Positions 1 through 64,000 of a stretch of DNA of 64,000 nt are shown here, piece by piece. Origin of the DNA: Mesorhizobium sp. (lineage in GTDB: Bacteria > Pseudomonadota > Alphaproteobacteria > Rhizobiales > Rhizobiaceae); contig SAQE01000023.1 in the NCBI GenBank assembly GCA_004020545.1, forward strand, positions 1 to 64,000, written 5' to 3'. Each line of letters starts with the position of its first letter. Positions within the stretch are counted from its first letter, which is position 1. The notes beneath the pieces are model-generated. The model saw only the letters and a program-made list of their open reading frames with translations, was not told where the DNA came from and did no database searches. The position numbers were made by a program, and so were the translations under genes.

Positions 1-29
1 CTACTCCCCTACTCCCCCACTCCCCTAAA
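1..29. repeat. Short C-rich tandem repeat at window edge
   Basis: Three tandem, slightly degenerate copies of a CTACTCCCC-like unit abut the stop codon of the DUF2000-type gene. They resemble the CTACTGCC units of the hairpin near 4689-4748, so this may be the edge of a similar hairpin cut by the window boundary. Confidence 0.4.
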
Positions 30-440
30 TCAAGCATGCATGCGGGCGCCCTTGGTGATCTTGTCGACCAGCTTCTTTTCGGAGCGCAGCGCGATGCCGA
101 CCATTTTGGCGTCGTCCGGTGCGAATTCGGCAAAGACGGCGCGGTTGGCCACGTCATGGCCGGTCGAGAACATCTCCTCGACATAGGCGGATGTGGTCAC
201 GCCGCGCTCCAAAGCCCGGCGGTGGATCGCGGCAAGGGTCGGCCCGTCCGCCGACAGCACGATGACGGGCTGGATCGACAGCGGATTGAAGAGATTGCCG
301 GCGCGATCGCGATAGGGCTCGCCGATGATCTGAGGGAACTGCGCGACGATGCCGCTGGTCAGGAACGCGGTGACGTTGAGCTTCTGCCAGACGGCGAGGT
401 CTTCCCTCAGCACGATTGCAAATTTCGTGTCGAACACCAA
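30..440 (-). CDS. DUF2000 family protein
   Basis: A protein of about 136 residues beginning FDTKFAIVLREDLAVWQKLN resembles the DUF2000 family, small alpha/beta proteins of unknown biochemical role related to peptidyl-tRNA hydrolase 2 folds. The conserved stretch with GIVAQFPQIIG and a central PVIVLSADGPTLAAIHRRA segment is visible. The frame stays open further upstream, but that part is arginine/proline-rich and overlaps the divergent AraC gene. A GGAG seven bases before a TTG at 440 (or ten before a GTG at 437) marks the likely start. It is divergent from the AraC-type regulator, with only about 23 bases between the two starts, so the regulator probably controls it. Function unknown. Confidence 0.7.
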   Translation of the reverse strand: MVFDTKFAIVLREDLAVWQKLNVTAFLTSGIVAQFPQIIGEPYRDRAGNLFNPLSIQPVIVLSADGPTLAAIHRRALERGVTTSAYVEEMFSTGHDVANRAVFAEFAPDDAKMVGIALRSEKKLVDKITKGARMHA

Positions 441-463
441 AATGCTTCTCCAAAAGGTGACCC

Positions 464-1378
464 ATGATGGGCATGGATGAGGCGATGGCGCACGGTCTAG
501 GCGGTGAGGCGCTGGAAGGTCTTGAACGTTCGTGCGCGGCGGACGACCGGATCGTTTCGGCGCCCGGCGCCGTCGGGCTCGAACGCATCGAGGCACGCTT
601 CCGCGGCAACGCCTTCGACCTGCACCGCCACGACACCTACGCTATCGGCGTGACGCTCGACGGCGTGCAGCGCTTCCACTATCGCGGCGCGCTCCGGCAC
701 AGCCTGCCCGGCCAGGTGATCGTGCTGCATCCCGACGAACCGCACGATGGCGGCGCCGGCACCGAGGACGGCTTGCGGTACAGGATCCTCTATCTGGAAC
801 CGTCGCTGCTTCTCGACTGCTTAGCCGGCACGGCGCTGCCTTTCGTCGAGGACGCGGTGGTCAGCGATCCCGGCTTGCGCGGCACGCTGCTTTCAGCCCT
901 TGCGCCGCTGGATGAGGAGCTCGACGATTTGTTCGTCGCCGATTTCATCGCGCAACTGGCGCAACATCTGAAACATCATGCCGGAGAACCGGCAAAACCG
1001 ATGGGAAGGACGGCACGGCATGCCGCCGCGCTTGCGCGTGACTATATCGAGGAGAATGCCGGGCGGCCGGTTCGCTCCGATGAGCTCGAGGCTGTCACCG
1101 GCCTCGACCGCTATACGCTGTCACGCCACTTCCGCGCGACCTATTCGACCAGCCCGCACCGCTTCCTCCTGATGCGCCGGCTGCAGCGGGCGCGGCGCAT
1201 GATCGAGATGGGAGAGCCGCTCGCCGAAACAGCTGTTGCGGTCGGCTTCAGCGACCAGAGCCATTTCAACCGGCATTTCAAGAAGGCGTTCGGGCTGACG
1301 CCGGGACGCTGGGCGGTGCTGGTGCACGGCGTAAGCGCGACGCGCAGCGTCGTCGCTCAACCGCGAGACATCCGGTGA
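464..1378 (+). CDS. AraC family transcriptional regulator
   Basis: A 304-residue regulator with an N-terminal cupin-type sensing domain (about residues 35-130, including FDLHRHDTYAIG and HPDEPHDGG) and a C-terminal double helix-turn-helix of the AraC/XylS type (about 190-290). The second recognition helix carries the family signature around FSDQSHFNRHFKKAFGLTPG. An AAGGTG lies five bases before the first ATG; further in-frame ATGs at 467, 473 and 485 are alternatives. It is divergent from the DUF2000-type gene and probably regulates it, as AraC genes commonly control their neighbour. The last codons lie inside a long inverted repeat (1337-1370), so the C-terminal tail is repeat-derived. Confidence 0.9.
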   Translation: MMGMDEAMAHGLGGEALEGLERSCAADDRIVSAPGAVGLERIEARFRGNAFDLHRHDTYAIGVTLDGVQRFHYRGALRHSLPGQVIVLHPDEPHDGGAGTEDGLRYRILYLEPSLLLDCLAGTALPFVEDAVVSDPGLRGTLLSALAPLDEELDDLFVADFIAQLAQHLKHHAGEPAKPMGRTARHAAALARDYIEENAGRPVRSDELEAVTGLDRYTLSRHFRATYSTSPHRFLLMRRLQRARRMIEMGEPLAETAVAVGFSDQSHFNRHFKKAFGLTPGRWAVLVHGVSATRSVVAQPRDIR

Positions 1379-1541
1379 TAGCGCTGAGGCGCGACGCGCA
1401 GCGTCGTTGCCCTTTCCGCTAAGCCGCCGATGCTCGGGTGGTGCGTGAAGCGACGATGCTGCGCATTGCGCTTGTGTCGCCAACGTCTCGCGGTTGAGCG
1501 GCGACGCTGCGCGTCGCACGAGACGACGCTGCGCGTCGCTC
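1337..1541. repeat. Long inverted repeat with CGACGCGCAGCGTCG units
   Basis: The segment 1337-1370 recurs as a near-perfect reverse complement at about 1485-1518, giving arms of roughly 34 bases. Each arm contains the unit GCGACGCGCAGCGTCG. Two more copies lie at 1391-1406 (direct) and about 1524-1539 (inverted). The left arm overlaps the end of the AraC coding region and the right end abuts the stop of the MarR gene, so the element fills the whole convergent gap and may work as a bidirectional terminator or mRNA end stabiliser. Confidence 0.8.
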
Positions 1542-1542
1542 G

Positions 1543-2013
1543 TCAATCCTCCAGTTCGGCATCGTCGTCGATGAGGATCAGCTCTTCGTTCGACAGGTTG
1601 GCCTCGATGCGGACGAGCAGCTTGAACAGCGCCTTCTGGTCCTTCTTGTCGAGGCCCTTCAGCGCCTGCTTTTCGGTCTTCTTTACCGATTTCTCGATGG
1701 CGCGGATGGTTTCGCGGCCGGCGTCTGTCAGGAAGATGTGGGCCTGGCGCGCATCGGCGTTGGAGGCGCGCTTCTCCAGAAAACCCTGTGCCTGCAACCG
1801 GTTGATGGTCTTGGTGATCGTCGGCGGACGCACGCCGAGCCGCCCGGCGAGATTGCCCGGGGTCTGGCCGTCCTCGCGGTCCAGCGCCAGCATGATCTGG
1901 TCCTGGCCGGCGTAGAAACCGTGCGCCAGAAGCCGCGCCGCAAGCGCCGTTCGCGCCAGCCGCGCCGCCGAATGCAGCCGGCTCATTGTCGCTGTCTTGT
2001 CCGCCTTGGCCAT
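1543..2013 (-). CDS. MarR family transcriptional regulator
   Basis: A 156-residue winged-helix regulator. The DNA-binding core spans about residues 45-105: PGNLAGRLGVRPPTITKTIN is the recognition region, then the wing with the family-typical D-A-R (SNADARQAHIFLTDAGR). The C-terminal part is a lysine-rich dimerisation helix (KSVKKTEKQALKGLDKKDQK) ending in an acidic tail. It is a single gene, convergent with the AraC gene. A perfect 8+8 inverted repeat 29 bases upstream of its start is a plausible autoregulatory site. No obvious target gene is adjacent apart from the divergent COG0523 GTPase some 380 bases away. Confidence 0.9.
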   Translation of the reverse strand: MAKADKTATMSRLHSAARLARTALAARLLAHGFYAGQDQIMLALDREDGQTPGNLAGRLGVRPPTITKTINRLQAQGFLEKRASNADARQAHIFLTDAGRETIRAIEKSVKKTEKQALKGLDKKDQKALFKLLVRIEANLSNEELILIDDDAELED

Positions 2014-2041
2014 GGTCCTTCCCTCTTCGGCCTAACCGGCG

Positions 2042-2063
2042 CGGACAGCATAGAGGCTGTCCG
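2042..2063. promoter_or_regulatory. Candidate MarR operator
   Basis: CGGACAGC and GCTGTCCG form a perfect 8-base inverted repeat around a 6-base spacer, 29 bases upstream of the MarR gene. MarR dimers bind palindromes of this size. The rest of 2014-2394 (381 bases between the divergent MarR and COG0523 genes) shows no gene; it gets more AT-rich near 2140-2180, where promoters probably lie, and no clear Zur-type palindrome was found. Confidence 0.4.
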
Positions 2064-2394
2064 GCGGCTGGCAAATGACGATCTAAAGAGTCCGGCTTGC
2101 AGAACGCTTTGCCGGCAAGCATTGCGGTGCCCGCGCAGGTGATGCCAGATGTTTATTTCAGTTAGATGACAAACGACTTTTGACCTGGCGAGATTCACAG
2201 CCGAGAGCTTGCAAGGGTGAGGTGACGCCCGTGCGGCTGCCCCATTTGGCCAACTTGATCACCGCCATTCCGTCCGCGGCGCCGGCTCCGATCGGGGGAT
2301 CGGCTGGCCCATTGGTTTGGCGCGTGCAAAAGCGCTGCCCACACCCTATATGAGGCCGACAAATCCTTTAGGGCGCAGATTTTCGAGGCAAGCC

Positions 2395-3435
2395 ATGAGC
2401 GATGCACAGACGCAGATCCCCGTAACCGTTCTCACCGGCTATCTCGGCGCGGGCAAGACGACGCTGCTCAACCGCATCCTGTCGGAGAACCACGGCAGGC
2501 GTTACGCCGTCATCGTCAACGAGTTCGGCGAGATCGGCATCGACAACGACCTGATCGTCGAATCCGACGAGGAAATCTATGAGATGAACAATGGCTGCGT
2601 GTGCTGCACGGTGCGCGGCGACCTGATCCGCGTCGTCGAAGGCCTGATGCGCCGGCCCGGCCGCTTCGACGCCATCGTCGTCGAGACCACCGGCCTCGCC
2701 GATCCGGTGCCGGTGGCGCAGACCTTCTTCATGGACGACGACGTGCGCTCCAAGACCAAGCTCGACGCGGTGGTGGCGCTGGTCGACGCCAAGCACCTGC
2801 CCCTGCGGCTGAAGGACTCCAAGGAGGCCGAGGACCAGATCGCCTTCGCCGACGTCGTGGTGCTGAACAAAACCGATCTCGTCACCCCCGAAGAGCTCGA
2901 AAAGGTCGAGGCGACGATCCGCGCCATCAACCCGGCGGCCAGAATCCACCGCACGGAGCGCGCCGGCGTGGCGCTTCGCGAGGTGCTCGACCGCGGTGCC
3001 TTCGACCTGTCGCGCGCGCTGGAGAACGACCCGCAATTTCTCGAGGCGCATGATCACGACCATGATCATGACCATGATCATCACGATCATGACGGGCACG
3101 ACCATCATCACCACGACCATACTTCGGATATCCACGACGTGACGGTGAAGTCGGTGTCGCTGCGCGGCGGCGAGATGGACCCAAAGAAGTTCTTCCCCTG
3201 GATCGAGAAGGTGACCCAGATGGAAGGCCCGAACATTCTGCGGCTGAAAGGCATCATCGCGCTCAAGGGCGACGACGAGCGCTATGTTCTGCAAGGCGTG
3301 CACATGATCCTCGAAGGCGACCACCAGCGCGCCTGGAAGGACGGCGAAAAGCACGAAAGCCGGCTGGTGTTCATCGGCCGCGACCTCGACGAAGAGCGGC
3401 TCAGGAAGAGTTTTGAGGCCTGCCAGGCGGCTTGA
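2395..3435 (+). CDS. COG0523/CobW family metal-handling GTPase
   Basis: A 346-residue G3E-family P-loop GTPase. It has a Walker A (GYLGAGKTT, residues 15-23), an ExxG-type stretch VNEFGEIGID, the metal-binding GCVCC (67-71), and a G4 motif NKTD. A strongly histidine/aspartate-rich loop lies at about 218-244, before the CobW C-terminal domain. COG0523 proteins with such loops (YeiR, ZigA, ZNG1 types) deliver or store zinc; CobW proper works in cobalamin synthesis, but no cobalamin genes are nearby. The start at 2395 has a GAGG upstream; an earlier in-frame ATG at 2317 adds a tail unlike the family. The WD40 gene follows in the same direction, across a palindromic repeat. Confidence 0.88.
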   Translation: MSDAQTQIPVTVLTGYLGAGKTTLLNRILSENHGRRYAVIVNEFGEIGIDNDLIVESDEEIYEMNNGCVCCTVRGDLIRVVEGLMRRPGRFDAIVVETTGLADPVPVAQTFFMDDDVRSKTKLDAVVALVDAKHLPLRLKDSKEAEDQIAFADVVVLNKTDLVTPEELEKVEATIRAINPAARIHRTERAGVALREVLDRGAFDLSRALENDPQFLEAHDHDHDHDHDHHDHDGHDHHHHDHTSDIHDVTVKSVSLRGGEMDPKKFFPWIEKVTQMEGPNILRLKGIIALKGDDERYVLQGVHMILEGDHQRAWKDGEKHESRLVFIGRDLDEERLRKSFEACQAA

Positions 3436-3440
3436 TTTTC

Positions 3441-3607
3441 GGGGCTTTCTCCTTCTCCCCTTGTCGGAGAAGGTGGATTGGCGCGCAGCGCCAAGACGGT
3501 TGAGGGGTGCTGGACGGAGCGAGACGCTGGCGTTCCCTGGAACACCCCTCATCCGACCGAGCTTCGCTCGGCCACCTTCTCCCACACAAGGGGAGAAGGA
3601 GAGCCCC
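3441..3607. repeat. Palindromic intergenic repeat
   Basis: A GGGGCTTTCTCCTTCTCCCC-type left end pairs with GGGGAGAAGGAGAGCCCC at the right end. Inner parts also pair (GGAGAAGGTGG with CCACCTTCTCC, and TTGAGGGGTG with ACACCCCTCA). This is one large imperfect palindrome of the kind that litters rhizobial intergenic DNA. It separates the COG0523 gene from the WD40 gene. Confidence 0.8.
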
Positions 3608-3706
3608 AACGCTGTCGCCCTTCCCTTATCGCGATCCGAAGCGGGTTGAGACCTGCAGCTCTACCCCTTATGGGGAAGGGCAGAAATCTCGAATGGATCA
3701 GCCCCC

Positions 3707-4681
3707 ATGCCCACAGTCGCCCCGCTTGATCTCGAAGGCCATTGCGTGGCCGCAGTCTTTCTCGACAACGTGCCGCATTTCGCGCTTGCCGACGGCGCGG
3801 TCCACCGGCTCGACAATGGGCATAAGACGATGCAAGCCAATGACGGGCTGCTCGCCGCCTTCCATGACGCAGCCAACGACCGGCTGATCACCGGCGGCGA
3901 GGACGGCAAGGTGTTTGCCGTCAGGCCCGGCGGCGAAGTGGCGGAACTGGCCAGCGCCGGCAAAAAATGGATCACCAGCGTCGCCGCCGGCCCGCAGGGC
4001 GCGATCGCCTATGCCTCCGGCAAGACGGCCTTCGTGCGCTTTGCCGACGGCAAGACCAAGGAATTCGCCCATCCGCGCTCGGTCGAGGGGCTTGCCTTCT
4101 CGCCCAAGGGCATGCGCTTCGGCGTCGCCCGCTACAACGGTGCGACGCTGCATTTCCCCGCAGCCGAAGGCAAGCCGGTGGAACTCGAATGGGCCGGCGC
4201 CCATACCGGCATAACCTTCTCGCCGGACGGCGCCTTCCTTATCACCACCATGCAGGAGAACGCGTTGCACGGCTGGAAGCTGGCCGACGGCAAGCACATG
4301 CGCATGAGCGGCTATCCAGGCAAGGTGAAGAGCCTGTCCTGGAGCGTGAAGGGCAAATGGCTGGCGAGCTCCGGCGCGCCGGCGGCGATCGTCTGGCCTT
4401 TCGCCAGCAAGGACGGCCCCATGGGTAAGGCGCCGCTGGAGCTCGGCACGCGCGGCAACACCATGGTGACCTGCGTCGCCTGCCATCCCAGCCAGGAAGT
4501 GACGGCGATCGGCTATGAGGATGGCATGGTGATCGCGGCGCGCTTTGCCGACGCCAAGGAAGTGCTGCTGCGCCGCCCCGGCAAGGGCGCCATTACGTCG
4601 ATGATGTGGGACAAGGAAGAGCGCCGCATCGTCTTCGGGAGTGCGGCCGGCGATTGCGGCGTGATCGATATCACTGCGTAA
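3707..4681 (+). CDS. WD40 repeat protein
   Basis: A 324-residue protein built of about seven beta-propeller-type repeats. Typical blades are DRLITGGEDGKVFAVRPGGE, GLAFSPKGMRFGVARYNGAT, GITFSPDGAFLITTMQENAL and SLSWSVKGKWLASSGAPAAI. There is no signal peptide or membrane segment, so it is cytoplasmic. WD40 propellers are scaffolds; nothing catalytic is seen. Its place directly after the metallochaperone GTPase suggests a partner role in metal homeostasis, but that is inferred from context only. Histidines and cysteines (VTCVACHPSQE) might bind metal. Confidence 0.85.
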   Translation: MPTVAPLDLEGHCVAAVFLDNVPHFALADGAVHRLDNGHKTMQANDGLLAAFHDAANDRLITGGEDGKVFAVRPGGEVAELASAGKKWITSVAAGPQGAIAYASGKTAFVRFADGKTKEFAHPRSVEGLAFSPKGMRFGVARYNGATLHFPAAEGKPVELEWAGAHTGITFSPDGAFLITTMQENALHGWKLADGKHMRMSGYPGKVKSLSWSVKGKWLASSGAPAAIVWPFASKDGPMGKAPLELGTRGNTMVTCVACHPSQEVTAIGYEDGMVIAARFADAKEVLLRRPGKGAITSMMWDKEERRIVFGSAAGDCGVIDITA

Positions 4682-4688
4682 GGGAATA

Positions 4689-4748
4689 GGCAGTAGGGAA
4701 TAGGCAGTAGGAAAAAGAGAGCGCCCTACTGCCTAGTTCCCTACTGCC
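4689..4748. repeat. Hairpin of CAGTAGG / CCTACTG units
   Basis: Two AGGCAGTAGG units (4689-4711) are followed by their reverse complements (4725-4748) with a 13-base loop; one base differs in length between the arms. The hairpin sits between the WD40 gene and the aminotransferase gene, both rightward, and could end or attenuate transcription, although no T-run follows. Confidence 0.7.
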
Positions 4749-4771
4749 TACTGCCTGAAAGAGGGGCCTTC

Positions 4772-6145
4772 ATGCATTCAATCGACCGGACTTCCATCGG
4801 CGTCGATGCCGCCCGCATAGCCGAGCTGCGCGAAACGGAGGCGGCCGCCTTCCGCAGGGCGCGGCCGAAATCCGAGGCGAAGGTGGGCAACGGCATGGCC
4901 GGCTTCCTCGGCGGCGTGCCGATGCACTGGATGACCGACTGGCCGACGCCGTTTCCGATCCTGGTCGACGGCGCGAAAGGCGCCACCATCACCGATATCG
5001 ACGGCAACAGGCTCGACGATTTCTGCCTCGGCGATACCGGCTCGATGCTCGGCCATTCGCCGCCGGCGGTCGCCCGCGCCATCCGCCGGCAAGCGGCACG
5101 CGGCTTGACCTATATGCTGCCAAGCGAGGATGCGATCGCCATCGGCCCGCTCTTACAGCAGCGCTTCGGCCTCCCCTACTGGCAGATCGCCACCACCGCG
5201 ACCGACGCCAACCGCTTCGCGCTGCGCGTCGCCCGCGCGGTCACGGGGCGCGAAAAAATCCTGGTCTTCAACGGCTGCTATCACGGCTCGGTCGACGAGA
5301 CGATGGTGCGGCTGATCGACGGCAAGCCGGTCAACCGGCCCGGACTGGCGGGCGAATTCCGCGATCTCACGCGCGCAACGAAAATCGTGGAGTTCAACGA
5401 CATGGCCGCGTTGGAAGCAGCGCTGGCGGATCGGGACGTCGCCTGCGTCATCACCGAACCGGTGCTGACCAATTCCTGCATGGTGCTGCCGGAACCCGGC
5501 TTCCACGACGCGCTGCGTCGCCTGACCCGCACGGCCGGCACGCTGCTTCTGATCGACGAGACGCACACCATCTCCACCGGCCCCGGCGGCTATACGCGCA
5601 AATATGGGCTGGAGCCGGACCTGTTCGTGCTCGGCAAGCCGGTGGCGGGCGGTGTGCCGGCCAGCATCTGGGGCATGAGCGAGGACGTCGCCACCCGTTA
5701 CGGCGCCTATAACCGGACCAAGGAGCCCGGCTATTCCGGCATGGGCACGACGCTGTCGGCCAATCCGCTGCAATTCGCGGCAATGCGCGCGACGCTGGAA
5801 GAGGTGATGACGGAGGAGGCCTATGCCCATATGGACCGGCTGGCGCGCCGCCTCGACGCCGGGCTCACCGCGGTCATCGATCGTTATCATCTGCCCTGGC
5901 ACGTCGCGCGGGTCGGCGCCCGCGTCGAGTTCATCTGCGCGCCCGGTCCGCTCAGGAATGGCGGCGAGGCGGAGAAGGCTCATGCGCCGGAACTTGAGGC
6001 CGCCATCCATGTCGCGCTGGTCAATCGCGGCGTGCTGATCGCGCCATTCCACAATATGATGCTGATCTCGCCAGCGACGACGGCGGCGCAGGTGAGCCGG
6101 CTGATCACCGCTTTCAGCGCGGTTGCGGCAAGGCTTGCGGCATGA
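4772..6145 (+). CDS. Class III PLP-dependent aminotransferase (glutamate-1-semialdehyde aminomutase-like)
   Basis: A 457-residue fold-type I PLP enzyme of the class III group. Recognisable parts are the cofactor-contact region after LVFNGCYHGSVDE (about residue 170), the PLP-ring aspartate in LLLIDETHT (about 263), and the probable Schiff-base lysine in FVLGKPVAGGVPA (about 288). The phosphate-contact STFGG-type region is replaced by GYSGMGTTLSANPLQ. Its overall pattern is closer to glutamate-1-semialdehyde aminomutase relatives than to ornithine aminotransferases; the amino-group substrate cannot be read from sequence. The stop overlaps the ATG of the glutamine-synthetase-like gene, so the two are translationally coupled and probably act in one amine-degradation or modification route. 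Confidence 0.85.
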   Translation: MHSIDRTSIGVDAARIAELRETEAAAFRRARPKSEAKVGNGMAGFLGGVPMHWMTDWPTPFPILVDGAKGATITDIDGNRLDDFCLGDTGSMLGHSPPAVARAIRRQAARGLTYMLPSEDAIAIGPLLQQRFGLPYWQIATTATDANRFALRVARAVTGREKILVFNGCYHGSVDETMVRLIDGKPVNRPGLAGEFRDLTRATKIVEFNDMAALEAALADRDVACVITEPVLTNSCMVLPEPGFHDALRRLTRTAGTLLLIDETHTISTGPGGYTRKYGLEPDLFVLGKPVAGGVPASIWGMSEDVATRYGAYNRTKEPGYSGMGTTLSANPLQFAAMRATLEEVMTEEAYAHMDRLARRLDAGLTAVIDRYHLPWHVARVGARVEFICAPGPLRNGGEAEKAHAPELEAAIHVALVNRGVLIAPFHNMMLISPATTAAQVSRLITAFSAVAARLAA

Positions 6146-7578
6146 GACAAGCAGTTGGAAGATTGGCGGCCATGGACAATCCGAGCACAGTTGCGACCTC
6201 CCCTTCAGGCTCGACGCCCGCCGAGGCGAAGGCTTTTCTCGACGCCCATCCCGACATCGAGGCGTTCGACATCGTGCTTACCGACGCCAACGGCATCGGC
6301 CGCGGCAAGATCGTGCGGCGCCACGAGCTGATGGGCATTTTCGAGAATGGCCGTCATATGCCGATCTCGATCCTCGGCCTCGACATCACCGGCGAGGACG
6401 TCCACGAAACCGGGCTGATCTGGGACACCGGCGACGGCGATCTTCGCGCATGGCCGATCCCCGGCACGCTGGTGCCGCTCCACGGCACGCAGCCGCCGCG
6501 CGGCCAGGTGCTGATGGCGATGTATCATCTCGACGGGCAGCCGATGTCGTCTGATCCGCGGCTGGCGCTGGCCCGGCAGGTGGACATTTTGGCGGCCAAA
6601 GGTCTGCATCCGGCCGGCGCCTTCGAGCTGGAATTTTTTCTCCTCGCCAACGAGCGCGATGCGGACGGTAAGGTGCAGGCCGCCCGCGCGGTGCTCGACG
6701 GCCGCCGCTCGGGCAAGACGGAAGTCTATTCGGTCGACCATCTGCACGGCATGGAGCCGCTGTTTTCCGATATCTACGCCGCCGCCAAGGCGCAAGGCAT
6801 TCCGGCCGAGACGATCATCTCCGAATACGCGCCCGGCCAGTACGAGCTGACGCTCAACTACCGCAAGGATGTGATGCGGGCGGCCGACGACCTAGTCATG
6901 CTGAAACGGCTGGTCCGGGCGCAAGCGCGTCGACACGGCGTCACCGCCTGCTTCATGGCCAAGCCCATCGAGACCTATGCCGGCTCGGGCATGCATTTCC
7001 ACGTCTCGCTGCAGGACGATGCCGGCCGGAACGTCTTTACCGAGGCTGCCGGCGAGAAATGGTCACCGAGCCTGCTCAACGCGCTTGGCGGCCTGATCCA
7101 CACCATGGCGGAATCGATGCTGGTGTTCGCGCCGCATGCTAATTCATGGCGGCGTTTCGTCGCGCAATCCTATGCGCCGGTGGCGCCGACCTGGGGCATC
7201 AACAACCGATCGGTGGCGCTGCGCGTGCCGGCAGGCGATGCCAGGAACCGCCGCATCGAGCACCGGCCGTCCGGCGTCGACGCCAACCCCTATCTGGTGG
7301 CGGCGACGGTGCTGGCCGGCATCGTCAAAGGCCTCGACGAGGGGCTGGATCCCGGTCCGGAAACGACCGGCAACGGCTATGCGACCACGCCCGCGGATAC
7401 GACCATGCCGGTGGACTGGCGTGCCGCGATCGAGGCGGCCAGGCGCTCCGATTTCCTGAAATCGGCGCTCGGCCCCGAGCTGCATCGGACGTTCGTGGCG
7501 ATCAAGCAGGCGGAATACCTGCGCGTCGCGCGCACCGTCAGCGAGCTCGACTACCACCTCTACCTGCACGAGGTGTGA
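6142..7578 (+). CDS. Glutamine synthetase family protein (gamma-glutamyl ligase-like)
   Basis: A 478-residue glutamine-synthetase-fold ligase. Catalytic-core motifs are GAFELEFFLLA, the metal/glutamate region SEYAPGQYELTLNY, GSGMHFHVSLQD, the ATP-site NNRSVALRVP, and RIEHRPSGVDANPYL. Its N-terminal beta-grasp is of the non-housekeeping type, and the tyrosine adenylylation region of GlnA is not evident, so it fits the PuuA/GlnT-like gamma-glutamyl-amine ligases. Coupling to a class III aminotransferase suggests catabolism of an amine, as in the PuuA route, but no puuBCD genes are here. The overlap start at 6142 is used; a second ATG at 6172 would shorten it by ten residues. Confidence 0.85.
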   Translation: MRQAVGRLAAMDNPSTVATSPSGSTPAEAKAFLDAHPDIEAFDIVLTDANGIGRGKIVRRHELMGIFENGRHMPISILGLDITGEDVHETGLIWDTGDGDLRAWPIPGTLVPLHGTQPPRGQVLMAMYHLDGQPMSSDPRLALARQVDILAAKGLHPAGAFELEFFLLANERDADGKVQAARAVLDGRRSGKTEVYSVDHLHGMEPLFSDIYAAAKAQGIPAETIISEYAPGQYELTLNYRKDVMRAADDLVMLKRLVRAQARRHGVTACFMAKPIETYAGSGMHFHVSLQDDAGRNVFTEAAGEKWSPSLLNALGGLIHTMAESMLVFAPHANSWRRFVAQSYAPVAPTWGINNRSVALRVPAGDARNRRIEHRPSGVDANPYLVAATVLAGIVKGLDEGLDPGPETTGNGYATTPADTTMPVDWRAAIEAARRSDFLKSALGPELHRTFVAIKQAEYLRVARTVSELDYHLYLHEV

Positions 7579-7633
7579 GGATCGGGAACCATCGCCAAAC
7601 TCGCCCATTCAACATCGAAGCGGACGAGGATGA

Positions 7634-8305
7634 ATGATGGCAGGCACGACCCCACATGAGTCGACGATTTCCGACGGGCGCGCTCGAGCGGGACACGCCG
7701 AACCACCGGACGACGCAGTGCCGATCGCCGAGTTGCGCGATGAGGCGACGGGGTGCCGTCGCTGTCCGCTATGGCGCAATGCGACACAGACGGTTTTCGG
7801 TGAAGGGCCGGAAGACGCCGAGGTGATCTTTGTCGGCGAACAACCGGGAGACCAGGAGGATCGGGCCGGCAAACCATTTGTCGGGCCGGCGGGGAGGATG
7901 CTCGACGCCACGCTGGAAGATGCCGAGATCGACCGCCGCAAGGTCTATGTGACCAATGCGGTGAAGCACTTCAAATTCGAGCCGCGCGGCAAGCGGCGCA
8001 TCCACTCGAAACCCAATGCCGGCGAGGTGCAGGCCTGCCGCTGGTGGCTGGACAAGGAGATTGGGCGGATCGAGCCCCGTCTTGCCGTGGCGCTTGGCGC
8101 GACGGCGGCGCAGTCGCTGCTTGGCAAGGCGGTGCCGGTGTTGAAGAGGCGTGGCGAGGTGATCGAGCGCGATGACGGCTTGCGCGTGTTCATCACCATC
8201 CACCCCTCGCTTATCCTGCGCATCCGCGAGCAGGAGGACAAGGAGGCCGAGCGCGAGCGGTTTCTCAAGGATATGCTGAAGGTGAAGCAGCTGATGGCTG
8301 CTTAA
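7634..8305 (+). CDS. UdgX-type uracil-DNA binding protein / family 4-5-like uracil-DNA glycosylase
   Basis: A 223-residue member of the uracil-DNA glycosylase superfamily. It has iron-sulfur cysteines near the N-terminus (C41, C44) and another at about 135, motif A GEQPGDQEDRAGKPFVGPAG (residues 68-87), and the loop RGKRRIHSKP, whose KRRIH (120-124) is the hallmark of UdgX. Motif B appears as HPSLILR (about 195). UdgX binds uracil in DNA and traps the abasic site covalently through the KRRIH histidine, blocking further excision. A 22-residue stretch before the domain is poorly conserved in character. The gene follows the amine-metabolism pair without an obvious functional link. Confidence 0.88.
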   Translation: MMAGTTPHESTISDGRARAGHAEPPDDAVPIAELRDEATGCRRCPLWRNATQTVFGEGPEDAEVIFVGEQPGDQEDRAGKPFVGPAGRMLDATLEDAEIDRRKVYVTNAVKHFKFEPRGKRRIHSKPNAGEVQACRWWLDKEIGRIEPRLAVALGATAAQSLLGKAVPVLKRRGEVIERDDGLRVFITIHPSLILRIREQEDKEAERERFLKDMLKVKQLMAA

Positions 8306-8393
8306 TGGTTGTTTCGTGTGTCCCGAGCGGAACCGTGTGCGAAGCTTGACGGATTCTGCTGGACGATTGTGCGACTTTGGAGATTAACCGAGA

Positions 8394-8594
8394 CGCCAGT
8401 CACTTCGTCATCCACGGGCGGAGCAAGGAGCGAAGCGACGCGCGCAGACCCGAGGATCCATTCCGTTACTTCCACGCGTTGCAACACTGCAGAATTCTGC
8501 TCCGCAGCATTCTACGGCTCAGGTCACGGAATGGATCCCAGGGTCTCCGCGACGGAGCGTCGCTCCTGCTTCGCCCTGGAATGACGACCTGCGG
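8394..8594. repeat. RIME-like palindromic intergenic element, copy 1
   Basis: The gap 8306-8601 is filled by an imperfect palindrome. CGTCATCCACGGGCGGAGC and CGAGGATCCATTCCGT on the left pair with ACGGAATGGATCCC and CTGGAATGACGAC on the right. A second copy with the same conserved blocks lies at 14093-14278. Between blocks the copies differ, as expected for non-coding mosaic elements. No gene is seen in it. Confidence 0.8.
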
Positions 8595-8601
8595 GACCGC
8601 G

Positions 8602-9861
8602 CTACCGAACGAGGATTGCCCTTAAATCATTGACGTTCGTCCCGGTCGGCCCCGGGACAAACAGATCACCCGCCGCATTGAAGGCCGTCCAGGCATTGTT
8701 GCCGGCGAGCATTGCCTTGGCGTCGACGCCCGCCGCGCGCATGCGCGACACGGTCGAGCCATCGGCGAAGGCGCCGGCATTGTTCTCCGAGCCGTCGATG
8801 CCGTCGGTGTCTGCGGCGAGGGCGTGGATGCCATCCACACCGTTGATGCCGAGCGCGAAGGCGAGCAGGAATTCCGAGTTGCGGCCGCCCTTGCCTTTGG
8901 CGCGCAAGGTCACCGTCGTCTCGCCGCCGGAGAGGATCAGCACCGGCTTGGCGAAGGGGCGGTTGTGCGTCGCCACCTCGCGGGCGATAGCGGCATGGAC
9001 GGCGCCGACCTCGCGCGCCTCGCCCTCGATGGAATCCGACAGGATCACGGCCTCAATGCCTTGCCGCTTCGCTTCGGCTGCCGCCGCTTCCAGCGACACG
9101 CCCGCCGAGGCGATGAGATGCACCTCATTGCCGGCAAAGCGTGGGTCGTTGGGTCGCGGCGCTTCGGCCGCGTGCGAATTGATATGCGCCGTGACGGAGG
9201 CCGGAAACTTCATGTTGTAGACGGCGATCGCCGCCAGCGCATCCTCGCGGTTGCCGCTGTCGGGAACGGTCGGTCCCGAGGCGACCAACGCCGGATTGTC
9301 GCCGGGAATGTCGGAGACGACCAGCGACACCACCCTCGCCGGATGAGCGGCGGCGGCCAGTCGCCCGCCCTTGATGGTCGAGACATGCTTGCGGATGGTG
9401 TTCATCGCCGCGATCGGCGCGCCGGAGGCAAGCAGCGCCTCGTTGACGGCGATCTCGTCGGCTAAAGTCAGGCCGGGAGCGGGCGACGGCAGCAGCGCCG
9501 AGCCGCCACCGGAAATCAACGCCACGACCAGATCGTCCGATGTCAGACCCCGCACCTTCTCCAGCAGCCGGCGCGACGCTTCGAGGCCGGCGGCATCCGG
9601 CACCGGATGCGCCGCCTCGATGATCTCGATGCGCTCGCATTTCGCGCCATAGCCGTAACGGGTGACGACCAGCCCGTCGATCGGCCCGTCCCAGACCTTC
9701 TCGAAGGCCGCGGCCATTTGCGCTGAGCCTTTTCCAGCGCCGATGACGATGGTGCGGCCCTTCGGTTTCGCCGGCAAATGATTGCGGATCGTCTTTTCCG
9801 GATCGGCGGCGGCGACTGCGGCGTTGAAGATCGACGTAAGGAAGGCTTCTGGATCGGTCAT
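8602..9861 (-). CDS. Glycerate 2-kinase (DUF4147/MOFRL family)
   Basis: A 419-residue glycerate kinase of the TtuD/GckA type. The N-terminal DUF4147 domain contains IVIGAGKGSAQMA, ALISGGGSALLPSPAPGL and IRKHVSTIKGGRLA. The C-terminal MOFRL domain contains LILSGGETTVTL, GKGGRNSEFLLAFAL and AADTDGIDGSE. It phosphorylates glycerate to 2-phosphoglycerate. The frame is open upstream, but the ATG at 9861 overlaps the stop of the UPF0303 gene (ATGA), which fixes the start. Older annotations call this family hydroxypyruvate reductase. In this position it can salvage glyoxylate carbon released from ureidoglycolate, once glyoxylate has become glycerate by enzymes not in the window. Confidence 0.9.
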   Translation of the reverse strand: MTDPEAFLTSIFNAAVAAADPEKTIRNHLPAKPKGRTIVIGAGKGSAQMAAAFEKVWDGPIDGLVVTRYGYGAKCERIEIIEAAHPVPDAAGLEASRRLLEKVRGLTSDDLVVALISGGGSALLPSPAPGLTLADEIAVNEALLASGAPIAAMNTIRKHVSTIKGGRLAAAAHPARVVSLVVSDIPGDNPALVASGPTVPDSGNREDALAAIAVYNMKFPASVTAHINSHAAEAPRPNDPRFAGNEVHLIASAGVSLEAAAAEAKRQGIEAVILSDSIEGEAREVGAVHAAIAREVATHNRPFAKPVLILSGGETTVTLRAKGKGGRNSEFLLAFALGINGVDGIHALAADTDGIDGSENNAGAFADGSTVSRMRAAGVDAKAMLAGNNAWTAFNAAGDLFVPGPTGTNVNDLRAILVR

Positions 9862-10361
9862 TTTTCTTCCGGCGGCAACTTGAGCTTGCTCGCATCGACG
9901 CCCAGATGCTCGCAGAGCGCATCGACCACGACGCCGTGGTCCTCGCGCTCTGGCAGGCCCGAGACGGCGATGACACCGATCACGCCGGCGCCTTTGACGG
10001 TGACGGGAAAGCCGCCGCCGGCCAGCACATAATCGGCAATGTCCAGCCCCTCGCCGACCTTGAAGGTGCGGTTGGGCCGCTGCTGTTCCAGCACCATACG
10101 GTAGGTGCTCCTGAGGTAGCGCTTCACAACATTGATCTTGCGCCGCGCCCAGTCGGGATTGGAGGCGTTGGAGCCCGGCATCGCGGCATAGAACAGTGGG
10201 CGGTCGAAGGTCCTGATGTCGACGATGATCGGCAGGTTTTCCTTGAGCGCCCGTTCCCGTATCGCCGAGCCGATCTCGAAGGCCACCGACTCGTCGAAGG
10301 CCGGGAAGACCAGCGTGGCTTCCTGTTTCTTGATCAGAGCGATGTCGTCGGCGATAGCCAT
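9858..10361 (-). CDS. UPF0303 / heme-degrading-domain family protein
   Basis: A 167-residue single-domain protein of the UPF0303 family, related to the GlcG/HbpS fold. Visible hallmarks are the N-terminal FPAFDESVAFEIGSAIRERA, IVDIRTFDRPLFYAAMPGS, and the glycine-rich YVLAGGGFPVTVKGAGVIGVIAVSG (split across residues 105-130) followed by EREDHGVVVDAL. Family members bind heme or small ligands, but no enzymatic role is established. It is coupled by ATGA overlap to the glycerate kinase and lies 79 bases after guaD, so it probably belongs to the purine/glyoxylate operon. Confidence 0.82.
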   Translation of the reverse strand: MAIADDIALIKKQEATLVFPAFDESVAFEIGSAIRERALKENLPIIVDIRTFDRPLFYAAMPGSNASNPDWARRKINVVKRYLRSTYRMVLEQQRPNRTFKVGEGLDIADYVLAGGGFPVTVKGAGVIGVIAVSGLPEREDHGVVVDALCEHLGVDASKLKLPPEEK

Positions 10362-10440
10362 AGCGTTCCCCTGTCAATGTCCGACGCACGCTTTGGCCGA
10401 TGGCTGACGCGGGGTCAAGCGCGGAGCGCATGGAATGGCG

Positions 10441-11754
10441 TTATGCCGCGATGGCACTCTTTGCCGGCCGGCCTGCCACATAGACCTCGCGCACGGCGCG
10501 ATCGTCGCCCAGAGTCTGCAGCAGGAAGAGTTCCTCGGCCAGCGTCTCCACCGTCTCCATCCGCAGCCGCATCGCCGGCGTCGCATGAGCATTGAGCACG
10601 ACGATATCGGCGTCCGTGCCTTCATCGAGCGTGCCGACCCTGTCGGCCACCGACAGCGCTTCGGCATTGCCGCGAGTCAATTGCCAGAAGGACTGGAACG
10701 GGTTCAGCTTCTCGCCGTTCAGCGCGATCACCTTGTAGCCCTCGTCCATGGTGCGCAGCATCGAATAGTTGGTGCCGCCGCCGACATCGGTGGCGGTGGC
10801 GATCCTGAGCGGCTTTTCGCGACGGCGGTAGCGCTGGTAGTCGAACAGGCCGGAACCGAGGAAGAGATTGGAGGTCGGGCAGAACACCGCCACCGAGCCC
10901 GACTGCGACAGCGCATCCGCCTCACGCTCGGAGAGATGGATGCAGTGGCCGAACAAGCTCTTCCTGCCCAGCAAGCCGTAATGCTCGTAGATATCGGTGT
11001 AGTCGCGCGACCAGGGATAGAGCTCCTGGGTGAAGGCGATCTCGGCGTGGTTCTCCGACAGATGCGTCTGCATGTGGAGATCGGGATATTCGCGGCAGAG
11101 CGCGCTGGCCATCTCCATCTGCTCGGGCGAGGAGGTGATGGCGAAGCGCGGCGTGATGGCATAGAGCTGGCGGCCCTTGCCGTGCCATTCGGCAATCAGC
11201 GCCTTGGTATCGTCATAGCCGGTCTGCGGCGTGTCGAGCACGCCATCCGGCGCATTGCGGTCCATCATCACCTTGCCGGCGATGTTGAGCATGTTGCGGT
11301 CATGCGACTCGGCAAAGAAGGCTTCGGCGGAAGATTTGTGCACCGAGCAATAAGCAGCAACCGTCGTCGTGCCATGGCGCAGCATTTCGTCAAGGAACAG
11401 CCGAGCGATGCGGCGGCCGTGCTGCGCGTTCCGAAACTTCGTCTCTTCGGGAAAAGTGTATTTGTTCAGCCAGTCGAGCAGCTCGGCGCCGTAGGAGGCG
11501 ATGACCTGCATCTGCGGAAAGTGCACATGCGCGTCGATGAAGCCGGGCAGGATGAGATGCGGGCGGTGGTCGATCGTCTCGACGCCGGCGCCGGCGCGCT
11601 TTGCGACCTCGGCATAGGGGCCGGCGGCAATGATCGTGCCGTTATCGATCAGCAGCCCGCCATCTTCCTCGTAGCGCCAAGCGGCATGGTCGTCTGTCGC
11701 TTCGGGCCAGCGCAGGAAGGACAGCGTGCGGCCGCGCAGGAGTTTTGAGGTCAT
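10441..11754 (-). CDS. guaD: Guanine deaminase (amidohydrolase type)
   Basis: A 437-residue amidohydrolase. Metal ligands appear in PGFIDAHVHFPQ (about residues 70-81), QTHLSENHAEI and GHCIHLSERE, and the distal aspartate in ATATDVGGGTNYSML. The PQ after HVHF is characteristic of guanine deaminases. It converts guanine to xanthine and ammonia in the cytoplasm, feeding xanthine dehydrogenase. The gene starts one base after the puuD stop and is surely cotranscribed with it. Confidence 0.93.
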   Translation of the reverse strand: MTSKLLRGRTLSFLRWPEATDDHAAWRYEEDGGLLIDNGTIIAAGPYAEVAKRAGAGVETIDHRPHLILPGFIDAHVHFPQMQVIASYGAELLDWLNKYTFPEETKFRNAQHGRRIARLFLDEMLRHGTTTVAAYCSVHKSSAEAFFAESHDRNMLNIAGKVMMDRNAPDGVLDTPQTGYDDTKALIAEWHGKGRQLYAITPRFAITSSPEQMEMASALCREYPDLHMQTHLSENHAEIAFTQELYPWSRDYTDIYEHYGLLGRKSLFGHCIHLSEREADALSQSGSVAVFCPTSNLFLGSGLFDYQRYRRREKPLRIATATDVGGGTNYSMLRTMDEGYKVIALNGEKLNPFQSFWQLTRGNAEALSVADRVGTLDEGTDADIVVLNAHATPAMRLRMETVETLAEELFLLQTLGDDRAVREVYVAGRPAKSAIAA

Positions 11755-11755
11755 G

Positions 11756-12982
11756 TTACTTTCCGGCGCCTTCGAACCAAGCCACCAAAAGGGCCCGTTC
11801 CTGGTCGGTTATCTGGGTGACGTTGGCGGGCGGCATGGCATGCGCCCGGCCGGCCTGCAGATAGATCTCACGGGCATGCTCGGCGATGCGCGCATCGGTG
11901 TCGAGCATCACGCCCTTCGGTGCGTGGTAGATGCCTTCGTAGACCGGCTCCTCGGTATGGCACATCGAGCAGCGGCCGAGCACGGTGTCGCGTACGGCCG
12001 GGAAATGCGCCGAGGCCATATAGACCTGGGCGGCAGCGGATGCGGCAGACGTCTTCGGCTCGCCGGTCAGCACCTTCGGCACGGTCGAGAGCCAGACGAT
12101 GACCATGAAGAGGACGGCGGCGCCGAGCCAGGTCCAGGTCGGGTTACCCTTCCTTGCGTGCACCGTGTTGAAATAGTGCCGGATCAGCACGCCGATGATG
12201 AAGACCAGCGAGGCGATGACCCAGTTGAACTCGGTACCGAAGGCCAGCGGGTAATGGTTCGACAGCATCAGGAACAGGACCGGCAAGGTCAGGTAGTTGT
12301 TGTGCAGCGAGCGCTGCTTGGCGATCTTGCCGTATTTCGGGTCCGGCTTGTGGCCGGCGATCAGGTCGGCGACGACGATCTTCTGATTGGGGATGATGAT
12401 GATGAAGACATTGGCCGACATGATCGTGGCGGTGATGGCGCCGAGATGCAGGAAGGCGGCGCGGCCGGTGAAGAGGTGCGTCAGCCCCCAGGCGATGAAA
12501 ACCAGCACGCAGTAAAGCACCAGCATCAGCCCGGTGTCGCTTTTGCCCAGCGGCGAGCGGCACAAGAGGTCGTAGACGATCCAGCCGACGCCGATTGTCG
12601 CCAGCGACAGCAGAATGCCGACCGGCACCGAGACGTCGAGCACATTGGGATCGATCAGGAAGAGGTCGGCGCCGGCATAATAGACCACGCAGAGCATGGC
12701 GAAGCCCGACAGCCAGGTGGCGTAGGACTCCCATTTGAACCAGGTCAGGTGCTCCGGCATTTCGGCCGGCGCCACCAGATATTTCTGGATGTGGTAGAAG
12801 CCGCCGCCATGCACCTGCCATTCCTCGCCGAAGGCGCCGGCGGGCAGGCCGGGACGCTGGCGAAGCCCGAGATCGAGGGCGACGAAATAGAAGGACGAGC
12901 CGATCCAGGCGATGCCGGTGATGACATGCAGCCAGCGGACCGCGAAGCTCAGCCAGTCCCAGAAAATCGCAAAATCCATCAT
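11756..12982 (-). CDS. puuD: Urate hydroxylase PuuD (membrane, cytochrome c domain)
   Basis: A 408-residue integral membrane protein. About eight hydrophobic segments fill residues 1-310, with membrane-embedded histidines (RWLHVITGIAWIGSSFYF, HNNYLTLPVLFLMLSNHYP). A C-terminal periplasmic cytochrome c domain follows, with the heme motif CSMCH (about residue 337) and a distal methionine in HAMPPANVT. PuuD oxidises urate to 5-hydroxyisourate using the respiratory chain, in place of soluble uricase. It leads the operon puuD-guaD-UPF0303-glycerate kinase and is divergent from a LysR gene. Confidence 0.95.
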   Translation of the reverse strand: MMDFAIFWDWLSFAVRWLHVITGIAWIGSSFYFVALDLGLRQRPGLPAGAFGEEWQVHGGGFYHIQKYLVAPAEMPEHLTWFKWESYATWLSGFAMLCVVYYAGADLFLIDPNVLDVSVPVGILLSLATIGVGWIVYDLLCRSPLGKSDTGLMLVLYCVLVFIAWGLTHLFTGRAAFLHLGAITATIMSANVFIIIIPNQKIVVADLIAGHKPDPKYGKIAKQRSLHNNYLTLPVLFLMLSNHYPLAFGTEFNWVIASLVFIIGVLIRHYFNTVHARKGNPTWTWLGAAVLFMVIVWLSTVPKVLTGEPKTSAASAAAQVYMASAHFPAVRDTVLGRCSMCHTEEPVYEGIYHAPKGVMLDTDARIAEHAREIYLQAGRAHAMPPANVTQITDQERALLVAWFEGAGK

Positions 12983-13089
12983 CGAGTCGCCCCTGGGAAA
13001 TCGCCCCTGCCGATTGCACGACTTTACGGGCTGGCACCGAAACGAAAAGAGGCGGGGCCCGCGATGACTTTCAAAAAAAAATGGAAAAT

Positions 13090-13112
13090 ACTAGGGTACT
13101 GCACGTAGTAGT
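13090..13112. promoter_or_regulatory. Weak candidate LysR binding site between puuD and the LysR gene
   Basis: The 149-base divergent gap contains an A-run (13073-13082) and an imperfect dyad with ACTA and TAGT ends around a TACTGCACGTAGTA core, about 20 bases upstream of the LysR gene. LysR proteins usually bind such short dyads near their own start. The symmetry is poor, so this is a pointer only. Confidence 0.25.
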
Positions 13113-13131
13113 TTGAGAGCCGCGAAGCCGC

Positions 13132-14052
13132 ATGGCCTATCTCGACAACATCGCCGTCTTCGTCCGTGTCGTCGAGCTCGGCAATCTGTCGGCAGCCGGG
13201 CGTGACATGCGCATTTCGCCGGCGGTCGCCTCCAACCGCATCAAGGAACTGGAGAAGCATCTCGGGGTCAGGCTGTTCAACCGCACGACAAGGCAGTTGA
13301 TGCCGACCGAGCACGGCACGGTGTTCTATACTGGCGCCAAGCAGGTCCTGGAGGCGATCACCGAGGCAGAAGCCGCTGTCGCCGCTCTCTCCGGCCAGCC
13401 ACGCGGCACCATCAGGGTGACCGCGCCACTCGGGCTTGGCCGGCGGCTGATCGCCTCCGGCATCCCGGACTTCCACGACAAATATCCTGATATCGAGGTG
13501 CGCCTCAGGCTCTCCGATCACAATGTCGACATCATGAAGGAAGGCATCGATGTCGCCTTCCGGCTCGGCATCATCGAGGATTCTAGCCTGAGGATGCGCG
13601 GCATCATGGACTGCGAGCGCGTGCTGGTGGCGGCGCCGAAATATCTCGAGGCGCGTGGCGAGCCGGTCGAGCCGCAGGAGCTGATCGGCAAGAAGCATGA
13701 CTGCCTGATGCTGCGCTATGCCGGCACGCGCGAATATGTCTGGACGCTGCAGACGCCGAACGGCGTGCAGAAATTCGAGGTGCACGGGCCATATGACACC
13801 GACGACGGCGACGTTCTGACCGGCTGGGCGCTGTCGGGGCGCGGCATCATCAACAAGCCGCGCTTCGAGGTCGAGCCGTTCATCCGCGACCAGCGGCTGA
13901 AAGTGATCCTGGCCAAGACGCCGCCGACGCCGGTGCAGTTGGCCGCCGTCTATCCGCACAAGAAGCTGCAGGACCCGAAGGTGCGCCTGCTGCTCGACTT
14001 CATGGCCGACCGCTGCCAGCGGCTGATCAAGGACATTCTTGCCGGCAAGTAG
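13132..14052 (+). CDS. LysR family transcriptional regulator, probable purine-catabolism regulator
   Basis: A 306-residue LysR-type protein. The N-terminal winged helix (residues 1-60) contains LGNLSAAGRDMRISPAVASN and EKHLGVRLFNRTTRQLMPTE. The effector domain starts around RGTIRVTAPLGLGRRLI (about 92) and continues to about 295. It belongs by pattern to the large group with the conserved start of the effector domain RVTAP. It is divergent from puuD, the usual arrangement for a LysR gene and its target operon, so the likely effector is a purine or ureide intermediate. The start at 13132 follows a short AG-rich stretch (GAGAGCCGCGAAGCC). Confidence 0.9.
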   Translation: MAYLDNIAVFVRVVELGNLSAAGRDMRISPAVASNRIKELEKHLGVRLFNRTTRQLMPTEHGTVFYTGAKQVLEAITEAEAAVAALSGQPRGTIRVTAPLGLGRRLIASGIPDFHDKYPDIEVRLRLSDHNVDIMKEGIDVAFRLGIIEDSSLRMRGIMDCERVLVAAPKYLEARGEPVEPQELIGKKHDCLMLRYAGTREYVWTLQTPNGVQKFEVHGPYDTDDGDVLTGWALSGRGIINKPRFEVEPFIRDQRLKVILAKTPPTPVQLAAVYPHKKLQDPKVRLLLDFMADRCQRLIKDILAGK

Positions 14053-14092
14053 GGGCTTGGCAGCGTTGCATACTTCGGGATTGGCCGAAGCC

Positions 14093-14278
14093 TCCGTGAC
14101 GTCGTCATCCACGGGCGGAGCGACGCGAAGCGGAACGCAGACCCGAGGATCCATTCCGTGACTTTAATCGTAGGTGCTGCCGAGCAGAACTCTGCACCCT
14201 CGCAACGCTTTGAAGTTACGGAATGGTCTATGGTCTGCGCCGCGTCGCTTCTTGCTCCGCCATAGAATGACGACGTGA
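14093..14278. repeat. RIME-like palindromic intergenic element, copy 2
   Basis: This copy occupies most of the 415-base gap 14053-14467. It shares with 8394-8594 the blocks CGTCATCCACGGGCGGAGC, GACCCGAGGATCCATTCCGT, TACGGAATGG and AGAATGACGAC. Its ends pair as an imperfect palindrome. The remaining 14279-14467 holds no gene that I can recognise and should carry the promoter of the flavin-monooxygenase pair. Confidence 0.8.
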
Positions 14279-14467
14279 TGGGCGTTCAGGCTAATCGCCG
14301 AAATATCTGGCCGCCAACGCAACATTCAGGCCGTCAAGACTTCTACATCGAGGCACGTGACGGCTGGCCGGCAAGTGACAGCCTTGTGGCCCATTCGATC
14401 CCGTTGCCTTGCACGAAGGCAGGCCTAGGTTGGTAGCCGGAACGCTGTCCGATTTTCAGGCAGCCGA

Positions 14468-15433
14468 ATGGGCCGCACAATGCATCTTGCCGTTTCGCTC
14501 GACATCGCGGCCGCCACGGGGCAGGCCGGGCTGACATTCACGGAGATCGCTGGCTTTGTGCGGAAGGCGGAAGCGGCGGGCGCCGACATGGTTATCATTT
14601 CCGACTCCGCCGACGCACCGTCGAGCAGCCCGTTCGAAGCGACCACACTGCTGGCCGCTCTGGCAACGATGACCGACAGGATCGGGCTGGTGGCCGGCGC
14701 CTCGACGCTCGCCCACCAGCCGTACAATCTGGCGCGCCGTTTTGCTTCGCTCGACATCATCAGCCATGGCCGCATCGGCTGGAATGCGACGATGCGGCAA
14801 AATCCGCGCGAGGTAGCCAATTTCAGCCGGCCGGAAGGCATAGCCGATGACGATTTCCGCCGCCGCGCGGAAGAGTTCATCGGCATCGTGCAGGGTCTTT
14901 GGCGAGGCTGGGATGCGGACGCTCTGCTGTTCGACAAGGCCGGCGGCCGGTTCCACGATCCGGAGAAGATGCATTTCCTTGACCACAAGGGTGAGTTCTT
15001 CTCCGTGCGCGGGCCGCTCAATGTCGCCCGCTCGCCGCAGGACATGCCCGTGCTGGTCATGTCGGGCCTGGGGGAGGCCGATCTCGATTTCGGCGCCAAA
15101 GTCGCCGATGTCGTGCTGATCGAGGCGGAGGGTGCCAAGACAGCCTATGACGATCTCAAGCGCCGCGCGGTTGCCGCCGGACGCGAGCCGGAAGCCATGA
15201 AGGTGCTGGTGACGATTGGCGTGGACGAGCTTGCGGCTGGCGGGCTTGAGGACTGGTTCGACACCAAAAGCTGCGATGGTTTCAATTTCGCGTTGCCGGC
15301 CGATCTTTCCGCGCTCGATGACTTCACCGACCATATCCTGCCGGAACTTCGGCGTCGCGGCATGGCCCGATCGGCTGATGCCGAGGCAACACTGCGCGGA
15401 CATCTCAGGCTTGGCGCGGGAGGCGCAAAATGA
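14468..15433 (+). CDS. LLM class flavin-dependent oxidoreductase (short form)
   Basis: A 321-residue luciferase-like monooxygenase of the NtaA/SnaA/DszA subgroup. It shows the family's ITDRIGLVAGASTLAHQPYN-like strand (here MTDRIGLVAGASTLAHQPYN), ARRFASLDIISHGRIGWN, and DHKGEFFSVRGPLNVARSPQ. It lacks about 90 residues relative to its neighbour, mainly the insertion and C-terminal part, so it may be a diverged partner. Such enzymes use reduced FMN and oxygen to cleave C-N or C-S bonds; no flavin reductase gene is next to it. The substrate is unknown. A second ATG at 14480 is an alternative start. Stop and next ATG overlap. Confidence 0.83.
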   Translation: MGRTMHLAVSLDIAAATGQAGLTFTEIAGFVRKAEAAGADMVIISDSADAPSSSPFEATTLLAALATMTDRIGLVAGASTLAHQPYNLARRFASLDIISHGRIGWNATMRQNPREVANFSRPEGIADDDFRRRAEEFIGIVQGLWRGWDADALLFDKAGGRFHDPEKMHFLDHKGEFFSVRGPLNVARSPQDMPVLVMSGLGEADLDFGAKVADVVLIEAEGAKTAYDDLKRRAVAAGREPEAMKVLVTIGVDELAAGGLEDWFDTKSCDGFNFALPADLSALDDFTDHILPELRRRGMARSADAEATLRGHLRLGAGGAK

Positions 15434-16680
15434 GCGCGCGCCAGATGAAGCTCGGCCTGTTCCTGTGGGCGACCGGCCATCATATCGCCGCCTGGCGCCA
15501 CCCGGACGCGCATGTGACGGCCGGCATCGACATAGACCATTACATCAAGCTGGCGCGAACTGCGGAAGCGGCGAAGTTCGACATGGTCTTCTGCGAGGAT
15601 GCAGCCGGCTTGCGCGAAACCAATGTCAATATCGCCAGCCAGACCTCGCGCTCGATCGGCTTCGAGCCCATCAGCCTGCTTTCCGCCCTCGCCGTACAGA
15701 CCGAGCGCGTCGGCCTCGTCTCCACGGCCTCGACCAGCTATAACGAACCCTACGGGCTGGCGCGCGCCTTTGCGTCGATCGACAATCTGAGCGGCGGCCG
15801 CGCCGGCTGGAATCTGGTCACCTCGGCCAGCCCGATCGAAGCGGCAAACTTTGGTTCGACAGGCTTGAGGCCGCATGCCGACCGCTACGAACGCGCCCGC
15901 GAATTCGCCACCGTCGTCACAGGTCTATGGCACCGCAAGGCGGCCGGCCATGACGGCCAGAGTTTTTCGGTGCGCGATCCGCTCGACATATCGACATCGC
16001 CGCAAGGCGCGCCGGTGATGGTGCAGGCCGGGGCGTCGGACGACGGCAAGGATCTTGCCGCGCGGACCGCCGACGTCGTGTTCTCTGCGGCGCAGACCTT
16101 CGAGGAGGCCAAGGCTTTCTATGACGATCTCAAGGGACGGCTGGCCGCCTATGGCCGCCAGCCGGACGACGTCAAGATCATGCCCGGCGTGGCGCCGATC
16201 GTCGCGGCAACGAAAGCCGAGGCCCAGGCAAAATACGATGCACTGCAGGAGCTGATCCCCGACGATGTCGGTGTGGCGCTGCTCTCCAGCTATCTCAGCA
16301 TTTCCGACCTCCGGCGCTATCCGATCGACGGGCCGTTGCCCGAGCTGCCGGAGAGTGAAGGGATGAAAAGCCGGCAAGCGCTGGTCATCGAGCAGGCCCG
16401 ACGGGACGGTCTCTCGATCCGCGATCTCGCGCGTTACTTTGCCGGCGCGCGCGGCCATTGGCGCGTCGTCGGCACGCCAGCGCAGATCGTCGACGAATTG
16501 CAGGCGCGTTTCGAAGGCGGCGCGGTCGACGGCTTCAACGTCATGCCGTCCTGGTTTCCGGGTGAACTGGACGCCTTCGCGACACTGGTCGTGCCGGAAC
16601 TGCAGCGCCGCGGCCTGTTCCGGAAGGACTATGAGGGCCGCACACTGCGTGAGCATCTCGGTCTGAAGCGGCCGGTCTAA
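15430..16680 (+). CDS. NtaA/DmoA family FMN-dependent monooxygenase
   Basis: A 416-residue luciferase-like monooxygenase of full family length. Hallmarks include the N-terminal LGLFLWATGHHIAAWRHP, AAKFDMVFCEDAAGLRE, and SFEPISLLSALA-like (here FEPISLLSALAVQTERVGLV) segments. STASTSYNEPYGLARAFASI, LSGGRAGWNLVTSASPIEAANFG and DGQSFSVRDPLDISTSPQGA follow, and the C-terminal GTPAQIVDELQARFEGGAVD. These enzymes oxidise nitrilotriacetate, dimethyl sulfide, dibenzothiophene sulfone and similar compounds. The ATGA overlap couples it to the preceding short paralogue. It converges with the PhzF gene, sharing four bases. Confidence 0.88.
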   Translation: MSARQMKLGLFLWATGHHIAAWRHPDAHVTAGIDIDHYIKLARTAEAAKFDMVFCEDAAGLRETNVNIASQTSRSIGFEPISLLSALAVQTERVGLVSTASTSYNEPYGLARAFASIDNLSGGRAGWNLVTSASPIEAANFGSTGLRPHADRYERAREFATVVTGLWHRKAAGHDGQSFSVRDPLDISTSPQGAPVMVQAGASDDGKDLAARTADVVFSAAQTFEEAKAFYDDLKGRLAAYGRQPDDVKIMPGVAPIVAATKAEAQAKYDALQELIPDDVGVALLSSYLSISDLRRYPIDGPLPELPESEGMKSRQALVIEQARRDGLSIRDLARYFAGARGHWRVVGTPAQIVDELQARFEGGAVDGFNVMPSWFPGELDAFATLVVPELQRRGLFRKDYEGRTLREHLGLKRPV

Positions 16681-17525
16681 GCGGCTTCAGCCTGTGCATC
16701 CATCAGCCGGGCCGTTCCGGAGACCCTGATCGAGCTGCCGGGTGTCGGCGGAATGTCGGCATGGAGGCGCGAGCGGATGCCCATGTCCTCGCCCTGGACA
16801 ATGTCGATCGAGCCGCCATGCGGCCAGTCGAGATCACGCAGATAGCCGGCAAAGGCCGCGGTGGCGGCGCCCGTCGCCGGATCCTCGTAGACACCGCCGG
16901 AGGCAAAGGGATTACGCGTATGGAAAAGGCGCGGCGTTTCGGCAAAGGCGAGCAGGATCGTGACCAGCCCTTCGCGCCGCATCAGGACCTGGCCCTGCTT
17001 GAAATCATAGGTCATCGCGGCAAGTGCCTTGCGCGACCTCAGCGCCAGCACGAAATGGTCGGAGCCGCCATGGATCAGCGCCGGAGGAATGGCTGGATCG
17101 AGATCGCTTGCCGCGTAACCGAACAGCGCCAGCATTTCGGAGACAAGTCCTGGCGGTGCCGGCTTGCTGCGCGTCGGCGGAGACTGCAGCGCGGCGACAA
17201 TGTTGGAACCGTCGCGGAATCCTTCGACGGTGATCCCGGCTTGATTGAGGGCCAGCGCGAAAATCCCGTCGCCGAACCGCCGGACCAGCCCAGCGCCGAG
17301 CGCGATCGTGGCATGGCCGCAGAAGGGAACTTCGGATTCAGGCGAAAAATAGCGGACGCGCCAGCCATCGCCTTCCGGCGCGGCAAAAGCGGTTTCCGAG
17401 AAGCCGACCTCGGCCGCGACACGCTGCATTTCGGCGGCATCGGGCAAAACGTCGCCGATCACCACGCCGGCCGGATTGCCGCCGGTGTCCCCGTCCGAAA
17501 AGGCTGCGATCCTCAATACATCCAT
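16677..17525 (-). CDS. PhzF family isomerase/epimerase-like protein
   Basis: A 282-residue PhzF-family protein with the two-lobed diaminopimelate-epimerase fold. Signature pieces are the N-terminal FSDGDTGGNPAGVV (residues 8-21), the catalytic glutamate region EVGFSETAFA, YFSPESEVPFCGHATIALG, and the second-lobe EDPATGAATAAFAGYL. PhzF isomerises a dihydroanthranilate in phenazine synthesis, but most homologues have unknown substrates. The ATG at 17525 matches the family's usual N-terminus; the open frame upstream is basic and unlike the family. The gene lies between the LLM pair and xdhC. Confidence 0.9.
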   Translation of the reverse strand: MDVLRIAAFSDGDTGGNPAGVVIGDVLPDAAEMQRVAAEVGFSETAFAAPEGDGWRVRYFSPESEVPFCGHATIALGAGLVRRFGDGIFALALNQAGITVEGFRDGSNIVAALQSPPTRSKPAPPGLVSEMLALFGYAASDLDPAIPPALIHGGSDHFVLALRSRKALAAMTYDFKQGQVLMRREGLVTILLAFAETPRLFHTRNPFASGGVYEDPATGAATAAFAGYLRDLDWPHGGSIDIVQGEDMGIRSRLHADIPPTPGSSIRVSGTARLMDAQAEAA

Positions 17526-17667
17526 GTTGCTCGCCTCGTGTTCATCAGGCGCGCAGAAAACACGGTTCAAACCCGTTTGGGAAACGACGAAAGCGACGAG
17601 CAGCTGTGAGCGGTGGTCATACCTTCGCAGCCCCTGCCGCCGGCGCGACGAGGGACCGCGGGTGGCC

Positions 17668-18579
17668 TTAGCCGGCCATCGCCTTTTGGGACGGGGCCGA
17701 CGCTTTGGCCGCATGCGACACCAGCGCCGTCATGATCTCGGCTGCGGCTAGCGCGGCGATCACCTGCGGGCGCTTGTCCTTCACGGCATTGCCGCCGATC
17801 GGCGACACGAGCCGGCCGAACTCGGCCTCGCTGCCCTCGGCGGACTTGAGGAACCAGTTCTTGAAGGTCGCCTTCTTCGTCTTGGAGCCGATCATGCCGA
17901 CATAGGCGGCGTCATCGCGCTTCAGCGCCTCGGCGACGATCAGGAAATCGAGCGCATGGTCATGCGTGAGGATGGCGAAGGCCGATCCCGCCGGCGCCTC
18001 GCGCACCACGGCCTCGGGCATCGGCGTCAACCTGGTTTCGACCGTTTCCGGCATGCCTTCCAGTGCGTCCGCCCGCGTCTCGACGACGACGGCGTGGATG
18101 GGCAGCAGCGCCAGTGACGCGGCAAGCGCCTGGCCGACATGACCGCCGCCGAAGACATAGACATGCGGCAGATGTGCCTCCTCGGCTTCGGCCTTGGCGA
18201 TCAGTTCCCGTTCGAGCGCCGCATCGACAGAGCGGATCAGAACCTCGACGCGCCCGCCGCAGCACTGGCCGATCTCCGGCCCGAGCGGAACGTCGAGCGT
18301 TGCGCAGACTTCGTCAACCTCGATGCGGGCTTCCCTCCCCCCCTCAAGGGGGGAGATAAGCTGCCGCGCTTTGTCGATCGCCATATATTCGAGCTGGCCG
18401 CCGCCAATGGTGCCGAAAATCGCCGATGCGGAAACGAGCATGGAGGCGCCGGTCTCGCGTGGGGTCGAGCCCTTGGTGGCCGCGACCTCGACGAGCGCGA
18501 CGCGACCGACCTGGCCGAGGAACGCCTTCAAGCTCTGCACGTTCGAGTCCATCGTCTGCGTTTTGCCTGCTTGGCGCAT
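17668..18579 (-). CDS. xdhC: Xanthine dehydrogenase accessory protein XdhC
   Basis: A 303-residue molybdenum-cofactor insertion chaperone. The N-terminal XdhC/CoxI domain has VEVAATKGSTPRETGASMLV and GTIGGGQLEYMAI, then EIGQCCGGRVEVL. The C-terminal Rossmann domain carries YVFGGGHVGQALAASLALL and the conserved DHALDFLIVAEAL and YVGMIGSKTKK. XdhC binds sulfurated molybdenum cofactor and loads it into XdhB. The ATG at 18579 has AAGGA five bases upstream; an earlier ATG at 18615 lacks one. The in-frame peptide SPLEGG (about residues 76-81) is encoded by a CTCCCCCCTTGAGGGGGGAG core identical to the intergenic repeats, an unusual insertion. Last gene of uraH-xdhA-xdhB-xdhC. Confidence 0.93.
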   Translation of the reverse strand: MRQAGKTQTMDSNVQSLKAFLGQVGRVALVEVAATKGSTPRETGASMLVSASAIFGTIGGGQLEYMAIDKARQLISPLEGGREARIEVDEVCATLDVPLGPEIGQCCGGRVEVLIRSVDAALERELIAKAEAEEAHLPHVYVFGGGHVGQALAASLALLPIHAVVVETRADALEGMPETVETRLTPMPEAVVREAPAGSAFAILTHDHALDFLIVAEALKRDDAAYVGMIGSKTKKATFKNWFLKSAEGSEAEFGRLVSPIGGNAVKDKRPQVIAALAAAEIMTALVSHAAKASAPSQKAMAG

Positions 18580-18657
18580 GATCCTTTCCGGAAATCGATG
18601 CCAATTTCGAGTCATGCGCTGCCGAATATAAGGTTTTTCGGCCCGAATTGCACGTTT

Positions 18658-21015
18658 TCAGACCGGCTTTGCGGCTTCCTGCTTCAGCCTTTCGATCGCC
18701 ATCAGCACCCGTTCCGGCGTCGCCGGCGCATCGAGGCGCGGGCAGACCCTGTGATCCGCGACGCTTGCGACCGCATCCGACAACGCGTGTAGAACCGACA
18801 TGCCGAGCGGGAAAGGCGGCTCGCCGACCGCTTTGGAACGATGCACGGTCGGCTCGTTCGCTTCGGACCAGTCGGCCAGCTTGACATTGAAGATCTTCGG
18901 CCGGTCGGAGGCGAGCGGGATCTTGTAGGTCGACGGCGCATGGGTGCGCAGCCGGCCCTTGTCGTCCCACCACAACTCCTCGGTGGTCAGCCAGCCCATG
19001 CCCTGGATGAAGCCACCCTCGATCTGGCCGAGGTCGATGGCGCGGTTCAGCGAGCGGCCGGTCTCGTGCAGGATGTCGGTGCGCTCGACCACGTACTCGC
19101 CGGTGAGCGTGTCGACCGACACTTCCGAGCAGGAAGCGCCGTAGGCAAAGTAGTAGAAGGGCCGGCCCTCGCCCTTGTCGCGGTTCCAGTGGATTTTCGG
19201 CGTCTTGTAGAAGCCGGCCGCCGAAAGCTGAATGCGGGCCATATAGGCCTGCTTGACCAGGTCGCCGAAGGGTATCTCCTGGTTGCCGACGCGGACCCGG
19301 TTGGGCAGGAACAGCACCTGGTCGCGCGGCACCTGGTACTTTTCCGAGGCGAAATTGGTCAGTCGTTCCTTGATCTGGCGGGCGGCGTTCTGCGCCGCCA
19401 TGCCGTTGAGGTCGGAGCCCGAGGATGCGGCGGTGGCCGAAGTGTTCGGCACCTTGCCGGTGGTGGTAGCGGTGATCTTGACCTGGTCGAGGTCGATCTG
19501 GAATTCTTCCGCCACGACCTGCGCCACCTTGAGATAGAGGCCCTGCCCCATCTCGGTGCCGCCATGGTTCAGGTGAACCGAACCGTCGGTGTAGACGTGC
19601 ACCAGTGCGCCGGCCTGGTTGTAGTGCGTGGCGGTGAACGAGATGCCGAACTTGACCGGCGTCAGCGCCAGCCCGCGCTTGATGAAGCGGCTGTTGTTGT
19701 TGAAGGCGCTGATCTCGCGCCGGCGCCGCGCATAGTTCGAGCTCGCCTCCAGCTCGGCGACGATGCGCTGGATGACATTGTCCTCGACCGTCTGGTGATA
19801 GGGCGTGATGTTGCGGTCGCCCTCCTTGTCGCCACCGTAGAAATTCTTCTTGCGGATCTCGAGCGGATCCTTGCCGACCGCGAAGGCGACCTCGTCGATA
19901 ACGCGCTCGGCGCCGACCATGCCTTGCGGGCCGCCGAAGCCGCGGAAGGCGGTGTTCGAGACCGTGTTGGTGTAGAGCGGCGCCGACTGCGCATGCACCG
20001 CCGGCCAGAAATAGGTGTTGTCGCAGTGGAACAGCGCACGGTCTGTCACCGGACCGGACAAATCCGACGAGAAGCCGCAGCGCGCCGCGAACATGAAGTC
20101 GACGCCCAGGATGTTGCCGTCGTCGTCGAAGCCGACCTCATAGTCGATGAGGAAATCGTGGCGCTTGCCGGTCGCGGTCATGTCGTCGTCGCGGTCCGGC
20201 CGGATCTTGACCGCGCGACGATGGCGCTTGGCGGCGATGGCGGCGAGCGCCGCGAACTGGTTGCCCTGCGTTTCCTTGCCGCCGAAGCCGCCGCCCATGC
20301 GGCGGATCTCAACGGTCACGGCATGGCTCGGCACGCCGAGCGCATGGCTCACCATATGCTGGACTTCGCTCGGATGCTGGGTCGAGGAATAAATGGTGAC
20401 GTCCTGGTCTTCGCCGGGGATGGCCATGGCAATATGGCCTTCGAGATAGAAATGCTCCTGGCCGCCAAGGCGCATCTTGCCCTTGAGCCGGCGGGGCGCC
20501 GCCTTGATCGCCGCCGCCGCGTCGCCGCGCCTCAGCGTCAGCGGCGGGGTGACGAGCTTGCCCTTCCTCGGGTCGAGCTCGCCGATGTCGGTGACGAAAG
20601 GCAATTGCATGTATTCGACCTTGGCCAGCCTGGTGGCGCGACGGGCCTGCTCGCGCGTCTCGGCGATGACGCAGAAGATGGGCTGGCCGTAGAACTCGAC
20701 CTTGCCGTCGGCGAGCACCGGCTCGTCATGACGTCCGGTCGGAGAAATGTCGTTCTCGCCGGGAATGTTCTTTGCCGTCAGCACGTCGACGACGCCGGGA
20801 GCTGTGCGTACCGCCGAGAGGTCCATCCTGGTGATTGTCGCATGCGTCGCTGTCGAAAGGCCCAGGCAGCCATGCAGGATGCCGGCCGGCTCCGGCATGT
20901 CGTCGATATAGACTGCCGTGCCGCTGACATGCTTGTGCGCGGAATCATGCCGCTGGTCGCTGGCGACACCACCCGAGATCTTCTGCGCCTTGAGATTGGG
21001 GACGTGCTTGGTCAT
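18658..21015 (-). CDS. xdhB: Xanthine dehydrogenase molybdopterin-binding subunit
   Basis: A 785-residue large subunit. The aldehyde-oxidase a/b hammerhead domain covers about residues 20-135 (SAHKHVSGTAVYIDDMPEP) and the molybdopterin domain about 150-770. Key motifs are QEHFYLEGHIAMA, RRMGGGFGGKETQ (about 240-252), SNTAFRGFGGPQGM with the substrate-contact arginine, GGTEMGQGLYLKVAQ, and the catalytic glutamate in KAVGEPPFPL (about residue 728). It hydroxylates hypoxanthine and xanthine to urate at the molybdenum centre. The start shares one base with the xdhA stop. Confidence 0.96.
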   Translation of the reverse strand: MTKHVPNLKAQKISGGVASDQRHDSAHKHVSGTAVYIDDMPEPAGILHGCLGLSTATHATITRMDLSAVRTAPGVVDVLTAKNIPGENDISPTGRHDEPVLADGKVEFYGQPIFCVIAETREQARRATRLAKVEYMQLPFVTDIGELDPRKGKLVTPPLTLRRGDAAAAIKAAPRRLKGKMRLGGQEHFYLEGHIAMAIPGEDQDVTIYSSTQHPSEVQHMVSHALGVPSHAVTVEIRRMGGGFGGKETQGNQFAALAAIAAKRHRRAVKIRPDRDDDMTATGKRHDFLIDYEVGFDDDGNILGVDFMFAARCGFSSDLSGPVTDRALFHCDNTYFWPAVHAQSAPLYTNTVSNTAFRGFGGPQGMVGAERVIDEVAFAVGKDPLEIRKKNFYGGDKEGDRNITPYHQTVEDNVIQRIVAELEASSNYARRRREISAFNNNSRFIKRGLALTPVKFGISFTATHYNQAGALVHVYTDGSVHLNHGGTEMGQGLYLKVAQVVAEEFQIDLDQVKITATTTGKVPNTSATAASSGSDLNGMAAQNAARQIKERLTNFASEKYQVPRDQVLFLPNRVRVGNQEIPFGDLVKQAYMARIQLSAAGFYKTPKIHWNRDKGEGRPFYYFAYGASCSEVSVDTLTGEYVVERTDILHETGRSLNRAIDLGQIEGGFIQGMGWLTTEELWWDDKGRLRTHAPSTYKIPLASDRPKIFNVKLADWSEANEPTVHRSKAVGEPPFPLGMSVLHALSDAVASVADHRVCPRLDAPATPERVLMAIERLKQEAAKPV

Positions 21016-22496
21016 CAGGCAGCCTCGTAGCGCGAGACCTGGAACGGCGCCTTGGTGCCGGTGGTCTCGACAAAGAAGCGCAACAACAGGTTCTTCGCCG
21101 CGAGCGCGCGATACTCGGCGGTCGCGCGCATGTCGGTCAGCGGCGTGAAATCGTCGGCATATTCGGCCATGGCGGCTTCCACCGTCGCTTCGCTCCAGGC
21201 CTTGCCGATAAGTGCCTGCTCGACCGCCGTGGCACGCTTCGGCGTGGCCGCCATGCCGCCATAGGCGATGCGGATATCGGCCACGGTGCCGTCCTTGGCG
21301 AGGGTCAGATAAAAGGCGCCGAGGGTCGCTGTGATGTCCTCGTCGCGGCGCTTGGTGACCTTATAGACGGCAAAGTGCGTTTGCTTTGCCGGCACCGGCA
21401 CATGCACTGCTTCGACGAACTCGCCGGGCTGACGGTCCTGCTTGCCGTAGGCGACGAAGAAGGTCTCGAGCGGGATCGTGCGGCGGGCGTTGCCCTTGCG
21501 CAGCGTCAGTTGCGCGCCGAGCGCGATCAGCGGCGGCGGCATGTCGCCGATCGGCGAGCCGTTTGCGATGTTGCCGCCGACGGTGCCCATGTTGCGCACC
21601 TGCTCGCCGCCGATGCGGTCGACCAGCGGTCCCAACGCCGGGATGCGCTTGGACAGCGTCTCGAAGGCCTCGGTGTAGGTGACGCCGGCGCCAATGGTGA
21701 TAATTCCATCGGCCTCCGAGATCGTGCGCAGGCCGTCGAGATCGCCGATGAAGATCGCCGGCGAGATGTCGCGCATATGCTTGGTAACCCATAGCCCCAC
21801 ATCGGTCGAGCCGGCAACGATGGTGGCGCCCGGTTCCGTTTCGAGCACGGCGGCGAAATCGTCGACATTGGCCGGCACGATAAGCCGCTGCTTGCCAGAG
21901 CCGACTTCGACCCTGGCGCCGTCGCACAGCGCTTCCAGCCGCGCGGTGATATCCTTGCGTTCCACCGCCAGCGGATCCTTCGCCGCCTTGCCGTAGCTCG
22001 AAATGGCGCGCGCCGCGCGCATGATCGCCTCATAGCCGGTGCAGCGGCAGAGATTGCCCTGCAGCGCCTTTTCGATCGCCGCATCGGAGGGGTCGGGCGT
22101 CCTCATCCAGAGCGCATAGAGCGACATGACGAAGCCCGGCGTGCAGAAGCCGCATTGCGAGCCGTGGAAATCGACCATCGCCTGTTGCACCGGATGCAGC
22201 TTATTGCCGTCGCCGCGCAGATGCTCGATGGTGACGACATGGGTGCCGTCGAGCGAGCCCATGAAGCGGATGCAGGCATTGACGCTTTCGTAGACCAGGC
22301 CTTCGGCGGAAAGCTTACCGACCAGCACCGTGCAGGCGCCGCAATCGCCTTCGGCGCAGCCTTCCTTGGTGCCGCGCAGCGAGCGGTCGAGCCGAAGCCA
22401 GTCGAGCAAGGTCGCGTCGGGCGCGATGTCGGCGAGCGCGACATCGGCGCCGTTCAGGATGAAGCGTATCTCGTTGCGGGTTTTGGTATCGGCCAT
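21015..22496 (-). CDS. xdhA: Xanthine dehydrogenase small subunit (2Fe-2S and FAD domains)
   Basis: A 493-residue electron-transfer subunit. The plant-type ferredoxin cysteines are in GTKEGCAEGDCGACT (residues 42-56), the second cluster in CGFCTPG and CRCTGYEAI (about 115-155). The FAD-binding domain (about 185-360) contains ATIVAGSTDVGLW and GTVGGNIANGSPIGDMPP, and a CO-dehydrogenase-flavoprotein C-terminal domain follows. It passes electrons from the molybdenum centre to NAD. First of the three xdh genes, starting four bases after uraH ends. Confidence 0.96.
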   Translation of the reverse strand: MADTKTRNEIRFILNGADVALADIAPDATLLDWLRLDRSLRGTKEGCAEGDCGACTVLVGKLSAEGLVYESVNACIRFMGSLDGTHVVTIEHLRGDGNKLHPVQQAMVDFHGSQCGFCTPGFVMSLYALWMRTPDPSDAAIEKALQGNLCRCTGYEAIMRAARAISSYGKAAKDPLAVERKDITARLEALCDGARVEVGSGKQRLIVPANVDDFAAVLETEPGATIVAGSTDVGLWVTKHMRDISPAIFIGDLDGLRTISEADGIITIGAGVTYTEAFETLSKRIPALGPLVDRIGGEQVRNMGTVGGNIANGSPIGDMPPPLIALGAQLTLRKGNARRTIPLETFFVAYGKQDRQPGEFVEAVHVPVPAKQTHFAVYKVTKRRDEDITATLGAFYLTLAKDGTVADIRIAYGGMAATPKRATAVEQALIGKAWSEATVEAAMAEYADDFTPLTDMRATAEYRALAAKNLLLRFFVETTGTKAPFQVSRYEAA

Positions 22497-22499
22497 CTG

Positions 22500-22874
22500 T
22501 CAGCTCCCGCGATAGGTCGAGTAGCCGTAGGGCGAAATCAAGAGCGGCACATGATAATGCCGTTCCTCCGCCATGCCGAAGCGGATCGGCACGGTGTCGA
22601 GGAAAGCCGGCTGGGGCAGGCTGATGCCTTGCCCGCGCAGATAGTCGCCGGCGGCAAAGACCAACTCATATTCGCCGGTGCGGAAATCGGCGCCCGCAAG
22701 CAGCGGCGCGTCGCAGCGGCCGTCATCGTTGGTGGTAACGGTCTTCAAATGCGTGCGGGCCTGACGCTCGATGCGGAAAAGCTCGATCGACAGGCCCTTT
22801 GCCGGCCTGCCCGTAGCGGTATCGAGCACGTGGGTCGTCAGACGCCCGCCATCGGCTTTCGACGTTTCTGCCAC
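22500..22874 (-). CDS. uraH: 5-hydroxyisourate hydrolase
   Basis: A 124-residue transthyretin-like hydrolase. It has the N-terminal [16 protein letters not shown] with the catalytic histidine, an internal arginine-containing strand ([11 protein letters not shown]), the H-Y-H-V-P-L-L strand, and the diagnostic C-terminal YRGS. It opens 5-hydroxyisourate, the product of PuuD, to OHCU. It heads the leftward xdh operon, with 197 bases to the divergent puuE-uraD gene. Confidence 0.96.
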
Positions 22875-23071
22875 TGGCCGCCTCCCATTTCCAGTACGAC
22901 CGATTGGCCGGTACAGTCGAACGTTTTCAGATCAATTGTGCGCCCATTAAAGGCGATGCATAAGTCCCGGTCGAGCGGAGTGCGACAAAAAGCACTTTCA
23001 AAAATTTTCGGGGGAATGCTGGAGCACTCCTTTCGATATCTTCATTTCAGCAATCGGGCAGGAGCAACCCA
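22875..23071. promoter_or_regulatory. Divergent promoter region uraH / puuE-uraD
   Basis: This 197-base gap must hold the promoters of both ureide operons. Its centre (about 22920-23040) is more AT-rich than the flanks, with an A-run (22986-22990) and AAAATTTTC near 23000. A GGAG lies a few bases before the rightward start. I could not pick out a convincing regulator palindrome. Confidence 0.5.
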
Positions 23072-24496
23072 ATGCGTTACGAACGGGACATGCGCGGTTA
23101 CGGGGCCAACCCGCCGGATCCGAAATGGCCCGGCGGCGCGCATGTCGCTGTGCAGTTCGTCGTCAATTACGAGGAAGGCGGCGAAAATTGCGTGCTGCAC
23201 GGCGACAAGGCCTCGGAAGCCTTCCTGTCCGAGATCGTCGGTGCCGCCCCCTGGGTCGGCCAGCGCCACTGGAACATGGAATCGATCTACGAATATGGCG
23301 CCCGGGCCGGCTTCTGGCGGCTCTACCGGCTGTTCACCGAGGCGCAGGTGCCGGTGACCTGCTACGGCGTCGCCACCGCGCTCGCCCGCTCCCCCGACCA
23401 GGTCGCGGCGATGCAGGAGGCGGGCTGGGAGATCGCCTCGCATGGGCTGAAATGGATCGACTATCGTGACCATAGCGCGGAGGACGAGCGGCGCGATCTC
23501 CAAGAGACGATCCGGCTGCATTACGAGGTGACCGGCGCGCGGCCGACCGGCTGGTACACCGGCCGCACCTCGGTCAACACCGTGCGGCTCGCCGCCGAGG
23601 AAGGCGGCTTCGACTACGTCTCTGACACCTATGACGACGAATTGCCCTACTGGTTCGATCGCGACGGGTTGGAGAAGCCGCAGCTCATCATCCCTTACAC
23701 GCTCGACGCCAACGATATGCGCTTTGCCACGCCGCAAGGGTTCAACTCGGGCGACCAGTTCTTCGCCTATCTGAAGGACAGCTTCGACACGCTCTATGCC
23801 GAGGGCAAGGCGGGGCGACCGCGCATGATGAATATAGGCCTGCATTGCCGGCTGGTCGGCCGTCCGGGCCGCGTGGCGGCGCTGAAGCGCTTCGTCGACT
23901 ATGTGAAGTCGCACGACAAGGTGTGGTTGACCCGGCGCATCGATATCGCAAAACACTGGCGCGAGACGCATCCCTACCAGGCGCCGGCTTTGCGGCCGTC
24001 GCGGATGGAGTTCGAGTCCTTCGTGCATGCCTTCGGCGGCGTGTTCGAGCATTCGCCCTGGATCGCCGAGCGCGCCTACGAGCTGGAGCTCGGCCCGGCG
24101 CATGACAGCGCCGGCGGCCTGCACAATGCGCTCTGCCGCGTCTTCCGCGCGGCGACCGAGGCCGAGCGGCTCTCGGTGCTCAACGCCCATCCCGACCTTG
24201 CCGGCAAGCTGGCGGCAGCCAGGCGGCTGACGGCGGAATCGGCCAAGGAACAGGCCTCCGCCGGGCTCGATGCGCTGACCGACAAGGAGCGCGAGCTGTT
24301 CTCGAAACTCAACGCCGCCTACGTCACCACTTTCGGCTTCCCCTTCATCATCGCGGTCAAGGGCAAGACCAAGGACGAGATCCTGGCCGAGTTCGAGGCC
24401 CGCATCGGCAACAGCCGCGGCGTAGAATTCGAAACCGCCTGCAAACAGGTCGAGCGCATCGCGCTGCTTCGACTGAGAGACATGCTCCCCCAATAG
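23072..24496 (+). CDS. puuE-uraD: PuuE allantoinase fused to OHCU decarboxylase UraD
   Basis: A 474-residue bifunctional protein. Residues 1 to about 305 form a metal-independent, polysaccharide-deacetylase-fold allantoinase of the PuuE type (RYERDMRGYGANPPDPKWPG at the start, ASHGLKWIDY, GWYTGRTSVNTVRL, YTLDANDMRFA). From residue 312 (MEFESFVHAFGGVFEHSPW) to the end runs a UraD domain with LNAHPDLAGKLAAA, the catalytic-histidine segment, then the EQASAGLD and NAAYVTTFGFPFIIAVKG motifs. The fusion performs two consecutive steps: OHCU to (S)-allantoin, then allantoin to allantoate. Family members exist as separate genes or as this fusion. Confidence 0.95.
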   Translation: MRYERDMRGYGANPPDPKWPGGAHVAVQFVVNYEEGGENCVLHGDKASEAFLSEIVGAAPWVGQRHWNMESIYEYGARAGFWRLYRLFTEAQVPVTCYGVATALARSPDQVAAMQEAGWEIASHGLKWIDYRDHSAEDERRDLQETIRLHYEVTGARPTGWYTGRTSVNTVRLAAEEGGFDYVSDTYDDELPYWFDRDGLEKPQLIIPYTLDANDMRFATPQGFNSGDQFFAYLKDSFDTLYAEGKAGRPRMMNIGLHCRLVGRPGRVAALKRFVDYVKSHDKVWLTRRIDIAKHWRETHPYQAPALRPSRMEFESFVHAFGGVFEHSPWIAERAYELELGPAHDSAGGLHNALCRVFRAATEAERLSVLNAHPDLAGKLAAARRLTAESAKEQASAGLDALTDKERELFSKLNAAYVTTFGFPFIIAVKGKTKDEILAEFEARIGNSRGVEFETACKQVERIALLRLRDMLPQ

Positions 24497-24506
24497 GCTT
24501 CAACAC

Positions 24507-25370
24507 ATGGATATGATGGAAATGGCCGAGCGAACCTACTACACGCCGCATGGCGGCCATCCCGGCCAGAACGAGCTTTTGACCGGCCGCGCCGTCTTCA
24601 CCGAAGCCTATGCGGTCATTCCCAAAGGCGTGATGCAGGACATCGTCACCAGCCCGCTGCCGTTCTGGGACAAGACAAGGGCATGGATCATCGCAAGGCC
24701 GCTCTCGGGCTTCGCCGAGACCTTTTCGCAGTACATCGTCGAGGTTCTGCCCGGCGGCGGCAGCGACCGGCCGGAACTCGACGCCGAAGCCGAAGGCGTG
24801 CTGTTCGTGGTCGAGGGGGAGCTTGCGGTCTCGCTCGACGGCAAGAAGCATGTGCTTCGCCCCGGCGGCTTCGCCTTCCTGCCGCCTGCAAGCGGCTGGA
24901 CGGTGCGTAACGAGAGCGGCGACGCGGTGCGCTTCCACTGGATCCGCAAGGCCTATGAAGGTGTCGACGGTCTCGACGTTCCGGAAGCCTTCTTCACCAA
25001 CGAGCAGCAGATCGAGCCGAGCCCGATGCCCGGCACCGAGGGCCGCTGGGCAACGACGCGCTTCGTCGACCCGGCCGACATGCGCCATGACATGCATGTC
25101 ACCATCGTCACCCTGAAACCCGGCGCGGTCATTCCGTTCGCCGAGACGCATGTCATGGAGCACGGGCTCTATGTGCTCGAAGGCAAGGCCGTCTACCGCC
25201 TCAACCAGGACTGGGTCGAGGTCGAGGCCGGCGACTTCATGTGGCTGCGCGCCTTCTGCCCGCAGGCCTGCTATGCCGGCGGCCCCGGCAACTTCCGCTA
25301 CCTGCTCTACAAGGACGTCAACCGGCATGCCAAGCTTAGCGGCGCCGGCCTTGGGGACCGCGCGCGGTGA
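24507..25370 (+). CDS. (S)-ureidoglycine aminohydrolase
   Basis: A 287-residue bicupin of the UglY/YlbA type. The start resembles the family (RTYYTPHGGHPGQNELLTGR). Two cupin barrels follow, the first with VEGELAVSLDGKKHVLRPGG, the second with the metal-binding set in IPFAETHVMEHGLYVLEGKA and a C-terminal YLLYKDVNRH. It releases ammonia from (S)-ureidoglycine, giving (S)-ureidoglycolate. Several clustered ATGs (24507, 24516, 24522) make the exact start uncertain. It lies 10 bases after puuE-uraD and overlaps the next start. Confidence 0.92.
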   Translation: MDMMEMAERTYYTPHGGHPGQNELLTGRAVFTEAYAVIPKGVMQDIVTSPLPFWDKTRAWIIARPLSGFAETFSQYIVEVLPGGGSDRPELDAEAEGVLFVVEGELAVSLDGKKHVLRPGGFAFLPPASGWTVRNESGDAVRFHWIRKAYEGVDGLDVPEAFFTNEQQIEPSPMPGTEGRWATTRFVDPADMRHDMHVTIVTLKPGAVIPFAETHVMEHGLYVLEGKAVYRLNQDWVEVEAGDFMWLRAFCPQACYAGGPGNFRYLLYKDVNRHAKLSGAGLGDRAR

Positions 25371-25858
25371 CCCGCATCGTCGCCCAGCCGCTGACGCGCG
25401 AAAACTTCGCGCCGTTCGGCAACGTCATCGACATGGGCGGCGACAACCGCTACCCGATCAATGGCGGCAAGGCGATGCGCTATCACGACCTCGCCACCGC
25501 CGAGGCCATCGGGCCGAATGCCCGCGTGCTGATCTCGATGGTGCGCGGCACGCCCTACGAGATGCCGCTGAAGCTCACCATGGTCGAGCGCCATCCGCTC
25601 GGCAGCCAGGCTTTCATCCCGCTGTCGCCGCGCCCATTCCTGGTCGTCGTCTGCCATGACACCAAGGACGGTCCGGGCGAGCCGCATGCCTTCATCACCG
25701 CGCCCGGCCAGGGCGTCAACTACCGGCGCAACCTCTGGCATGGTGTGCTGACGCCGATCGGCGAGGAACAGGATTTCCTCATCGTCGACCGCAGCGGCGA
25801 CGGCTCCAACCTCGAAGAGTGCCATTTCTCGCACCCTTACGAGATTCACCTCCCCTGA
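25367..25858 (+). CDS. allA: Ureidoglycolate lyase
   Basis: A 163-residue cupin-fold protein with the AllA pattern: PLTRENFAPFGNVIDMGG at the N-terminus, MVERHPLGSQAFIPLSPRPF, VVCHDTKDGPGEPHAFITAP, and GVNYRRNLWHGVLTPI. It splits (S)-ureidoglycolate to glyoxylate and urea. It starts with GTG, overlapping the previous stop (GTGA). Confidence 0.94.
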   Translation: MTRIVAQPLTRENFAPFGNVIDMGGDNRYPINGGKAMRYHDLATAEAIGPNARVLISMVRGTPYEMPLKLTMVERHPLGSQAFIPLSPRPFLVVVCHDTKDGPGEPHAFITAPGQGVNYRRNLWHGVLTPIGEEQDFLIVDRSGDGSNLEECHFSHPYEIHLP

Positions 25859-25874
25859 AGAGTTCCGATTTCTC

Positions 25875-26468
25875 ATGACCGACATTTCGCTGATCGACCG
25901 CCTGCTCGACGTGATCGAGCATGATATCGTGCCGAAGACGGCCGAAGGCGTTGCCCATGGCAACAAGCTGTTCGGCGCCGCGATCCTGAGGAAGGACGAC
26001 CGCTCGCTGGTGCTGGCCGAGACCAACAACGAGATCGAAAATCCGCTCTGGCACGGCGAGGTGCATTGCCTGAAGCGCTTCTACGAAATGCCCAAAGCCG
26101 AGCGCGTCGACACCAAGGACGCGCTGTTCCTGGCCACGCACGAGCCCTGCTCGCTCTGTTTGTCGGCGATCACCTGGACCGGCTTCGACAATTTCTACTA
26201 CCTCTTCAGCCACGAGGACTCGCGCGACAGTTTTGCCATCCCGCATGACCTGAAGATCCTGAAGGAGGTCTTCACCCTCGACCCCGGCGGCTACAATGCC
26301 GAGAACGCCTACTGGAAGAGCTTTTCGATCCGACGGCTGGTGCGGGCCTTGCCCGAAGCCGAGCGCAAGCGGCTTGAGGCGCGCATCGGACATATCTCGG
26401 CGCGCTATGACGCGCTGTCAGACACCTACCAGGCAAGCAAGTCCGACAACGACATTCCACTGAGCTGA
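25875..26468 (+). CDS. Cytidine-deaminase-fold zinc deaminase in ureide operon
   Basis: A 197-residue protein with the zinc site of the cytidine/deoxycytidylate/guanine deaminase superfamily: HGE (residues 60-62) and PCSLC (91-95). The preceding strand GAAILRKDDRSLVLAETNN is the typical nucleoside-deaminase beta hairpin. The C-terminal 90 residues (ending SKSDNDIPLS) are unlike short guanine or tRNA adenosine deaminases and look lineage-specific. As the last gene of the ureide operon, 16 bases after allA, it may deaminate a purine or ureide intermediate. The substrate cannot be inferred, and an amidohydrolase-type guanine deaminase is already present. Confidence 0.82.
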   Translation: MTDISLIDRLLDVIEHDIVPKTAEGVAHGNKLFGAAILRKDDRSLVLAETNNEIENPLWHGEVHCLKRFYEMPKAERVDTKDALFLATHEPCSLCLSAITWTGFDNFYYLFSHEDSRDSFAIPHDLKILKEVFTLDPGGYNAENAYWKSFSIRRLVRALPEAERKRLEARIGHISARYDALSDTYQASKSDNDIPLS

Positions 26469-26488
26469 GTGGTTCAGGACGGCTCCTT

Positions 26489-26515
26489 GAGTTGCCACCA
26501 CAATGACGGCAACTC
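26489..26515. terminator. Stem-loop in convergent gap
   Basis: GAGTTGCC (26489-26496) pairs perfectly with GGCAACTC (26508-26515) around an 11-base loop. It lies between the ends of the deaminase gene and the ABC ATPase gene, which converge, so it may end transcription from both sides. No T-run follows on either strand. Confidence 0.45.
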
Positions 26516-26579
26516 GAACCCCTTGCGAAACACGTAGCCCAGGAAATCTCTCCCGGGACAAGGGGAGCAGGACCGGGTT

Positions 26580-27578
<999 letters not shown>

Positions 27579-27613
27579 AATGTTCCTCCAGATTGAAGAG
27601 TGGGCGCCACTGC

Positions 27614-27769
27614 ACCCCCCTCTGGCCTGCCGGCCATCTCCCCCTCAAGGGGGGAGATTGGCAGCTTTGCCCGAGGCGCTTCTTTTGCGACGTTGGTTAT
27701 TGGCGAAGGTAGACGGGATGATCGATCTCCCCCCTTGAGGGGGAGATGGCCGGCAGGCCAGAGGGGGGT
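27614..27769. repeat. Palindromic repeat, CTCAAGGGGGGAG family, copy 1
   Basis: CCCCCTCTGGCCTGCCGGCC followed by ATCTCCCCCTCAAGGGGGGA at the left end is repeated as the reverse complement at 27724-27769. Each arm carries its own small hairpin core. The unique centre is about 60 bases. Copies at 29988-30226, 48265-48422 and in part 59404-59451 share arms and core. Confidence 0.88.
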
Positions 27770-27804
27770 AGCGCCGCGCGCCATCCTCGACAGCGATCCA
27801 TATG

Positions 27805-28866
27805 TCAAAGCCGCACCGCCTTTCCGCTGCGCACGCTCTCGTCGGCGGCAAGGCAGACCGCGAGCGACTTCACCGCGTCGTCCATGTGGCGGGTCAGGTC
27901 GATGTCCTCGCGGATTGCCTCGAGCAGGAAGGCCTGCTCGCGGTCGCAGAGCTCCTGGTGCCCCGGCTCGCCTTCCATCGACAGCAGCTCGTCCTCCTTG
28001 GCGAACCTGCCGTCCGGGCCGGTCGCGGCGCTGTGCAGGCGGATGGTCGAAGTTTTTGTGTGGGTGTCGATGTCGTCGGACTTGACGCCCTCCTTCATCA
28101 CGATCGACACGCAGCCCCTGGGCGACATCACGTCCTTCACGAAGAAGGCGGTCTCCGAGATCATCGGACCCCAGCCGGCTTCGTACCAGCCGACCGAGCC
28201 GTCCTCGAACAGCACCTGCAGGTGGCCGTAATTGTACATCGAAGGCGCGACCTCGTCGGAGAGCCGCACGCCCATGCCGCGCACCTCGACCGGCCTGGCG
28301 TCGGTGATCTGCAGCATCACATCGAGATAGTGCACGCCGCAGTCGACGATCGGCGAGGTCGTTCGCATCAGCTGCTTGTGCGTCTCCCAGGTATGGCCGG
28401 AGGACTGCTGGTTGAGGTTCATGCGGAACACATAGGGGCCGCCGAGCTTGCGTGCCTCGGCGATCAGCTTGATCCAGGACGGATGGTGGCGCAGAATATA
28501 GCCGATCACCAGTTTCCGGCCGTTGGCCTTGGCCGCATCGACGACGCGTCTGGCGTCCGCCACCGTCGTCGCCAGCGGCTTCTCGACGAAGACATGGCAG
28601 CCGGCCTCGAACGCCCTTACCGCATAGTCGGCGTGACTGTCGGAATAGGTGGCGATCGCAGCCACATCCGGCTTCTCGTCGCGCAGCGCCTCCTCGAAGG
28701 AGCGCCTTATGCCGTAGCTGGAGAGTTCGGCCGGCAGCGGCGCGTCGGAGCGGTTGACGAGCGCCGCGATCTCGAAGCCCGGATTGGTGTGGTAGGCCAG
28801 CGCGTGGCTGCGGCCCATATTGCCGAGGCCGGCGACGACGACGCGAAGGGGTGGTTTATCGCTCAC
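27805..28866 (-). CDS. Gfo/Idh/MocA family sugar oxidoreductase
   Basis: A 353-residue NAD(P)-dependent oxidoreductase. The N-terminal Rossmann fold has VVVAGLGNMGRSHALAY (residues 8-24) and the family EKP in CHVFVEKPLATTVADARR (about 96). The alpha/beta C-terminal domain contains PIVDCGVHYLDVMLQI, the D-x3-H dyad of the family. It would oxidise or epimerise a sugar or sugar derivative brought in by the surrounding ABC importer; the substrate is unknown. It overlaps neither neighbour and is flanked by palindromic repeats. Confidence 0.9.
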   Translation of the reverse strand: MSDKPPLRVVVAGLGNMGRSHALAYHTNPGFEIAALVNRSDAPLPAELSSYGIRRSFEEALRDEKPDVAAIATYSDSHADYAVRAFEAGCHVFVEKPLATTVADARRVVDAAKANGRKLVIGYILRHHPSWIKLIAEARKLGGPYVFRMNLNQQSSGHTWETHKQLMRTTSPIVDCGVHYLDVMLQITDARPVEVRGMGVRLSDEVAPSMYNYGHLQVLFEDGSVGWYEAGWGPMISETAFFVKDVMSPRGCVSIVMKEGVKSDDIDTHTKTSTIRLHSAATGPDGRFAKEDELLSMEGEPGHQELCDREQAFLLEAIREDIDLTRHMDDAVKSLAVCLAADESVRSGKAVRL

Positions 28867-28896
28867 CTGACTACTCCACTTTCTCTTGAGAGGGTG

Positions 28897-29071
28897 TCAC
28901 CCCACCCGGCGCTGCGCGCCGACCTCCCCATCGAGGGGAGGTAGGGCGTTGGCGTGAACATCCCTGCCGAAGAAGCTGCTCTGAACTGAAACCAGGGGCG
29001 GTCGAGAATAGAGCGGCGACCTTCTACCTCCCCTCGATGGGGAGGTCGGCGCGCAGCGCCGGGTGGGGTGA
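28897..29071. repeat. Palindromic repeat, ACCTCCCCATCGAGGGGAGGT family
   Basis: TCACCCCACCCGGCGCTGCG with CGCCGACCTCCCCATCGAGG at the left (28898-28943) returns as the reverse complement at 29026-29071. It lies between the oxidoreductase and permease genes inside the operon. The core differs from the CTCAAGGGGGGAG family, so two repeat families occur in one operon. Confidence 0.85.
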
Positions 29072-29101
29072 AGGCGCCTACCGCGAATTGCAGGTCTCCG
29101 C

Positions 29102-29941
29102 TCACTTCACCGCTCCCGAGGTAATGCCGCGGATCAGCTGCCGCGAGAAGATGACGTAGAGGATCAGCACCGGCAGGATCGCCAGCGAGAGCGCGGCCAG
29201 GATCGCGTTCCAGTTGGTGACGAACTGGCCGAGGAAGAGCTGGGCACCGAGCGTCACCGTCTTGGTTTCCTCCGACGGCGCCAGGATCAGCGGGAACCAG
29301 AGGTCGTTCCAGATCGGGATCATGGTGAAGACGGCGACGGTTGCCATGGACGGGCGCACCAGCGGCAGCACCAGGCGGAAGAAGATCGTGTATTCCGACA
29401 GCCCGTCGATGCGCCCGGCGTTCTTCAGGTCGTCGGACACCTGCTTCATGAATTCGGACAGGATGAAGATGGCGAGCGGCAGGCCTTGCGCGGTGTAGAC
29501 CAGGATCAGCGCCGTCAGCGTGTTGACCAATCCGCTCGCCACCATCAACTGCAGGATGGCGACGGTGCCGAGGCGGATCGGGATCATGATGCCGAGCGCG
29601 AGATAGAGCCCCATCAGCGTGTTGCCGCGAAAGCGGTATTCCGACAGCGCGAACGCGGCCATCGCTCCGAATAAAAGCACGAAGAACAGCGAGGCGACGG
29701 TGACGACAAGGCTGTTCTGGAAATAGTGGAAGAAGTCGCCCTGGCCGAACACGGTGCTGTAGCCGATCAGGTCGAAAGTCTTCGGCGTCGGCGGCGTCAG
29801 CGGCGCGCCGAAGATGCCCGCGCGCGATTTGAACGAGTTCATGATGACCAGGATCACCGGAAACAGCGCGATCACGGTATAGGTCAAAAGGATTGCGTGG
29901 GCGCCGATGGTGCGGGGCAAAGAGTGGGTGGCGGTGCTCAT
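29102..29941 (-). CDS. Carbohydrate ABC transporter permease (MalG/UgpE type)
   Basis: A 279-residue inner-membrane permease with six predicted membrane segments, the first at about residues 14-35 (HAILLTYTVIALFPVILVIM). The cytoplasmic coupling loop EAA-type motif appears as DDLKNAGRIDGLSEYTIFFR (about residues 175-195), with the conserved glycine and LPL following. It forms the channel with the upstream permease. Confidence 0.93.
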   Translation of the reverse strand: MSTATHSLPRTIGAHAILLTYTVIALFPVILVIMNSFKSRAGIFGAPLTPPTPKTFDLIGYSTVFGQGDFFHYFQNSLVVTVASLFFVLLFGAMAAFALSEYRFRGNTLMGLYLALGIMIPIRLGTVAILQLMVASGLVNTLTALILVYTAQGLPLAIFILSEFMKQVSDDLKNAGRIDGLSEYTIFFRLVLPLVRPSMATVAVFTMIPIWNDLWFPLILAPSEETKTVTLGAQLFLGQFVTNWNAILAALSLAILPVLILYVIFSRQLIRGITSGAVK

Positions 29942-29987
29942 TGGAAAGTCTCCTGACGAGTTGCTTTCCCAAAGGACGGCGCCAAGG

Positions 29988-30226
29988 CACCCCCCTCTGT
30001 CCTGCCGGACATCTCCCCCTCAAGGGGGGAGATCGGCAGCTTCGACGTTGGCGCCCAATCCGCAGCGTTGGAGATTGGCGAAAGTGTGTGCGACATCCAA
30101 TCTCCCCCCTTGAGGGGGGTGAGGAGAGGTCCGCGCAGCGGACGGAAAGCCAATTGCTTGGCTTTCCGAACGACGAACGCTCGGAGCGACAGCAGAGGGC
30201 CGGCGGCGGCAGGCCAGAGGGGGGTG
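29988..30226. repeat. Palindromic repeat, CTCAAGGGGGGAG family, copy 2 with insertion
   Basis: The left arm CACCCCCCTCTGTCCTGCCG and its core match copies at 27614 and 48265. The right arm is split: after the CTTGAGGGGGG core a roughly 85-base insert containing GTCCGCGCAGCGGAC and AAGCCAATTGCTTGGCTTT (themselves small palindromes) intervenes before GGCAGGCCAGAGGGGGGTG. So this copy is a mosaic of nested hairpins. It lies between the two permease genes. Confidence 0.82.
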
Positions 30227-30249
30227 TTCAAGCTCGACATCTCCAACCC

Positions 30250-31179
30250 TCAGAACTGGTAGCGACGCAGGCGCGTCTGGACGAGGAACAGGTAGACGCA
30301 GACGCCGGCAAGGATGATCAGGAACATCATCGTGGCGATCGCCGCGCCCATGTTCGGGTCGCCGACCTGCAGCTGGAAGCCGAAGAAGGCGCGGTAAAGG
30401 AAGGTGCCAAGGATGTCGGTCGAATAGTTCGGTCCGGCGAGCGCCCCTTGCGCGGTGTAGATCAGGTCGAAAGCGTTGAAATTGCCGACGAAGGTCAGGA
30501 TCGAGATGATGCCGATCGACGGCAGGATCAGCGGCAGCTTGATCTTCCAGAACTGCGCCATGCCGGTGACGCCGTCGCATTCGGCGGCCTCGATCACCTC
30601 GTCGGGGATCGACAGAAGTGCCGCGTAGATCAGCATCATCGGGATGCCGACGAACTGCCAGACCGAGACCAGGCTGAGCGCGGTGAGCGCATATTGCTCC
30701 TTGCCGAGCCACGGTGTGAACAGGCTCTTCAGCCAGACGAAGTCGAGCAGGTGCGGCGCCACGCCCCAGATCGGCGACAGGATCAGTTTCCAGGCGAAGC
30801 CGACAATGACGAAGGACAGGATGGTCGGCACGAAGATCGCCGTGCGGTAGAAGGCGGCGAAGCGCAGCCTCGGGCTGGACAAAAGCGCTGCCAGAAGGAT
30901 GCCGATCGGGTTTTGCACCAGCATGTGGATGATGAAGAACCAGACATTGTTCCTGAGCGCATTCCAGAAATTCACCGACCAGTTGGGATCGCCGAACAGC
31001 GTGCGGAAATTGCCCAGTCCGACAAACACCTGGCTCTGCTCGATGTTGCGGAACAATGAGAGTTGGAGGGTGCCGAACAGCGGCAGGATCATCACCGCCG
31101 TGTAGACGAGCACCGCCGGCGCCAGGAAGACGCCGATATGCCAGCGGATCGGTTTCTTGGGTCGTGTTCGTGCGGCCAT
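30250..31179 (-). CDS. Carbohydrate ABC transporter permease (MalF/UgpA type)
   Basis: A 309-residue permease with six membrane segments, starting IGVFLAPAVLVYTAVMILPL (about residues 15-34). The EAA coupling loop appears as IPDEVIEAAECDGVTGMAQF (about 205-225), followed by the IKLPLILPS helix. The N-terminal MAARTRPKKP is basic and cytoplasmic. It pairs with the MalG-type permease, although a mosaic repeat separates the genes. Confidence 0.93.
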   Translation of the reverse strand: MAARTRPKKPIRWHIGVFLAPAVLVYTAVMILPLFGTLQLSLFRNIEQSQVFVGLGNFRTLFGDPNWSVNFWNALRNNVWFFIIHMLVQNPIGILLAALLSSPRLRFAAFYRTAIFVPTILSFVIVGFAWKLILSPIWGVAPHLLDFVWLKSLFTPWLGKEQYALTALSLVSVWQFVGIPMMLIYAALLSIPDEVIEAAECDGVTGMAQFWKIKLPLILPSIGIISILTFVGNFNAFDLIYTAQGALAGPNYSTDILGTFLYRAFFGFQLQVGDPNMGAAIATMMFLIILAGVCVYLFLVQTRLRRYQF

Positions 31180-31401
31180 GAGTTCGGTCCCCGCCGTCTC
31201 TCGGTTCCAGGTCGATGATGCTAGCTGATGCCTCGATGCATGGCCTGATTGTCCCCATCAGGGAGGACAAGGCCAGCGACAGTGCGGCTTCGTCTTCCCG
31301 CAAGACGAGGGTAGGACCGAGAGGCGGCGCCGACAATCGCTATCTAATACTATCCGAGTACCGGCCGGGCTGGACGCCCGGCCGGCTCGATTAGCCGAGG
31401 A
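31180..31401. other. Gap between binding-protein and permease genes
   Basis: This 222-base gap lies inside the leftward operon. No gene is visible. Short complementary patches (GGTAGGACC-type, GGCCGGGCTGGACGCCCGGCC at about 31363-31383) form a strong hairpin just after the binding-protein stop, CCGGCCGGGC with GCCCGGCCGG around TGGAC. Such a hairpin often protects the binding-protein mRNA and lowers permease expression. Confidence 0.55.
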
Positions 31402-32661
31402 TTACTTCGCCGGCTTGTACCAGCTGTCGAGGCCGTCCTGCAGCTTCTTGGCCGCGGCTTCCGGCGTGTCGGTGCCGTTGATCACGTTGGCCGATTCAAC
31501 CCAGGTCTCGTTCTCGAGGTTCGGCGTGCCGCGCGACAGGATCTGGTAGGTCGAGCGGATCGTCGACTTGCACTTGCCGCGCCAGGAGACGAATTCCTGC
31601 GCCAGCGGGTCTTCCATCTTCACCGGCGTGCTGTTCAGGCTGAAGAAGCCCGGCAGCGCGTTGGCGTAGATGGTGGCGAAGTCCGGCGAAGCGACCCAGG
31701 ACAGGAACTTCTTGGCTTCTTCCGGATGCTTCGAGGCCGCATTCAGGCCCATGCCGATGTCGGTATGGTCGGAGATGTAGCAGGTGTCGCCGGCCTTCTG
31801 CACCGGCGGCGGGAAGGCGCCCATCTTGAACTGCGCCTGCGTGTTGAACAGGCCGATCTCCCACGAGCCGGCCGGGTAGATAGCGGCGCGGCCGAGCGTG
31901 AACAGGTTCTGGCTGTCCGGATAGGTCTGCGCCTCGAAGCCGTCGCCGAGGTAAGGCTTCCACTTGGCCAGTTCCTTGTAGGGCTCGACCCAGTCGGCGT
32001 CGGTCAGCTTCTGCTCGCCCTTGATCAGGGCCTGGCGGCCTTCCTCGCCCTTCCAGTAATTCGGGCCGATGTTCTGGTAGCCCATGGTCGCGGCTTCCCA
32101 GAGGTCCTTGGTGCCCATCGCCATCGGGATGTAGGTGCCGTCCGCCTTGATCTTGTCGAGCACGGCGTAGAACTCTTCATTCGTGGTCGGCACCTTAAGG
32201 CCGAGCTTGTCGAAGGCGTCCTTGTTGTAGATGAAGCCGTGGATGACCGAGGCCATCGGCACGCAGAAGCTCGACTTGCCGTCGTCGGTCTGCCAGGCCG
32301 CCTTGGCGACGGCCGAGAAGTTGTCCATGCCGGGCAGCGAGGTTAGGTCGGCGAGGTTGCCCTTCTTGAACAGCTCCAGCGACTTGTCGAACGGCCGGCA
32401 GGTGATCAGGTCGCCCGCCGAGCCGGCGGTGAGCTTGGCACCGAGCGCTGCGTCATACTCGGTCGGCGCCGAGGGCGCGAACACCACCTTGATTCCGGGG
32501 TTCTTGGCTTCGAAGGCCGGGATCAGCTTGTCCTTCCAGATGGTCAGGTCGTCGCCGCGCCAGCTCTCGATGTTGAGCGTCACGTCTTCGGCCAGAGCCA
32601 TCCCGGTGGTGCCGAGAATGCTCGTGCCGAGCAGAAGGGCCGTCAGTAGTTTGGTCGTCAT
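31402..32661 (-). CDS. Sugar ABC transporter substrate-binding protein
   Basis: A 419-residue periplasmic family 1 binding protein. The signal peptide is MTTKLLTALLLGTSILGTTG followed by MALA and cleavage before EDVTLNIESW. The mature protein shows the family pattern: FEAKNPGIKVVFAPSAPTEY, AGDLITCRPFDKSLELFKKG, a Q-x-x-x-F region, and the C-terminal lobe with FPPPVQKAGDTCYISDHTDI. A GGGAG lies close to the ATG. It captures the sugar, probably an N-acetylated amino sugar or muropeptide-derived sugar given murQ 52 bases upstream and nagK/nagA across the promoter. Confidence 0.93.
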   Translation of the reverse strand: MTTKLLTALLLGTSILGTTGMALAEDVTLNIESWRGDDLTIWKDKLIPAFEAKNPGIKVVFAPSAPTEYDAALGAKLTAGSAGDLITCRPFDKSLELFKKGNLADLTSLPGMDNFSAVAKAAWQTDDGKSSFCVPMASVIHGFIYNKDAFDKLGLKVPTTNEEFYAVLDKIKADGTYIPMAMGTKDLWEAATMGYQNIGPNYWKGEEGRQALIKGEQKLTDADWVEPYKELAKWKPYLGDGFEAQTYPDSQNLFTLGRAAIYPAGSWEIGLFNTQAQFKMGAFPPPVQKAGDTCYISDHTDIGMGLNAASKHPEEAKKFLSWVASPDFATIYANALPGFFSLNSTPVKMEDPLAQEFVSWRGKCKSTIRSTYQILSRGTPNLENETWVESANVINGTDTPEAAAKKLQDGLDSWYKPAK

Positions 32662-32713
32662 CTTCAGTCTCCCTGTTGACCTTTTTCAGGTTCGGTTCTG
32701 ATGAGAACAGAGG

Positions 32714-33622
32714 CTAGCGCCGCTTGCTCCCCTCGATCGCGGAAAGCGCCGGCCTGAGTTTCTGGCCCGCTCTTTCCAGTATCTTCTCGGCCGCATCGGC
32801 GTTGGCAGCGCCCGCGGCGAGCAGAATGGCAGTCTTGACGACGCCGCCGCTCTCTTCGAGCAGGCGCGCCGCGTCGTCGCGGTCGCGCCCGGTGATGGCG
32901 GCGACCATGCGCACCGCGCGGTCGCGCAGCTTGATGTTGTCGGCGGTGAGGTTGACCATGTAGCCGTCATGCACGTGACCGAGATGGACGGCGGCGAGCG
33001 TCGACAGCATGTTGAGCGCGATCTTCTGCGCGGTGCCGGCCCCCATGCGCGTCGAGCCGGCGATCAGCTCCGGCGGCGTCTCGAGCAGGATGGCGACGTC
33101 GGCCCGCTCGAACAGCGGCGCCCCCTTGTTGTTGGCGATCGCGATCGTTGCCGCGCCCCGGCGCCGCGCGTCGCCGATCGCCTGGACGGCGTAAGGCGTC
33201 GAGCCGCTGGCCGAGACGGCGATCAGACAGTCGCCCTTGCCGATATTGGCGTTCGCCACGGCCGCCGCAGCTTCCTCGGTGTCGTCTTCCGGCCCGCCGG
33301 CCAGCGTGCGGAAAGCCTCGTCGCCGCCGGCGATCAGGATGGCGATGCGGTCACGCGCGATGCCGAAGGTGCCGGGAAGCTCCAGCGCATCTGCAACCGC
33401 CATCAGGCCGGAGCTGCCGGCTGCCGCATAGGCAAGCCTGCCGCCACTCTTCAATTGTCTTGCGACTAGCTCGGCCGCCTCGGCAATGGCCGGAATGGCG
33501 CCATGCACGGCCTTGGCGGCCTCGATCTGCGCGTTGGCGAGGAACGACAGGATGGCATCCGGGGCCTGGACATCAAGCCCCTCGGCATTTTGATGAAGCG
33601 CTTCCGTGCGCGTCTCGGCCAT
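32714..33622 (-). CDS. murQ: N-acetylmuramic acid 6-phosphate etherase
   Basis: A 302-residue SIS-domain lyase. Signatures are RLAYAAAGSSGLMAVADALE, LIAGGDEAFRT (phosphate/glutamate region), DCLIAVSASGSTPYAVQAIG, and the MurQ motif GSTRMGAGTAQKIALNMLST. A UBA-like C-terminal segment follows (AARLLEESGGVVKTAILLAA). It cleaves the lactyl ether of MurNAc-6-phosphate, yielding GlcNAc-6-phosphate and D-lactate. The ATG at 33622 has GGAGGAAAG upstream. It is the first gene of the leftward amino-sugar operon. Confidence 0.93.
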   Translation of the reverse strand: MAETRTEALHQNAEGLDVQAPDAILSFLANAQIEAAKAVHGAIPAIAEAAELVARQLKSGGRLAYAAAGSSGLMAVADALELPGTFGIARDRIAILIAGGDEAFRTLAGGPEDDTEEAAAAVANANIGKGDCLIAVSASGSTPYAVQAIGDARRRGAATIAIANNKGAPLFERADVAILLETPPELIAGSTRMGAGTAQKIALNMLSTLAAVHLGHVHDGYMVNLTADNIKLRDRAVRMVAAITGRDRDDAARLLEESGGVVKTAILLAAGAANADAAEKILERAGQKLRPALSAIEGSKRR

Positions 33623-33646
33623 CCGCTTTCCTCCAACTAAGGGGAC

Positions 33647-33664
33647 AATACCAAAAAAATACCA
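33647..33664 (-). promoter_or_regulatory. TGGTATT direct-repeat operator upstream of murQ
   Basis: On the minus strand this reads TGGTATTTTTTTGGTATT: two TGGTATT units with an 11-base period, 25 bases before murQ. The same arrangement occurs on the plus strand before nagK (33782-33800). Half-sites of the form TGGTAT resemble those of NagR/DasR-type GntR regulators. The HutC-type GntR gene at 34748 is the probable ligand. Confidence 0.6.
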
Positions 33665-33781
33665 CTTGTCCACATCCATTAACGTTTTTCATGCCCGGCA
33701 TTTGCCTTGCCGGCAAATTTCTGTGATTTTTCAATAAAATACGCCTTAATCTTTTTTGAACCGAAATTAACGCTTGGCTAT

Positions 33782-33800
33782 TGGTATTTTATTGGTATTA
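33782..33800 (+). promoter_or_regulatory. TGGTATT direct-repeat operator upstream of nagK
   Basis: TGGTATTTTATTGGTATTA contains two TGGTATT units, period 11, ending 22 bases before the nagK GTG. It mirrors the site before murQ, in the same orientation relative to the gene it precedes. The whole 33665-33781 stretch between the two sites is AT-rich, unlike the rest of the window, and should contain both promoters. Confidence 0.6.
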
Positions 33801-33822
33801 TCCGCGCCGAGGAGAAAATCGC

Positions 33823-34704
33823 GTGAAATTCGTACTTGGCATTGATGGCGGCGGCACCAGTTGCAGGGCCGCCCTTGCGACCGTCGACGGCGCCGTCGTC
33901 GGGCGCGCCAAGAGCGGCGCGGCCAACATCCGCACCGATCTCACCGGTGCCCGCGCCAACATCGTCGACGCGGCAAGGCAGGCATTCCTCGCCGCCGGCC
34001 AGGATCCGGAGCTGATCCCTGAGACGCCTGCCATCCTTGGTCTGGCTGGTGCCAACGTCGGCACCTACAGGCAGCAGTTGGAAGCGATCCTGCCGTTCAG
34101 CAAAAGCCGTGTCGAAACCGATGCCGAGATCGCGCTCGAAGGCGCGGTCGGCTCCGGCGACGGCGCCATGGCCATTCTCGGCACCGGTACCGCCTATATG
34201 GCGCGTAAGGCGGGCAAGTCGCGCGCCATCGGCGGCTGGGGATTCCAGGTCGGCGACCAGGGCAGCGGCGCCCGCATCGGCCGCGACCTGCTCGAGCAGA
34301 CGCTGCTCGCCTATGACGGCATCCGCCCCGGCTCGCCGCTGACGGATGCGATGCTCGCCGTCTTCCGCAACAACCCCGAGGACGTGGTCGAGTTCACCAC
34401 CAACGCCAAGCCCGGCGACTTCGGCGGTTTCGCGCCCAAGGTCTTCGAGCACGCCGAAAAGGGCGATCTCGTCGCCAACTGGATCCTCGACAAGGCGGTT
34501 GCCGATGTCGAGGCCTCGCTCGGCGCGCTCGATCTCGCAGACAATGCTCCGCTTTGCCTGCTCGGCGGCCTGGCGCCGCTCTATGCGACGCGGCTGTCGG
34601 CGCGTTACCAGGCGCTGCTGAAAGCCCCGCTCGACGACGCGCTCGGCGGCGCGGTGCAGATGGCAGTGCGCATCTTCGCCGGCAAATCGGGGGCTGCCCC
34701 GTGA
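33823..34704 (+). CDS. nagK: N-acetylglucosamine kinase-like ATPase (BadF/BadG/BcrA/BcrD family)
   Basis: A 293-residue actin-fold kinase. It has the phosphate-1 loop FVLGIDGGGTSCRAALA (residues 3-19), catalytic-region VETDAEIALEGA, the phosphate-2 loop MAILGTGTAYMARKAG, and IGGWGFQVGDQGSGARIGRDL. The adenosine loop CLLGGLAPLYAT follows. By family it phosphorylates GlcNAc or a related amino sugar. The GTG start at 33823 has GAGGAGAAAA before it. It is first in the rightward operon nagK-gntR-SIS-nagA; the gene symbol is by function, not proven. Confidence 0.85.
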   Translation: MKFVLGIDGGGTSCRAALATVDGAVVGRAKSGAANIRTDLTGARANIVDAARQAFLAAGQDPELIPETPAILGLAGANVGTYRQQLEAILPFSKSRVETDAEIALEGAVGSGDGAMAILGTGTAYMARKAGKSRAIGGWGFQVGDQGSGARIGRDLLEQTLLAYDGIRPGSPLTDAMLAVFRNNPEDVVEFTTNAKPGDFGGFAPKVFEHAEKGDLVANWILDKAVADVEASLGALDLADNAPLCLLGGLAPLYATRLSARYQALLKAPLDDALGGAVQMAVRIFAGKSGAAP

Positions 34705-34751
34705 ACGCCGCCGACCAGATCTTCGCCATGCTGCCGGAGGCGCCGCGATGA
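34701..34751 (+). other. Duplicated GntR start region forming a 16-codon reading frame
   Basis: A GTG overlapping the nagK stop begins the peptide VNAADQIFAMLPEAPR, ending in a TGA that overlaps the GntR ATG. The segment 34702-34733 is repeated almost exactly at 34749-34780 (offset 47), where it encodes SAADQIFAML of the regulator. So the 5' end of gntR was duplicated in tandem, out of frame. The upstream copy may be translated as a leader that couples nagK to gntR. Confidence 0.7.
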
Positions 34752-35527
34752 GCGCCGCCGACCAGATCTTCGCCATGCTGAAGGAATCCTCGCAAAGCGG
34801 CGCGCCGCTCTACCTGCAGCTCAGGAAGAGCATCGAGGAAGCGGTCAATCGCGGCCTGATCGGTCCGGGCGACGCGCTGCCCTCCGAGCGCGACATCGCC
34901 AGCAAGGCCGACATCTCGCGAGTCACCGTGCGCAAGGCTGTGCAGGATCTGGTCAAGGGCGGCATCCTTGTCCAGCGCCATGGCTCCGGCACCTTCGTCG
35001 CGCCGCGCATGGAGCGCGTCGAGCAGTCGCTGTCGAGGCTCACCTCCTTCACCGAGGACATGGCGCGCCGCGGCATGGTCGTGCGCTCGGCCTGGCTCGA
35101 TCGCGGCCTCTATGCGCCCTCGCCTGACGAGATGATGGTGCTCGGCCTGTCGGCGAACGAGTTGGTGGCGCGCGTGGCGCGCCTGCGTATCGCCAACGAC
35201 ACACCGCTGGCTATCGAGCGCGCGGCAATCTCGGCTAGCGTCCTTCCCGACCCCGAGGCGATCGGCTCCTCGCTCTACGCGACGCTGGAGCTGACCGGCA
35301 ACCGTCCGGTGCGGGCGGTGCAGCGCATCTCGGCCGCCAATCTCGGCGACGCCGACGCGCGCCTTCTGGAAGTGGCGCCGGGGGTTGCCGGCCTGCACAT
35401 CGAACGTATTTCCTATCTGGCGAGCGGCAAGGTGATCGAGTTCACCCGCTCGATCTATCGAGGCGACGCCTATGACTTCGTCGCGGAACTCCGGCTGACC
35501 GGGCCGGGAGAGGAGATCCGGCCATGA
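34748..35527 (+). CDS. GntR family (HutC subfamily) regulator of amino-sugar genes
   Basis: A 259-residue regulator. The winged helix (about residues 15-85) contains PSERDIASKADISRVTVRKA and GGILVQRHGSGTFVAPR. The UTRA effector domain follows (LTSFTEDMARRGMVVRSAWL to the end), with the typical ERISYLASGKVIEFTRSIYR strand. UTRA domains bind sugar phosphates such as GlcN-6-P or GlcNAc-6-P in NagR. Embedded between nagK and the SIS gene, it most likely controls both divergent operons through the TGGTATT sites. The N-terminal ten residues are encoded by the downstream copy of a tandem duplication. Confidence 0.92.
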   Translation: MSAADQIFAMLKESSQSGAPLYLQLRKSIEEAVNRGLIGPGDALPSERDIASKADISRVTVRKAVQDLVKGGILVQRHGSGTFVAPRMERVEQSLSRLTSFTEDMARRGMVVRSAWLDRGLYAPSPDEMMVLGLSANELVARVARLRIANDTPLAIERAAISASVLPDPEAIGSSLYATLELTGNRPVRAVQRISAANLGDADARLLEVAPGVAGLHIERISYLASGKVIEFTRSIYRGDAYDFVAELRLTGPGEEIRP

Positions 35528-36555
35528 ACGCAACCGCCACTTATATGCGGCGCGAGATCGAGGAGATCCCGCAAGCGACGGCACGGCTGCTCGATGGCTC
35601 GGCCAAGGTGCTTGCCGAGGCCGGCCGCGGCCTTCGAGAGCGCGATCCGAACTTCGTCGTCACCGTGGCGCGCGGCTCGTCCGACCATGCCGCCACCTTC
35701 ATGAAATATGCGGTCGAGTTGACCGCCGGGCTAGCGGTCGCCTCCGTCGGTCCGTCGATCGCTTCGATCTACGGCGCCAAGCTGAGGCTGCGCGGCTCTG
35801 CCTGTCTCGCGATCTCGCAGTCGGGCAAGAGCCCCGACATCGTCGCCATGGCCGAAACGGCGAGGGCGGGCGGCGCGCTCACCGTCGCCATAACCAACAC
35901 CGCTGACTCGCCGCTGGCGCGTGCCTCGGACTATGCCATCGACATTCTCGCCGGGCCGGAGCGCAGCGTCGCTGCCACCAAGACCTTCGTCAACTCCGCC
36001 GTCGCCGCCCTGGCGCTGATGGCGCACAGCACCGGCGATGAGGCGCTGCTTGCCGCACTCGCCCGCCTGCCTGAGCATTTCGAGAAGGCCATCGCCTGCG
36101 ACTGGATGGCGCTGGCCGCGACGCTCGAAACGCCGCAGTCGCTGTTCATTCTCGGCCGCGGCCCGTCCTTCGCGATCGCCAGCGAGGCGGCGCTGAAGTT
36201 CAAGGAGACCTGCGCCATGCATGCCGAGGCCTACAGCGCGGCCGAGGTCATGCATGGGCCGCTGGCACTTGTGGGACCGGGCTTCCCGGTCCTGGCGCTC
36301 GCCGCGCGCGACGCCTCCGAGCCCTCGGTGGCCGAAGCAGCAGACAGCGTGGCGGCCAAGGGCGCGGCCGCTTTCGTCACCTCCGACAAGGCAAAGAACG
36401 CCAGACTGCTGCCGCATGTCGCGACCGGCCATCCGCTGACCGATCCGCTGCCGCTGATCGTGTCTTTCTACGGCTTCGTCGAGGCCTTCGCCCGCCATCG
36501 CGGCCTCGACCCGGATGCGCCCCGCAACCTGCGCAAGGTGACGGAAACTGTATGA
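35524..36555 (+). CDS. SIS-domain aminosugar isomerase/deaminase (GlmS C-terminal-like)
   Basis: A 343-residue protein made of two SIS domains without the glutaminase domain of GlmS. Motifs: VTVARGSSDHAATFMKYAVE, CLAISQSGKSPDIVAMAETA, ILGRGPSFAIASEAALKFKE, TCAMHAEAYSAAEVMHGPLA, and a short C-terminal RKVTETV like the GlmS end. Such GlmS-like or AgaS-type enzymes convert GlcN-6-P to fructose-6-P and ammonia, replacing NagB, which is absent here. ATGA overlaps link it to gntR and nagA. Confidence 0.9.
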   Translation: MNATATYMRREIEEIPQATARLLDGSAKVLAEAGRGLRERDPNFVVTVARGSSDHAATFMKYAVELTAGLAVASVGPSIASIYGAKLRLRGSACLAISQSGKSPDIVAMAETARAGGALTVAITNTADSPLARASDYAIDILAGPERSVAATKTFVNSAVAALALMAHSTGDEALLAALARLPEHFEKAIACDWMALAATLETPQSLFILGRGPSFAIASEAALKFKETCAMHAEAYSAAEVMHGPLALVGPGFPVLALAARDASEPSVAEAADSVAAKGAAAFVTSDKAKNARLLPHVATGHPLTDPLPLIVSFYGFVEAFARHRGLDPDAPRNLRKVTETV

Positions 36556-37712
36556 GCGACCGTTTCGCCCTCACTGGCGCCCGCATCTTCGACGGCGCTG
36601 ACTGGCATGAGGACGCCTCCCTTGTCGTCGAGAACGGCCTTGTCGAGGCCATTCTGCCCGCTGGCGCCGTTCCGTCCGGCGTGTCCCGGGTCGAGACCGG
36701 TGGCGGCATGCTGGTCCCCGGCTTCGTCGACATCCAGGTTAATGGCGGCGGCGGCGTCATGCTCAACGACCACCCGGACGTAGCCTCGATCGAAACCATT
36801 TGCCGCGCGCATGCGCCCTTCGGCACCACGGCGCTGCTGCCGACGCTGATCACCGACACGCCGGCGATCACCGCCGCGGCCACAGCCGCCGGCGCCGAGG
36901 CCGTGCGGAAAAAAGTGCCGGGCTTCCTTGGCCTGCATCTCGAAGGCCCGCATCTGTCCATCGCGCGCAAGGGCGCGCATGATCCGGCCCTGATCCGGTC
37001 GATGACGGACGCCGACCAGGCGGCGCTGATCGCCGCACGCCGGGACCTGCCGGTGCTGCTCACCACGATTGCGCCGGAATCGGTCGAGCCGGGCCGCGTC
37101 ACGGCGCTGGCCAGGGCCGGCATCATCGTCAGCCTCGGCCACTCCGACACCGACTATGCCACAGCGACGGCCTTTGCCGAGGCCGGCGCGACGGTGGTCA
37201 CGCATCTCTTCAACGCCATGAGCCAGATCGGCAACCGCGAGCCGGGACTGGCCGGAGCGGCCGTCGACACGGGCAGCCTCTATGCCGGCATCATCGCCGA
37301 CGGCATCCATGTCCATCCCCGCACAATGACAGTCGCGCTGCGTGCCAAGAAGGGTCCGGGCAAGATCCTGCTGGTCACCGACGCCATGGCGACAATCGGC
37401 ACCGACATGACCTCCTTCACGCTCAACGGCCGCACCATCTATCGCAAGGATGGGAGTCTGCGGCTTGCCGACGGCACGCTGGCCGGCGCCGACCTCGACA
37501 TGATCTCGGCGGTGCGCTTCGTCCATCGCGTCGTCGGGCTCGATCTCGACGAGGCGCTCCGCATGGCATCGCTCTACCCCGCCGAGGCGGTCGGCCAGGC
37601 GCACCGGCTCGGCCGCTTCGCCAACGGCACCGCCGCCGACATTATTGGCCTGTCGGACGATCTGGATGTCAGGAACGTCTGGATCGGCGGGAAGAAGGTG
37701 TTTGCCGCCTGA
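36552..37712 (+). CDS. nagA: N-acetylglucosamine-6-phosphate deacetylase
   Basis: A 386-residue amidohydrolase. Motifs: PGFVDIQVNGGGGVMLND (N-terminal, where NagA has Q-x-N), the metal-ligand glutamate in GLHLEGPHLSIARKGAHDP, SLGHSDTDYATA and THLFNAMSQIGNREPGL with metal-binding histidines, DGIHVHPRTM, and catalytic aspartate in LVTDAMATIG. It deacetylates GlcNAc-6-P, the product of both MurQ and NagK. It ends the rightward operon. Confidence 0.94.
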   Translation: MSDRFALTGARIFDGADWHEDASLVVENGLVEAILPAGAVPSGVSRVETGGGMLVPGFVDIQVNGGGGVMLNDHPDVASIETICRAHAPFGTTALLPTLITDTPAITAAATAAGAEAVRKKVPGFLGLHLEGPHLSIARKGAHDPALIRSMTDADQAALIAARRDLPVLLTTIAPESVEPGRVTALARAGIIVSLGHSDTDYATATAFAEAGATVVTHLFNAMSQIGNREPGLAGAAVDTGSLYAGIIADGIHVHPRTMTVALRAKKGPGKILLVTDAMATIGTDMTSFTLNGRTIYRKDGSLRLADGTLAGADLDMISAVRFVHRVVGLDLDEALRMASLYPAEAVGQAHRLGRFANGTAADIIGLSDDLDVRNVWIGGKKVFAA

Positions 37713-37733
37713 GTTTGTCGAGTCGACCGGCGA

Positions 37734-39254
37734 TTAGCCGGCCTTGGCGTAGATGTCCTTATACGCCTCGCGCAAAACGTTCTTCTGCACCTTGCCCATC
37801 GTGTTGCGGGGCAATTCGTCGACGAAGATCACCTGCTTCGGATGCTTGTATTTCGCCAGCCGCCCGGCGATGGCGGCGGCAATATCGGCGGCGCTGATCG
37901 ACGATCCCGGCTTGCGCACCACGACCGCCGTGACGCCTTCGCCGAAATCCGGATGAGCGACGCCGATGACGGCGCTTTCGCTGACGTCCACAAGCGCGTC
38001 GATCTCGCTCTCGATCTCCTTCGGATAGACGTTGTAGCCGCCCGAGATGATCAGGTCCTTGCCGCGGCCGACGATGTGGACATAGCCGTCGGCGTCGATC
38101 AGCCCGAGATCGCCGGTGATGAAGAAACCGTCGCCGCGGAACTCTGCCTTGGTCTTCTCCGGCATCCGCCAATAACCGGCAAAGACATTCGGCCCCTTCA
38201 CCTCGATCATGCCGATCTCGCCCTGGGCCAGCGGCTTGGCTGTCTCGGGATCGGCGATGCGAAGCGTGACACCAGGCAACGGAAAACCGACCGTGCCGGC
38301 GCGCCGCTCGCCGTCATAGGGGTTGGACGTGTTCATGTTGGTCTCGGTCATGCCGTAGCGTTCGAGGATGGCGTGGCCGGTGCGCTCGCGCCAAGCATTG
38401 TGCGTCTCGGCAAGCAGCGGCGCCGAACCCGAAATGAACAGCCGCATATGCCTGGCCGCATCTTTTGTGAGCCCATCCTGCTGCAGCAATCGCACATAGA
38501 AGGTCGGCACGCCCATCAGCGCCGTGGCGCGTGGCATCAGCGACAGGATGCGGGCCGGGTCGAACTTCTGCTCGAAGAACATCCTGGCGCCGGCTATCAG
38601 GATGACGTTGGTGGCGACGAACAGGCCGTGCGTATGGAAGATCGGCAGCGCGTGGATCAGCACGTCGTCGGCGCCGAAGCGCCAGTGCTCAACCAACACG
38701 CGCGCGTTGGAGGCGAGGTTCTCGTGGCTGAGCATGGCGCCCTTGGAGCGGCCGGTCGTGCCTGAGGTGTAAAGGATGGCGGCAAGATCGTCGGGCCCGC
38801 GCGCGGCATCGTCGAAATCCGCCGGCTGCAGCGCCGCGCGATCCGCAAGCGTGCCCCGCCCGTCGCCGCCAAGCGTCAGCGTCGCAGCGCCCGCCGACGC
38901 GGCAAGCGGTTGGATGGCGGATGCCTTTTGCGGATCGCAGACGACCAGCCGCGGTTCCGCGTCGCGGAAGAAATAGTCGAGCTCCGGCAACGTATAGGCG
39001 GTGTTGAGCGGCAGGAAGACGGCGCCGGCGCGCAGACAGGCGAGATAGAGCAGCAAAGCTTCCGGCGTCTTCTCCACCTGCACGGCGACGCGATCGCCGG
39101 GCTGGACGCCGGCCTCGACGAGCGCATGCGCATATTGCCCGGACCGCGCCAGCATCTCGCCATAGGAAACAGAACGCCCGTCGTCCGTCTCCATCAGCAC
39201 ACGGTCAGGCGCCGGCATGCTGGCGCGAAAGGCGTCGAACAGGTGATTGGTCAT
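37734..39254 (-). CDS. matB: Malonyl-CoA synthetase (AMP-forming)
   Basis: A 506-residue adenylate-forming CoA ligase. Motifs: P-loop ILYTSGTTGRSKGAMLSH (about residues 160-177), IFHTHGLFVATNVIL, ERYGMTETNMNTSNPYDGER (A5), FFITGDLGLIDADGYVHIVG, and KDLIISGGYNVYPKEIE (A8). The RYGMTETNM stretch is typical of MatB. It activates malonate for fatty acid synthesis. The ATG at 39254 has AGAGGAAG upstream. Malonyl-CoA decarboxylase (MatA) and a malonate carrier are not adjacent. Confidence 0.9.
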   Translation of the reverse strand: MTNHLFDAFRASMPAPDRVLMETDDGRSVSYGEMLARSGQYAHALVEAGVQPGDRVAVQVEKTPEALLLYLACLRAGAVFLPLNTAYTLPELDYFFRDAEPRLVVCDPQKASAIQPLAASAGAATLTLGGDGRGTLADRAALQPADFDDAARGPDDLAAILYTSGTTGRSKGAMLSHENLASNARVLVEHWRFGADDVLIHALPIFHTHGLFVATNVILIAGARMFFEQKFDPARILSLMPRATALMGVPTFYVRLLQQDGLTKDAARHMRLFISGSAPLLAETHNAWRERTGHAILERYGMTETNMNTSNPYDGERRAGTVGFPLPGVTLRIADPETAKPLAQGEIGMIEVKGPNVFAGYWRMPEKTKAEFRGDGFFITGDLGLIDADGYVHIVGRGKDLIISGGYNVYPKEIESEIDALVDVSESAVIGVAHPDFGEGVTAVVVRKPGSSISAADIAAAIAGRLAKYKHPKQVIFVDELPRNTMGKVQKNVLREAYKDIYAKAG

Positions 39255-39395
39255 AGTCTTCCTCTGGACTTGTGGCTGACGCATTCAATGCATCGGCCTG
39301 GCCAGAGCGATATCAGATTTGCCTGCCAGAGCAATTCCAGGAAAGTGCGTAGCGGTTTTCCGTCCGGAATTGCGAAAAATAAGGAGTTAGGGCAG

Positions 39396-40139
39396 CTATT
39401 TGCGGCCACGCGCGGCCTTGCCTGAGCCGGCCCTTGGATCGTAGCCCGGGTTGAAGCGCGCCATGCACATCTCGGCGGTCAGCCGATAGTGGCTGAGCAA
39501 GGCCTCGACCGCGGCGTCGGCATCGCCATCCAGCGTTCGCTCGGCAATCGTCCGATGCTCGGCGAGGTCATCGCGTTCGGAGCCTGGGCCGCGCTGCGAG
39601 ATCAGCCGGTAGCGGGAGGCCTGGTCGGAAAGCTGGTCGCAAAAGCCGATCAGCCAATGCGACCGGCACGCCGAGATCAGCGCGCGATGGAAGGCGCGGT
39701 GCAGCGTCTCCCATTCCGGATTGTTGGTCGCGGGGTCGTCGGACTGGCGACGCTCGGCGCGCGCCAACCGGTGAAGGGCTAGCACCAGCTGTTCTTCCCA
39801 TTCGGCCGTGCGATGGGCAATGGATTCACGCAATGCGCGTTCCTCCAGCCAGCAACGCGTTCGGGTCAGCTCTTCCAGCTCGGCCGCGCTCACCGGCATC
39901 AGGAAGAAGCCGCGCTGGTCGTGGCGGCCGAGCAGGCCCTCGGCGGCGAGGCGGTTGAGCGCCTCGCGCACCGGCGAGGCGCCGGCGCCATAGCGGGAAA
40001 CGACCCATTCGACGCGCAGCTTGCCCTCGGTTTCCAAAGCTCCACGCAGCAGGTCCTCGCGGAGCTGATGGTAGACCGAGCTGGCAAGAGTGCTCTTGGC
40101 ACCCTTGCCTTCGCCCGTATCGGCGTTTCCGTATGCCAA
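39396..40139 (-). CDS. GntR/FadR family regulator, MatR-like
   Basis: A regulator of about 247 residues. The winged helix (LASSVYHQLREDLLRGALE and GASPVREALNRLAAEGLLGR) is followed by an all-helical FCD effector domain (LTRTRCWLEERALRESIAHR, HRAFHRALISACRSHWLIGF, HRTIAERTLDGDADAAVEAL). A TTG at 40139 with GGGAG five bases upstream is the likely start; a GTG at 40199 would add 20 residues and overlap a dyad that looks like an operator. It lies directly upstream of matB in the same direction, suggesting control of malonate use. Confidence 0.82.
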   Translation of the reverse strand: MAYGNADTGEGKGAKSTLASSVYHQLREDLLRGALETEGKLRVEWVVSRYGAGASPVREALNRLAAEGLLGRHDQRGFFLMPVSAAELEELTRTRCWLEERALRESIAHRTAEWEEQLVLALHRLARAERRQSDDPATNNPEWETLHRAFHRALISACRSHWLIGFCDQLSDQASRYRLISQRGPGSERDDLAEHRTIAERTLDGDADAAVEALLSHYRLTAEMCMARFNPGYDPRAGSGKAARGRK

Positions 40140-40191
40140 TTTGACTCCCGTTGCTTGCACCTGGTTGCCAGGGTCCCTCGGCCAAGCAATC

Positions 40192-40209
40192 TCGTACACG
40201 TATCATACA
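40192..40209. promoter_or_regulatory. Candidate FadR/MatR-type dyad
   Basis: TCGTACACGTATCATACA contains GTAC- and GTAT-like half-sites in inverse order, similar to the GTATAC-centred sites of FadR-family regulators. It is about 55 bases upstream of the chosen TTG start. The rest of 40210-40400 is AT-rich, contains an inverted pair TATTCG/CGAATA (about 40245-40285), and has no gene longer than a ten-codon frame. Confidence 0.3.
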
Positions 40210-40400
40210 GCCGGGCACTGCCGCCTAAAAGCAGGAAGGTGACGATATTCGACTTTATGGCAAGGCGAGGTCTATTATCGAATAAAGTAAATTCCCTCAG
40301 AAAAAAGCTGATGTTAATGGGCGACTTGATATAACTCGGTATATTGAACAGCCGCTCAGCAGCGCGGCGACTTTTTGTTAGAAACGAGGTATCTATGTCT

Positions 40401-41078
40401 CTAATTGGCTGCCTTGTCGGCTGCTGAGCGGATTGCCTCGATATTTGCCCGATAGGCTTCGACGCTGTCACCCTTGAAGATGGCCGCACCCGCCACCAGC
40501 ACGTCGGCGCCGGCCGCCGTCACCAACGGCGCTGTTTCCGGCGAGACGCCGCCGTCGATCTCGATGCGGATCGGGCGGTTGCCGATAAGCGCCTTCACCC
40601 TTCGAACCTTGTCGACGATTGCCGGGATGAATGCCTGGCCGCCGAAGCCCGGATTGACGGTCATGATCAGGATGAGGTCCAGCCGGTCGAGCACATATTC
40701 GATCGCTGTTTCCGGGGTCGCCGGGTTGAGCGAGACGCCGGCCTTCTTGCCGAGGCTCTTGATGGTCTGCAGCGAGCGGTCTAGATGCGGGCCGGCCTCG
40801 GCATGGACGGTCATGCCATCGCAGCCGGCCTCGGCGAAGGCCGCCAGATAGGGGTCGGCCGGCGCTATCATCAGATGGCAGTCGAAGAAGAGTTTTGTCC
40901 GGTTGCGGATCGCTTTAACCACCGGCGGGCCGAAGGTGATGTTGGGCACGAAATGACCGTCCATCACATCGAGGTGGATCCAGTCGGCCCCGGCGGCCGC
41001 GACCGCTTCGACCTCGTCGCCGAGCTTCGAAAAATCCGACGCCAGCACCGACGGCGCGATCAGGGTCTTCTTGCTCAC
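40401..41078 (-). CDS. rpe: Ribulose-phosphate 3-epimerase
   Basis: A 225-residue TIM-barrel enzyme. Motifs: [38 protein letters not shown] (metal-binding histidine and aspartate), [45 protein letters not shown] and [11 protein letters not shown]. It interconverts ribulose-5-P and xylulose-5-P in the pentose phosphate pathway. The GTG at 41078 fits the family's N-terminus. Xylulokinase at 59494 supplies its substrate, though not from the same operon. Confidence 0.95.
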
Positions 41079-41152
41079 GGCCTTGCCCCTTTGTTCCGGA
41101 TGCAAAATGTCAGGACTGACTAGAGGAAGATGCCGGAAAGGGGAAGCAGCGG

Positions 41153-41184
41153 ATAAGAAAAACCCGCCGGATTGTTCCGGCGGG
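41153..41184 (-). terminator. Rho-independent terminator of exported-protein operon
   Basis: CCCGCCGGA (41163-41171) pairs perfectly with TCCGGCGGG (41176-41184) around TTGT. On the minus strand a T-rich tract (TTTTTCTTATCC) follows directly, 25 bases after the stop of the large exported protein. This is a classical intrinsic terminator. Confidence 0.88.
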
Positions 41185-41208
41185 TCTTCGTCTTCAGCCG
41201 TCGGAAGT

Positions 41209-44200
41209 TTACGGCTTGAAGTTCTGGATGTTTGCGCCTGCCGGGTCCTGCAGCACCCGCCTCGGCTGGCGCTGCGGAACCAGCTGCTGCAGGATGTTCG
41301 GATTGAGCAACAGGTTCGGATTGATCTCCAGGCCCGGCCGTCTGCGGATCGGGAAGCAATCCGGATACCGTCCGGTCGTCCCGACCGGGCAGCGCCGCCT
41401 GATGATCGGCTGGCAAATGCCATCGATCATCTGCGAGCCCGGCGCGCATTCGGCGTCGACTCTGCGGCAGGCGCCGTCGATCACTTCCGTCCCGCGCGGA
41501 CACACACAGGCGCCGCGCTTGTTGAGGACCTGGCCGCGGATGGAGCACGCCTGCGGCTTCTTGACCGGCGCGCAGGCTTTGCCCCGCAGCTCCGTCCCCT
41601 TCGGGCAGACGCAATCGCCATCGGCATTGCGGACCTGGCCGCGGATCCGGCATTGGCTGGGCGGCTGCCTGTCGGGCACGCAGGCCCTGGCGACCCGATC
41701 GAGGTGCGTGCCCTTGGGGCAGACGCAGCCGTCCGCTGTCGGCACGGCGCCGCGGATCGTGCATTTCGGCGGAACGACCTCGCAGACGCCGTTCACCAGT
41801 TCGCCACGCCGGCACACACAATTGCCGTCCTGGTCGCGGTACTGGCCAGGGCGCAGCGTGCACTGCGGCTCTTCCGGCCGCTCGCTTGCCACGCACCTGC
41901 CGTTCGCAAGCTCTGTGCCGCGCGGGCAGACGCAGCGCCCATCCGCTGTCCGGATCTGGCCCTTGAGCAGGACGCAGCGTTTCGGCTCCTTCGGCTCAGG
42001 CAGGATGATGACGCCGCCGCCGGAGCACTGGCCGTTGCGGAAGGTGGTGCCTTCCGGGCAGGCACAACGGCCGGCCGAGTTGAGCACCATGCCGTTCGAG
42101 CACTGGTTCTTCACCTCTTGGCTGATGGTGAAGGGGTGGCAGGCATAGGCCTTGCCACGATCTCCCTGGGCGTTGGTCGGGGCGCGCGACAGCACGTCGC
42201 CGCCCTGCACCGGTGTGTTCGGCGACAGGACGCCGACGCAATTCTGTCCGCTGACCGTGCCCTGCAGGTTGGCGAGCCGCCCATCGTTGGGGAGGACCAC
42301 GGTGACATGATGCGTGCGGCTTTCGCCGGCGCCCAGCACGAGGTTGGCGATGCAGGACGCCGGCAGCGTCGCCGGCTCCGGCGAACAGCCGAAGGGCGGG
42401 TCGATCGAGGTGATCTGGACGCCTTCCAAGCGGCCCAGACCGTCGATGCCAATCGCATCGCCGATGCGGACCGGGCCGGAGAAGGCGTTCGGCCCGTCAT
42501 TCGTGATGGAGATCTCGAACGAGCAGGGCGCGCCCGCCCGGCACTCGGCATCGCCGGTCTTCTCGACGCGGATGATCGAGGCGCCGCCGCCCTTGGCGCA
42601 GGCCTGGCCGATCGGATAGACGATGTCGTCTCCCGGCGCCGGCCCATAGGAGCCGCGCGCGCAGTTCTCGAACGCGCCGTTGGCGCTCACCGTCACGTCG
42701 AAGTGCCGGCTCTCTCCGGGCGTCATCACGGCGCCGGGAATCTGGCACGACAGCGTGTTGGCAGGCACCGGCCCGCAGCTCCAGTCCGCGCCGTCGGGGG
42801 TCACGGTCTGGATGGCAACCGGCGCGCCGCCCGAAACAAGCGTGGCGGCATCGCTGACCCGCACCGGACCGGTGGGAGCAGCCGTGCCGGCGTTGCTGAC
42901 AGTGATGCGGCAGGAAACCACCGCGGCACCGGCGAGCGAACCATCGCACACCTTGGTGATGCGCAAGCCGGGCTGGCCGCCATTCGGATGGCGGATGCGT
43001 TCGGTCGCGCAGGACTTGTTGTTGGCGAGGTCGACCTCGCCGGAAATGGCCTTCACCTCGGCGCAGTTCTCCACCCTGTCCGGCCGGTAGTTTGCCGGCA
43101 TGACAGCCTTGACGACGATCGGCGTCGATGCGCCCGGAGGCAGCGAGATGCCGGCATTGTCGCAGCGGAATTGGCCGAGGCCGTTCGGGCCGCAGGTCCA
43201 GGGCGGGCTCGGTCCGAAGGTCGAGGAGGTCGGCGCGCCGCCAGGATAGGTGTCGACCACCGTCAGCGGCCCGTTATAGGTGCTGGTGCCGTTGTTGATG
43301 ATGTCGATCACGAAGGTGCAGATGCCGTCCGGCGTGCAGACCGGGACGCGGGCGCGCTTCTTCAGGATCAGGTCGACCTTCTTCTCGACAGGAGGCTGGC
43401 ACCGCGGGTCGCGATCGCCACGGCGGCAGATCGGGATCGAGGCGCAGGCGCGGTCGTTCTGCTGGCTGCCGAACAGCGGCTTGCCGCTGGCGTGGTAGTC
43501 ATAGGTGGCGCAGTTGCGCAGCACGCTGCCCTGCCAGCCTGCGGCCGGCTTGAAGCCGAGCTTGAGGTTGACGGAGGCGCCGGGGTTGAGCGTCGTCACC
43601 GGGTGGGTGCAGGTCATCGGCGGCGCTCCGGGCACGCAGATCCAGGGCGGGTTCGGTCCTGAGGAAAGAACCGAGCCGGCCGGCAGCGTTACTTCATCGA
43701 GGACGATCGTGCCGTTGTAGGGCGCGTCGCCGACATTGGTGACGGTGATGGTGAAGTCGCAGCCGCCTGCCATCGTGCAACGCGGCACCTCGGCCCACTT
43801 CTCGACCTTGAGGTCGGGCTGCTCGGGCGGGCACCTGATGTCACGCGGAATGACGATGTCGATCGTCTGCGTGCAGCAAAGTCCCCAGCCTTCCTTCGGC
43901 CCGGCATAGGTCTCGATGCCGGTGACGACGAGATGGATGGCCTCGCCGGGCGAGGCGCCGATGATCTTCCAGTCCAGCAGGCCGCCGCCGGCAGGCACCT
44001 GCTGGGTATCGGGAACGATGGCAACGCCGGGCGTCGTCGTCGACACCTGCACCCACTTGCCGCCCATCTCCGGGCCGACCGGCATGTGGTAGATGAAGGC
44101 GCCGCCGCCAGGCACGCAGTCGACCGTGCCGCGCTCGACCTTGAAGCACTCCTTGCCGGGAGGCGGAGGCGGCGGGTTGCATTTGGTCAGGTCGATCTTG

Positions 44201-44928
44201 ATCGAGGTCTTGACGCCGGTGAGGAAATCGCCGTCGTCGGGTTTATCCGGATCCTGCGAGGGAATGGTCGTTGCAGGCCCGCCGCGCAGCGAGACCTTGA
44301 TCTCTCCCTGGTTGTCGACCGTCGCCGGCACGGGAAAGGTCGCATGGTCTATCTTGGCCGTGATCCGGAAAGTGATGATGCGTTCGTTCGCGGCACCGGC
44401 GCCGTCGAGGTTGGAAGCGCTGATGCGGAAGTTGGAAACGCTGGCCGCATCGTTCGGACCGGCCGATGAGCTGATCGAAGCAGCGGGCAGCGGTCCGCCG
44501 GAGGCGCTGGTGCCGTCGCCGGCGACATCGACGCCGACGATCTGCAAGCCATGCGGAAGCTGGTCCTTGAAGTCGAGCCTTGTCGCCTTCAGCAGGGCCG
44601 CCACGCTTGGCCGGTCGAAGTCCTGCGGGTCGCCGTGGATGCCGAAACTCAGGACATATTCGACGGTATCGCAGCTTCGCTGACCGCCCTTCTTGGTGAA
44701 GAAGGGTATGATCCGGCCGAGTTCGGAATTGATGCCGCGCGGTTGATTGGCGGCCTGACTGGACGGTGCGGTATTCTGGGCGAGCGCCAGCGATGCCGGC
44801 ATCATGGCGACCGCGATACCGGCCGCCATCAGCCAGCGCGCGCCGCGCCTGGCGTATGACAGGGGTTTCATGATCGTCTCCATGATGGTTTTGCGCGAGG
44901 CGAAGCGGGAAAGGGCGAGATCGCTCAT
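41209..44928 (-). CDS. Large exported protein with DUF11-like repeats and cysteine-rich modules
   Basis: A 1239-residue secreted protein. An extended signal peptide (n-region to residue 30, hydrophobic [19 protein letters not shown]) precedes the mature [11 protein letters not shown]. Four immunoglobulin-like DUF11-type repeats begin near residues 369, 514, 653 and 784, each with a T-V-x-N-x-G strand and N-C-A end (e.g. [34 protein letters not shown]). From about 943 to 1180 come six EGF-like modules of the form C[26 protein letters not shown], then a final GTTGRYPDC segment. Start at 44928 has GAGGAGGG upstream and overlaps the previous stop. Likely surface-exposed or adhesive; no enzyme signature. 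Confidence 0.85.
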
Positions 44929-46919
44929 CTGTCCCTCCTCGGCGCTTCGCAGTCGACGGCCGGCGTCCTGAGCGGCAGCGTCATCTTGCAGCAAGGGTAG
45001 TAGCCACCCTTGTCCCGGTCGGACTTCCGGTAGAAGCAGAGCCCGACATTGACGGTGTCGCCCGGATTATGGCCGGTGATGTCGATCGTGTAGGGCTTGC
45101 CCGGAGCATGCGACATGGGTGAGGTCACCCCGACGCCGGGTGTTTTGGACAGAGCCTTGATCGAATCGCCGCCGAAGCCGGCGTGGTCATGGAGATAGAG
45201 GTCCGCCTGCAGGCCGCGGGGCGTGCAGAAATACTGAACGTCCTCGACATCGAGGCAGGGAGGCAAATTGCCGGGCGGTGGGAAGTCGGGCGGATAGAAG
45301 GGAGGCAGGAAGCCGCCGGGGATTTCCTCATAATAGCCGGCGCGGCCTTCGCACGGACGCCAGACCCTGACGTCGCCGACATGGCCTTGAACGTCCGGGG
45401 CCTCGAAATAGCCGTCGAAGTCGACGAACCATGAGCCGAAGGGCGGCACATTAGCCGGCTTGACCAGCGCGCTCGGCGTGAGCTGCACACCATGCACGGC
45501 GAGCGGCCCGCCGGCGGCAAGCCGCTCGGCAAGTTCCGGATTGTCGCGCAACTTGTCGCCGGTGTTGACGACGGTGTCGGTGCAAACGCTGGTGTCCAGA
45601 TTGCCTTCGGCATCGTAGCGGTATTGCAGATCGACGCCGCCGGCCGACTGGCGGTTGCCCTGCGGGAAGCCGATCGCATATTCCTGCGGCACTTCCACCC
45701 AGATCGATTCCGTCGCCGGGTCGTCCGGATCCTCGCGCCAGTAGCGGACGACCTCGCCTTTGCCGGAATCGGCGAAACGGCTGTAGTCGTAGCGGTTCTC
45801 GACGGGGCCGCGCTGCGCGAGATACATGAAGCCCTTGTTGTCGAAGGCGATATCGGTGACGGCATAGTCCTTGTCGGCCTTGACCGTCAGCTCCCAGCGC
45901 GGATCGCCGGCGAAGCCTCCGTCACTCGCAATGCCCACCGACCAGATTTCGGCTTTCTCGCCGACGGAATAGTAGAGCCGTCCGCCATGATAGGCGACCG
46001 CCCAGACACGGCGTTCGTCCTGCGTATAACCCCAGGTTCCGGGGTCTTCGCTGTCGAAGGCCGCGGCCTGAATGTCCATCACGGCGCCGTCGTCGGCGAT
46101 CGGGGCCAGCCCATGCGCCGGACGCCCGGCAACGCCATGGTCGAAGCTGTCGATCAGATTGCCGTCGGGGTCGATGCGGTGAATCAGGCCGGTATCGAGA
46201 TCCGAAGCGAAGAACTGGCGGTGGTTCGGATCGAACGCGAGATTGCCGATGCCGGGCCCGCTGTTGGTGTCGATGTCGGCGAACTTGGAGACCGCGCCCG
46301 AAATACCGTCGATCTTCCAGATCGTGCCCGGTCCGCCGCCGTTTTCAGTGCCGAACTGACCCTCCATGAACACAGCGCCGGCGGTGCCGCGGCGCTGCCG
46401 TTCCGGCCTGCCGTCATCGTCGGCATCCGGCGTGACGATCTCGATGCCGTGCAGCGAGGTCGCCGCCGCATAGAGGTTGGGGATGCCCGACGGCACGCCA
46501 TCGCGCATGCCGTCATCATAGGTGATGCCGAACACCTCGCCGATCTGACCCGCCGTCACCTCGAAGGGCGGTGGCGTGTAGACGAGCTGGCCGGAAGCCG
46601 GCCCGCCGAGGCGCGAAACGTCGAAAATGCGCAAAGAGGCCTGCGAGGTGTCGATGAAGGTTTCATCGACCGGGTCGACGCCAGGCGGCAGGCCTCCCTT
46701 TTCGGAACCGGGAGAGTCGAAATCGGGGATGACGGTGCCGGGAAAGCCGGTCACCGCCATCGAGCCGGGATAGATGACCCGGGTTTCCTGGGCCTTCGCC
46801 GCGCCGCCGAGCCAAAGGCCGGCGGACAGCGCCAGGACAAGAACTCCGCCGGTTGTCATTATCGCGCGACGCAGACCGCCGGCGCGAGAAGCCACGAACG
46901 AGCCGCGGTCGCAAAACAT
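44925..46919 (-). CDS. Exported beta-propeller-like protein, operon partner
   Basis: A 664-residue exported protein. The signal peptide runs to about residue 44 (IMTTGGVLVLALSAGLWLGG, then AAKA before QETRV). Residues about 60-420 look like a propeller with NHL/SMP-30-type blades, e.g. GIGNLAFDPNHRQFFASDLD, GLIHRIDPDGNLIDSFDHGV and VTDIAFDNKGFMYLAQRGPV. The C-terminal part (about 590-660) has KTPGVGVTSPM, a PGDTVNVGLCFY strand and a CC pair (YYPCCKMTLPL) that resembles a domain near residue 300 of the downstream protein. Start at 46919 has GGGGGAG upstream; the frame is open to 47168, with an arginine-rich stretch judged non-coding. Function unknown. Confidence 0.82.
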   Translation of the reverse strand: MFCDRGSFVASRAGGLRRAIMTTGGVLVLALSAGLWLGGAAKAQETRVIYPGSMAVTGFPGTVIPDFDSPGSEKGGLPPGVDPVDETFIDTSQASLRIFDVSRLGGPASGQLVYTPPPFEVTAGQIGEVFGITYDDGMRDGVPSGIPNLYAAATSLHGIEIVTPDADDDGRPERQRRGTAGAVFMEGQFGTENGGGPGTIWKIDGISGAVSKFADIDTNSGPGIGNLAFDPNHRQFFASDLDTGLIHRIDPDGNLIDSFDHGVAGRPAHGLAPIADDGAVMDIQAAAFDSEDPGTWGYTQDERRVWAVAYHGGRLYYSVGEKAEIWSVGIASDGGFAGDPRWELTVKADKDYAVTDIAFDNKGFMYLAQRGPVENRYDYSRFADSGKGEVVRYWREDPDDPATESIWVEVPQEYAIGFPQGNRQSAGGVDLQYRYDAEGNLDTSVCTDTVVNTGDKLRDNPELAERLAAGGPLAVHGVQLTPSALVKPANVPPFGSWFVDFDGYFEAPDVQGHVGDVRVWRPCEGRAGYYEEIPGGFLPPFYPPDFPPPGNLPPCLDVEDVQYFCTPRGLQADLYLHDHAGFGGDSIKALSKTPGVGVTSPMSHAPGKPYTIDITGHNPGDTVNVGLCFYRKSDRDKGGYYPCCKMTLPLRTPAVDCEAPRRDR

Positions 46920-47291
46920 TGAACTCCCCCCGAAGTCGTCGGAAGAACCATCCGTTTTCGCCGCGCATATCAGGGCAAGGCGCGGCGTTCCGGCTCGTTC
47001 GTCCCTGATCGAATTGTCTGTTTTCCGCTTGGTCACGATACGACGGCTGCCTGGCAGGGTCAACGGAATCAGCCGGAAGCCCAGCGCATCGACCTGCTCC
47101 CGAAAGCGATGGTCGCGCTGGGCTCCTGTTGGTCCCGGAGACCGCCGGGCCTCGGGGTTTCTGCTCATTGGAGCGTTCCTTTCCGGGCTCGCACGATTGC
47201 GGAGCCTGGCCGTCAGTCGCGGCCCGGGACGGAAAGGTTCAATGCGATGTAGGCGCCGGGGCGGATGAGCTGTCTTTGCCGCTTGGGACGA
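46920..47291. other. Promoter-side gap without recognised gene
   Basis: This 372-base gap lies between the hydrolase end and the start of the exported-protein operon. No protein with family features is visible on either strand. It should hold the exported operon's promoter. An extended start of that operon at 47168, with AAGGA nine bases upstream, cannot be fully excluded. Confidence 0.5.
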
Positions 47292-48230
47292 TCACCAGAT
47301 CCAGTCGCCCTTGCCGAGCGCCGATACGGCTTCGACGATGCGGGTGAAGCTCGTGCGCGCCCGGCCGACCGTGTGCCGGGCCCTCAGATAGCCGTGCACC
47401 AGCCCAGGCTCCTCGAACCACCAGGCCCGGCCGCCGGCCGCGACGACGCGGTCGCGATAGGCCTCGCCGTCGGACGACAGCGGGTCGCATTCGGCGGTGA
47501 TCAGCACCGTGGGCGGCAGGTAGGCGAAATCGGCATCGGCGAGCGGATACAAGGTGATGTCGCCGGTCCGGTCAACGCCGCCGGTGCGGATGTGCTTGTA
47601 GAATTCGATATCGCGCGCCGTCAGCATTGGTGCCTCGGCGTGCGTCACATAGGAGCCGCGCGAGTGGTCGCCGCCGAGGCTGGGATAGATCAGCACTTGG
47701 CCGACCGGCTTCTTCACATGGCCGCGCGTGGCATGGGCAACGGCGGCGCAGAGATTGCCGCCGGCGCTGTCGCCGCAAAGCAGGACCGGGCAATCGTAAG
47801 TCCGTGCCGCCCACTCGTAGGCGTCCATGACATCGTCGAAAGCTGCAGGGTGCAGATGTTCCGGCGCCAGCCGGTAGTCGACCGAGACCACCTCGTAGCC
47901 GGTGCGGGCGCAAAGCTCGGCGCAGACATCGTCATGGCTGTCCAGCCCGCCAAGGATGAAACCGCCACCGTGGACATAGAGCACCATCGCGGCCTTGTCC
48001 GGCGCCGCGTTGCGATAGATGCGGATCGGGATGCTGTCGGGCGTGGCGATGGTGGTCGTTTCCGCCGTCACGCCTTGCGGATAGCCGGCAAAGAACTCAC
48101 GGCACATCCGGTCGTAGATCGCGCGCTGATCGGCGATCGTGAAGTCGATCGTGTCCGGCGGATAATAGGAATTGGTCTTCTCGATGAAGGCCCAGGTCTC
48201 GGCGTCGATGAGTTTTTTGTAGTCGGTCAT
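47292..48230 (-). CDS. Alpha/beta hydrolase, hormone-sensitive-lipase family
   Basis: A 312-residue esterase of bacterial family IV. The oxyanion motif is LYVHGGGFILGGLDSHDD (about residues 80-97), the nucleophile LLCGDSAGGNLCAA (about 150), the acid in TAECDPLSSDG (about 250), and the histidine in PGLVHGYLRA (about 282). It hydrolyses short acyl esters. It follows the carnitine/butyrobetaine gene row across a repeat in the same direction, so a role on acylcarnitine or CoA-type esters is conceivable but not shown. The ATG at 48230 starts a family-like MTDYKKLIDAETWAFIEKTN. Confidence 0.9.
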   Translation of the reverse strand: MTDYKKLIDAETWAFIEKTNSYYPPDTIDFTIADQRAIYDRMCREFFAGYPQGVTAETTTIATPDSIPIRIYRNAAPDKAAMVLYVHGGGFILGGLDSHDDVCAELCARTGYEVVSVDYRLAPEHLHPAAFDDVMDAYEWAARTYDCPVLLCGDSAGGNLCAAVAHATRGHVKKPVGQVLIYPSLGGDHSRGSYVTHAEAPMLTARDIEFYKHIRTGGVDRTGDITLYPLADADFAYLPPTVLITAECDPLSSDGEAYRDRVVAAGGRAWWFEEPGLVHGYLRARHTVGRARTSFTRIVEAVSALGKGDWIW

Positions 48231-48264
48231 GGTATTTGGACCGACTGTGAAGGTCGAGCCCGGG

Positions 48265-48422
48265 CACCCCTCTCTGGCCTGCCGGCCATCTCCCCCGCAA
48301 GGGGGGAGATTGGCAGTTTCGGCCATGCCGCCCGTTCTGCGAGGATCGAGATTGGCGAAAGCGACGGCGACATCCGATCTCCCCCCTTGCGGGGGAGATG
48401 GCCGGCAGGCCAGAGGGGGGTG
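48265..48422. repeat. Palindromic repeat, CTC(C/A)AGGGGGGAG family, copy 3
   Basis: CACCCCTCTCTGGCCTGCCG with GCCATCTCCCCCGCAAGGGG at the left pairs with the reverse complement ending GGCCAGAGGGGGGTG at the right. The core here is CCCCGCAAGGGGGG instead of CCCCTCAAGGGGGG, with the compensating change in the other arm, so pairing is conserved. It lies between the hydrolase and the enoyl-CoA hydratase. Confidence 0.88.
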
Positions 48423-48447
48423 TGACGGAACGCCATCGTTTGCGGGC

Positions 48448-49230
48448 CTATCTGCCCTTCCACACCGGGTCGCGCTTCTCGGCGAACGCCCGGAACCCCT
48501 CCAGATTGTCCTCCGAGCCGTAGAGGATATCAACCGTCGGCAACTGCCTGAGCGTCACCTTGTTCATCGCGTCCTGGAAGGTCAGCGCTTCGGCCACCCG
48601 CGCCGTTTCCTTGATTGCGGCGAAGACCAGCGGCGGGCCGCTGGCCAAGAGCCGCGCGATCTCCCAGACGCGGTCCTCGAGCTTTTCCTTGGGCAGCACC
48701 TCGTTGACCAGGCCCCAACGATGCGCTTCCGCCACATCCATCCAGCGACCGGTGAACAGAAGGTCCATGGCGACGTGATAAGGAATGCGCTTCGGCAGCT
48801 TGATCGTCGCGGCGTCTGCAAGCGTGCCGGCGCGGATTTCGGGCAGCGCGAAGGAGGAATGGTCCGACGCGTAGATCAAGTCGCAGGACAGCGCCAGCTC
48901 GAAGCCGCCGCCCACCGCCATGCCGTTGACGCAGGCGATCACCGGCTTGTTCAAATCGCGCAATTCCTGCAGCCCGGCAAACCCGCCGACGCCATAGTCG
49001 CCGTCGACCGCGTCGCCGGCGGCTGCCGCCTTTAGGTCCCAGCCGGCGCTGAAGAACTTGTCGCCGGCCGTCTTGACGATGGCGACACGCAAGCCGGGAT
49101 CGTCGCGGAACGCCTTGAAGGTCTCGCCCATCAGCCGCGACGTCTTCAAGTCGATGGCGTTGGCCTTCGGCCGATCGAGCGTGACTTCGAGAACGGTGCC
49201 TTCGCGGCGGGTGGTGATGACGTCAGCCAT
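48448..49230 (-). CDS. Enoyl-CoA hydratase/isomerase, crotonobetainyl-CoA hydratase-like
   Basis: A 260-residue crotonase-fold enzyme. It shows the family core KFFSAGWDLKAAAAGDAVDG, the second oxyanion-hole region PVIACVNGMAVGGGFELALS, and the catalytic region FALPEIRAGTLADAATIKLP followed by GRWMDVAEAHRWGLVNEVLP. The AGWDLK variant is the one found in CaiD-type crotonobetainyl-CoA hydratases. Its place in a carnitine gene row supports hydration of crotonobetainyl-CoA to carnitinyl-CoA. The ATG at 49230 has GGAGAAAAG upstream and overlaps the ligase stop by eight bases. Confidence 0.87.
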   Translation of the reverse strand: MADVITTRREGTVLEVTLDRPKANAIDLKTSRLMGETFKAFRDDPGLRVAIVKTAGDKFFSAGWDLKAAAAGDAVDGDYGVGGFAGLQELRDLNKPVIACVNGMAVGGGFELALSCDLIYASDHSSFALPEIRAGTLADAATIKLPKRIPYHVAMDLLFTGRWMDVAEAHRWGLVNEVLPKEKLEDRVWEIARLLASGPPLVFAAIKETARVAEALTFQDAMNKVTLRQLPTVDILYGSEDNLEGFRAFAEKRDPVWKGR

Positions 49231-51301
49231 TCTTCTTTTCTCCAAGCACAAGCAGGGCATCCGCGATCCAGGCGCCCTTGCCTTCGGCGCAGACGATCAG
49301 CGGGTTGATGTCGAGCTCTTCGATCTCGACTTCATTCTTCTGCACGAAGTCGGCAATGCCGGCGATGGCGTCGATGGCGGCCGAGACGTCGGCCTTGGGC
49401 CGGCCGCGGTAGCCTTCGAGCAGCGGATAGAGCCGCAATCCACGCAATGCCGCCTCGATGTCGTCGCGCGTCGCCGGCAGCATGAGCGTTACGCTGTCGC
49501 GCAACAGCTCGACCAGCACGCCGCCGGTGCCGAGCGTCATCACCGCGCCGAACATCGGGTCACGGGTGAAGCCGACGATCAGCTCGGCGACGCCGTCGCG
49601 CACCATGCGCTCGGCATAGAGGCCGGTGCCGAGCGGCAACAGGTCATGCGCGGCATTGCTGACGGATTCGGCATCCTTGAGGTTCAGCCGCACGGCGCCG
49701 ACTTCCGACTTGTGGGTCACGCCGAGCGCTTTCAGCGCCACCGGGAAGCCGAGCGCCATCGACGAGATCACCGCCTCGACCGCGTTGGAGGCGCGCTCGC
49801 CCTTCGGCACCGGCAGGCCGGCCCCGATCAGACGCGCCTTGGCCTCGGCCTCGTCGGGCGTGATATGATCTCCGTCCGTCGCACCGGCGGCAGACGTGTC
49901 GACCGGCTGCGCCTGCGGCTCGCGCCAGGCCCAGCCGATGAAGGCGGCGGCTTGAGCGGCGTCCATGGCTTCCGAAATGCCGAACAACGGCACCATGCCG
50001 CGCGCCATCAGCCCGGCGGTGTATTCCTCCGGCAGGTTTTCCGGCAGCGAGGAGACGATGGCGCCCTGCGCCCTGTTGGTCTTCAGCGCCGCCTCGAAGG
50101 CGCGCAGCGTCGCCCACCAGTCGGTGTCCGAGCAGCGGTCAGGCCGCGGGAAATCGAGCACCAGCATGTTGAGATCGAAGCCGCCCGACACCATGGCGGT
50201 GAAGGTGGCCGTCATCGCCGGCTCGTTGTTCCAGATGAAGGTGTGGTAGTCGAGCGGATTGGCGACCGCCACCAGCGGGCCGAGCGTCGATTTGACATGG
50301 GCGCGATGCTCGGCCGTCAGCGTTGGGAAATGCACCCAGCGGCCTTCGGCGCTGTCGGCCATCACGGAGGCCTCGCCGCCGGAACAGCTCATCGACGACA
50401 GCTTGTAGCCGGGCAATGGCCCGGTAATGTGCAAGAGCTTCAGCGCCTCGATGAAAGCCGGAATGGAATCGACGCGCGCGATGCCGAGCCGCTTCAGGAA
50501 GGCGCCTGAGGCGGTGTCAGAGCCGGCGAGCGAGGCCGTGTGCGACACCGTCGCCTGTCTCGCCTGTTCCGAGCGGCCGACCTTCATGGCGATGATCGGC
50601 TTTTTCAACTCGCGGGCTCTCGCAGCCAGCCTCTCGAAGCCGGCTACCGAGTCGAAAGCCTCGATATGCAGGCCGAGCGACGTGACGCGTTCGTCCTCGA
50701 TCAGACCGAGCGCCATTTCGGAGAGGCCGGTCTGCGCCTGGTTACCGGCCGTCATCAGGAAGGCCATCGGCAGGCCGCGCTTCTGCATCGTCATATTGAT
50801 GGCGATGTTGGAGGACTGGGTGATGATGGCGACGCCCTTGCCGCCCTCCGGCAACCGGATCCCGCCGTGCTGGTCGGGCCACAACAGCGCGCCGTCGGCA
50901 TAGTTGATCAGGCCATAGCAGTTGGGGCCGATGATCGGCATCTGGCCAGCGGCGGCGACGAGCTCGGCCTGCAGCCGCTCGCCGTCCTCGTCATAGGCCT
51001 CGGTCTCTAGGAAGCCGGCGGCAAAGCAGACGGCGCCGCCGGCGCCGCGTTCAGCCAGCGCCTTGACCACCTCGATGGTGAGATGCCGGTTGACGCCGAC
51101 AAAGGCGGCGTCCGGCGCACCCGGCAGATCGGCGACGGAGCGGTAGGCCTTGCGGCCGGCGACTTCGTCCTTCGTCGGATGCACCGGCCAGATTTCGCCG
51201 GCAAAGCCCATCTTGATCGACTGCGCCACGACGGCGGCGGCCTGCGCCCCGCCGAACACGGCGATCGATTTCGGGCGCAGGAGACGTTCGAGTTTATGCA
51301 T
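49223..51301 (-). CDS. NDP-forming acyl-CoA synthetase (acetate-CoA ligase family)
   Basis: A 692-residue single-chain ligase. Domain order: CoA-binding (KLERLLRPKSIAVFGGAQAA, residues 2-130), two succinyl-CoA-ligase-like domains (about 145-450) with the phospho-histidine region ATVSHTASLAGSDTASGAFL, then a C-terminal ATP-grasp domain (about 475-692) with GFPVALKALGVTHKSEVGAV and ELIVGFTRDPMFGAVMTLGT. Such enzymes activate acids with CoA while forming ADP. Here the gene stands where carnitine pathways usually have an AMP-forming CaiC-type ligase, so gamma-butyrobetaine or a related acid is the inferred substrate. ATGs at 51301 and 51307 both possible; spacing favours 51301. Confidence 0.88.
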   Translation of the reverse strand: MHKLERLLRPKSIAVFGGAQAAAVVAQSIKMGFAGEIWPVHPTKDEVAGRKAYRSVADLPGAPDAAFVGVNRHLTIEVVKALAERGAGGAVCFAAGFLETEAYDEDGERLQAELVAAAGQMPIIGPNCYGLINYADGALLWPDQHGGIRLPEGGKGVAIITQSSNIAINMTMQKRGLPMAFLMTAGNQAQTGLSEMALGLIEDERVTSLGLHIEAFDSVAGFERLAARARELKKPIIAMKVGRSEQARQATVSHTASLAGSDTASGAFLKRLGIARVDSIPAFIEALKLLHITGPLPGYKLSSMSCSGGEASVMADSAEGRWVHFPTLTAEHRAHVKSTLGPLVAVANPLDYHTFIWNNEPAMTATFTAMVSGGFDLNMLVLDFPRPDRCSDTDWWATLRAFEAALKTNRAQGAIVSSLPENLPEEYTAGLMARGMVPLFGISEAMDAAQAAAFIGWAWREPQAQPVDTSAAGATDGDHITPDEAEAKARLIGAGLPVPKGERASNAVEAVISSMALGFPVALKALGVTHKSEVGAVRLNLKDAESVSNAAHDLLPLGTGLYAERMVRDGVAELIVGFTRDPMFGAVMTLGTGGVLVELLRDSVTLMLPATRDDIEAALRGLRLYPLLEGYRGRPKADVSAAIDAIAGIADFVQKNEVEIEELDINPLIVCAEGKGAWIADALLVLGEKKNG

Positions 51302-51364
51302 GGTCATCTTTTCGTTTGAGCACGATCTTTCCCGGAACCGGACCCGGTCTGGGGCGATCATGCT

Positions 51365-52528
51365 CTAAGCCCCGAACGGACGCAGCAACGCCCGCGAAAT
51401 AATATGTCGCTGAATCTCCGAAGTGCCTTCCCAGATGCGCTCGACGCGCGCGTCGCGCCAGATGCGCTCCAGCGGCAGGTCGTCCATCAACCCCATGCCG
51501 CCATGGATCTGGATGGCTTCGTCGGCAACGAAGGCGAGCATCTCGGTGGCCTTCAGCTTGGCCATCGCCATGTCCTGGTCGGTGACGGTGCCCTGATCGT
51601 ATTTCCAGCCAGCTTCGAACACCATCAAATCGGCCGCCTTCAGCTCCGTCGCCATATCGGCGAGCTTGAAGGAGACGCCCTGGAACTTGCCGATCTGCTG
51701 GCCGAACTGCTGTCGCTGCGCTGCATATTCGATGGCGTGCGAAAGCGCCCGCTCGGCACGGCCGAGGCAGGTCGCGCCGACCTGGAGCCGTGTCGCGCCG
51801 AGCCACGAGTTCGCCACCTCGAAACCCTTGTGCACTTCGCCGAGCACCTGGGAAGCCGGCAGCCTGCAGTCGTCGAATTCGAGGATCGAGTTGGTGTAGC
51901 CGCGATGTGAGACATTGCGATACCCGTCGCGCACCGAGAAACCCTTGGTGCCCTTGTCGACGAAGAAGGCGGTGATCTTCTTGCGCTTGCCGTGCGGCGA
52001 ATCCTCTTCGCCCGAAGCCATGAAGACGATTGCAAAATCGGCGATGTCGGCATGGCTGATGAAATGCTTGGTGCCGTTGAGCACCCAGTCCGAGCCGTCC
52101 TGAACGGCGGTCGCCTTCATGCCGCGCAGGTCTGAGCCGGCGCCGGGCTCGGTCATCGCCAGGCAGTCCCACTTCTCGCCGCGGATGCACGGGAAGAGAT
52201 ACTTTTCCCGCTGCTCCGGCGTGCCGGCGAGCAGGATGTTGGACGGGCGCGCCACGCAGGTCCAATGCAGCGCGTAATTGGCGCGGCCTAGCTCCTTCTC
52301 GTAGAGCAGCCAGCTCACCGTATCGAGACCCGCGCCGCCGACATCGGCCGGCATGTTGGCCGCGTAGAGTCCGGCTTCGATCGCCTTGGCCTTCAGCTCC
52401 TCGATCAGCTCGCGGCGCAGCACGCCGGTACGCTCGACCTCGTGTTCATGCGGGTAAAGCTCGTTCTCGACGAAGGCGCGCGTCGTCTCGACGATGAGCT
52501 TCTGTTCTTCCGAGAGACCGAAATGCAT
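51365..52528 (-). CDS. Acyl-CoA dehydrogenase, gamma-butyrobetainyl-CoA dehydrogenase-like
   Basis: A 387-residue FAD-dependent dehydrogenase. Motifs: N-terminal LSEEQKLIVETTRAFVENEL, the FAD-contact CLAMTEPGAGSDLRGMKATA, GYRNVSHRGYTNSILEFDDC, the middle helix QQFGQQIGKFQGVSFKLADM, and the catalytic glutamate region RIWEGTSEIQRHIISRALL (about residues 360-378). It desaturates an acyl-CoA, passing electrons to ETF. In context it should act on gamma-butyrobetainyl-CoA giving crotonobetainyl-CoA, as CaiA/BcoC-like enzymes do in either direction. It is four bases after the carnitine dehydrogenase stop. Confidence 0.9.
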   Translation of the reverse strand: MHFGLSEEQKLIVETTRAFVENELYPHEHEVERTGVLRRELIEELKAKAIEAGLYAANMPADVGGAGLDTVSWLLYEKELGRANYALHWTCVARPSNILLAGTPEQREKYLFPCIRGEKWDCLAMTEPGAGSDLRGMKATAVQDGSDWVLNGTKHFISHADIADFAIVFMASGEEDSPHGKRKKITAFFVDKGTKGFSVRDGYRNVSHRGYTNSILEFDDCRLPASQVLGEVHKGFEVANSWLGATRLQVGATCLGRAERALSHAIEYAAQRQQFGQQIGKFQGVSFKLADMATELKAADLMVFEAGWKYDQGTVTDQDMAMAKLKATEMLAFVADEAIQIHGGMGLMDDLPLERIWRDARVERIWEGTSEIQRHIISRALLRPFGA

Positions 52529-52532
52529 CGCC

Positions 52533-53645
52533 TCAGCCCTTCTTCTCGCTCTTCTTCGCCTTTGCGGGCTTGTCAGCTTTTGCCGGCTTCGCGGCCTTCT
52601 TCGCCGGCTTGGCCGCCTTAGCCTTTGCGGGGACCGGCTTCTTCGCTGCCAGCTTGGCGAGCCGGTTCGTATACTCCTTGTGCAAGGCGCCGGCGCCCCA
52701 GCCCTTGCCCTTGTTCTGCTTCGACAGCGCTTCCATGATCGCGACCAGATTGTCGTCGCGGATCTTTTCCAGCTCGCGGATCGACAGCCCGTTCGCCTGC
52801 TCGTCCGACTGCGTGGCGATCAGGTCGACCAGCTCGTCGTTGAACTCCGGCACGTCCATCAGCTTGGTCCACGGCCACTTCAGGCAGGGCCCGAACTGCG
52901 CCATGAAGTGGCGCATGCCGGCTTCGCCGCCGGCGACGCGATAGACCTGGAACATGCCCATCTGCGCCCAGCGCAAGCCGAAGGAATAGCGCATGATGTC
53001 GTCGAGTTCCTCGACGGTGCAGATGCCATCTTTGACCAGCCACAACGCCTCGCGCCAGGCGGCCTCCAGCAGACGATCGCCGACGAAGGCCTCGATCTCC
53101 TTGCGCACCACCACCGGCTTCATGCCGATCGAGGCGTAGAGCTCCTTGGCGACCTCGATCGCCTCCGGGAAGGTCTGCTGGCCGCCGACGATCTCGACCA
53201 GCGGCAAGAGATAAACCGGGTTGAACGGATGACCGACGACCAGCCGCTCCGGATGCTTCTTCATCGCCACCTGCATGTCGGTCGGCTTGATGCCGGAGGT
53301 CGAGGACCCGACGATTGCGTTGGCCGGCGCGTGCAGGTCGATCTCGGCAAGCACCCTGTGCTTGAGGTCGAGCCGCTCCGGCACGCTTTCCTGGATGAAG
53401 TCGGCGTCGGCCACCGCTTCGGCGATGGTCTTGGCGAAGGTGAGCTTGCCTTCCTTCGGCAGGCCGCCGGGCAGCATCTGCTTGTAGGCGCGCCGTGCGC
53501 CCTTCATCACCTCGCCGACCTTGCGGGAGGCCTCGGGATCAGGATCGAAGATCGACACATCGATGCCGTTCAAGAGCAGGCGGGCCACCCAGCCGGCGCC
53601 GATGACGCCGCCGCCGATGGTGGCCGCCTTGTTGATGATGCTCAT
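52533..53645 (-). CDS. lcdH: L-carnitine 3-dehydrogenase (3-hydroxyacyl-CoA dehydrogenase fold)
   Basis: A 370-residue NAD-dependent dehydrogenase. The Rossmann motif is TIGGGVIGAGWVARLLLNGI (residues 9-28), IQESVPERLDLKHRVLAEID follows, the catalytic-histidine region is VVGHPFNPVYLLPLVEIVGG, and the C-terminal domain has GICTVEELDDIMRYSFGLRW. These are typical of carnitine dehydrogenase, which makes 3-dehydrocarnitine. Sinorhizobium-type enzymes carry a fused thioesterase; here the core ends near 330 and is followed by a lysine/alanine/proline-rich tail (KPAKKAAKPAKADKPAKAKK), not an enzyme domain. The ATG at 53645 follows the HD gene stop by two bases. Confidence 0.9.
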   Translation of the reverse strand: MSIINKAATIGGGVIGAGWVARLLLNGIDVSIFDPDPEASRKVGEVMKGARRAYKQMLPGGLPKEGKLTFAKTIAEAVADADFIQESVPERLDLKHRVLAEIDLHAPANAIVGSSTSGIKPTDMQVAMKKHPERLVVGHPFNPVYLLPLVEIVGGQQTFPEAIEVAKELYASIGMKPVVVRKEIEAFVGDRLLEAAWREALWLVKDGICTVEELDDIMRYSFGLRWAQMGMFQVYRVAGGEAGMRHFMAQFGPCLKWPWTKLMDVPEFNDELVDLIATQSDEQANGLSIRELEKIRDDNLVAIMEALSKQNKGKGWGAGALHKEYTNRLAKLAAKKPVPAKAKAAKPAKKAAKPAKADKPAKAKKSEKKG

Positions 53646-53647
53646 GG

Positions 53648-54271
53648 TCAGGCTCCGGTTCTTGTCTTGGCTGTTTCGGGATCGGTAAGCGGCACACGCT
53701 CGCCGGCGCGGATCACCGCGGGGTCGTAGGCCTTGCGCGCGAAGACTTCGAGCACGAAGGGCCGGAAGAACTCGATCGGCAGCGTGTCGTAGTCGGGGTC
53801 GAAGCTCGACTGGTCCCAGCGCTCGCAGAACTGGTCGCAATCGTCGAAATAAAGGTGGCCGGCGAAGCGGTCGCGGGCATGCCGGTTGCCGCCGAGATGG
53901 TGGGCGTAATAGAGGCGCTGGAAGTCGCCGTGCTTTTCCACCACCCAGGTGCATTGCTCGCGCACGAAAGGCTTCAGGATCGTGGCGGCATATTCGTCGT
54001 GATTGTAAGGCGCGTAGATGTCGCCAATGTCGTGCAGCAGCGCCGAGACGATCCAGTCTATGTCGGCGCCGTCGCGCCACGCGCGTGTCGCCGCCTGCAG
54101 CGAATGGCCGAGCCGGGTGATCTTGTAGCCGGATAAACCCTGATCGAGCTGCACCAGGGCGTCAAGCAGCCGGTCGCCGGTCTTGGCGGCATAGTCGATC
54201 TCATGGGCGGTCAGGAATTCATAGTCTTCCTTGTCGCCGTCCTTCATCGCGGTGAATTTGACGGTAGCCAT
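53648..54271 (-). CDS. HD-domain protein, possible mixed-valent di-iron oxygenase
   Basis: A 207-residue HD-superfamily protein. Candidate metal ligands are H56 (GHSLQ), H80-D81 (LLHDIGD), H91 (YNHDEYAA) and H114 (VEKHGDF), with a glutamine at 59. The H-x2-Q arrangement and short length are like PhnZ and TmpB, HD-type oxygenases, the latter acting on a trimethylammonio-substituted phosphonate. A phosphohydrolase role remains possible. It lies between the dehydrocarnitine-cleaving enzyme and carnitine dehydrogenase with gaps of 14 and 2 bases, so it belongs to the quaternary-amine pathway. The ATG at 54271 gives a family-like N-terminus. Confidence 0.8.
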   Translation of the reverse strand: MATVKFTAMKDGDKEDYEFLTAHEIDYAAKTGDRLLDALVQLDQGLSGYKITRLGHSLQAATRAWRDGADIDWIVSALLHDIGDIYAPYNHDEYAATILKPFVREQCTWVVEKHGDFQRLYYAHHLGGNRHARDRFAGHLYFDDCDQFCERWDQSSFDPDYDTLPIEFFRPFVLEVFARKAYDPAVIRAGERVPLTDPETAKTRTGA

Positions 54272-54285
54272 GGTCAGCTCCCGCC

Positions 54286-55203
54286 TTATGCCGCGATCGG
54301 CGCCCGCTTGGTGAGGTTGAGCTTCTTGCGCACTTCTTCCGGCCCAAGGATCCTGGCGCCGAGATTGGTGACGATGCTGGCGGCGCGCTCGACGAGCTGC
54401 GCGTTGGTCGCCAGCACGCCCTTGTCCAGCCAGAGATTGTCTTCCAGGCCGACGCGGACATTGCCGCCCGCAAGCACCGCCGCAGCGGCATAGGCCATCT
54501 GGTTGCGGCCGATCGAGAAGGCCGACCAGTTCCAGGTCGAGGGCACGTTGTTGACCATCGCCATGAAGGTGTTGAGGTCGTCCGGCGCGCCCCATGGCAC
54601 GCCCATGCAGAGCTGCACCAGCGCGTCCGGCTTCAGCACCTGTTCCTCGACCAGTTGCTTGGCGAACCACAGATGGCCGGTGTCGAAGGCTTCGATCTCA
54701 GGCTTGACGCCCAGCGCCGTCATCATGCCGCCCATGGCGCGCAGCATGCCGGGCGTGTTGGTCATGACATAGTCGGCCTCGGCGAAGTTCATCGTGCCGC
54801 AATCCAGCGTGCAGATCTCCGGCAGGCACTGGCGGACGTGCTCCATGCGGTTGGTCGCGCCGCCCATGTCGGTGCCTTTTTCGTTGAGCGGCAGCGGCGC
54901 CTCCGGCGAACCGAACACCATGTCGCCGCCCATGCCGGCGGTGAGGTTCAGCACCACGTCGACATTCGCCTCACGGATGCGCTCGGTCACCTCGCGGTAT
55001 AGGTGCACGTCGCGCCTCGGCTTGCCGGTTTCGGGGTCGCGCACATGGCAATGGACAATTGCGGCACCCGCCTTGGCGGCCTCGATCGCCGAATCGGCGA
55101 TCTGCTTGGGCGAGCGCGGCACGTGCGGGCTGCGGTCCTGGGTGCCGCCGGAGCCCGTCACGGCACAGGTAATGAAGACCTCACGGTTCATCGCGAGCGG
55201 CAT
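54286..55203 (-). CDS. Dehydrocarnitine cleavage enzyme (BKACE/DUF849 family)
   Basis: A 305-residue beta-keto acid cleavage enzyme with a TIM-barrel fold. Motifs: REVFITCAVTGSGGTQDRSP, the zinc-binding AAIVHCHVRDPETGKPRRD (about residues 48-66), LNLTAGMGGDMVFG, CTLDCGTMNFAE, and GGNVRVGLEDNLWLDKG near the C-terminus with further zinc ligands upstream. BKACE enzymes use acetyl-CoA to split a beta-keto acid; in carnitine operons they convert 3-dehydrocarnitine plus acetyl-CoA to betainyl-CoA plus acetoacetate. The ATG at 55203 has GGGAGGAAAG before it. First gene of the row, divergent from the regulator. Confidence 0.92.
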   Translation of the reverse strand: MPLAMNREVFITCAVTGSGGTQDRSPHVPRSPKQIADSAIEAAKAGAAIVHCHVRDPETGKPRRDVHLYREVTERIREANVDVVLNLTAGMGGDMVFGSPEAPLPLNEKGTDMGGATNRMEHVRQCLPEICTLDCGTMNFAEADYVMTNTPGMLRAMGGMMTALGVKPEIEAFDTGHLWFAKQLVEEQVLKPDALVQLCMGVPWGAPDDLNTFMAMVNNVPSTWNWSAFSIGRNQMAYAAAAVLAGGNVRVGLEDNLWLDKGVLATNAQLVERAASIVTNLGARILGPEEVRKKLNLTKRAPIAA

Positions 55204-55338
55204 CGTCTTTCCTCCCAAATTCGATCAGCCATGCATGTCGCCCAAACTGGGAACCGGTTTTGGGAAAACGACATGCACCGAAACTACTCCAACAATGACC
55301 GACTTGCCGGAAACTGTTTTGCGTTTTACGAAGCCATC

Positions 55339-56319
55339 ATGACTAAAAGCGAAAAGCCGACGATCTTTCGTGCCGAGCATGAAACACTCAAGGTGACGTT
55401 CCTGGTGTTCTCGGGCGCGTCGATCATGTGCGTCGCCTCGGCCGTCGATCCGCTGCGCGCCGCAAACCGCATTTCCGGCGAGACGCTGTTCGATTTCAAG
55501 CTGGTCTCGGTCACCGGAGAGGCGCCGGTGACAACATGCGGCCTGCCGGTTGCCGTCAGCGGGCGCTTCGATGCCGCCGAGCCGACCGACATGCTGGTTG
55601 TCGTCGCCGGCTTCGGCACGCAGAACTACGCCACCGCCGCGCTGCTTGCCGGTCTGCGTAGGGCAGCTCGCGCGGCCCGCGCCTGCGGTGGTGTCGAGGC
55701 GGGCACCTGGCTGGTCGCGCGCGCCGGGCTGCTCGAGGGCCGCAGCGCCACCACGCATTGGGAAGACATGGAGGATTTCTCCGCCGCCTTTCCCGGCGTC
55801 GACGTGCGACCTGACCGCTATGTCATCGACGGGCCGGTCTTCACCTCCGGCGGCGCCTCGCCGACCTTCGACCTGATGCTGCATCTGGTCCGCACCAGAC
55901 TCGGCATGGCCGCCGCTCTCGATGTGGCGAGCGTCTTCATCTACGACCAGGCGCGCGCCGCGACCGACGCGCAGCCGCTGGTCTCGCTCGGCCGGCTCGA
56001 CGGCTACGATCCGCGGCTGGCGCAGGCGATCCGGCTGATGGAAGCGCATGTCGACCAGCCGTTGACCATCGATGCGGTGGCCAAGCGCGCCGGCGTGACG
56101 GCGCGAACGCTGGAGAGCATTTTTCGCAAGTCGATCGGCGAGACGCCGGGCGCCTATTATCTGCGGCTCCGCCTCAGCGCCGCCCGCCGCTTGGTGGTCG
56201 ACACGCGCATCGCCATGGCTGACATTGCCGGGCGCACAGGGTTTTCGTCCGCAGCCGCGTTTTCCCGGGCGTTTTCCAGGGCTTTTGGCGAGGCGCCGGT
56301 CAGGCTGCGGCGCGGCTGA
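55339..56319 (+). CDS. GlxA family transcriptional regulator, CdhR-like
   Basis: A 326-residue regulator with an N-terminal DJ-1/PfpI-like domain (FLVFSGASIMCVASAVDPLR to about residue 190) and a C-terminal AraC double helix-turn-helix (LTIDAVAKRAGVTARTLESI and IADIAGRTGFSSAAAFSRAF-type, residues about 225-320). The layout is that of CdhR and GbdR, which regulate carnitine and betaine catabolism. It is divergent from the dehydrocarnitine cleavage gene with 135 bases between starts. The frame is open upstream, but the ATG at 55339 gives the family's usual start. It overlaps the end of the HAD gene by 20 bases. Confidence 0.9.
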   Translation: MTKSEKPTIFRAEHETLKVTFLVFSGASIMCVASAVDPLRAANRISGETLFDFKLVSVTGEAPVTTCGLPVAVSGRFDAAEPTDMLVVVAGFGTQNYATAALLAGLRRAARAARACGGVEAGTWLVARAGLLEGRSATTHWEDMEDFSAAFPGVDVRPDRYVIDGPVFTSGGASPTFDLMLHLVRTRLGMAAALDVASVFIYDQARAATDAQPLVSLGRLDGYDPRLAQAIRLMEAHVDQPLTIDAVAKRAGVTARTLESIFRKSIGETPGAYYLRLRLSAARRLVVDTRIAMADIAGRTGFSSAAAFSRAFSRAFGEAPVRLRRG

Positions 56320-57073
56320 GTATCCAGTCGGTCGCGACGGCGAGGTCATCGATAACCGCAGTGGGAGCGGGATCGAATCGTGTTTCGTCGTTTGGGCGAT
56401 ACTTGCCCGTCCGCACCAGCAGCGCCGCTCCAAGTCCGGCGCTGAGCGCGCCGGCGACGTCGCTTTCGGCATCATCGCCGACCATGACCGCATCGGCGGC
56501 CCGGCAGTTCAACTCGGCGAGCGCCGCATGGAAAAAATCCGGGGACGGCTTGCCCAGCACGACAGGGCTTCGACCGCTGGCGAATTCGAGGGCCGCCACG
56601 AAGGCGCCGGCGTCGAGGCTGAGCTCGCCGTCGGCATCCTTGAAGGTTCGGTTGGTGGCAAGCGCCAGAAAATCAGCACCGGCAACCAACTCGCGGAACG
56701 CTCGGTTGAGGCTCGCATAGTTGAAGGCCTCGCCGGCATCGCCGACGACGACAGCGCAGCCATTGCTGCCCTCCAGGCCGGAAAACTCGGCTTCGAGCTT
56801 GGGATGGACGAGCAAATGCGGCCGGCGGTCATGCCCGCGCAGCCATTCCACCGCGGCGCGCGCCGGCGTCAGCAATTCTTCATCCGCAAGCTCGACGCCC
56901 AGAGCGGCAAGCTGCGCGATGATTCTGTGGCGCGGCGAACGTGTCGTGTTGCTGACGAAGCGGAGTGGCAGTCCGGCCGCACGCAAACGCTCGACCGCGG
57001 CTACAGCGCCCGGTATCGGGGTGTCGCCGTCATAGACGACACCCGCAAGGTCGAGCAGCACCGCGCGTATCAT
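56300..57073 (-). CDS. HAD-superfamily IIA phosphatase (NagD/LHPP-like)
   Basis: A 257-residue HAD hydrolase. Motif I is VLLDLAGVVYDGD (nucleophile aspartate 8, acid D14 region), motif II RFVSNTTRSP, the type IIA cap fills about residues 80-170, motif III is LGKPSPDFFH, and motif IV AVMVGDDAESDVAGAL. The DLAGVVYDG variant resembles LHPP (phospholysine/phosphohistidine phosphatase) and its bacterial relatives. It dephosphorylates a small metabolite; which one is unknown. No operon partner. Confidence 0.88.
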   Translation of the reverse strand: MIRAVLLDLAGVVYDGDTPIPGAVAAVERLRAAGLPLRFVSNTTRSPRHRIIAQLAALGVELADEELLTPARAAVEWLRGHDRRPHLLVHPKLEAEFSGLEGSNGCAVVVGDAGEAFNYASLNRAFRELVAGADFLALATNRTFKDADGELSLDAGAFVAALEFASGRSPVVLGKPSPDFFHAALAELNCRAADAVMVGDDAESDVAGALSAGLGAALLVRTGKYRPNDETRFDPAPTAVIDDLAVATDWILSRAAA

Positions 57074-57163
57074 CGGCGCAGGATGGAGAAACAGTCTCCG
57101 TTCGTCAAACCAGTGAAAATCGGGCCACGGAAAACAGACCCATGGAAAATCGGGCCGCGGAGA

Positions 57164-57370
57164 TCAGGCGGCGTCGCGGCCTTCGCGAACAATGCGCGAG
57201 CGCATGCTCTTGGCCAGCGCCGTTTCGAGCCGCGCGGCGACCGCGCGATCCCATTCATTTGTCTTGCGGGCGCCATCCTTCGGATGCGGCAGCGCCATCA
57301 GCCGATCGATGATCGATCCAGCCTCGCCCGGAGAGAGCAGGGCGTCGATTTCGCGTTCGTGCTGCATACG
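57164..57370 (-). CDS. Small protein of unknown function
   Basis: A 68-residue protein beginning MQHEREIDALLSPGEAGSII, rich in charged residues and predicted helical. GAAGGAGG lies eight bases before the ATG at 57370, a strong ribosome binding site that supports real coding; in-frame upstream ATGs lack one. No domain recognised. The arginine-rich end (RSRIVREGRDAA) may be cytoplasmic. It lies alone between the HAD phosphatase and xylA. Confidence 0.65.
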   Translation of the reverse strand, partial: RMQHEREIDALLSPGEAGSIIDRLMALPHPKDGARKTNEWDRAVAARLETALAKSMRSRIVREGRDAA

Positions 57371-57540
57371 TTTCGCCTCCTTCTTTCCTTCCCGCCGCAT
57401 GTCCACAATATAGGAGATCCGTGACGGCTGTTTGAAGGCAAGAGCGGGGCGATTGAGGGGCAGCGCGGGGCAAAACCTTGTCATCAGTTTCAGCCCCGCG
57501 AAAAGCTGTTTTATCTTAGAGTCCGCTTGAACGATCGGCT

Positions 57541-57564
57541 GTGTAAGGGCGAGCGCCCTTACAC
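57541..57564. terminator. Stem-loop at the xylA stop codon
   Basis: GTGTAAGGGC (57541-57550) and GCCCTTACAC (57555-57564) form a perfect 10-base stem with a four-base loop; the xylA TAA lies within the stem. No T-run follows on the minus strand, so it may stabilise the mRNA end rather than terminate by itself. Confidence 0.55.
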
Positions 57565-58884
57565 GTAGCGGTTGACGATGTTCTCCAGCAGCTCCTGCCG
57601 GCCGGAGCGCGGCTGCGGCTCGATCTTCTTCTTCACCACGCGCTCGGCGATCTCCTCCAGCGTGCGCTTGCCGGAAAGCATCGCCTTGCCCTCGGCCGTG
57701 TTCCAGCCGGCATAGCGTTCGGCGAGCGGGCCGGACAGCGCCTTGTCCTCGATCATTTTCGCGGCCGCCTTGAGGCCGCGCGCGCAGGCGTCCATGCCGC
57801 CGATATGGCCGATCAGCAGGTCTTCGGGGTCGAGCGATTGGCGCCGAAGCTTGGCGTCGAAATTGGTGCCGCCGGTCTTGAAGCCGCCGCCCAGCAGGAC
57901 CTGGTAATAGGCCAAAGCCATTTCCGGCACGTTGTTGGGGAACTGGTCGGTGTCCCAGCCCGACTGGTAGTCGTTGCGGTTCATGTCGATCGAGCCGAAG
58001 ATGCCGAGCGCGTTGGCCAAACCCAGTTCGTGCTCGAAGGAATGGCCGGCGAGGATGGCGTGGCCCTGCTCGATGTTGAGCTTGACCTCCTTCTCCAGCC
58101 CGAAGCGCTTAAGGAAGCCGTAGACGGTAGCGACATCGTAGTCGTACTGGTGCTTGGTCGGCTCCTGCGGCTTCGGCTCGATCAGAATCGTACCCTTGAA
58201 GCCTATTTTGTGCTTGTAGTCGACGACGAGGTTGAGGAAGCGGCCGGCCTGCTCCTGCTCGCGCGCAAGGTCGGTATTGAGCAGCGTCTCATAGCCTTCG
58301 CGCCCGCCCCACAGCACATAGTTCTCGCCCTTCAGCTTCTTGGTCACATCGATGCACTTCTTCACCGTCGCCGCCGCATAGGCGAACACGTCCGGATCGG
58401 GATTGGTGGCCGCGCCCGACATGAAGCGGCGATGCGAGAAGAGGTTCGCCGTGCCCCAGAGCAGCTTGACGCCGGTCTGTTTCATCTTGGCCGAAAAATA
58501 ATCGGCGATCTCGTCAAGGCGCGCGGCGCTCTCGGAGAAATCCTTGCCCTCGGGGCGGACGTCGGCGTCGTGGAAGCAGAAATAGGGGGCGCCGAGTAGC
58601 GAGAACATCTCGAAGGCCACGTCGGCCTTGAGCTTCGCCAGGTCCATCGTGTCGACGCCGCCGGGCTTGGCGAACCAGGGGCGGTCGAAGGTCTGGCCGC
58701 CGAACGGGTCGCCGCCCTGCCAGGCGAAGGAATGCCAGTAGGCGACGGCGAAGCGCAGATGGTCTTCCAGCCGCTTGCCGGCCACGACCTCGTCCGGGTT
58801 GTAGAACCGGTAGGCCAGCGGATTGGTCGAATCCGGCCCCTCATATTTGATCTTCTTGATGTCGCCGAAAAATACGCTGCTCAT
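57559..58884 (-). CDS. xylA: Xylose isomerase
   Basis: A 441-residue class II xylose isomerase. Motifs: [36 protein letters not shown] with catalytic histidine and aspartate, [36 protein letters not shown], the metal ligand region [36 protein letters not shown] and [19 protein letters not shown]. It converts xylose to xylulose. GGAGAGGAAGG precedes the ATG. A TTTCG-N5-CGAAA palindrome lies about 60 bases upstream. Confidence 0.97.
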
Positions 58885-58942
58885 GGGTCCTTCCTCTCCA
58901 AGGTGCTTCGGCCCGATTACCTCAGGCGTAATTGGTTTCGCT

Positions 58943-58959
58943 CTTTCGCCAGGCGAAAA
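58943..58959. promoter_or_regulatory. TTTCG-N5-CGAAA palindrome upstream of xylA
   Basis: TTTCGCC and GGCGAAA form a perfect dyad around one base (58944-58958), giving TTTCG-N5-CGAAA. It lies in the 112-base divergent gap between xylA and the SnoaL-like gene. The same spaced motif occurs before xylB (60974-60988), so a shared regulator, for instance a ROK-type XylR encoded elsewhere, is likely. Confidence 0.6.
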
Positions 58960-58996
58960 GGGTCATGTCGAAACGATCCAACGAAGGATAAAGACA

Positions 58997-59359
58997 ATGA
59001 CCGACCTCAACACGATCGCCCGCAACTACATCATCGCCTGGAACGAGAGCGATGCGGCGCGCCGCAAGGCCCTGCTCGAGGCTGCCTTCACCAAGGATGT
59101 CAGCTATCGCGACCCGGTCATGCAGGGCGACGGCCATGACGGTATCGCTGCGCTGATCGACGGCGTGCAGCAGCGCTTCGCCGGGTTCCGCTTCTCGCTG
59201 AAGGGTGAGCCCGACGGCTTCGCCGACCGCATCCGCTTCTCGTGGAATCTGGGACCTGAGGGCGCAGAGTCCGTCATCGAAGGCACCGACATCGGCGTTA
59301 TCGAGAACGGCCGCCTGAAGAGCGTCACCGGCTTCCTCGACAAGGTGCCGGCGCAGTGA
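58997..59359 (+). CDS. SnoaL/NTF2-like fold protein
   Basis: A 120-residue protein with the cone-shaped alpha+beta NTF2-like pattern: an N-terminal helix IARNYIIAWNESDAARRKAL, then DVSYRDPVMQGDGHDGIAAL, and the C-terminal strands (RIRFSWNLGPE, GTDIGVIENGRLKSVTGFLD). Members are polyketide cyclases, isomerases or binding proteins; no catalytic set is clear. AAGGA eight bases before the ATG. Divergent from xylA, sharing the regulatory gap, so it may be xylose-regulated. Confidence 0.83.
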   Translation: MTDLNTIARNYIIAWNESDAARRKALLEAAFTKDVSYRDPVMQGDGHDGIAALIDGVQQRFAGFRFSLKGEPDGFADRIRFSWNLGPEGAESVIEGTDIGVIENGRLKSVTGFLDKVPAQ

Positions 59360-59403
59360 GGCCAACTTGGGGAGGGGGATGCGAGGCACGGCGCCGAAGC
59401 TGC

Positions 59404-59451
59404 TGATCTCCCCCTCAGAGGGGGAGATGCCCGGCAGGGCAGAGGGGGGTG
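59404..59451. repeat. Partial copy of the CTCCCCCTC...GGGGGAG repeat family
   Basis: CTGATCTCCCCCTCAGAGGG followed by GGAGATGCCCGGCAGGGCAG and AGGGGGGTG matches one arm and core of the larger palindromes at 27614 and 48265. Flanking GCGAGGCAC/GTGCCTCGC pairs close the element from about 59380 to 59459. It fills the convergent gap between the SnoaL-like gene and xylB. Confidence 0.75.
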
Positions 59452-59493
59452 CCTCGCGCCCGCTCATGCGACTACAGGGTACCTGGCGCCCGC

Positions 59494-60948
59494 TCACGCG
59501 GTTACCGCCCTGATCGCCGGATAAAGCGCGCGGTAGCGCTGATAGGCATCCGCGAAGGCGCCGCCGAGGCCGGCATCCGGTTCGATCGTGGCGTCGGTCG
59601 CCGGCGCGGTGCAGACGGCAAGCGGATCGGCACTAGTCGCGGCGATCAGGCCGAGGCGCGCCGCGCCGAAGGCGGCGCCGAAATCGCCGTCGGCCGGAAT
59701 GTCGACCGGCAGCTGAAGCGCGGTGGCGATCGCCTTCAGCCAGTAGCGCGAACGCGAGCCGCCGCCGATCGCGGTCACTCGGCTAAGCGTCGTGCCGGCC
59801 GTCTTCAGCGCTTCGAGACTGTCGCGGAAGGCGAAGGCGACGCCTTCGAGCACGGCCTGCGTCAGCACCGCGCGGCTCGATTGATGCGCCAGCCCGGTGA
59901 ACGACCCGCGGATGGCGGAATCGTTGTGCGGCGTGCGCTCACCCGAGAGATAAGGCAGGAAGGTGACGCCCGTCGGCGCCTTGAGTGTGTCGCCGAGCTC
60001 GCCGGTCAGGTCGCCGGCGCCTTTGCCGGTGATCTCCGACAGCCAGTTGAGCGAATCGGTGGCCGACAGAATGACGCCCATCTGGTGCCAGGTGGCGGGC
60101 AGCGCATGGCAGAACGTGTGCACCGCGCTTTCCGGATTGGGCAGATAGGACGCATTGGCGGCGAACAGCACCCCCGACGTGCCGAGCGACACGAAGGCGT
60201 GGCCGGCGCCGACCGTGCCCATGCCGCAGGCCGAAGCCGCATTGTCGCCGGCGCCGCCGGCAACCGGAATGCCGTCCGCGACACCCCATTTCGCCGCGAG
60301 CTCGGTGCGCAAGCCGCCGGCCTTCGCCGTGCCTTCGACCAGCGACGGCATATGCTTCTCGTCGAGCGATGTCGCTGCCAGCAGCTCGGGCGACCAGCGG
60401 CGCTTGCCGACATCGAGCCAGGAGGTGCCGGCCGAATCCGACATTTCCGAAATATGCTCGCCGGTCAGCCAGAGGCGCAGATAGTCTTTTGGCAACAGCA
60501 CCTTGGCCACCTTGGCGAAGATTGCCGGCTCGTTGTTCTTCACCCAGCTGAGCTTTGGCGCCGTGAAGCCCGGAAACACGATGTTGCCGGTGAGCCTGCG
60601 GAAGCGCGGGTCGGCGTCGAGCGCGGCCGCCTCGACATGGCTGCGCGTGTCGTTCCACAGGATGCAGGGGCGCAGCACCTTGTCCGAGGCATCGAGCAGG
60701 GTGGCGCCATGCATCTGGCCGGAAAGGCCGATGCCCCTGGCCGCCGCAAGTTCCTTCGGATGGGAAGCCTTGAGCTCGGCAATCGCCGTCTCGCAGGCCT
60801 CGATCCAGTGCGCCGGATCCTGCTCGGACCAGCCGGGATGCGGGCGCGAGACCTCGAGCGAGCCATGGCCGGAGGCGATGACATTCTGGCGATCATCGAT
60901 CAGCAGCGCCTTGACGCCCGATGTGCCCAGGTCGAGGCCGAGATACAT
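59494..60948 (-). CDS. xylB: Xylulokinase
   Basis: A 484-residue FGGY-family kinase. Motifs: phosphate loop YLGLDLGTSGVKALLIDD (residues 2-19), GLSGQMHGATLLDASDKVLR with the xylulose-kinase MHG, WNDTRSHVEA, catalytic GGAGDNAASACGMGTVG, and FRDSLEALKTAGTTLSRVTA then IGGGSRSRYWLKAIATAL. It phosphorylates xylulose to xylulose-5-phosphate. Its own promoter carries the xyl palindrome 22 bases upstream. It is not in one operon with xylA, since the SnoaL-like gene lies between, in opposite orientation. Confidence 0.96.
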   Translation of the reverse strand: MYLGLDLGTSGVKALLIDDRQNVIASGHGSLEVSRPHPGWSEQDPAHWIEACETAIAELKASHPKELAAARGIGLSGQMHGATLLDASDKVLRPCILWNDTRSHVEAAALDADPRFRRLTGNIVFPGFTAPKLSWVKNNEPAIFAKVAKVLLPKDYLRLWLTGEHISEMSDSAGTSWLDVGKRRWSPELLAATSLDEKHMPSLVEGTAKAGGLRTELAAKWGVADGIPVAGGAGDNAASACGMGTVGAGHAFVSLGTSGVLFAANASYLPNPESAVHTFCHALPATWHQMGVILSATDSLNWLSEITGKGAGDLTGELGDTLKAPTGVTFLPYLSGERTPHNDSAIRGSFTGLAHQSSRAVLTQAVLEGVAFAFRDSLEALKTAGTTLSRVTAIGGGSRSRYWLKAIATALQLPVDIPADGDFGAAFGAARLGLIAATSADPLAVCTAPATDATIEPDAGLGGAFADAYQRYRALYPAIRAVTA

Positions 60949-60969
60949 AATGTCCTCCCACTGCCATTA

Positions 60970-60992
60970 ATTTTTTCGGAACTCGAAAAAAT
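60970..60992. promoter_or_regulatory. Operator-like palindrome upstream of xylB
   Basis: ATTTTTTCG and CGAAAAAAT form a perfect 9-base dyad around GAACT. The inner TTTCG-N5-CGAAA equals the xylA site. It lies 22-44 bases before the xylB start, right for a repressor site overlapping the promoter or leader. Confidence 0.65.
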
Positions 60993-61030
60993 CTGGCTTG
61001 GCCAGTTCTTATGACAAGATCCGCCTCGGG

Positions 61031-62356
61031 TCAATTCTCTGACAAATCGGCCGCGCGTCGCGAGAACAGCGCCGACAGCGGGCTGTCCGGCCGTGCCAGC
61101 TGGCGCTCGGCGGTCAACGCCCGCGCCAGTGCGCGATCACCGGCGTGAAGCGCGGCCTCGATCAGCGTCAGGTCGATCACGTCGCGCTGCGCGTGGCTGC
61201 CGCCGAAGCGATGGGCAATCGAGCGGATCGGCCGGATCAGGCGCACCGCTTCGTCATAGCTGCCCGCGCCGAATGCCTTGATGGCCATGGTCAGGGGATG
61301 GCCGACGTCACGCGTGAAAGCGGCATTGTCGTCATTGCCATGCATCGCGTCGCGCTGCGCTTCGATCAAGGTCTGCGCCGGTCCCTCCAGCCCGGCGCCG
61401 ACAAAGGCCATCATCGCATGCGCGTCGTTGAAGGCGTAATTGCCGGCGGCGGCCTTAGGCGCCCAGTTCGCGGCGAGCACCGCCCAGCGGTCGCCGACGT
61501 CGACGCCACCGAGATTGAGACGCCACAGGATCGCCGAGGCATCGACCATGTTGAGCGCCAATGTCGAGCGGTCGCCGTAGATCGGCCCGTCATAGAGCCG
61601 CAGCACCTCGTCGATCTCGCCGAGGTCGTAGTGAAACAGCGCCAGATGCCACCAATTGTGGATCTTGAGGAAGCTGTCCTTCGTCCAAGCCTCCGGGTTG
61701 GCGCGCATCCAGGCGATGCCGTCCTTTTGCCGGCTCTGCATTTCCATGACATGCGCCACCGCGTGCTGCGCCCAGCCGTCGCGCGGCTCGATCTCGACCG
61801 CCTGCCGGCCGAAGCTCTCGGCACGGGCATAGTCGCCCATCTCCTCCAGGCCAAAGGCCTGCATGCCGAGAATGGCGTGATAGCCCGGCATGCCCCTTTG
61901 CCAGGCCGGCAGCGCCCGGCCGATGCGGTCGCGCAGCATGCGGGCATTGCCGGTGAAGAAATCGATCTGGTGTCCGACCTGCAGCGCCAGCGCGTCAAGC
62001 GGGTTGTCGATCGCGATGTCCTCCACGATGCGGGCGGCCTCGTGCCAGCGTCCGCCGGCAAGATGGCCGAGAGCTGCGACATGCGCCTGCTCGCGCGTGG
62101 TGGCGACAAGCGGCAGCGCCGCTTCGTGGCAGGTTCGCGCGACAGCCGTTGCCTCCCGTTCGGTGGCGAGCCCGAACAGATAGCCCTTGAACACATGCGC
62201 CATGACGAAGCCGGGGTCGTCGGCGATCGCGCGGTCGATTGCAGCGACCGGATCGCCGATGAAGCACTGCAGCTCACGGATGGCTCTGGCGTAGGACGGA
62301 AACCCGGCTTCGGTCGCGCCTGAATAGGTCAGGCCGAATGCGTCCTTCAGCGCCAT
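61031..62356 (-). CDS. TTC38-like tetratricopeptide repeat protein
   Basis: A 441-residue all-helical protein of the TTC38 family. Hallmarks are the N-terminal YARAIRELQCFIGDPVAAID, FVMAHVFKGYLFGLATERE, ALQVGHQIDFFTGNARMLRD, GYHAILGMQAFGLEEMGDYA and HNWWHLALFHYDLGEIDEVL. Its repeats are TPR-like helix hairpins; the family's function is not established in bacteria. No signal peptide, so cytoplasmic. It is 82 bases upstream of xylB in the same direction, but the palindrome and promoter in between suggest separate transcription. Confidence 0.87.
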   Translation of the reverse strand: MALKDAFGLTYSGATEAGFPSYARAIRELQCFIGDPVAAIDRAIADDPGFVMAHVFKGYLFGLATEREATAVARTCHEAALPLVATTREQAHVAALGHLAGGRWHEAARIVEDIAIDNPLDALALQVGHQIDFFTGNARMLRDRIGRALPAWQRGMPGYHAILGMQAFGLEEMGDYARAESFGRQAVEIEPRDGWAQHAVAHVMEMQSRQKDGIAWMRANPEAWTKDSFLKIHNWWHLALFHYDLGEIDEVLRLYDGPIYGDRSTLALNMVDASAILWRLNLGGVDVGDRWAVLAANWAPKAAAGNYAFNDAHAMMAFVGAGLEGPAQTLIEAQRDAMHGNDDNAAFTRDVGHPLTMAIKAFGAGSYDEAVRLIRPIRSIAHRFGGSHAQRDVIDLTLIEAALHAGDRALARALTAERQLARPDSPLSALFSRRAADLSEN

Positions 62357-62472
62357 GCCATGTCCTCGCTGATCGCGACTTTACTGTTCGGACTGTGATC
62401 CTAGAGCATCGCCAACCAACCCGCCAACCGTGGACGACACGACTTCGTAGCTACCGCGCTATGCGCACGGCC

Positions 62473-63096
62473 TCAATTCCCCGAGCGCATCGCCACCGTG
62501 GCGATGCCGGCGCCGACCAGCAACGTTCCGCCGGTGCGGTTGAAGATGCCGATAGCCTTCGGGTTGCGCACGATCGCGCGGGCCCTGGATGCCACCAGCG
62601 CATAGCCGAAGGCGTTGGTGAAGGCGAGCGCCAGGAAAGTCGTCTCGAAGATCAGCATCTGCGTCCAGAAATCGGCGTGGCGGTCGAGGAACTGCGGCAG
62701 GAAGGCGACGAAGAAGGTGATGCTCTTCGGGTTGAGCGCGGTGACCAGCCAGGCATGCGCCATCATCCTTGCCGCCGACACCACATCGGTGCGCGGTTCG
62801 GCCTTGAGGGCGCCGCCGGCGCGGAACAGTTTGATGCCGAGATAGATCAGATAGCCGGCGCCGATCACCTTGAGCATCGTGAACACGGTGGCCGAGGCGG
62901 CGAGCAGCGCGCCGATGCCCAGCATCGACAGCGTCATTGCGGTGAAGTCGCCGAGCGCGACGCCGACCGCCATCGGCAACGCGGTGCGCCAGCCCTGGCC
63001 AAGCGCATAGGAGACGACCAGGAGGATCGTCGGGCCCGGGATGACGAGAAGAATGGTGGAGGCGGCGGCGAACGCAGCCCAGTTTTCGAAGGACAT
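62473..63096 (-). CDS. LysE/RhtB family amino-acid exporter
   Basis: A 207-residue inner-membrane protein with about six hydrophobic segments. The N-terminal family motif is ASTILLVIPGPTILLVVSYA (residues 12-31, with the P-G-P-T), then GQGWRTALPMAVGVALGD, and later TALNPKSITFFVAFLPQFLD. These proteins export basic or hydrophobic amino acids and homoserine lactones; the substrate is unknown. The ATG at 63096 has AAGGAGTAAGGAA upstream, which settles the start against the longer open frame. Confidence 0.92.
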   Translation of the reverse strand: MSFENWAAFAAASTILLVIPGPTILLVVSYALGQGWRTALPMAVGVALGDFTAMTLSMLGIGALLAASATVFTMLKVIGAGYLIYLGIKLFRAGGALKAEPRTDVVSAARMMAHAWLVTALNPKSITFFVAFLPQFLDRHADFWTQMLIFETTFLALAFTNAFGYALVASRARAIVRNPKAIGIFNRTGGTLLVGAGIATVAMRSGN

Positions 63097-63326
63097 TTCC
63101 TTACTCCTTGAGCGCAAAGAACAGGATAAATCCCGGGGTCGTCGCGATTGTAAAGAGGGCGTGCTGAGAATCTTCAGCACCTGTCTGGTGTCTTTCCTGC
63201 AACCGGGTAACGGGCCGTTAGGGTTAAGCCCGGCTCCAGCCTCTTCATCCTTTTTCAACCATGACCGATGAAAATGCCCCCATCCGGCCGGACCGTGCTT
63301 CCCGCCGACAGCGTAGGGTTTGGTGT

Positions 63327-64000
63327 ATGCGCGAGTTGCCGCAAAGTCTGACGCCGCCTTCGAACGGCGACACAATCGAAACCGAAATTCAGCTTTCCCG
63401 CCGCGCCATGCTTTCCGGCGCAGGGGCCCTGGCGCTGCTCGGCATCGCCGGATGTAGCACCACCGACACGCTCGACCTGCCACAATTGCAGATCGACGAC
63501 ACCACGACCGGCTCGGTGCATCCTATGCGTCCGGCGATCAGCGTCGACAAGAACATCACCGGCCCGGACGTGATGTATGCTTCCCTCGCCGACGGCGGCT
63601 TCCAGGTGCCTGCCGTGCCCTGGCAGAAGGTCAAGCCGGAGTTCCGCCGCCAGATCGTCGTCGACAAGACCGGCGAGGCGCCCGGCACCATCGTCGTACA
63701 TCTGCAGGAGCGCATGCTCTATCTGGTCCAGCCGGGCGGCGACGCCATCCGCTACGGTGTCGGCATCGGCAAGGACGGCTTCCGCTGGTCGGGCCGCGCC
63801 AATATCCAGTACGGCCGCGAATGGCCGGTCTGGACGCCGCCGCCGGAAATGATCCAGCGCAAGCCGGAGCTGGTGAAATGGCAGGGCGGCCAGCCCGGCG
63901 GCCTCACCAACCCGCTGGGAGCGCGGGCGCTCTACATCTACCAGAACGGCAAGGATACCGGATACCGCATCCACGGCTCGCCGGAATGGTGGAGCATCGG
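63327..64000 (+). CDS. L,D-transpeptidase (YkuD), N-terminal part, runs off window
   Basis: An incomplete gene of at least 224 codons, open to the window end. After a basic start comes a twin-arginine-like LSRRAML and hydrophobic SGAGALALLGIAGC whose final cysteine forms a lipobox, so the product is an exported lipoprotein. The YkuD domain begins at about residue 110 (IVVDKTGEAPGTIVVHLQER, MLYLVQPGGDAIRYGVGIGK), continues through TPPPEMIQRKPEL, and the substrate-loop YRIHGSPEWWSIG ends the window just before the expected catalytic cysteine motif. It cross-links peptidoglycan or anchors lipoproteins. In-frame ATGs at 63261, 63327 and 63408 are alternatives. Confidence 0.85.
   Translation, partial: MRELPQSLTPPSNGDTIETEIQLSRRAMLSGAGALALLGIAGCSTTDTLDLPQLQIDDTTTGSVHPMRPAISVDKNITGPDVMYASLADGGFQVPAVPWQKVKPEFRRQIVVDKTGEAPGTIVVHLQERMLYLVQPGGDAIRYGVGIGKDGFRWSGRANIQYGREWPVWTPPPEMIQRKPELVKWQGGQPGGLTNPLGARALYIYQNGKDTGYRIHGSPEWWSI

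Follow-up and report, generated by a model that had tools for sequence, protein, structure and literature searches.

In Pseudomonas aeruginosa, the caiX-cdhCAB-hocS operon converts carnitine to glycine betaine, is accompanied by a divergent CdhR regulator and includes a hydrolase for short-chain acylcarnitines; as the operon is named in its source, it contains neither a gamma-butyrobetaine CoA module nor an HD gene. In Sinorhizobium meliloti, BcoAB is described as a gamma-butyrobetaine:CoA ligase in a study that employed it as a reagent (PMC8364193), and the carnitine dehydrogenase is credited with a second, betainyl-CoA-releasing activity in a passage citing a 2019 S. meliloti carnitine paper (PMC12482172). 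Among rhizobial plasmids, p42c of Rhizobium etli and pRphaR630a of R. phaseoli carry, in this order, a divergent GlxA-type regulator, a BKACE, a carnitine dehydrogenase (CDH), an acyl-CoA dehydrogenase, an NDP-forming ligase and a carnitinyl-CoA dehydratase.

We analysed a Mesorhizobium sp. locus in a 64,000-nucleotide stretch of DNA, hereafter the window, which contains the following features (window coordinates).

55339-56319, plus strand: CdhR/GbdR-type regulator with a DJ-1/PfpI-like domain and an AraC HTH (Pfam DJ-1/PfpI and HTH_18; GbdR model 214.3 bits, cut-off 480)
55204-55338, no strand: divergent intergenic region between regulator and BKACE
54286-55203, minus strand: BKACE, putative 3-dehydrocarnitine cleavage enzyme (PF05853, 329.9 bits)
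53648-54271, minus strand: HD-domain protein, 207 aa, predicted diiron oxygenase set apart from PhnZ/TmpB
52533-53645, minus strand: carnitine 3-dehydrogenase (CDH) without a C-terminal thioesterase domain (NF005716)
51365-52528, minus strand: acyl-CoA dehydrogenase, probably gamma-butyrobetainyl-CoA dehydrogenase (Acyl-CoA_dh domains and context)
49223-51307, minus strand: single-chain NDP-forming acyl-CoA ligase, probably gamma-butyrobetaine:CoA ligase (CoA_binding_2, Succ_CoA_lig and ATP-grasp_5)
48448-49230, minus strand: crotonobetainyl-CoA hydratase-like enzyme (ECH_1; best NCBIfam model below its cut-off)
47292-48230, minus strand: alpha/beta hydrolase (Abhydrolase_3, GDSAG motif), candidate acylcarnitine hydrolase like HocS

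All genes named in an earlier sequence-only reading of 48448-56319 were found with intact frames, and the leftward genes are indeed nearly contiguous, with gaps of 14, 2, 4, 57 and -8 bases in transcription order; an alternative upstream start at 51361 is possible for the ligase. The CDH scored 594.9 bits against NF005716 (cut-off 592), but its match spans profile positions 1-337 of 495 only, indicating that the thioesterase domain is absent, and a Lys/Ala-rich tail stands in its place. For the hydratase, the top NCBIfam model was crotonobetainyl-CoA hydratase (312 bits, cut-off 500). The BKACE, the acyl-CoA dehydrogenase and the regulator reached no NCBIfam cut-off among the models shown; their precise naming therefore relies on context. 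The assignment of the ligase to the NDP-forming rather than the AMP-forming family was borne out by Pfam, which found CoA_binding_2, Succ_CoA_lig and ATP-grasp_5 alone and no AMP-binding domain; its relatives include ADP-forming hydroxyacid-CoA ligases and the DMSP lyase 7cm9.

The gene content supports the proposed route from gamma-butyrobetaine through carnitine to betainyl-CoA. From this content and its conservation, both directly established, we infer every reaction. The NDP-forming ligase would convert gamma-butyrobetaine to gamma-butyrobetainyl-CoA, from which carnitinyl-CoA would be formed by the acyl-CoA dehydrogenase and the hydratase, and carnitine would then be released. Carnitine dehydrogenase and BKACE would turn carnitine into betainyl-CoA, to be released as glycine betaine, with the BKACE step probably being 3-dehydrocarnitine + acetyl-CoA to betainyl-CoA + acetoacetate. 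A search for another gamma-butyrobetaine hydroxylase covered one family, TIGR02409. Overall, the locus is probably a rhizobial-type carnitine/gamma-butyrobetaine catabolic operon in which the HD protein is an accessory diiron oxygenase of the same metabolism.

The claim that this route departs from known ones was not supported, because the same gene set, order and ligase family occur on the R. phaseoli and R. etli plasmids and in Sinorhizobium sp. K101. The BKACE shares 76% identity with its counterpart in the R. etli cluster, and the ligase is 56-57% identical over 685-687 aa to Rhizobium/Sinorhizobium cluster ligases (L083, L084 and L079). Unlike the Mesorhizobium locus, the R. etli and R. 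phaseoli clusters have a CDH with a fused thioesterase (496 aa), lack an HD gene and carry an ABC transporter downstream, where Mesorhizobium has the hydrolase. The predicted gamma-butyrobetaine:CoA ligase and betainyl-CoA step also recall the S. meliloti pathway (BcoAB, SM2011_c01638), likened here by its published description, whereas the dehydrogenase is described as bifunctional there. The hydratase-like enzyme, with a top model of that name, is shared with the Escherichia coli cai operon, but the Mesorhizobium pathway would run in the aerobic catabolic direction and its ligase falls outside the AMP-forming family. In a class-wide sample of 56 CDH loci, nine held the complete set (BKACE, CDH, acyl-CoA dehydrogenase, NDP-forming ligase and hydratase) and one held an HD gene. 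The CoA route itself is largely known, and what the cluster chiefly adds is a Mesorhizobium variant in which the thioesterase lies elsewhere.

Within the genus, the gene order was kept in all 16 genomes for which the top HD match was retrieved (L089-L104), the regulator being divergent from the operon in every case. The same order was found at 12 of the 14 named Mesorhizobium HD loci (L137-L148), which belong to the best 80 of 534 confirmed relatives; at L138 and L139, the regulator or hydrolase was cut by contig ends. The Abhydrolase_3 gene, 217 bases downstream of the hydratase and outside the interval of the sequence-only reading, adjoined the hydratase in 16/16 of the same-genus cluster loci and probably supplies acylcarnitines to the pathway. 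The HD gene was missing from 6 of 36 same-genus genomes, five of which carry the cluster without it, indicating that it is dispensable for the core pathway. Additionally, a second HD paralog, 72-75% identical, lies outside the cluster at the named loci L155 and L157 and the same-genus loci L106 and L107.

In the divergent intergenic region, about 30 bases at the regulator start looked similar across other Mesorhizobium and, in part, Hoeflea (compared by eye in 11 intergenic regions). A palindrome ahead of BKACE was considered as a conserved regulator site, a reading that was rejected, since the palindrome is an inserted interspersed repeat with arms at 55233 and up to 55276. It was present in 3 of the 11 regions, and its arm had 85 matches in the window's genome at no more than one mismatch (none with the pattern read backwards).

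That no thioesterase is visible is correct for the cluster, and no thioesterase match was found beside CDH in any of the 21 same-genus clusters read; it is not correct for the genome, as an unlinked homologue of the domain is present in the window's own genome and in 36/36 same-genus genomes. Release of the CoA esters would therefore probably proceed via the unlinked thioesterase or a reversible ligase rather than a fused domain. ADP-forming CoA ligases are reversible, and the ligase family includes such enzymes. The NDP-forming ligase might accordingly replace the thioesterase outright, coupling the liberation of carnitine and glycine betaine from CoA to the synthesis of ATP, as the absence of the domain beside CDH would allow. 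We consider this rather unlikely, given the unlinked homologue and the existence of thioesterase-less clusters without a nearby NDP-forming ligase (11 of the 56 CDH loci across the class, with BKACE alone). The HD protein was likewise examined as a substitute for the missing thioesterase and rejected: Hoeflea (L149), Tabrizicola (L150, L153 and L158) and Pseudotabrizicola (L175) have both, and the HD-less Mesorhizobium also lack the thioesterase.

The HD protein, which the sequence-only reading named without comment, is the least explained part of the cluster. Its closest folds are TmpB and PhnZ, and its fold class and H...HD...H...H...D ligands, both directly established, are those of PhnZ, TmpB and MIOX. 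These three were the HD oxygenases listed in the 2020 review, in which PhnZ and TmpB are said to partner a 2-oxoglutarate hydroxylase (PMC8177086); a later paper added Gimesia PhnZ. Residues were compared in alignments of 27 hand-picked rows and of 43 rows (the window plus 42 of the 80 named loci). The protein scored far below the curated cut-offs (TIGR03276, 31.6 against 214.6 bits; TmpB, 21.8 against 300; PhnZ1, 29 against 300). Moreover, the YxxE substrate gate is missing, with L46 and Y49 aligned to PhnZ Y24 and E27, and the invariant D84 stands in place of the HDxGH histidine (PhnZ H62); Y49 was fixed in all five HD groups compared.

HD-protein matches, counting weak ones to E 1e-3, were found in 122 of 385 genomes sampled from the class, and among the matches listed the branch occurred in Alphaproteobacteria, including Pelagibacteraceae, and some gammaproteobacteria. 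Plasmid records held 15 copies, six of them annotated (HD domain-containing, three; phosphohydrolase, inositol oxygenase family and hypothetical, one each).

The branch is repeatedly associated with quaternary-amine genes, and pairs of HD with a TmpA-like or PhyH hydroxylase, as at L214 of Marinomonas communis and L159 of Roseovarius, came to light on closer reading of the neighbourhoods; partner frequencies lean to close relatives, since the named loci comprise the best 80 of 534. Three TauD partners examined scored best with the TmpA model, L045 and L212 sharing one TauD sequence. HD neighbours in general were rejected as a guide, because BKACE and CDH accompanied only L060 among the 40 loci first fetched and clustering yielded few shared families. 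In the HD tree (118 rows, including 5 of the 16 same-genus cluster loci), 61 rows had none of the partners looked for, and L060, a second carnitine gain, sits on a long branch, so its position is less sure. Elsewhere, the slot between BKACE and CDH holds a lipocalin-like gene, an SDR gene or an opposite-strand DUF1203-like gene and may be a loose insertion place. These neighbours, like BCCT, sarcosine oxidase, Rieske and purF, were named by eye, save those that were profile-searched or annotated in the record.

Alternatively, the HD protein might have been carried along in the operon as a dinuclear HD phosphohydrolase resembling YqeK or YfbR, with a nucleotide or a phosphorylated metabolite as its substrate. 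R53, an arginine three residues ahead of the first ligand histidine and invariant in both alignments, is a mark of HD phosphatases, the YxxE gate is absent, and YqeK, as described in PMC8177086, likewise has two extra histidines between the HD and the last Asp. The fold, ligands and partners point to a mixed-valent diiron oxygenase, and we regard a phosphohydrolase as unlikely. Action as a TmpB, cleaving the C-P bond of a hydroxylated choline-phosphonate in an operon for mixed quaternary amines, would suit the nearest folds and the TmpA-like partners but is very doubtful in view of the TmpB score, D84 and L46/Y49, and because no phosphonate-gene family exceeded its cut-off among the eight cluster-region proteins. 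It is similarly improbable that the ligase, acyl-CoA dehydrogenase and hydratase serve another acid and are merely co-operonic with carnitine catabolism: the latter two fall under their specific cut-offs and Sinorhizobium numidicum has the ligase (85% identical) and hydratase (86%) with other neighbours and without CDH in the 26 kb read, but the module and carnitine genes stay linked in several families and the source on S. meliloti BcoAB records gamma-butyrobetaine:CoA ligase activity.

Returning to the HD protein as a diiron oxygenase, its predicted reaction would be an oxidative cleavage leading towards glycine betaine. The substrate would be a trimethylammonium compound bearing a hydroxyl group, with carnitine or something closely related as the likeliest candidate. 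Specifically, we tentatively suggest, as a possibility with the odds against it, that it uses O2, without an added reductant, to break the C-C bond in carnitine or a closely related hydroxylated betaine and so yields glycine betaine directly, the hydroxylated substrate coming from a PhyH/TmpA-like hydroxylase elsewhere and from the CoA module here. Carnitine as substrate would mean competition with the adjoining dehydrogenase, which counts against it. Residues distinguishing carnitine-type from PhyH-type HD proteins were rejected as a substrate hint, because the positions fixed differently (28, 60, 123 and 132) include no metal ligand and none of positions 46, 49, 53 and 84. Among the papers listed in a literature search lacking most subscription journals, none described an HD oxygenase that takes part in carnitine metabolism.

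Of greater interest than the CoA route is the HD protein. It represents a branch that shares the fold and ligands of the oxygenases yet lacks the phosphonate marks, and it appears to be a new branch of iron oxygenases associated with carnitine/betaine-type compounds. If the proposed reaction is true, carnitine dehydrogenase and BKACE could be bypassed aerobically by an enzyme family that also occurs in SAR11 bacteria, and cleavage of hydroxylated betaines by this family would change the view of how carnitine and betaine are turned over in soils and the sea.

The sequence-only reading described six leftward genes beside a divergent CdhR-like regulator, and this layout was borne out in the window, with gaps of 14, 2, 4, 57 and −8 bases. 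Because the gaps are so short, the genes encoding the 3-dehydrocarnitine cleavage enzyme (BKACE), an HD-domain protein (HD), carnitine 3-dehydrogenase (CDH), an acyl-CoA dehydrogenase, an NDP-forming ligase and a hydratase are likely to form one transcript. Features within and around this unit are as follows.

47292–48230: Abhydrolase_3 protein, seventh gene, 217 bases past the hydratase gene
53648–54271, minus strand: HD, 207 aa, predicted diiron oxygenase
55233–55276: interspersed palindromic repeat, inserted between the regulator and BKACE genes
57559–58884: beyond the regulator, by eye like xylose isomerase
59494–60948: beyond the regulator, by eye like xylulokinase

The Abhydrolase_3 gene adjoined the hydratase gene in all 16 fetched same-genus clusters with HD (L089–L104). 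We take HocS of P. aeruginosa to belong to the same hydrolase family. The P. aeruginosa carnitine operon under divergent CdhR is described as containing hocS and dealing with short-chain acylcarnitines (PMC5806209); by analogy, the Abhydrolase_3 protein may serve the same role. One 15-base arm of the palindromic repeat had 85 genome matches (at most one mismatch) versus none for the reversed control, and the repeat occurred in 3 of 11 regulator-BKACE intergenic regions compared. No link was seen between the carnitine genes and the two sugar-enzyme-like genes.

The proposed pathway from gamma-butyrobetaine through carnitine to betaine was judged sound. CDH scored above its NCBIfam cut-off (594.9 vs 592), and the BKACE and ligase domains were clear in Pfam. 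The top hydratase model was crotonobetainyl-CoA hydratase, with a score under the cut-off. The acyl-CoA dehydrogenase matched acryloyl-CoA reductase best and the crotonobetainyl-CoA dehydrogenase model only ninth; since these scores place only the family, its pathway role rests on gene context. The ligase combines CoA_binding_2, Succ_CoA_lig and ATP-grasp_5 in a single chain, and its best solved relatives are ADP-forming 4-hydroxybutyrate-CoA and 3-hydroxypropionate-CoA ligases. Its residues 13–677 align with the DMSP lyase 7cm9, an enzyme of another onium carboxylate, and the histidines of its 'SHT' and 'HKS' stretches, presumably the phosphorylated ones, line up with those of ADP-forming enzymes. 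A search for one gamma-butyrobetaine dioxygenase family (TIGR02409) found no convincing member in this genome (best 21.1 bits), so within that scope the CoA module (ligase, acyl-CoA dehydrogenase and hydratase) is the sole recognised way from gamma-butyrobetaine to carnitine; the same search gave hits above the cut-off in 26 of 36 same-genus genomes.

The route itself is already known, and the suggestion that the ligase sets it apart from known routes fails. Plasmids pRphaR630a (R. phaseoli) and p42c (R. etli) match the window in their order of regulator, BKACE, dehydrogenase, acyl-CoA dehydrogenase, ligase (annotated 'acetate--CoA ligase family', 56–57% identical) and carnitinyl-CoA dehydratase; gene order in Sinorhizobium sp. 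K101 is also identical. Among 56 CDH loci sampled across Alphaproteobacteria, from 57 matches other than the window's, nine held BKACE and CDH with the whole CoA module, seven of these with a thioesterase too. S. meliloti BcoAB, known here by activity and not by sequence, is described as forming gamma-butyrobetainyl-CoA with ATP and CoA (PMC8364193), and SM2011_c01638 as acting in carnitine oxidation and conversion of betainyl-CoA to glycine betaine (S. meliloti paper cited in PMC12482172). The closest plasmid copy (L078, Sinorhizobium numidicum; ligase 85%, hydratase 86%) is without carnitine dehydrogenase; a PaaI thioesterase, acyl-CoA dehydrogenases and a BKACE-like protein lie nearby, and its substrate may be a different onium acid.

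That no thioesterase is visible held for the cluster, with no match beside the dehydrogenase in 21 same-genus clusters read, and not for the genome, where a homologue (37% over query residues 23–168) occupies its own short frame on another contig among genes by eye unlike carnitine genes. The window CDH matches its profile up to position 337 of 495 and ends in a Lys/Ala-rich tail. A thioesterase search across 36 same-genus genomes gave at least one match in every genome; the CoA esters may be released by the unlinked homologue or by a reversible ligase.

The part of the cluster worth pursuing is the HD gene. Five same-genus clusters were without it and only 1 of the 56 CDH loci carried it, which together show that HD is an accessory. 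In L225, L227, L229, L234, L114 and L115 the BKACE-CDH slot was filled by various unrelated small genes, by eye lipocalin-like, SDR or opposite-strand DUF1203-like. On a tree of 118 HD rows, including 5 of the 16 same-genus cluster loci, the carnitine label required 2 changes versus a mean of 22.2 in 500 shuffles, none of which was that low. The carnitine HD proteins of Mesorhizobium, Hoeflea and Rhodobacteraceae formed a single clade of 23 rows (93/86, not starred). G161 (L060) combined HD, thioesterase, BKACE and dehydrogenase, and its HD was placed near SAR11 proteins on a long branch.

Among the best 80 of 534 HD relatives, the nearest were 12 Mesorhizobium loci (87–97% identical), which marks the window's genome as Mesorhizobium, and 17 lay in carnitine clusters (the 12 Mesorhizobium, Hoeflea, Tabrizicola, Pseudotabrizicola and two Rhodobacteraceae). 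Fifteen directly followed a PhyH-family hydroxylase gene, four adjoined a TauD-family hydroxylase, and the other 44 had neither context. Query proteins were Pfam matches, save one TauD protein (L056) chosen by eye. Three tested TauD partners matched TmpA best (335–355 bits, cut-off 400) and gamma-butyrobetaine dioxygenase second (259–269 bits, cut-off 414.75). TmpA belongs to the TauD family and PhnY to the PhyH family. Such hydroxylase-HD pairs have precedent in TmpA/TmpB and PhnY/PhnZ, as described in PMC8177086.

Further neighbours fit quaternary amines. P. aeruginosa plasmid pF045_1 (L081) encodes a TmpA-like dioxygenase, HD, a choline-binding protein, choline dehydrogenase and aldehyde dehydrogenase; IS66 genes lie a few kilobases off. 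One further neighbour is an MttB-family protein; others, identified by eye, are a Marinomonas BCCT transporter and sarcosine oxidase genes. Many Pelagibacteraceae loci among the 80, such as L184, L188 and L200–L202, held same-family relatives. In the Pelagibacteraceae-like L046 and L050 no hydroxylase partner was detected, and the purF-like and glutathione synthesis-like genes on either side of HD (by eye) say little. More than half of the tree rows, 61 of 118, had none of the partners sought. A second HD paralog (72–75%) in Mesorhizobium/Rhizobium directly follows an Amidohydro_2 protein (L085, L106, L155, L157), with a reductase-like gene nearby in L085, L155 and L157 and, by eye, a choline dehydrogenase-like gene after it in L085.

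In all five groups compared (carnitine, PhyH, amidohydrolase, TauD and SAR11), the six ligands and positions 46, 49, 53 and 84 shared their commonest residue, at only 70% for position 46 in TauD, and the nearby positions 47, 50, 51 and 55 differed between groups. This pattern is compatible with a single substrate class but does not establish it. The simplest way to unite these contexts is for HD to use up a hydroxylated trimethylammonium compound, which the partner hydroxylase would supply in the pairs and the CoA module in the carnitine operon. Carnitine suggests itself first as that compound, though we consider it improbable; PhnZ-type chemistry would convert it to glycine betaine and glycolate. 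Other possible substrates are a 2-hydroxy betaine and the compound formed when 3-dehydrocarnitine is decarboxylated. We lean slightly towards HD being an oxygenase for a hydroxylated quaternary amine.
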